A stretch of 23,131 nucleotides of DNA from positions 1-23,131 of IMG/VR virus record IMGVR_UViG_3300035698_001902; one strand, 5' to 3'. Numbering within the stretch: the first letter of the stretch is position 1; each line of letters begins with the position of its first letter. Shown in pieces: positions 1-23,131 of this stretch. The translations under genes were made by a program, and so were the position numbers. Origin of the DNA: a virus. The notes under the pieces are model-generated. The model did not search any database and was not told the origin of the DNA. It saw only the letters and a program-made list of their open reading frames with translations.

Positions 1-135
1 GAATGCAGTTGGGCGCAGTGGGACGAGTTCTTGACGAAGGTTGAGGCTCGAGTCGGCGGCGAGGAAGAAATCGAAGAACCGGCAATCACGCCGAGCTTCC
101 TGAGGATGTGGATGGGAAACCCGGATGCCAGTTAA
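1..135 (+). CDS. 3' end of a gene of unknown function (partial)
   Basis: The first reading frame is open from base 1 to a TAA at 133-135, giving the last 44 residues of a protein whose start lies outside the window. The visible part is acidic (a Glu-rich stretch around residues 21-26) and ends in PSFLRMWMGNPDAS. The next gene starts 11 bases before this stop, which fits the tight packing of the rest of the window and supports this being real coding sequence. I do not recognise the family and no function can be given. Confidence 0.55.
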   Translation, partial: ECSWAQWDEFLTKVEARVGGEEEIEEPAITPSFLRMWMGNPDAS

Positions 136-343
136 CTTGAGAGGCGACAGGGAGCGTGTGCAGCGCGTCATTGACGGACTCCGGCATACTGCGACCACTC
201 AGGGCGCAAAGCCGCTTACGATCGATCCTGTGGACGCTGAGGCGGTGCTGAATGTGCTCACTGGATTGACGAGGCCCATTGCAGGGCAGCGGGGCGACGT
301 CATCGATGGGCGGGATACTTGGGAGCGGGGACCGGAGCAATGA
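125..343 (+). CDS. small hypothetical protein, 72 aa
   Basis: The gene starts at ATG 125, inside the end of the preceding gene, with a weak purine-rich site (GGGA at 114-117) seven bases upstream. It ends at TGA 341-343, which overlaps the ATG of the SGNH hydrolase (ATGA). The product is soluble and charged, with no membrane segment, signal peptide or cysteines. A helical stretch, DAEAVLNVLTGLTRPIAG, is visible in the C-terminal half. The overlaps at both ends are the main evidence that it is translated. I do not recognise a family and propose no function. Confidence 0.5.
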   Translation: MPVNLRGDRERVQRVIDGLRHTATTQGAKPLTIDPVDAEAVLNVLTGLTRPIAGQRGDVIDGRDTWERGPEQ

Positions 344-978
344 CCTTCGCCGACGCCTACGGCGACTCGATCACATTCGACACATCACCCGACGCGAGCG
401 TGAAGTGGTGCGGCCAGCGGACTCGCCCCGAGCTCGACTGCGAACCCTTCGGCATCCCAGGCGAGATCACGACCGAGGGCGTCGCTCGCTACATCCAAGA
501 CCTGGACGAGGGACTCGTCGACGCGCAGGTCGTCATCCTCGCATGGGGCGTCAACGACTTGCGCGGCCCCGTTTGGAACGCCGAAGCCGACACCATCGGG
601 CCACTCGAAACCGCAGCCATCGCGACAGTCGCCGCAGGCAAAACCCCGGTGTTCTGGATTCCAACCCCGCAGTTCGGCCCCGACATGCAGCCGAACACGC
701 TGGCTAACGGTCGAGTGCTCAATACCATCGCCCCAGCGCTGCACGATCTAGCGCAGGAGCTAAACGCCCCGATCGTGGATGCGTATTCCGCTATGCTCGA
801 TGGCAGAGCACAGCCCAACCCAGAGCTTTACGCGGACCACGTACACCCCAACGCAGCAGGGTTCGATGCGCTCGCGATGGAGGCGGCACTCAGCGTTTCG
901 GAGCCGAGCTTGATCATGATGACCGCAGTCGGCATCTGCGCGGTGGCTGTCATTCACAGGATTAGAGGGAACCGATGA
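340..978 (+). CDS. SGNH/GDSL-family hydrolase with C-terminal membrane segment
   Basis: The 212-residue product has the conserved SGNH hydrolase blocks. Block I is YGDSIT with the predicted nucleophile Ser10. Block II is GIPGEIT with Gly41. Block III is GVND with Asn72. Block V is DHVH with Asp166 and His169. Enzymes of this superfamily remove acyl or acetyl groups from lipids, carbohydrates and peptidoglycan; the substrate here cannot be read from sequence. Residues about 191-205 form one hydrophobic segment followed by HRIRGNR, so the catalytic domain is probably tethered to a membrane by its C-terminus. No N-terminal signal peptide is visible. I chose ATG 340 because it overlaps the previous stop (ATGA) and puts block I close to the N-terminus, as is usual; an in-frame TTG at 319 would add seven residues. 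Its place just before the terminase genes would suit a lysis or envelope-modifying role, but that is inference. Confidence 0.85.
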   Translation: MTFADAYGDSITFDTSPDASVKWCGQRTRPELDCEPFGIPGEITTEGVARYIQDLDEGLVDAQVVILAWGVNDLRGPVWNAEADTIGPLETAAIATVAAGKTPVFWIPTPQFGPDMQPNTLANGRVLNTIAPALHDLAQELNAPIVDAYSAMLDGRAQPNPELYADHVHPNAAGFDALAMEAALSVSEPSLIMMTAVGICAVAVIHRIRGNR

Positions 979-1154
979 GCCAATCGTGCGCGAAGTGCAA
1001 ATTCTGGAACAAGACGAGCCGATCGGGACCACAAGGACAGCCATCGACTGGCGACTGCCTCAGATTCCCGATCAAGGCGGTATTGCAAACCCGAAGCGAC
1101 CGGTGGTGCGGGGAGTTCAAGCGTAGATGGGTATGGAATAGACTTAAATCCTGA
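975..1154 (+). CDS. small cysteine-rich phage protein, 59 aa, probable metal-binding knuckle
   Basis: This short gene starts at ATG 975, overlapping the hydrolase stop (ATGA), with a GAGGG Shine-Dalgarno site at 965-969. The product has the spacing CAKCKFW, then GDCLRFP, then WCGEF, that is C-x2-C, a single Cys and a final WCGEF motif. From general knowledge, this pattern recurs in small uncharacterised phage and bacterial proteins, where four cysteines probably bind a zinc ion or an iron-sulfur cluster. The tail is basic (FKRRWVWNRLKS). I assign no function beyond likely metal binding. It is the last gene before a short non-coding gap and the terminase genes. Confidence 0.7.
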   Translation: MSQSCAKCKFWNKTSRSGPQGQPSTGDCLRFPIKAVLQTRSDRWCGEFKRRWVWNRLKS

Positions 1155-1175
1155 CCTGTGGCGTAGGGAATAGAC
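1121..1175 (+). repeat. imperfect direct repeat GCGTAG ... GGAATAGAC
   Basis: GCGTAG occurs at 1121-1126 and again at 1161-1166, and GGAATAGAC occurs at 1135-1143 and again at 1167-1175. The first copy overlaps the end of the Cys-rich gene and the second lies in the gap before the terminase small subunit. It is short and could be chance or a relic of a small duplication. No function is assigned. Confidence 0.35.
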
Positions 1176-1180
1176 CCAAG

Positions 1181-1213
1181 CTACCCTGAAGACGCAGAGA
1201 ACCGTCGGGGTAG
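1181..1213 (+). promoter_or_regulatory. hairpin covering the ribosome-binding region of the terminase small subunit gene
   Basis: CTACCC at 1181-1186 pairs with GGGTAG at 1208-1213, and GACG at 1191-1194 pairs with CGTC at 1203-1206. The inner loop is eight bases, with an asymmetric bulge between the two stems. The G-run at 1207-1210, the only Shine-Dalgarno-like sequence for the TTG start at 1217, is mostly inside the outer stem. This could limit translation of the small terminase. There is no T-run after it, so it does not look like a terminator. It is modest in strength, and its function is inferred. Confidence 0.35.
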
Positions 1214-1216
1214 TGA

Positions 1217-1684
1217 TTGCCAGCGGGAAGACCCTCAAACTACACAGACGAAATCGCCGCAGAGATCCTTACAAGGATAGCTGACGGCGAATCTGTGCTT
1301 TCGATCTGCAAAGACGAACACATCCCGTCACGCACGTCTATTTTTCGGTGGAGCATCGGTGAAAACGGAGCTCCCGAAGAATTCAAACACAACTACGCGC
1401 AAGCTAGAGAGCAACAGGCCGCCGTCTACTTCGACGAAATCGTCGTTATCGCCGACGACGCAGCCACTACTCTAGCCGACGCTTCCCTAGCTAAACTCCG
1501 CACCGACTCCCGCAAGTGGGTCCTGGCCCGCATGAACCGCGCAAAGTACGGCGACCGCACTGAAGTCGGTCTGCAAGGCGGCGAGGGCGACTCAGCCGGC
1601 GAGATCAAATTCACTTGGAAGACGAGCGCGGATGATCCCGCTCGCGCCGACGACACATCCACCGACGAGGAGGGCTCTCAATGA
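1217..1684 (+). CDS. terS: terminase small subunit
   Basis: The 155-residue product matches the Sf6-like small terminase pattern. It opens with AGRPSNYTDEIAAEI and then has a helix-turn-helix at about residues 24-47 (ADGESVLSICKDEHIPSRTS, then IFRW). A helical central region follows, containing KWVLARMNRAKYGDRT, and the tail is acidic and disordered. Small terminases recognise the packaging start site as a ring-shaped oligomer and hand the DNA to the large subunit. The start must be the TTG at 1217: the two codons before it in frame are stops (TAG 1211-1213, TGA 1214-1216), and there is no in-frame ATG before the middle of the protein. The gene ends in an ATGA overlap with the next small gene. 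Confidence 0.9.
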   Translation: MPAGRPSNYTDEIAAEILTRIADGESVLSICKDEHIPSRTSIFRWSIGENGAPEEFKHNYAQAREQQAAVYFDEIVVIADDAATTLADASLAKLRTDSRKWVLARMNRAKYGDRTEVGLQGGEGDSAGEIKFTWKTSADDPARADDTSTDEEGSQ

Positions 1685-1860
1685 TCCCATTCAACAAGAG
1701 CAAGAAGAGCAAGAGCAAGCAGCCGAAGCGCGACCCGATGCCTAACAAGATCACGGGCGCGGCCAAGAAGAACCGGGATGGGGGCGTCAGTCGCGACCCA
1801 TTCTCGCAAACGGTCACCGATACGCCGCCCCGAATGGCGCGGCAAGTGAGAGGAAAGTAG
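1681..1860 (+). CDS. small, very basic protein between the terminase genes (59 aa)
   Basis: ATG 1681 overlaps the small-terminase stop and follows a strong Shine-Dalgarno site, GAGGAGGG at 1667-1674, with a six-base spacer. The product opens with MIPFNKSKKSKSKQPKRDP and is very rich in Lys and Arg, with no cysteine, signal peptide or membrane segment. It is probably disordered and could bind nucleic acid. The strong ribosome-binding site and the overlap argue that it is expressed. I do not recognise a family. Its place between the two terminase subunits suggests a link to DNA packaging, but that is inference. Confidence 0.65.
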   Translation: MIPFNKSKKSKSKQPKRDPMPNKITGAAKKNRDGGVSRDPFSQTVTDTPPRMARQVRGK

Positions 1861-1862
1861 CC

Positions 1863-2000
1863 ATGCACAAGAACCCCGAAGGCAGCGTGATGGGAGCCAA
1901 GATCCCGACCAACAAGGTCCCAAAGAAGCAAGGCGGCGGCTCGGTGCAGTGTCCTAAGTACGAGACACCGACTGCCAAGATGCCGAACCGGATGCGATAA
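1863..2000 (+). CDS. small basic protein in frame with the large terminase (45 aa)
   Basis: ATG 1863 follows an AGAGGAAAG ribosome-binding site at 1849-1857, just after the previous stop. The product (start MHKNPEGSVMGAKIPTNK, end MPNRMR) is basic, rich in Gly, Pro and Lys, and has one cysteine. It is too short for a confident fold. Its TAA stop at 1998-2000 is in the same reading frame as the large terminase, whose TTG start is one codon further on. It may therefore serve as a translational leader for that gene, by termination and restart or by occasional readthrough. The family is unknown. Confidence 0.6.
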   Translation: MHKNPEGSVMGAKIPTNKVPKKQGGGSVQCPKYETPTAKMPNRMR

Positions 2001-2003
2001 ACC

Positions 2004-3311
2004 TTGGCAGCGGCAGCCCCCATCACGATCGAGATTCCGTATGAGCCCCGCGCCCAGCAGCGTGAGGTGCATCGTCTTGTCGATGCTCATCGGTTCGGCG
2101 TCATCGTCGCTCATCGTCGCTGGGGTAAGTCCGTCTGCTTCGCCAACGAACTCATCAAGCGTGCGCTTGCGACCCCCCGCACCGACTACCGCGCCGCGTT
2201 CATCTCCCCCACATACCAGCAGTCCAAGGCCGTCATCTGGGACGAACTGCGGCGCTACACGGCCCCGATCCCGTCGCATCTCTACAAGTTTAATGAGGCT
2301 GAACTGCGTCTCGACTTCCACAATGGGGCACGCATCAGGCTCTTCGGTGCGGACAACCCCGACAGGCTGCGCGGGCAGTATTTCGATGACGTGGTGGCCG
2401 ATGAGATGGACATCGTGAAGCTCGCGACCTTCACCGAGATCATCCGTCCGGCGATATCCGACCGCAAAGGCAAGTTCTACGCCATCGGCACGTTCAAGTA
2501 TTCCAACGGCGCACTCGGCCAGCTCTACGACATGGCCGACCAGCCCGGTTGGTTCCGACGCATCTACCCCGTCGCTACGTCCGAGTCGCTCGATCCCGCT
2601 GAAGTCGAGGACGCCAAGCTCGTGATGAGCCGCGAGGAGTTCGCGCGCGAGTACGAGTGCATCCGAGTCAGCGCAGTCAAGAACTCGATCCTCGGCAAGT
2701 ACATCGACGACGCCGACTCGGCTGATCCGTCCCGCATCACGTCGGTGCCGTATGACCCGGCGCTGCCCGTGACGACAGCCTGGGACCTAGGCGTAGGCGA
2801 CTCGACCGCGATCTGGTTCGCACAGCAAGCAGGGCGCGGCGAGGTCCGGCTGATCGACTACCACGAAGCCAGCGGTGAAGGGCTTCCGTACTACGCCAGT
2901 GTTCTAAAGGAAAAGGGCTACAACTACGCCGATCACATCGCGCCGCACGACATCGGCGTGCGCGAGCTCGGCACAGGCCGCTCGCGCCTCGAGATGGCGC
3001 AGTCACTCGGCATCAACTTCCGAGTCCTGCCCCGCGTGTCGCAGAATCAGCGCAGTGAGATTGACGAGCGGATCGAAGCCAGCCGGATGCTACTTCCCCG
3101 CTGCTACTTCGACCGAGATCGGACCGCAGACGGGCTTGAGGCGCTTCGGTCATGGCACCGCAACCCGAACCCAACGACCGGAGAGTTAAACCCGTCACCC
3201 GTCCACGACTGGGCGAGTCACGGATCAGACGCATTTGGATATCTAGCGATGGGCATCCGTCAGGTGGCGGACGTTGCGCGTCCTCGGCCTCGCGCAGTGA
3301 AGAGGGCGTAA
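2004..3311 (+). CDS. terL: terminase large subunit (packaging ATPase and nuclease)
   Basis: The 435-residue product has both domains of a phage packaging motor. In the ATPase domain, AHRRWGKS (residues 36-43, Lys42) is Walker A, VVADEMD (130-136, Asp133-Glu134) is Walker B, and GTF (162-164) fits the coupling motif. In the RNase H-like nuclease domain, likely metal ligands are Asp261 (AWDLG), possibly Asp316 (HD), and Asp409 in HDWASHGSDAFGYL. It cuts concatemeric DNA and pumps it through the portal. The length is normal. The start is the TTG at 2004: TAA 1998-2000 is an in-frame stop just upstream, and the conserved YEPRAQQREVH segment begins at residue 13, so a later start is unlikely. No clear Shine-Dalgarno site precedes it, which suggests coupling to the preceding small gene. 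Confidence 0.96.
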   Translation: MAAAAPITIEIPYEPRAQQREVHRLVDAHRFGVIVAHRRWGKSVCFANELIKRALATPRTDYRAAFISPTYQQSKAVIWDELRRYTAPIPSHLYKFNEAELRLDFHNGARIRLFGADNPDRLRGQYFDDVVADEMDIVKLATFTEIIRPAISDRKGKFYAIGTFKYSNGALGQLYDMADQPGWFRRIYPVATSESLDPAEVEDAKLVMSREEFAREYECIRVSAVKNSILGKYIDDADSADPSRITSVPYDPALPVTTAWDLGVGDSTAIWFAQQAGRGEVRLIDYHEASGEGLPYYASVLKEKGYNYADHIAPHDIGVRELGTGRSRLEMAQSLGINFRVLPRVSQNQRSEIDERIEASRMLLPRCYFDRDRTADGLEALRSWHRNPNPTTGELNPSPVHDWASHGSDAFGYLAMGIRQVADVARPRPRAVKRA

Positions 3312-5480
3312 ATGGACGAGTACATCGAAGAACCAGAAGACGAATCGTCGACGATGAGCGAGAACCAGATGCTCTCAGTCGTTCGCGATGAGGTCGACAA
3401 CGCGCTGGGATGGACCGGCACACGACTCACAGCAGCCCGCGAGCGCAACCTAGAGGAGTGGTTCGGCAACCGGCGCGGTGATGAGGTTGAGGGCCGCTCG
3501 CATGCCACTAGCCGCGTTACATTTGAACAGGTGGAGCAGATCCTCCCCGGATTGCTCGAAGTGTTCGTTGCGTCGAATGAGGTCTGTCAGTTCCTCCCGC
3601 AGTCGCCCGACGACGAAGACAGCGCGAAGGCCGCCACGAAGGCGTGCAACCAAGTCTTCCGCGAGAACGACGGCCTTCAGGTATTGATGACGATGTTCCG
3701 TGACGCGCTGATTCAGCGTAACGGCATCGTCAAAGTCACATGGGATGAGAGCAAAGGGGGCTACTTCGAGACGTACGAAGGCAAGACGATCGAGGAAGTC
3801 GGAATGCTCGAAGAGGACACGCACTTCGACTTCAAAGAAGTGACGCCTTCAGTCTTCTCAGAGGGCGAACTGGTAGAACTAGACGACGACTTCGACTTGT
3901 CGCAGCTTCCGCCCGAGGCGATGGAGGGTATCCGGTTCACAGTGAAGGGCGTGCGTCGCGCTGACGACGGCCGAGTGCTGCTTGAGAACGTGGCCCCCGA
4001 AGAATTCCTCATCAACCGGGACGCGCGGGGCATCGATCATCCCACGGCGCGGTTCTTGGCACACCGCATCCGTACCAGCGTTTCGGATCTCATCGCATCG
4101 GGCATCGACCCGGACGCAGCGAAGCGTGTTCCTACATCGCAGCCGAGCTCGACCACCGAGACGGCCGCGCGGCTCCGATCCTCGCAACAGGACGGCAACG
4201 ACTTCGGATTCACTGACCGCACCGACTCGCAGCGGCAGGTGCTCGTCACTGAGTGCTACGTGCTGATCGACTCAGACAACGACGGGATTTCGGAGTGGTG
4301 GCGCATCCTGGTCGGCGGTGAGTACGCGCAGACCTTCATTGCAGCGGACCCGGTAGACGGCCACCCGTTTGCGAGCGTGACCCCGATTCCGATTCCGCAT
4401 CGCTTCTACGGCCTCGCGCTCGCTGACGTGGTGTCGGATATCAACGAGATCAACACGACGCTGTGGCGGCAGTACCTCGACAGCCTCTACTTGCAGACAG
4501 ACCCGCGTACTGTGGTGCTGTCCCAGGGCGTGGGGGATACGGCCGTTCCGATGGTCAACCTCGAGCAACTCGTCGACTCGACTCCCGGCACCTACATCGA
4601 GGAGTACGCACCCGGCGCGCTCCGTACGTTCCAGCAAGAGACGAACGCTGCCGACATCATCCCGGCGCTCTCGATGCACAAGGAAATGCTCCAGTCGCGC
4701 ACAGGCATCACGCCTGAAGGGCAGGGCATCGACCCGAACTCGATCAACAAGACCGCCTATGGCGTGATGGTGCAGCAGAGTGCATCGGCGCAAAGGGCGA
4801 CGCTCATCGCGCGGGTCTTCGCCGATACGGGCGTGAAGAAGATATTTAAGCTCATCTACAAGGAGCTTCTCCAGCACGGCACAGAGATGCAGGTCTATGC
4901 CGGCGGGGCGTGGGTGCCGATCAACCCGAGCGACTGGGCTACGAACTTCAGCGCGCAGATCTCGGTGGGCCTCGGTCACGGTACGCGCATGGAGAAGGTG
5001 TCGAACCTTCAGACACTCGCTTCGGTTCAAGAGAAACTCGCGATGAGCCCAGGCACGGCCAACATGGTGACGCAGGAGAACATCCACGCCACTGCGACGG
5101 CGTTGGTCGAGGCGCTTGGATTCAAGGAACCCGATCGGTTCATCACTGACCCGAGTGTGAACCCACCTGAGCCGCCGGAACCGGACGCCGCCGAGAAGGC
5201 GATCGAGGCGCAGCAGCAGATCGAGACGATGAAGCTCGAGCTCGACCGTCAGAAGCTCGAACTCGAACGGTTCAAGGCGATGGCGGACGTGAAGGGCAAG
5301 GAACTCGATCACGAAGTGGACGTGGCGAAGGTCCGCATTGCAGGCGCGCAGCTCGAGTTTGATGAGCCGTGGAGCATGGACGTAGAGGAAGATCAAGAGG
5401 AAGAGGATGTGTCCGAGATCTTGGCCGACATCAACATGGCGATCGAGGATGCAATCGGCGGCGGGGAGGTTCTGCAATGA
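3312..5480 (+). CDS. portal protein
   Basis: The 722-residue product begins at the base after the large-terminase stop, with AGAGGG at 3301-3306 as ribosome-binding site. Position, length (close to the P22 portal, about 725 residues) and content identify it as the dodecameric portal ring, through which DNA enters and leaves the head. The conserved middle includes INEINTTLWRQYLDSLYLQ and a region ending NKTAYGVMVQQSASAQR. Residues about 626-685 are a long charged helix, probably the coiled-coil barrel, followed by an acidic stretch (VEEDQEEED, about 691-699). It has no signal peptide or membrane segment. The family assignment rests on context and overall pattern rather than one diagnostic motif. 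A 448-codon open frame on the opposite strand here is a shadow. Confidence 0.88.
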   Translation: MDEYIEEPEDESSTMSENQMLSVVRDEVDNALGWTGTRLTAARERNLEEWFGNRRGDEVEGRSHATSRVTFEQVEQILPGLLEVFVASNEVCQFLPQSPDDEDSAKAATKACNQVFRENDGLQVLMTMFRDALIQRNGIVKVTWDESKGGYFETYEGKTIEEVGMLEEDTHFDFKEVTPSVFSEGELVELDDDFDLSQLPPEAMEGIRFTVKGVRRADDGRVLLENVAPEEFLINRDARGIDHPTARFLAHRIRTSVSDLIASGIDPDAAKRVPTSQPSSTTETAARLRSSQQDGNDFGFTDRTDSQRQVLVTECYVLIDSDNDGISEWWRILVGGEYAQTFIAADPVDGHPFASVTPIPIPHRFYGLALADVVSDINEINTTLWRQYLDSLYLQTDPRTVVLSQGVGDTAVPMVNLEQLVDSTPGTYIEEYAPGALRTFQQETNAADIIPALSMHKEMLQSRTGITPEGQGIDPNSINKTAYGVMVQQSASAQRATLIARVFADTGVKKIFKLIYKELLQHGTEMQVYAGGAWVPINPSDWATNFSAQISVGLGHGTRMEKVSNLQTLASVQEKLAMSPGTANMVTQENIHATATALVEALGFKEPDRFITDPSVNPPEPPEPDAAEKAIEAQQQIETMKLELDRQKLELERFKAMADVKGKELDHEVDVAKVRIAGAQLEFDEPWSMDVEEDQEEEDVSEILADINMAIEDAIGGGEVLQ

Positions 5481-5866
5481 GCCGTAGTAAGAGCCGCGAG
5501 CAGGTCGAAGCCAAGACGAAGCGCGCCCAAGATGCACGCCGGGTGATCGAAGACGGCGTGATAGGCGACGCCTTCCGCGTGGTCGAGCAGACCGCCATTC
5601 AACGATGCCGTACCGCAACGTCGGCAGCCGAGTCGTTCAACGCCTCGCTCGTGTTGCAGGTATCCGAGCAGGTGACTCAGCTCCTCAAGGCGTTCATCGC
5701 AGACGGAGAGAGCGCAGCTAAGGAGCTCGACCGGGAGCAGCAGCGAATACGAGAGACGCGCGTCAACGAGAACTCGCATGCGAACTACATCAGCGCAGCA
5801 AGGCAAGCACGGTCCGTTACGGACAACTTGACCACTGCGATACCAGAGGAACCGAATCATGTCTAA
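5477..5866 (+). CDS. small helical head-module protein (129 aa), function unknown
   Basis: The start is ATG 5477, overlapping the portal stop (ATGA), with GGGGAGG at 5463-5469 as a strong ribosome-binding site. The frame is open further upstream inside the portal gene, but that extension is not supported. The product is almost entirely helical. Its central pattern, ARRVIEDGVIGDAF followed by a run ending LKAFIADGESAAKEL, resembles short helical proteins commonly found beside portal or coat genes in podoviruses, whose role is not established. It has one cysteine and no membrane segment. It overlaps the scaffold gene by eight bases. A minor virion or assembly factor is the most likely role. Confidence 0.7.
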   Translation: MSRSKSREQVEAKTKRAQDARRVIEDGVIGDAFRVVEQTAIQRCRTATSAAESFNASLVLQVSEQVTQLLKAFIADGESAAKELDREQQRIRETRVNENSHANYISAARQARSVTDNLTTAIPEEPNHV

Positions 5867-6869
5867 GCATCTTGTAGACGCGCAACCGAAGAACCCCGAT
5901 CCGGGGATGGACGCACTGATCCGCCATATGGAGTCGACCAACGACGCGGCACCGGAAACACCGGGCGACCCGCTGAACGGCGAGTCGCAAGAGGCAGAAG
6001 AGCCGCTGCCTATCCTCGAGCCCGAGGGCGACGACCCGCCACTGGCCGCCGAGGGCGAGGAGTTCGACGAAGACCCGCTCGTTCCGGTGCGCGTGAACGG
6101 GATCGAAGAGCAGGTGCCGCTCTCGGAGCTCATGCAGGGCTATTCGCGGAGCTCGGACTACACGCGCAAGACGCAGGGCCTCGCCGAAGAACGCCGTGCG
6201 ATGGAAACCGAGCGTTCGCAATTGATGCTGGCGCAGACGCAGGTCATCGAGCGTGCAGCGGGATTGGCCGACCAACTCCAGGCCGAGATTCAGAGCCATC
6301 AGCCGGACCCGGAAGAGATGAACCGGCTTCGCATCAGCGATCCGGGCGAGTACGCGGCGCGCATGGCCGACCAGCAGCGCCGGCAGGGCCTCTTACAACA
6401 GGCGCAGCATCAGGCGTCGGTCTACGAGCAGCAGCAGCAGGCGACTCGAGTACAGACCGAGCGGCAGGCTCTCGGCGACAAGGAAGCCGCATTTTCCGGC
6501 GACAAGTTCGACGGCACCTACGCCGAGCTTGGGCGTTGGGTCACAAGTCCAGACGGAGGCGGTGTCTCCGTAGAAGATTGGAACAGGGAATCGGACCACA
6601 GACGCATCCTCATCGCCTTCCGTGCTTGGAAGGGGAGTGAGCAAAGTGCGGCTGCAACGGACCGGAATTCGACTGTTCGCGCGAAGGTGGCAAATCTGCC
6701 GCGCATCCGTTCCGGCGCTCGTCACGAGCCTGGGCAGACGGAGCAGGCTGGATACGCCACCGCAGTCAACCAAATGAAAGAGTCGGGAACGACGCGCGAC
6801 ATAGCGCGTGCGTTGCAAGCCCATACGGCTCTTCAAAAAACTAGGAGGGGTGGCAATGGCTATCCGTGA
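5859..6869 (+). CDS. capsid scaffolding protein
   Basis: The 336-residue product lies between portal and coat genes and has the typical scaffold layout. An acidic, proline-rich N-terminal region (about residues 26-75) is followed by the conserved segment V-x-V-N-G (77-81) and GYSRSSDYTRKTQ (94-106). A long Glu/Gln/Ala-rich helical region follows to about residue 205, then a basic C-terminal part that would contact the coat protein. Scaffolding proteins guide coat subunits into a procapsid and leave before or during packaging. The gene overlaps the previous one by eight bases and the coat gene by 14 bases. Confidence 0.88.
   Translation: MSKHLVDAQPKNPDPGMDALIRHMESTNDAAPETPGDPLNGESQEAEEPLPILEPEGDDPPLAAEGEEFDEDPLVPVRVNGIEEQVPLSELMQGYSRSSDYTRKTQGLAEERRAMETERSQLMLAQTQVIERAAGLADQLQAEIQSHQPDPEEMNRLRISDPGEYAARMADQQRRQGLLQQAQHQASVYEQQQQATRVQTERQALGDKEAAFSGDKFDGTYAELGRWVTSPDGGGVSVEDWNRESDHRRILIAFRAWKGSEQSAAATDRNSTVRAKVANLPRIRSGARHEPGQTEQAGYATAVNQMKESGTTRDIARALQAHTALQKTRRGGNGYP
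6843..6850 (+). promoter_or_regulatory. strong ribosome-binding site fixing the coat protein start
   Basis: AGGAGGGG at 6843-6850, five bases before ATG 6856, is among the strongest Shine-Dalgarno sites in the window, as expected for the most abundant virion protein. It rules out the in-frame upstream ATG at 6808, which would add 16 residues unlike the start of this family. Confidence 0.8.
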
Positions 6870-7839
6870 GACTTACGTCGCAGGCAGTGGCGGCGACAAC
6901 ATCATCCGAGAAGACCTTTCGGACTTCGTTTACAACATCAGCCCTACCGAGACGCCTGTGCTTCAGGCTGCTGAGTGGACTACGGCAAGCTCTACGATTC
7001 ACGATTGGGTCGAGGACTCGCTTGCGGCTCCAGCCGTGAATAGGCAGGTCGAAGGCGCGGCGATGGGCACACCGTCCAATATCTCGGGTGGTTCTCGTCT
7101 GAGCAACTACACGCAGATCTCGTCCAAGACCTACGGAGTTTCCGGTACGGTCGAAGTCGTGACCAAGGTGGGTCGTGATTCCGAAATCGCATTCGGCCGA
7201 GCTAAGGCGATGCGGGAACTCAAGACGGACATCGATCGGGCAATCTGCCAAGAAGATGCGAAGGTCGCGGGCTCGGCTTCTGTGGCGCGTGAGATCGCGG
7301 GCTTGCCTTCGTGGGTGCAGAACGCCGATCGAGGCGGAGGCGCGGGTGCAGATCCAGGGACTTTCGATGGTGCTGCCACGGACACAGACGGCACAGGGCG
7401 ACCCTTCACCGAACTCATCCTGAACAACACGATTGAGGAGTGCTGGGATGATGGGGGCCGACCGAGCCTGCTCGTGATGGGCGGCAAAGCTCGCAAGGAA
7501 TTCCGAACCTTCGACGGCGTGGGCAACACGGCGGCGAATAACACGACTCGGACGGACCGAGCCGATGGGACTGTGTACGGATCGGTTGATCTCTACATCT
7601 CGTCATTCGGGATCGAACTCCGCGCGGTCAACTCGCGGCATCTCCGCAACGTCAGCGGTGCGGCCAAGGACGCATGGCTGATCGACCCGGAACACATTAA
7701 GGTGCCCTTCCTTCGACCGTTCCAGATCATCGAATTTGCGAAGACGGGTGACTCGATTGAAGAGCGAGTGCTCGCCGAGTGGACTCTTGAAGTCTGCAAC
7801 ACCGAGGCACATGGCCTCTGCGCGGACATCGACGGCTAA
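6856..7839 (+). CDS. major capsid protein, SU10/DUF5309 type
   Basis: The 327-residue product opens with MAIRETYVAG and then DLSDFVYNISPTETPVL (residues 20-36) and IHDWVEDSL (48-56). This is the hallmark N-terminus of the SU10-like major coat protein family (DUF5309), which is known to have the HK97 coat fold. It assembles the icosahedral shell around the scaffold. The start is set by the ribosome-binding site at 6843-6850 and lies inside the end of the scaffold gene. It has few cysteines and no signal peptide. A hairpin follows the gene, with about 110 bases to the next start, the largest gap in the window. Confidence 0.92.
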   Translation: MAIRETYVAGSGGDNIIREDLSDFVYNISPTETPVLQAAEWTTASSTIHDWVEDSLAAPAVNRQVEGAAMGTPSNISGGSRLSNYTQISSKTYGVSGTVEVVTKVGRDSEIAFGRAKAMRELKTDIDRAICQEDAKVAGSASVAREIAGLPSWVQNADRGGGAGADPGTFDGAATDTDGTGRPFTELILNNTIEECWDDGGRPSLLVMGGKARKEFRTFDGVGNTAANNTTRTDRADGTVYGSVDLYISSFGIELRAVNSRHLRNVSGAAKDAWLIDPEHIKVPFLRPFQIIEFAKTGDSIEERVLAEWTLEVCNTEAHGLCADIDG

Positions 7840-7850
7840 ACGGAATGGGT

Positions 7851-7889
7851 CAGCCCTCTTGTTCTCCTAGTCAGGGTTCAAGGGGGCTG
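7851..7889 (+). terminator. hairpin after the coat gene, possible attenuating terminator or processing site
   Basis: CAGCCCTCTTG at 7851-7861 can pair with CAAGGGGGCTG at 7879-7889 over 11 base pairs, one of them a G-U pair, closing a 17-base loop. It lies 11 bases after the coat stop. No T-run follows (the next bases are TCTCGGCCCGG), so it is not a classic intrinsic terminator. It may protect the coat mRNA 3' end or partly reduce transcription into the tail genes. Confidence 0.5.
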
Positions 7890-7948
7890 TCTCGGCCCGG
7901 TCGTCGCACATAACACACGGAACACGCACAACCGAGCGGAAGGCACGC

Positions 7949-8296
7949 ATGAGCAATCGAGATTGGCAGACCGTTTCGGCACCAGAAAATCCGTTTAAGA
8001 CGAAGATGCGGATCGCCACGAACGGCGATGTCGAGATCGACTACAACCAAACGAACATGACGGAGATGCTCGACGTGAACGTCGCACTCCAGAACGAAGG
8101 ACGCCGAAGCTCGGCGCTATGGGACGGCAAGAATCACGTCCACGTTGCCACCATCCCTGACGAGCTCATCCACGCATGGCACCGCGAGGGCATCAACATT
8201 TACCGCTGGAATGAGCAGGACCGGGCTCGCGTGATGGCGAAGCTGAACGACCCGGACTTCTCGAAGCTCCGCACAGACGGGGATGCAAGGATCTGA
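7949..8296 (+). CDS. conserved small protein downstream of the coat gene (115 aa)
   Basis: ATG 7949 has GGAAGG at 7938-7943 as ribosome-binding site. The C-terminal half carries VHVATIPDELIHAWHREGINI and ends LNDPDFSKLRTDGDARI. This matches a pattern seen in many podovirus genomes just after the coat gene (VASIP..., then LNDPDN..FRT.PG), a family without an established role. The product is soluble, with no cysteine and no membrane segment. The stop overlaps the next ATG by one base. It could be a minor capsid or head-completion factor. Confidence 0.72.
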   Translation: MSNRDWQTVSAPENPFKTKMRIATNGDVEIDYNQTNMTEMLDVNVALQNEGRRSSALWDGKNHVHVATIPDELIHAWHREGINIYRWNEQDRARVMAKLNDPDFSKLRTDGDARI

Positions 8297-8937
8297 TGGC
8301 GATCTCGAACTACTCAGAACTCACCGCAGCGGCCTCAAATTACATGGTCTATGACGACATATCGGCGTCGATGGATACGCTGATGCCACTGGCCGAGGCG
8401 GTTCTTAATCGAGAGATTCGCATTCGCGAGATGCAGTCGTCGCAGCAGTACGCGGCGCAGACGACGCAGACGATGACGCTGCCCACGGACTTCTCCGAAC
8501 TCATGAGCCTCTACGAAGAGGGCGAGTCAGGTGGTGCGCTGGAGTTGTTGCCGTCGAAACTGTTTTGGTCTTCACGGGATGCTCGCACAGGGTCGGGGCA
8601 GCCTGCGTTCTACACGGTGAGCAATGAGACGATCACGGTCGCCCCGACGCCCGACGCGGCGCGCGACTACACCGTCCACTACTACGCCGAGGTTGCCGGC
8701 CTAACCGCTACGCAGACGACGAACGCGATACTGACCAGGGCTCCCGATGTCTACCTCTGGGCGCTGCTATTCCAAGCGGCCGTTCTCGTGGGGGACGAGT
8801 CACTCGAGGCCAAGTACGAACGGAACTACGAGCGCGCGAAGACATCGCTGATCGCAGCCGACAGTCGAGCTCGCCACCGGCCCGGATCCCGCATGAGATC
8901 GCGAAGCACGCGAGACGGGGAGTTCAAGATTGGCTGA
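8296..8937 (+). CDS. head-tail adaptor (tail tubular protein A-like)
   Basis: The 213-residue product fits the adaptor family that bridges portal and tail nozzle in podoviruses (T7 gp11-like). It has a helical N-terminus (YSELTAAASNYM...), LPTDF at residues 62-66, the strand pattern PAFYTVSNETITVAPTP at 103-119, VHYYAE at 127-132, and a C-terminal helix pair with a basic tail. This order of a Leu-Pro-x-Asp turn, a G/N-x-I-x-v-x-P-x-P strand and then a YY strand is typical of the family. The ATG overlaps the previous stop by one base, and the end overlaps the nozzle gene by eight bases. Confidence 0.78.
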   Translation: MAISNYSELTAAASNYMVYDDISASMDTLMPLAEAVLNREIRIREMQSSQQYAAQTTQTMTLPTDFSELMSLYEEGESGGALELLPSKLFWSSRDARTGSGQPAFYTVSNETITVAPTPDAARDYTVHYYAEVAGLTATQTTNAILTRAPDVYLWALLFQAAVLVGDESLEAKYERNYERAKTSLIAADSRARHRPGSRMRSRSTRDGEFKIG

Positions 8938-10516
8938 GGTTACCTTCGGAGAATGGCTGCCCGATCAGTCCCGCGTGCATTCGCCCGGTCTTACCCGGTG
9001 CGAGAACGTACTCCCCACGGCTCGAGGCTACCGGGCTTGGCCGAGACGCGCGTTGGTGATCGGCAAGGATCCACTCGTGGGCTCGTGTGTTGGCGCATGG
9101 TCTGGCGAGAGTCAGTCGGGCGTCAAGTTCACCGTCGCAGGCACCGCAGACGGGGGCGTGAGCGATGGTCCGGCTCTCGAACTGATCTGGGGCGAGGGTG
9201 GGGCCGTGTGGGACGTGAGCCCGGTCGGTGCGATCAGCGGGATGGAGGCCACGGGGACGTGGAACTTCACGCGGGTCGGCGACAAGATCATCGCAACGGC
9301 GGACCGGATCAGCGAGCCGTTGATGCTGGACATCGATCCTGCGCCGTCTGCATCGACGGACTTCGGGCCGATCTCATCGCACGCAAGCAAGGCGGCAGTG
9401 TGCGCGGAGTTTAAGGATTTCCTGATTCTCGGGGACTTGATAGGACGAGGAGATAACGTTGATATCGGTACGGCGGCGAGTGGCATCCACTGGTCTGCGC
9501 TAGGCGACCCAACAAGCTACCCGACTGTCGGCACTCAGGCGGCGGCCGACGCGCAAAGCGACTTCCAGATCTTCGGTGGCGAGGGTGGCCCGGTGACGAA
9601 CATCGTCACGGCCGGCGAATACTGCCTCGTTTTTCAGGATGGTCAGATCTGGCGTATGGATTACGTGGGGAAGCCTGCGATCTTCTCGTTCCGACTCATC
9701 AGCCCCTCGACTGGCTGCATCGTCCGAAACGGCGCGATTGCGGCGAACGGCCTGGTCTACTTCATCTCCGAAGACGGCTTCAAGATGTGCGATGGCGCGA
9801 ATGTCGTCGACATCGGGAACGAGCGCGTCGACCGGACCTTCCGAGCACTATTCGACGTGACCTACTCGCGCAGGATGAGCGCGGCCTACGTGCCGAATTC
9901 TCACTGCGTCCTTTGGACGGTGCCCGAAGGCGACGCGGTGCCTACGCGGATCTTCGGATACGAATTCGAGTTGAACCGCTGGTTCCAGATCACCGGCCAG
10001 GACTCGTATCAGTGGCTCTTCTCGGCGCATTCGGTTGCGATCGGTGGCTCACTCGACAGCCTACCGCTGAGCATTCAGGACATGGACACGGGATCAGATC
10101 TCGCGGTATCGAATCTCGACCTGCTGGGCGTGTCGGATGGCGCTGGGGCGGCTGCGTTCTTCGATAACACGAACTCGATGGCCTACTACAGCGAGAGCAG
10201 CGACCCGATGACGGGGGCACTCGAGATCGGTGACTACGAGTCCCCCGATAGCCTTCGCCATATACTTCGGTACGTGGCTCCCGTGTGGGATGGGGTCAGC
10301 GGCACGGTTATAGTGGCCGCATCGGGCAGGAACTATATCCCCGAGACTTCCGCATATACGATCCTCTCCTACAACGCGTTTACCGGGCTTGCGCGGCCGA
10401 GCCTTAGAAGTAGGGTGGCTGGCCGATACATGCGCGCACTGTTCATTTGTTCGGGTGAGTACGATGAGATCACGGGCTTTAACGTCGGCTTCGTCGATGG
10501 GGGGGCTCGCCGATGA
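8930..10516 (+). CDS. tail nozzle / packaged-DNA stabilisation-like protein
   Basis: The 528-residue product opens with MAEVTFGEWLPDQ, then SPGLTRCENVLPTARGYR. This is the N-terminus of a widespread podovirus family (FGEWLPDQ...NPG...NVLP...GYRP) found directly after the adaptor gene, where P22 gp10 or T7 gp12 nozzle proteins stand. The rest is rich in beta strands, with repeated short motifs such as YCLVFQDGQIWRM and YFISEDGFKMCDG, which suit a beta-propeller-like nozzle. The start is TTG 8930, with GGGGAG at 8917-8922 upstream; the conserved N-terminus begins at residue 2, so a later start is not possible. The end overlaps the next gene (ATGA). Confidence 0.8.
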   Translation: MAEVTFGEWLPDQSRVHSPGLTRCENVLPTARGYRAWPRRALVIGKDPLVGSCVGAWSGESQSGVKFTVAGTADGGVSDGPALELIWGEGGAVWDVSPVGAISGMEATGTWNFTRVGDKIIATADRISEPLMLDIDPAPSASTDFGPISSHASKAAVCAEFKDFLILGDLIGRGDNVDIGTAASGIHWSALGDPTSYPTVGTQAAADAQSDFQIFGGEGGPVTNIVTAGEYCLVFQDGQIWRMDYVGKPAIFSFRLISPSTGCIVRNGAIAANGLVYFISEDGFKMCDGANVVDIGNERVDRTFRALFDVTYSRRMSAAYVPNSHCVLWTVPEGDAVPTRIFGYEFELNRWFQITGQDSYQWLFSAHSVAIGGSLDSLPLSIQDMDTGSDLAVSNLDLLGVSDGAGAAAFFDNTNSMAYYSESSDPMTGALEIGDYESPDSLRHILRYVAPVWDGVSGTVIVAASGRNYIPETSAYTILSYNAFTGLARPSLRSRVAGRYMRALFICSGEYDEITGFNVGFVDGGARR

Positions 10517-10866
10517 TCGTACTCGGAGCCGATAAGCCGCCGCAGTCGAACCCCGACAGCGAAGACCACCGATCGCAGATTGCGCGTTATATCGGCCGGA
10601 TCGGTGAAGAACTCGAATCGTCCTACAAGGTGATCTACGCGGGGTCGATCACGACTACCACGCTGGCAGGCGGCACGATATTCGCGACACCTGGCGCGAA
10701 GGTAGGTGATGCGGTTTTGGTGACGCCTAGGGACGCAACCGCCGCCGCGATGGCTGGCGTTTACGCGTTGGCGGCAGACATTGGCGGCGGTGTGATGGGC
10801 GTTGCGCTCGGCCACCCGAACCAAGTCCAGACTGGAGTTTTCAACTTGACAGTGGTGTCGACATGA
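10513..10866 (+). CDS. small structural protein with a beta domain (117 aa)
   Basis: The start ATG 10513 overlaps the nozzle stop, and a run of Gs just upstream acts as ribosome-binding site. A helical N-terminus (DHRSQIARYIGRIGEELE) is followed by a beta-rich domain with VGDAVLVTPRDATAAAMAG and ending GVFNLTVVST. This G-D-x-V-x-V-x-P pattern occurs in small phage virion proteins and fibre-associated beta domains. It has no cysteine and no membrane segment. It is probably a minor tail or decoration component; the precise role is unknown. Confidence 0.65.
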   Translation: MIVLGADKPPQSNPDSEDHRSQIARYIGRIGEELESSYKVIYAGSITTTTLAGGTIFATPGAKVGDAVLVTPRDATAAAMAGVYALAADIGGGVMGVALGHPNQVQTGVFNLTVVST

Positions 10867-11300
10867 CGGCAGCGGTTCCGATTATCAGGACGGCGAAGCT
10901 CACGGTTTTGACTGCCAATCAGGCGGTGGCGAACTGGGATGCAATCGAAGGGCTCTTGGCGCAGTCGCTTCGTTATGCGTTGGGCCGCGTCACGATGGAC
11001 GACGTAAAAGAAGCCGTCGCGAACGAAATGGGAATGGTCGTGATCGGCTGGGATCCGAACGAAGGCGAAGTCTATGTTGCGTTCTACTGCGAGATCGAGT
11101 CGTACAAAACAGGGCGCAAGTGCTGGAACATCTCGCTTGCAGGCGGTCGAGAGATCGCGGAGTGGATTCACCTTTGGCCTGTTCTGAAGAAGATCGGGAA
11201 AGACCAAGGATGCGATCACGTTGAAATTTCAGGCCGCCCCGGTTGGGGTCGCGTCTTAGGGCTGCGTGAGGCGGCCCGATTATACGTAGAGGATCTGTAA
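10863..11300 (+). CDS. GNAT-like internal virion protein
   Basis: The 145-residue product resembles the short GNAT-fold proteins in the podovirus core gene cluster (T7 gp13-like, internal virion protein A). The telling segment is GCDHVEISGRPGWGRVL (residues 116-131), preceded by a strand pair with GEVYVAFYCEI and the helix AEWIHLWPVLKKI. The acetyl-CoA loop of true acetyltransferases is not obvious, so enzymatic activity is doubtful. The start overlaps the previous stop (ATGA). Proteins in this position are needed for assembly of the internal core. Confidence 0.65.
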   Translation: MTAAVPIIRTAKLTVLTANQAVANWDAIEGLLAQSLRYALGRVTMDDVKEAVANEMGMVVIGWDPNEGEVYVAFYCEIESYKTGRKCWNISLAGGREIAEWIHLWPVLKKIGKDQGCDHVEISGRPGWGRVLGLREAARLYVEDL

Positions 11301-11302
11301 AG

Positions 11303-12052
11303 ATGGCGACAGAAACCAAGCAGAAGACGAAGACCCAAATCAACCCGCTGCTTTCGGAGCAGTCGGGCTTTGCATTGGACGAGTCACGACGCCTCTACGA
11401 TAAGCGTGCAGGGTCGACAATCCCGAGCCTCTACACGGGCATCTCGGATCAGCGCCAGCAGTCACTCGATCAGATCATGGCACTGGCACAGGGCGGTACC
11501 GATCACTCGATCAATAACGCCGCTGTGGCCGAGTACCAGAAGACGCTGAGCGGCGGCTACCTGAACGCGAACCCGTACCTCGACGAGATCGCGCAACGTG
11601 CGGCAGGGGCAGCGGGCTCGAGTGCGGCGTCTGGGATGGTCGGGCAGGGCCGGTTCGGAAGTGGCGTGATGGCGAACGCCATGCAAGACGCCATGCAGTC
11701 GACGGCGGCCAACATCTACGGCGGCAACTACCAACAGGAACGCGACCGGATGACACAGATGCTAGGCCAGCGTCAGGGACTCGATCAGGGCGTGGAATCT
11801 GCGCGCTACCGGGACGCCGATCGAATGGGCGAAGTCGGGCTTGCATACGAGGACGACGAAATGCGACTTGCTGCCGAGCAAATGCGGCAGTATCAGGCCG
11901 AGCAGAATCACTTAAATCAGTTCCTCGAGCAGATGCAGGGCAACCCGCTGCGAGGTGAGTCGACAACGAAGTCGAAGACTCTGGCACTTGATTACGGCGC
12001 AATGGCGGCCGGTGGAGCAAGCGCACTCGGTGGACTCGCAGGGGGTGCGTAG
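11303..12052 (+). CDS. putative internal virion / DNA ejection protein, 249 aa
   Basis: ATG 11303 has GAGGA at 11288-11292 as ribosome-binding site. The product is rich in Ala, Gln and Gly and mostly helical. It contains GGYLNANPYLDEI (84-96), a small-residue stretch, QGRFGSG (115-121) and YQQERDRM (143-150). This sequence order recurs in podovirus proteins placed between the nozzle and the large ejection proteins. The last 20 residues are small and hydrophobic (ALDYGAMAAGGASALGGLAG), which could contact a membrane. By position it corresponds to the core proteins that leave the head with the DNA; this is inferred from position and composition. Confidence 0.68.
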   Translation: MATETKQKTKTQINPLLSEQSGFALDESRRLYDKRAGSTIPSLYTGISDQRQQSLDQIMALAQGGTDHSINNAAVAEYQKTLSGGYLNANPYLDEIAQRAAGAAGSSAASGMVGQGRFGSGVMANAMQDAMQSTAANIYGGNYQQERDRMTQMLGQRQGLDQGVESARYRDADRMGEVGLAYEDDEMRLAAEQMRQYQAEQNHLNQFLEQMQGNPLRGESTTKSKTLALDYGAMAAGGASALGGLAGGA

Positions 12053-12054
12053 GC

Positions 12055-12618
12055 ATGGCTGGCAATTTCGGGCAGATGCTAGGCAATTTCGGTAACGACA
12101 TGATGTACGGGATGTCTGGCTTCGTTGACGGCGCGAAGCTGCCGCAGAACCCCAATAGCCCGTTGGCGTCCGGTCCCGTGTCTCGAGGGATCACTCCGCA
12201 GGCAGCAGCACCGCCGCCGCAGGTGCCGTCGCCGGGTGCGGGAATGGGTGGCTTCGATCAGAGCTGGCGTGATCCGATGTCCGACCCCGCCTTCATGTCG
12301 GCAGTCGATGGCTATTCGGGACAGCCCAATCCGATGATGGGCGGGCTCCAACGTATGCAGGGGCAGATCCAGAGCGGCCTAGGCGGACTGGCACAGAGCC
12401 CGTTCGGTCAAGCGATGGGCTCGGCTCGGGATGCGTTCGGCGAGGCGAGGACTGCGATCGGGGAGAACCCGTTCATGCAGGCGCTCGGATCAGGGCTGCA
12501 AGGTGCGGCGGATTATCAGGAGTACGGCCTGCGTGGTGCGCCGCCTGAGATGGGCACGGACGAAGAACTTCAAGAACTGATCCGACAGCTCATGTCGAGA
12601 ATGCAGGAGCAGGGGTAG
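12055..12618 (+). CDS. hypothetical virion protein, Gly/Met/Pro-rich, 187 aa
   Basis: The gene starts two bases after the previous stop and ends four bases before the next start. The product has low complexity: Gly, Met, Gln and Pro are abundant, with a proline-rich linker (AAAPPPQVPSP) near residue 50 and repeated short phrases such as QSGLGGL and ALGSGL. The C-terminus is a charged helix (DEELQELIRQLMSRMQEQG). There is no signal peptide or cysteine. I do not recognise a family. Its position between two internal-protein genes suggests a minor core component. Confidence 0.6.
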   Translation: MAGNFGQMLGNFGNDMMYGMSGFVDGAKLPQNPNSPLASGPVSRGITPQAAAPPPQVPSPGAGMGGFDQSWRDPMSDPAFMSAVDGYSGQPNPMMGGLQRMQGQIQSGLGGLAQSPFGQAMGSARDAFGEARTAIGENPFMQALGSGLQGAADYQEYGLRGAPPEMGTDEELQELIRQLMSRMQEQG

Positions 12619-12622
12619 CCGA

Positions 12623-13711
12623 ATGGACATGCGAGAGCTTGCGGCAATGTTGGCCCCGAACACGATGGATCAGGTGGATCAGGTCGCCGGTCGGCCGGGT
12701 GCAGAGGGCGGTGCATTTGGCGGCCTGTTGGGGTTGCCGATGGCAGCGGCTCAGGATGTGGCTCGGCCCGCTTTGTCGATGGTTGATTCGGGGTTGGGTG
12801 CGCTGAGCTCCGGCCTGCAAAGCAACCAGAATATCGGCAAGTTCCTCGGTGCGGCAAACTCAGGATTTGCAGCGGCGAATGGCGATCAATACTACGACGA
12901 GCGGAAGAAGCTCTACGGGGCGCAGACTTCCGCCGCTCAGTTTAAGACGGACCAGTCGGCACTGTTTGGTGCCGCTATGGAGGCAGTCCGAACGGAGAAC
13001 CCCGAGTTCAATCCGCTGAACCCCGAGCACTTCAGTGCTGCCCTGCCGACTATTATGGGCATTGCGGGACCAGAAGCGGCGATGCAATTCGCGAACCAGT
13101 TCGATCCGGCGAAGAATATCATGGACAAGAACAAGCTGGTCGAGCGGGTGCGGACCCGGTACGACGACGAGCAAGACCAGCTTCGCTCGGTGCGCCTCGA
13201 GTTCGACAAGATCATGGCGATTGGGGAAACCTACGCCGGCCCGGAGGCTCTCATCGTGAGCTTCGCAAAGTTGCTCGACCCTGGGTCTGTGGTACGCCCG
13301 TCTGAGTCAGAGGCCATCCGTCGATCGGGCGGCATCATCAACTCGCTCATGCAGAAGGCGCGTCAACTCGAGCCCGGTGCCCCGCTGACGGTAGAGCTAC
13401 GGGAATCGATCCAGGCAGAGGCACAGAAGATCTACAACGTCTACGCCAAGGCGGGCGCGGATAATCGTTCCCGGTTCGAGTCGTTCGCGGGCGAGCTCGG
13501 GATCGGCAAGGAAGAACTCGGCCGGATCGTCGGCGACCAAAGCGGCTTCGGCCAGTCCAACCGGGTGCCAGGTGCTAGGCCGAAGGGTGACGCCCCTGCC
13601 GGCGCTGCTGCAACGTGGAAGTACGACGAGAGTACGGGTGACCGTTACGAGACGTGGACCGATCCGACGACAGGCGAGGAAGTAGTTTCCCGGCATCGGA
13701 AGGGAGCGTGA
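12623..13711 (+). CDS. putative internal virion / DNA transfer protein, 362 aa
   Basis: ATG 12623 follows AGGAGCAGGGG. The product is largely helical. Its best landmark is LLDPGSVVRPSE at residues 217-228, a motif seen in phage internal or DNA-transfer proteins (L-D-P-G-S-V-V-R-x-S-E). A long helix comes before it (RTRYDDEQDQLRSVRLEFDK), and a helical region with AQKIYNVYAKAG comes after it. The C-terminus is a short hydrophilic tail (WTDPTTGEEVVSRHRKGA). It probably belongs to the set of proteins ejected into the host at infection. The motif is visible; the role comes from context. Confidence 0.68.
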   Translation: MDMRELAAMLAPNTMDQVDQVAGRPGAEGGAFGGLLGLPMAAAQDVARPALSMVDSGLGALSSGLQSNQNIGKFLGAANSGFAAANGDQYYDERKKLYGAQTSAAQFKTDQSALFGAAMEAVRTENPEFNPLNPEHFSAALPTIMGIAGPEAAMQFANQFDPAKNIMDKNKLVERVRTRYDDEQDQLRSVRLEFDKIMAIGETYAGPEALIVSFAKLLDPGSVVRPSESEAIRRSGGIINSLMQKARQLEPGAPLTVELRESIQAEAQKIYNVYAKAGADNRSRFESFAGELGIGKEELGRIVGDQSGFGQSNRVPGARPKGDAPAGAAATWKYDESTGDRYETWTDPTTGEEVVSRHRKGA

Positions 13712-13714
13712 CCG

Positions 13715-16030
13715 ATGGGTGAGATCATCCCCAAGTCGGTCGTTCCTGCCGGCCTCATTGACGACAGCGACAGCGCCGCCGATTGGGAACGTCCGGCTGC
13801 CACCGAGGGATACGAGTCGCAATACGGCGCAGCGACAGTGTCAGGCGTTCGCGATGCGGCATCCGGCTTCGGGTACTTGTCCGATCTAGCGAGGATGCCG
13901 GTCACCAAGGTGAACGCATGGGCGTTCGACCGTGAGCCGGTGCAGCCGCCCTCCGTCGGCGCGCGGATCGAGAAGCAGTTTGACCCATACCTACCCGAGC
14001 CCGGATGGCAGCCGACAACCGGCGGCGAGCAGGGCATGGCTGCTGTTGGCGAGATCGGCCTAGGAATAGCCGCATGGCTGGCAACTGGCGGCGTGGGGCT
14101 TGTCCCGGCACTGCTTAGCGGCGGGATGAAACGAGCCGTCGTTAAGGCCAGCGAGAAGTTCGCGAAGAAGAAGATGGCGCGAATGGCTGCGTCGAACGCG
14201 GCAGGATCTGGCACCGGTCGGTACGCGCAGCACAACATCGACCCGGACAACGGGTGGGCGCAGATGGGTCTACCGATGCTCGCGGGGGTCATCGCCGACC
14301 CGGCATCAGCCGCCTTAATGAGCCAGAGGGCCAGGTCGAGGGCCAAGTCCGCAGCTCGGAGCTCAGCGGGTGCGACGCGGGGCCTGCCTACCGCAACAGC
14401 CAACCGGTTGACTCGATCTATCTCGGGGCGGATTGGTCGCGGCGAATTAACCGACCACGATGTGATTGAGGTAGGGGACCGCCTGAGAGAGACGATGATG
14501 GGACGGGCAGTCCCGATCACTGATTTAGACATTCAGAAAGCGGCTGATCTCGGTCAAGACGTTGTGGTCACGCGCCTGACCTCACAGAAAGCAGTCCAGG
14601 ACGAGATCCTGTTGGTGCTGGCCGAAGCTGGCGAACTGCGTAGCGCGGGCGTCCCTCGGCCTACAACGACGGGATGGGTCGAAGGCGCGGGCGTTCAAGC
14701 CGAGCAGCTAAAGGGCGTATCGCGGAGCCTCTCGTCAGTCGACTCGAACTACGCGAACCGGGCTACGGATGTGAACAAAACCGCGCGGGGTGCGTACGCC
14801 AAGGAAGCGGCAGGCATGATTCCAGAGGGCACGCAGGGCACTCCTGCGGCGATCATGGACTCGTTCGATGAAGCGGCGGAAGCATCTGCGAGAGTGGCGG
14901 GCGACCCGTGGGAGTCGGGCCTAGTCGACGACATTCTGTCCCGCACCCCAGGCGTCCGGCCTTCCGACGTGCGGCGGATCATCAACAACGTGATCCGAGA
15001 CGAGGGCCTATCGGACGTGGCCGTCGATTCGCTCGATGTCGAAGGAATCATGGACCGGGTGGGCCGATACGTCGGCGAAGACGGGAAGGTGTCGGCGAAG
15101 AACTACCGCGACATCGTGCGAAGTCTCGAGGGCGAGCTCGGCGCGAAGGCGGACGTTCCGAAGGAAGTGGCGGTCCGTCTCAAGCGCGTCCACGACCGTC
15201 TGCGCGATCAACTAAAGCGGCGCTTCTCTCCCGACGACGAACGCGACTACACCCGTGCGATGGAGGACTACGCCGAGCACAAGCGAACCTTCGACCCGAA
15301 CATGACACGCGGCGAGAAGATCAAAGCCGATCCGGGCCGGATGCTCGAGAGTCGTGTCGCAAAGGCGCTCGGCGAGGGCAAGACCGCGACAGTCGATGCG
15401 GCCGAAGGGATTGCCACAGTCAAGGAACTGATGAAGATCCAGGGCGAGCCGGAAGCGGTTGCAGCGCAGATCCGCAAGGCTCTAGGCGATGATCCTCAAT
15501 CAATCGCGCAGGTTGAGCATCAACTGTGGCGCACGCTTCTGCGCGATGTTGAAAACGTCGATTCGACGCCGGACTCACTGAAGCGCGCGGGTGTTGCGAA
15601 CGAGGGGCTGCACGACCTTGAGGGCGACGGCAAGGTACTGGAACTCTACCGCGAGATTGCCGGACCCGAGAAAGCAGGGATGGTGGACGACCTCGTCAGG
15701 AGAGGGCGGCAGGCCAGAATTGATGACTCAGGCACGGGGGCTAAAGCGTCCAAGACGGGCTCATACAGCAACATCCAGACATCCAGGGATCTCGCTATCG
15801 GCCTAGCGAACACGGCATTCAAGAACCTACGCATGGTGGTAGGCGATGCGCCTGATGATGTTATTGCTCAGCTTGCCCAGGAGGCGCTCCTTGATCCCGC
15901 TATCGCGTTCGACCTAGTGAATGTCCCGCATGGCGCGGCGTTCAGAGAATGGCACGACCGCTGGTTGCAGCGGATCGTCAAGAACTCGATGCGGGAAGGC
16001 GCAAAGCGCACACCGCCTCCAGAGGAGTAA
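13715..16030 (+). CDS. large internal virion protein, probable ejection protein (771 aa)
   Basis: This is the longest complete gene in the window, standing where T7-like phages have their largest core proteins (gp15/gp16). Residues about 107-137 are a Gly- and Ala-rich hydrophobic segment (GLGIAAWLATGGVGLVPALL), followed by a very basic stretch (139-156, including EKFAKKKMARM). A membrane-active peptide is therefore likely near the N-terminus. The rest is charged and helical, with many Asp, Arg and Glu residues and no cysteine. I see no lytic transglycosylase or peptidase motif, unlike T7 gp16. It probably forms part of the channel that carries DNA across the envelope; that role is inferred. 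Confidence 0.65.
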   Translation: MGEIIPKSVVPAGLIDDSDSAADWERPAATEGYESQYGAATVSGVRDAASGFGYLSDLARMPVTKVNAWAFDREPVQPPSVGARIEKQFDPYLPEPGWQPTTGGEQGMAAVGEIGLGIAAWLATGGVGLVPALLSGGMKRAVVKASEKFAKKKMARMAASNAAGSGTGRYAQHNIDPDNGWAQMGLPMLAGVIADPASAALMSQRARSRAKSAARSSAGATRGLPTATANRLTRSISGRIGRGELTDHDVIEVGDRLRETMMGRAVPITDLDIQKAADLGQDVVVTRLTSQKAVQDEILLVLAEAGELRSAGVPRPTTTGWVEGAGVQAEQLKGVSRSLSSVDSNYANRATDVNKTARGAYAKEAAGMIPEGTQGTPAAIMDSFDEAAEASARVAGDPWESGLVDDILSRTPGVRPSDVRRIINNVIRDEGLSDVAVDSLDVEGIMDRVGRYVGEDGKVSAKNYRDIVRSLEGELGAKADVPKEVAVRLKRVHDRLRDQLKRRFSPDDERDYTRAMEDYAEHKRTFDPNMTRGEKIKADPGRMLESRVAKALGEGKTATVDAAEGIATVKELMKIQGEPEAVAAQIRKALGDDPQSIAQVEHQLWRTLLRDVENVDSTPDSLKRAGVANEGLHDLEGDGKVLELYREIAGPEKAGMVDDLVRRGRQARIDDSGTGAKASKTGSYSNIQTSRDLAIGLANTAFKNLRMVVGDAPDDVIAQLAQEALLDPAIAFDLVNVPHGAAFREWHDRWLQRIVKNSMREGAKRTPPPEE

Positions 16031-16036
16031 GACCGA

Positions 16037-17509
16037 ATGTCCGATTTGAGCGAATGGGGCGTAATCGCCTCCGACAACAACGTCACGTCCCCCGACGGAG
16101 CTCAATCCGGTTGGGTGGGTGCCGACGCTGGTCCTTGGGCGCGTGAGACGATGGCGGCTGTGGCTCGGTGGCACGCAGACCCTTCGTGGGTCAACCCGAT
16201 GAAGTACGGGCTCGACCCCACCGGGAACAAGACGATTGTTCGGTCGACGGGGACGCAGATCACTATCGGCGCACCGACTAACTGGGGATCGGGTACAACG
16301 GACATCTTCAACGTCGGCCGGCTGCTCCGAATCAAGCAGAGCACGGGGAAGTGGCACTACGCATTTATCACCGCTGCGTCTACCTCGACCACTACGCTCA
16401 CTCTGGATCTAAGCCTGATGGGCACAGCGACGCTGACTTCGGGTTGGACATTCGATGATAACGGACTCGAGTTCTTCTCTGGGCAGTCGGCGATAACGAC
16501 GAACCAAGCGGAGCAGGCGGTCAGCCCGATTGCGTTAGGTGGCGTAGGTACGACAACGGAGCGCGATGCTCGTGTGCCTTCCGCGTTGTCTGCGCCTGCG
16601 GGCTTGCTTTGGATGAACACGACGGACAGTCTGATTCAGGTCGTTTCGGGTACGGCAGGGGCTCGGACTTGGAAGAGTGTCGCGCCGCTGGTGAGTGCCT
16701 TCGCCGATAGCGGCGGCGACATGACGCTAACGAGCCCAGCCGGCCAGTCTAAAATCACGCTCATCTCTGACCCCGCAGCCGGCTCCGCGCTGATCATGAA
16801 TGACGGCACCGACGACAAGGGGAAGGTCTTCTACGACCCGGGCGGCAGTCGGATGGTCATGGAGGGCGGCGACATTTCCGCAATCGGGGGTCGCGTCTAC
16901 ATCTACGACAGTGACGGCGAGTTGTACCACCAGCGATGGGTGGGCGGGACACCGACTGACCTAGCTAACATGACACCAGGCCATGCCGAGAACCTGCGAT
17001 TCAGGACCGGCGGCGGTTCGTTGACGGTGATCACGCATCCGGGCGGCGGGAGTCACAGGCTCGTGCATAGCGGCACGGTGCCTGCTGAGATCGGCAACCT
17101 GTTGGAATCGACGAGTTACGACGAGATCGAACTCGACATCGTGGCGGCGATGGAGTGCGAGTTCGTTACGACACCTGCATCGTTGGTCAATATCGGGATC
17201 AATATCTACTTTGGTTCGGGCCTCGACTCAACGCCACCCGCGGACCTATCGACGGGCTACGCAGCTACCGCCAGCTACTACCAAAACGGGGAAGACCCGT
17301 TTATCGCGCATTCCGGTTATTCAAACGGAAAGCTTGCGCTTCGTGTGCCTATCTACGCGGCAAGCATCCCGTCTGGGACGATCGACTCATACGCCATCTC
17401 AGTGCGTCGCGAGGATGGTACGGCCGATCTCAACTACACATGGCTTGCGAATAGCGGCGACGTTTATTCGTCGTTCTCATTCGGCCGGGCATACCGAACG
17501 CTTACTTGA
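16037..17509 (+). CDS. tail fibre / appendage protein with virion-attachment N-terminus
   Basis: ATG 16037 has AGAGGAG at 16021-16027 as ribosome-binding site. Residues 1-58 carry a pattern widespread in phage fibres and appendages: a short N-terminus, then NNVTSPDG, a Gly/Ala linker, ARETMAAVARWHADPSW. This domain is thought to dock fibres on the virion. The remaining 430 residues are beta-rich with many Thr, Ser and Gly. They include RDARVPSALSAPAGLLWMNT in the middle and end with YSSFSFGRAYRTLT, consistent with a shaft and receptor-binding head. There is no signal peptide and a single cysteine, in clear contrast with the four genes that follow. It is the only gene here with a clear attachment domain. 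Confidence 0.8.
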   Translation: MSDLSEWGVIASDNNVTSPDGAQSGWVGADAGPWARETMAAVARWHADPSWVNPMKYGLDPTGNKTIVRSTGTQITIGAPTNWGSGTTDIFNVGRLLRIKQSTGKWHYAFITAASTSTTTLTLDLSLMGTATLTSGWTFDDNGLEFFSGQSAITTNQAEQAVSPIALGGVGTTTERDARVPSALSAPAGLLWMNTTDSLIQVVSGTAGARTWKSVAPLVSAFADSGGDMTLTSPAGQSKITLISDPAAGSALIMNDGTDDKGKVFYDPGGSRMVMEGGDISAIGGRVYIYDSDGELYHQRWVGGTPTDLANMTPGHAENLRFRTGGGSLTVITHPGGGSHRLVHSGTVPAEIGNLLESTSYDEIELDIVAAMECEFVTTPASLVNIGINIYFGSGLDSTPPADLSTGYAATASYYQNGEDPFIAHSGYSNGKLALRVPIYAASIPSGTIDSYAISVRREDGTADLNYTWLANSGDVYSSFSFGRAYRTLT

Positions 17510-17522
17510 TTCACTGATGAAT

Positions 17523-17544
17523 CGGCCAACTAAGGCCGGGAGGG
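17523..17544 (+). promoter_or_regulatory. small hairpin and ribosome-binding site before the exported cassette
   Basis: CGGCC at 17523-17527 pairs with GGCCG at 17534-17538 around a six-base loop. The Shine-Dalgarno sequence GGGAGGG at 17538-17544 follows directly and is eight bases from ATG 17553. The ribosome-binding site decides the start and rules out the in-frame ATG at 17517. The hairpin lacks a T-run and could tune translation or be incidental. Confidence 0.45.
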
Positions 17545-17552
17545 TTATAGAG

Positions 17553-18623
17553 ATGGACAAGTTTTTGAAATATCGGGGCCTGGTGGCGTTGGTGATGGCG
17601 TTGGTCTTCGCTGTGCCGTTGGCGAGCTCGGCGGACATTGATGTCGACAAGACAAAAGAAGAGGGCGTGATTCGGTCGACGATCAACTTTGGGACGGGGG
17701 ATGCCATCAACGACATTTCCCGAGCGATTAACTCGTGCCCAACGATGACGGTCACGTTCTACCAGAACAGCGCGTCTCGGGTGACTCTGTATGAAGCCGA
17801 CCCCGATGACGATACGTTTGCCGAAGTCGAAGCATCGACTTCCGTAGTCGCCTACACCGCGACGTCTACGGTATCGACCACGTTTCACCCCGCAAAGCAG
17901 TTTGTGCGGTTCGTGGTTGATGTTGCGGAGGATGCAGGCTCGAGTATTGCAATCGTCAACTGCATCAACTCGGTGGCAGGAGGTGATATCGGCGTTCTAG
18001 TCGGTGGCGCACTGGGCGTTGCTGATACGGCGAATCCGAACGACTCCGCCAATGACCTAACGTACAGCTCTGCTGTGGCCTGCGCTTCCTCGTGTTTTTT
18101 CCAAGCGTCCTCGACCTACGGCGGCGGCTGGTGGTCTTGGACGGGTAGCGCGTGGTCGCCGATGAATGAGGTTGTCCTGAGGCATCATCGTTTTGAATCG
18201 ACGGCCGCCGCATGGAACGCAGCGACGTACGGGAATTTACAGTGCATCACTTCCGGGATGGGGATTAGCGACGATGATGCAAGTAACGCTTGCAACGATA
18301 ACGAAGGGGATTTCGGTATCGAAAGGACGTATTTCCTCACCCGGTGGATATTTGTCCCATCCCAGGCTAGTGAAGCTACTTCGTCTTGCGATTTGAGGTT
18401 ACTGAACGACTTCTCGCAGACAGCGGTAGCCAACTCAGAGTTTACTGTGGGGGCTACTGCGTTCACTCAGGGGACGCCGATCTATTCTGCGATCAATACC
18501 GAGATGCCAGCCGGGCCTATGTTTTGGCAATTCCGTGACGGGACAAGCTGCGTCACTGCTCCATGTGATTGTGATGGGGGGAACGTAGACGGTAACTTTA
18601 TTTTGATGGGGATACCGGTTTGA
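17553..18623 (+). CDS. exported Cys-rich protein of unknown fold (356 aa), first of four signal-peptide genes
   Basis: From ATG 17553 the product starts MDKFLKYRG, then a hydrophobic core (LVALVMALVFAVPLA), then ASSA before DIDVD, giving a probable signal-peptidase site after residue 27. The mature part has ten cysteines, a strand-rich first half (around TVTFYQNSASRVTLYEAD) and a second half with GGGWWSWTGSAWSPMNE. It ends with a CVTAPCDCDGG cluster and NFILMGIPV. The fold is probably a beta sandwich or jelly roll; I do not recognise the family. The frame is open upstream across the fibre gene as far as 17211, but the ribosome-binding site and signal peptide fix the start. Its location after the fibre suggests a phage-encoded protein released to the periplasm or cell surface. 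The TGA overlaps the next ATG by one base. Confidence 0.75.
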   Translation: MDKFLKYRGLVALVMALVFAVPLASSADIDVDKTKEEGVIRSTINFGTGDAINDISRAINSCPTMTVTFYQNSASRVTLYEADPDDDTFAEVEASTSVVAYTATSTVSTTFHPAKQFVRFVVDVAEDAGSSIAIVNCINSVAGGDIGVLVGGALGVADTANPNDSANDLTYSSAVACASSCFFQASSTYGGGWWSWTGSAWSPMNEVVLRHHRFESTAAAWNAATYGNLQCITSGMGISDDDASNACNDNEGDFGIERTYFLTRWIFVPSQASEATSSCDLRLLNDFSQTAVANSEFTVGATAFTQGTPIYSAINTEMPAGPMFWQFRDGTSCVTAPCDCDGGNVDGNFILMGIPV

Positions 18624-18799
18624 TGTCGAGGCTATCCGTGCTTGTAGCCGCGTTAGTTGTTGCTGCTGTCGTCGCATACGCTTCGTACGTTTCGGCCGAC
18701 TCAAGGTTTAGCGCGAGGTTCGGTCAGTTCACTAAAGGTGAAGCCGCCCCGACAAACGACTGCACGCTGCCCGCCACACTCCCCTGCACTCTCTTATGA
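18623..18799 (+). CDS. tiny exported protein, 58 aa
   Basis: ATG 18623 overlaps the stop of the preceding gene by one base. Residues 3-25 form a textbook signal sequence: RLS, a hydrophobic run (VLVAALVVAAVVAYASY), then VSA before D26. The mature peptide would be only about 33 residues, with SRFSARFGQFTKGE and two cysteines in CTLPATLPC that could form a disulfide. Alternatively the hydrophobic stretch is an uncleaved anchor. There is no strong ribosome-binding site (GGGG at 18608-18610 is about 12 bases away), so translation is probably coupled. The stop TGA is at 18797-18799. Family unknown. Confidence 0.6.
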   Translation: MSRLSVLVAALVVAAVVAYASYVSADSRFSARFGQFTKGEAAPTNDCTLPATLPCTLL

Positions 18800-18802
18800 G
18801 GT
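18798..18802 (+). promoter_or_regulatory. ribosome-binding site deciding the start of the exported beta-helix gene
   Basis: GAGGT at 18798-18802 lies five bases before ATG 18808. The earlier in-frame ATG at 18796 has only pyrimidine-rich sequence before it. The site therefore favours 18808, which also gives a cleaner signal peptide (MRLFSLVILLLL). Confidence 0.55.
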
Positions 18803-18807
18803 TTGAC

Positions 18808-20511
18808 ATGCGATTATTTTCTCTGGTTATCCTGCTCCTACTCGCGGCAGGACCTTCTCAATCAGGCACGATTACTTGGGGTGATGCGGGAAACGGTACT
18901 TACGATAGCGGCGAGAGCTTGACCGCCTCAGACATCGAAGTGATTAAGACCGCAGTCGATGGCAACGACGCCGATGTCGCAACCGCAGAGGGGCGTCTGA
19001 CGACTAACGAGGCTGTGATCGCTGGAGTGGGCGCGGGGATTGTTTATAATAGGAGTTTGATCGACGATAAGGCACTCGGCGAATTCAGGGTACGTGAATA
19101 CGGAAACGGTAACGACCTGGCTGCGATCAACGCTGCGATCGATGCGTGTGAAGCCGCCGAGGGGGGCGTCGTCATACTCCCAGAAAATCAGATAATCATC
19201 GATCTGGACGGGGTGACATCCCCAGCCATACAGCTAACCGGGGTTGACAATACCAACGCCGTGGGAGTCCCGGATTCGTTGATGGGGGTTTGCACTCTTG
19301 AAGGTTTCGGGCCGGGGTATCTTGTGAACAACTCTGGATCATCCGTAGATGTTGGCGGTTCTGAGATCAAGTTCAGCAACCTTGATTTGATGACTGCCAC
19401 GGGCGGACAGCGTGTGATTATAGAAGCGACCGGAGACGGGCAGATCATGCGAAACTTCCACGTTAGCTTGAGCGGAGGGACGCTCACTGACGAGATGGTC
19501 GCCATAAAGTGCATGGAAGGTAAGGGATCTCGTTACTCAGACATAACAGTGAGGACGAGTAACGCTAGCGATACCGGCGTTGGGTTCGAGATGGAGGGGT
19601 GCGAGAAGTCCTCCCTTGTTAATCTGCGCGGAACTCAGTTAGGCGTCGGCCTTCGTTTGAGTAATGGTGTGGGCGAGAACAATAACTCGATATCGGTCAT
19701 TAATTCGACATTCTCCGGAGGCGATAAGGGCATCTACATCGAGGGCGACGCGTCACCGACGAACAATGGATGCGCGGCTAACCTTGAATTGGTGGGGGGG
19801 CACTTGGAAGGCAACGCCACCGCCGGGATTGACCTCGCATCAAACTCGCTATGCACAGTGAATGCCCGGGGAATACTCATAGAGAGTTCGGCGGGTGGTG
19901 TGAATGTCCGTATCAATGCCGCTGCCGCTGCATTTAGAATGTTTGGCGGCCACCTCCAAGGCTCCGCCGATTACGACCTAGAGAGGACTGTTGCACAAGC
20001 GTATGTCACAGGCGACTCCGGGGATCAGCTTGTTGGGCCAGACCTGCTAGTCGGGGTTGACTCTTACAACGATTACAACATCACGGCGGGAACGGTCATT
20101 GCGCAGGATGTTGCATTCAGGGAGTCCACGTCCAACCTTTCAGGGTTGAGGGTGGTCAGATCCGACGGTCCCGAGATCGAAACGGTATCGACGACGACCT
20201 TATCTCCGCCCGCTTCGTCGATGTGGGGCCGAGCGTTCTATTGCACAAACGCGAGTGGCTGTGACATCACGCTACCCCTGGCAGTAGAGGGAATGAGCGC
20301 GTATTTCTACGACCGTAATGGGGGCGGTATCGTCACTCTAGACGCGAACACGGGTGACATATTCGAGCTTGACGGCGCTCTGCTCGACGCTGGAGACGCA
20401 ATCGACTCCCCGGGCGCTCGTGGTAACTTCGTCTCGATCCACGCCTACGATGACACGCACTGGATAGTGCTAGGCAAGGGCGGTACATGGATCGACGGAG
20501 GTGCTAACTGA
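18808..20511 (+). CDS. exported beta-helix protein, tailspike-like (pectate lyase-type fold)
   Basis: The 567-residue product begins with a signal peptide (MRLFSLVILLLLAAG, likely cleavage after SQS, residue 19). Residues about 20-75 look like a phage fibre linker (TITWGDAGNGTYDSGESLTASD, then a helical heptad-like stretch). Residues 95-126 match the start of the pectate-lyase-type spike fold: VREYGNGND, AINAAIDA, GGVVILPE. A long run of beta-helix coils with Asn, Gly and Ser turns follows. From about residue 460 there is a C-terminal beta domain with CDITLPL and the end GTWIDGG, resembling caps on phage spikes. Eight cysteines are present. Such spikes bind or cleave surface polysaccharide; I cannot assign catalytic residues. 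ATG 18796 is an alternative start adding four residues. The unusual point is the signal peptide where a virion anchor would be expected. Confidence 0.78.
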   Translation: MRLFSLVILLLLAAGPSQSGTITWGDAGNGTYDSGESLTASDIEVIKTAVDGNDADVATAEGRLTTNEAVIAGVGAGIVYNRSLIDDKALGEFRVREYGNGNDLAAINAAIDACEAAEGGVVILPENQIIIDLDGVTSPAIQLTGVDNTNAVGVPDSLMGVCTLEGFGPGYLVNNSGSSVDVGGSEIKFSNLDLMTATGGQRVIIEATGDGQIMRNFHVSLSGGTLTDEMVAIKCMEGKGSRYSDITVRTSNASDTGVGFEMEGCEKSSLVNLRGTQLGVGLRLSNGVGENNNSISVINSTFSGGDKGIYIEGDASPTNNGCAANLELVGGHLEGNATAGIDLASNSLCTVNARGILIESSAGGVNVRINAAAAAFRMFGGHLQGSADYDLERTVAQAYVTGDSGDQLVGPDLLVGVDSYNDYNITAGTVIAQDVAFRESTSNLSGLRVVRSDGPEIETVSTTTLSPPASSMWGRAFYCTNASGCDITLPLAVEGMSAYFYDRNGGGIVTLDANTGDIFELDGALLDAGDAIDSPGARGNFVSIHAYDDTHWIVLGKGGTWIDGGAN

Positions 20512-23131
20512 TGCTACGCAAGATCTCCGCAACGATCCTGGCATCACTCCTGCTAACCGCGCCTACGCTTGCCAGTCTGCCTATGTACCAGCTTGCGGGG
20601 AATGGGGGTAGCGGTGGTGCTGCCGGGTTCATCAACACCGCAGGGCTCTATACAAACGAAGCAGCCCTAGACCGATTCGATGCGCTCGGCTCCGCAGACG
20701 AAACTAGCCTACTAGGCGGGAGTCACGCGGGCGAGGTGGACACGGAGCCAGAGTGGGACGCTGTCCATCTTATAATCGCAGAAGAGTATGTCGGAGACAG
20801 CAGCACTTGCCGTCCTAACTCACTAGCCGCATCGCACGTTGATGTGTTAGCGGATAAATACGACCTGCCAGAACAAGCAGCCTCGCTCTACTCGCTAGCC
20901 CTCGCAGGATCGATAACTAACTCCGATGCCTACTTTGCTATTGCCCGCACGCACCTTCTCGAGCTAACGGACGACACTACCGGCATCACATTCGACATTG
21001 CAGGGGTTGGTACAGGCGGGGTGGGTGCAGAGCAATGCGCCCTGGACCTTGCAACCGCGGTTCCTTGGTTCATAGAGACGGCACTGAGGCTAGAAGACGA
21101 ATACGCTTCTTGGACGTATGACGATCGTCTTCAGCTCGCGACTTGGCTATCGACTAATTTTCCCTTAGTGCACTGGGCGACTACACGGAAGAACAACTGG
21201 GGACCGGCCGGTATGAGCGCCGCACTTACTATCGCCTACTACGCAGACGGCCCGATTACTAGCCTCACTTACTTCGATGGGTCTACGACAACCCCCGCGA
21301 ATTACGTATCGACGCAGATCGATTTGGAGCTCGCCGAGTGGGTGTCCGATTCCATCGGTGATGAACTTGATTCGACATGCACTGCAACAGTGTGGGGTGT
21401 TCAGACAGGGGGCGCGCTTCCCGACGAAGTTCGCCGATCTGACGGCACGAACGACGTAGCCAACTGCAACGAGACAGACCTGGAATTTGCTGACTGTCTG
21501 TCTGGCGGCGGCCCTTATACGTCAGGTTGCGGAGGATCAAGCGGCGCTGTCTTCTATTCCCAGAAGTCAACGCAGCTCTTATCTAGGTTGTGCGAGGCCC
21601 TCTACTCGATCGACCCATCGAACCCAGACCGTTGTTATGAGCTAGTCGCAACCGCGAGTGGGAACGAGACGCTGTACGACATGATTGTCGGGAGCACGAC
21701 CATCGAGGTGAGCTCTTCTGGTCTGTTCCAGGATGTCTGGACGACTGATACTACGCAGGGCTCTCGGTGGTTGGCGGGTCAATACTATGGCGCGAACAAG
21801 TCCGGCGTCGATTCGTGTATCACTGATGCCCTTGACGATGGATCGGTATTCATTGAGGGCGGTAACGATGTCCCCTATGCCCGCATAACACATGCTGATG
21901 GCGCGGCCTATGCTGCTACTCCGTCGGCTTGCGGAGCATCGACGATCACCGCTGCCTTCACCGCGACTTGCTACACCGACCCATGCTTACCAGACTCGGC
22001 AGTTCATTTTGACGCGAGGGCCACTTCTGACACCGCGTTCACCCGTGAGTTTCACAGCATCAAGTACGAGTGGGACTTTGGAGATTCGGGGAAAGGCAAC
22101 TGGACTACAGGCGCCGCTCAGCGCGATTCAGGATGGGACAAGAACTACGACATCGGGGCTCTCGCCGCGCATAGCTATTCGACTTCAGGCGTGAAGACGA
22201 TCACGCTCACGGTGACGAATGCGAACGGTGACACCGACACTCACGAGGAAACCGTGACGGTCGTCGTTGAGGACGATCAGTTCCCAACGACTGCGACGAT
22301 CTGTATCAGCAACGACACCGACCACACTGGTTGCCCCGCCGACGCACTGGAAGTGGATAGCGTGTCGGACTTTGATGCAGCTTTGACAGCAGCTTCGCCT
22401 AACGGGTGCGACGCGGACGCGCTTCACGTCCGGTGCCTATTCAAGGGCGGTGATTCGTTCGCCAGCGGTAGTGCTGCAACCCTCTTTAATACATCCAGAG
22501 CTACTGGGTCCACGTCTGGCATCGTCGGCAGCTACGGAACCGGGGACTTCATCATTACCCAGGCCGCAGGGCTCAATACGGGAATCATCAACCTCGGAAG
22601 CGAGTGGGTGATGCGAGACATGACCGTCACTGTTGCGGGATGCACGGCAGGCGCGGGGAACTGCACCGGCAAGCTCGTATTCGCTGGAGAGAACAGCGGC
22701 GGCACGCTCACCAACTTCTACAACACAGCGAACAGGATCACGGCGACTGGCGTAGCCCATAAGATTGTGGGGGCGGACGGGCAGGGCACGATACCGTTCA
22801 TGGCTTTGGTCGATTCAGACATCACACGCGGCGCGGTCGGATGCGGCGGGAGTGGGTCGCTCGCCTTTTGGAATGGCCGAGGCGTCATACTTCTAGGCAC
22901 GAAGCTAGCGAACAACAAATGCGCGTCGGGCGTCTTCCGCTCGGCTCACTTCGCCACGCAAACTTATTGGACAGATCTTGTCCTCTCTCACAACAACACG
23001 TCCGGCGATACCGAGTCTATGGGCACGTTTAGGCTTCGCGGGAAGATGCGAGGGGCGGTATTGGTCGATAACGACATCCTCTACGAAGCCCCGGATAGTG
23101 GCGGCGAGATCATCAACATGAGGGTCGAGCA
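20511..23131 (+). CDS. very large exported protein: alginate-lyase-like domain, PKD domain, beta-helix (3' end outside window)
   Basis: From ATG 20511 (overlapping the previous TGA by one base, with GGAGG at 20497-20501) the frame is open without a stop to the window end: 873 complete codons. Residues 1-21 are a signal peptide (MLRKISATILASLLL, cleavage near TLA). Residues about 30-420 resemble the alpha/alpha-toroid fold of alginate lyases: a helical region with ALDLATAVPWFIETALRLEDEY, then RKNNWGPAGMSAAL (N228-N229-W230) and LPDEVRRSDG (303-312). Residues about 480-590 are a PKD domain with YEWDFGD (519-525) and AHSYSTSGVKTITLTVTN (553-570). From about 590 a right-handed beta-helix continues to the edge. 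About 20 cysteines are present, unusual for a cytoplasmic tail protein. The catalytic His usual in alginate lyases is replaced by Trp in the NNW motif, so activity is uncertain. It probably acts on extracellular polysaccharide. Confidence 0.82.
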   Translation, partial: MLRKISATILASLLLTAPTLASLPMYQLAGNGGSGGAAGFINTAGLYTNEAALDRFDALGSADETSLLGGSHAGEVDTEPEWDAVHLIIAEEYVGDSSTCRPNSLAASHVDVLADKYDLPEQAASLYSLALAGSITNSDAYFAIARTHLLELTDDTTGITFDIAGVGTGGVGAEQCALDLATAVPWFIETALRLEDEYASWTYDDRLQLATWLSTNFPLVHWATTRKNNWGPAGMSAALTIAYYADGPITSLTYFDGSTTTPANYVSTQIDLELAEWVSDSIGDELDSTCTATVWGVQTGGALPDEVRRSDGTNDVANCNETDLEFADCLSGGGPYTSGCGGSSGAVFYSQKSTQLLSRLCEALYSIDPSNPDRCYELVATASGNETLYDMIVGSTTIEVSSSGLFQDVWTTDTTQGSRWLAGQYYGANKSGVDSCITDALDDGSVFIEGGNDVPYARITHADGAAYAATPSACGASTITAAFTATCYTDPCLPDSAVHFDARATSDTAFTREFHSIKYEWDFGDSGKGNWTTGAAQRDSGWDKNYDIGALAAHSYSTSGVKTITLTVTNANGDTDTHEETVTVVVEDDQFPTTATICISNDTDHTGCPADALEVDSVSDFDAALTAASPNGCDADALHVRCLFKGGDSFASGSAATLFNTSRATGSTSGIVGSYGTGDFIITQAAGLNTGIINLGSEWVMRDMTVTVAGCTAGAGNCTGKLVFAGENSGGTLTNFYNTANRITATGVAHKIVGADGQGTIPFMALVDSDITRGAVGCGGSGSLAFWNGRGVILLGTKLANNKCASGVFRSAHFATQTYWTDLVLSHNNTSGDTESMGTFRLRGKMRGAVLVDNDILYEAPDSGGEIINMRVE

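Follow-up and report, generated by a model that had tools for sequence, protein, structure and literature searches.

Four genes for predicted Sec-exported, cysteine-rich proteins behind the tail fibre gene of an uncultured podovirus

The window analysed here is a whole IMG/VR virus record of 23,131 bases, a genome fragment of an uncultured short-tailed phage. Its plus strand carries a podovirus structural block with genes for a terminase (PF03237), a portal and further structural proteins, followed by a fibre gene, and the portal proved to be of the SU10 type in a profile search (PF23899, E=5e-161), which bears out the podovirus setting assumed in the preliminary description. The tail fibre or adaptor gene (16037..17509) precedes a cassette of four genes on the same strand, here called A to D, and its product shows an N-terminal part of ~150 residues that is conserved in nine related records (E 2.7e-50 to 6e-12). 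A gap of 43 bases separates its stop codon (17509) from gene A (17553..18623), which codes for 356 aa with 10 Cys and without a known domain. Gene B (18623..18799) codes for 58 aa with a 33-residue mature part containing 2 Cys, gene C (18796..20511) for 571 aa with 8 Cys, or 567 aa if read from a second ATG at 18808, and gene D (20511..23131) for at least 873 aa with 20 Cys, its 3' part lying beyond the contig. The pairs A/B and C/D each overlap by one base and B/C by 4 bases (ATGA); on recheck, the coordinates and overlaps originally given for this row were right. From the end of the fibre gene into the start of D, no terminator or promoter stood out against chance expectation, and a short hairpin 5' of gene A was not significant (z -1.7).

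All four genes begin with predicted Sec signal peptides, as had been proposed from the first reading with cleavage near residues 27, 25, 19 and 21, and the same sites were obtained here (cleavage is marked by a slash, all coordinates on the plus strand). The signal peptide of A spans 27 residues (17553..17633; SSA/D; MDKFLKYRGLVALVMALVFAVPLASSA followed by DID), that of B 25 residues (18623..18697; VSA/D; MSRLSVLVAALVVAAVVAYASYVSA followed by DSR), that of C 23 residues from the first ATG or 19 from the second (18796..18864; SQS/G; ...MRLFSLVILLLLAAGPSQS followed by GTI), and that of D 21 residues (20511..20573; TLA/S; MLRKISATILASLLLTAPTLA followed by SLP). A lipobox Cys is absent at the predicted cleavage sites of A to D. 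The signals were scored with a home-made combination of n-region charge, hydrophobic core and cleavage matrix, a screen rather than a reference method, whose positive set consisted of 38 E. coli signal peptides. On a 50-kb stretch of E. coli K-12, YbgS and ModA came out in the top three and cytoplasmic proteins reached at most 3.6. The window genes scored 13.2 (A), 9.3 (B), 8.7 (C) and 4.8 (D), the best upstream gene 2.4, and the tail fibre has no signal peptide by this score. The value of D is modest, and B may carry an N-terminal membrane anchor as an alternative to a cleaved signal. Because several Ala-rich proteins of relatives that are not secreted exceeded a threshold of 4.5, a stricter rule was adopted, demanding a basic start, an uncharged core of 9 residues, small residues at positions -3 and -1 and no second membrane segment. 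This rule was passed by 4/4 cassette genes and none of the upstream window genes, by 2 of 322 upstream structural genes from 34 related records, and by 29 of the 38 E. coli peptides. Given the background rate of 2/322, four consecutive signal peptides are not a matter of chance, and as genes C and D have no earlier in-frame start codon, their signals are not hidden behind a longer N-terminus. Judged from these signal peptides, Sec export of A to D may be regarded as well supported.

The mature parts give fewer hints. C matches the pectate-lyase-like family PF12708 (E=0.046, 14 bits vs a cut-off of 27), suggesting a tailspike-like beta-helix, and residues ~496-584 of D match the PKD family PF18911 (E=1.2e-4, 22.5 bits vs a cut-off of 27), both matches staying below the Pfam curated cut-off. 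The earlier idea of two spike- or lyase-type proteins is plausible, but is carried by weak profile matches. D also matches PDB chain 4l9d (E=0.009), and C yielded no match to PDB sequences; the N-terminal 480 residues of D gave no profile match, and an AlphaFold model of D built from the sequence alone was too poor for use (pLDDT 35). Searches with A, C and D, which range from 356 to over 873 aa, brought up no useful homologues in viral contigs and INPHARED phages, D giving two weak matches to its PKD region in viral contigs and a further weak one on a Jannaschia plasmid. No usable match of A to D was found in PHROGs and NCBIfam, and no catalytic residues were identified.

A view on related phages shows that the arrangement is not confined to the window. 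Relatives were gathered by an alignment-based portal search, giving a clade at 48-72% identity, and the DNA behind the fibre was read in the nine records holding this gene; the seven fibre groups taken together were too diverse to serve as a query alignment, but split alignments worked. In the close relatives G006, G004, G005 and G016, and also in L133, the fibre gene is followed directly by small lysis-type genes without a cassette. A sister subclade, with portals about 50% identical to that of the window, contains at least three distinct phages with 1-3 signal-peptide, Cys-rich proteins of about 100-1400 aa between the tail fibre and the lysis genes. G001/G008 code for one such protein (1323 aa), G011/G013 for three consecutive ones (1404, 352 and 106 aa, the last scoring 12.5 but failing the strict rule), G007 for at least one, and L129 for two with clear signals and a third with a hydrophobic N-terminus in between. 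The cleavage sites in this set read FPASA/Q, LPASA/Q, AGPALA/D and SVPASA/D. The fibre of the sister subclade is shorter and carries a Collar domain in L121 and L129 (PF07484, 1e-7), and 3' of the cassette lie endolysin-like genes (M15 or C92, weak profile matches), holin-like genes and a lipoprotein gene. In a set of 33 records, most of them more distant, plus two annotated phages, a gene passing the strict rule at the fibre position occurred in L004 only, a contig identical with G001. The gene order, whose conservation in related contigs had been proposed as a check, recurs in the sister subclade, but is missing from the closest relatives. No relative was found in genome contigs searched for a host with the portal and the exported N-terminal domain.

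These gene orders also bear on an assembly artefact, in which bacterial genes for secreted proteins would have been joined to the phage contig at about 17,510-17,552. The GC3 of the cassette genes is indeed lower (0.61-0.64) than that of the upstream genes (0.64-0.82, mostly 0.69-0.78); however, it is likewise lower in the cassette genes of L129, the cassette is a row of overlapping genes on the same strand, and related phages show this gene order in several further contigs, some of which come from different samples, which makes a misassembly hardly credible.

Both subclades receive strong support in the portal tree, where the window groups with L092 and L087, which lack a cassette (for L094, the label was taken over from a different contig belonging to the same sample). 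The history of the cassette thus involves at least two changes, either with a separate gain in the window, which implies two or more gains in all, or with repeated loss in its neighbours. Since no homology is detectable between the window proteins and those of the sister subclade, the sequences favour a separate gain of the window cassette. An apparent homology of the N-terminal domain of A to the exported N-terminal domain of the relatives, seen by eye from a shared Cys pair, was not borne out (hhalign 0.3%).

The exported-type proteins of the sister subclade have a modular architecture. Their signal peptides and the next 120 residues, including four invariant Cys, are conserved, and the remainder is divergent, as exemplified by L119_1 and L129_1, which share 65-72% identity over the first 160 alignment columns and about 20% thereafter; as judged from the sequences, this is the pattern of receptor-binding protein evolution. 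Several of these proteins contain Thr-Pro linkers, L123_1 shows tail-fibre repeats (phrog_972, 5e-7; phrog_910, 2e-6) and L129_2 a lectin domain (PF13385, 1.8e-6), the hydrophobic N-terminus of the latter protein lacking a convincing cleavage site (score -0.4). The conserved N-terminal domain was modelled as a beta-sandwich (pLDDT 77.6), whose best match among solved structures is SP-beta YomS (Z 10.4, rmsd 2.6, 96 residues), clearly above the next rows, with phage turret and cement proteins at Z about 7 and within background. Foldseek against the PDB gave no match to this domain at E<=0.001, and its first rows (cysteine dioxygenase and picornavirus capsids) were set aside as generic beta-sandwich similarity. 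The likeness of the modelled domain to YomS, and through it to XepA, may serve as a lead, not as an assignment to their family.

A further common feature is the cysteine content, which amounts to 2.6% across 11 proteins encoded in the cassettes of four phage groups vs 0.42% in the structural genes of the same phages. The number of Cys is even in 10 of the 11 mature chains, which counts as modest evidence, the homologous chains not being independent and D being incomplete, and would fit folding in an oxidising compartment. The enrichment also speaks to another reading of the hydrophobic N-termini, namely as tail-docking or membrane-anchoring segments rather than export signals. Such a role would suit the strong hydrophobic stretch of B, a protein of only 58 aa, and the N-terminus of L129_2 with its poor cleavage site, but nearly all of the proteins show the classical basic-hydrophobic-small-x-small pattern, the cleavage motifs are alike across divergent phages and the mature parts are enriched in Cys, so that we regard docking or anchoring as quite improbable.

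The architecture of the relatives invites two further alternatives. Receptor-binding parts might be exported via Sec, acquire disulfides in the periplasm and dock to the tail only at or after lysis; if true, this would break the rule that tailed-phage tails are assembled wholly in the cytoplasm, and we know of no tailed phage that assembles spikes by export and subsequent docking. The modular, receptor-binding-like build and the resemblance of the modelled N-terminal domain to a phage beta-sandwich protein (YomS, Z 10.4) would agree with such a route. Attachment to the virion after export is nevertheless less likely because the relatives already have a Collar-type fibre, encoded 5' of the cassette in L121 and L129, and XepA of PBSX, part of which is resembled by YomS, is exported during phage development but absent from virions (PMC6834076); overall, we consider this route unlikely. 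The main functional rival is receptor masking, by which exported fibre-like proteins would cover the receptor used by the phage itself, be it on the infected cell or on debris, and prevent superinfection and loss of progeny, as with T5 Llp. The position beside the fibre gene recalls llp, which lies adjacent to and directly downstream of the gene for the receptor-binding protein pb5 and codes for an exported protein (PMC9586334), and both the tail-fibre repeats of L123_1 and the variable C-terminal parts following conserved N-terminal ones would be in keeping with it. Masking is still a rather doubtful explanation, as Llp and Cor are small lipoproteins, whereas the cassette proteins are large, devoid of a lipobox and present several per phage, and a PKD or beta-helix protein would be unexpected in such a role.

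We therefore lean, with moderate confidence, towards A to D being Sec-exported, disulfide-stabilised proteins, derived from fibres or fibre-like, that bind or cut glycans outside the cytoplasm. For their actual export, destination and function, we infer the following course of events. The four genes would form a module sharing its transcription with the structural genes, and its products would descend from phage tail fibres and spikes or resemble them in build. Each precursor would cross the inner membrane via SecYEG and have its signal peptide removed by signal peptidase I, and the mature proteins would fold in the periplasm, where their Cys would form disulfides. They may act in the periplasm or, after lysis or passage through the outer membrane, outside the cell, binding or cutting polysaccharides of the host or the community, with C as a beta-helix spike-like protein and D as a multi-domain PKD-containing protein, both of them possibly enzymes. 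The benefit would be that progeny are helped out of the cell and its matrix. A to D would supplement the fibre of the virion itself, which is encoded immediately upstream and has no signal peptide.

The usual assumption on fibre-like proteins of tailed phages is that they are made in the cytoplasm and belong to the virion. If exported, Cys-rich, fibre-like proteins do recur as a cassette beside the fibre gene, some phages would use their tools for glycan recognition as free proteins outside the cell, and this would caution against labelling each fibre- or spike-like gene as coding for a virion receptor-binding protein. Exported phage proteins encoded near receptor-binding genes are known from Llp and Lom, but a multi-gene cassette of exported fibres is apparently unreported, as no description of several consecutive signal-peptide fibre-like proteins in tailed phages was found in searches of a full-text collection that lacks most subscription journals.

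Compared with known systems, the cassette shares with T5 Llp and the T1-type Cor proteins the position of a gene for an exported protein right after that for the receptor-binding protein, but these are single-gene lipoproteins, whereas the cassette codes for several proteins that are not lipidated, some of which show features of fibres, lectins or PKD proteins. The position after the fibre gene is also that of podovirus beta-helix tailspikes and depolymerases, and the weak pectate-lyase-like match of C would be in line with them; tailspikes are, however, assembled in the cytoplasm and lack signal peptides, whereas C possesses one. Lom of phage lambda is a signal-peptide protein encoded between the tail tip and side-fibre genes (PMC12309495), but represents an outer-membrane beta-barrel expressed in lysogens, and no barrel family was recognised in the cassette. 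Late phage proteins using the host Sec pathway are also known in Lys44 of fOg44 and the SAR endolysins (PMC6116005), but exported endolysins are peptidoglycan hydrolases, and in the relatives the endolysin-like genes are separate and located downstream of the cassette. XepA and YomS, finally, are beta-sandwich phage proteins, YomS providing the best fold match for the N-terminal domain modelled from the relatives, but they are small, lack fibre-like C-terminal regions and are linked to that domain by the modelled fold rather than by sequence.

GC3 is lower in the window's predicted exported cassette (17553-23131) than upstream, with values of 0.61-0.64 versus mostly 0.69-0.78, which suggests either a later acquisition or a relaxed composition of fibre-type genes. 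Behind the exported cassette of the related record L129, the place of the M15-like peptidase of other clade phages is occupied by a gene for a putative C92-type permuted papain amidase (15806-16393; weak match, E=0.009), and the endolysin type thus appears to have been swapped.

Near the window start, a gene for a GDSL-type lipase/esterase (340-978; PF13472, E=2.6e-19) lies upstream of the terminase genes. Its product, which lacks a signal peptide, may possibly represent another carbohydrate-modifying enzyme. A small gene flanked by capsid and head-tail genes (7949-8296) has counterparts confined to the close clade of phages L002, L004, and L005, and might therefore serve as a marker of this lineage.

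Very long linkers of Thr-Pro repeats (TPTATPT...) are present in predicted exported proteins of the related records L121 (1143-5114, reverse strand) and L123 (5696-6754, reverse strand). Such a composition is commonly seen in secreted bacterial proteins, and the linkers may offer a clue to the host.
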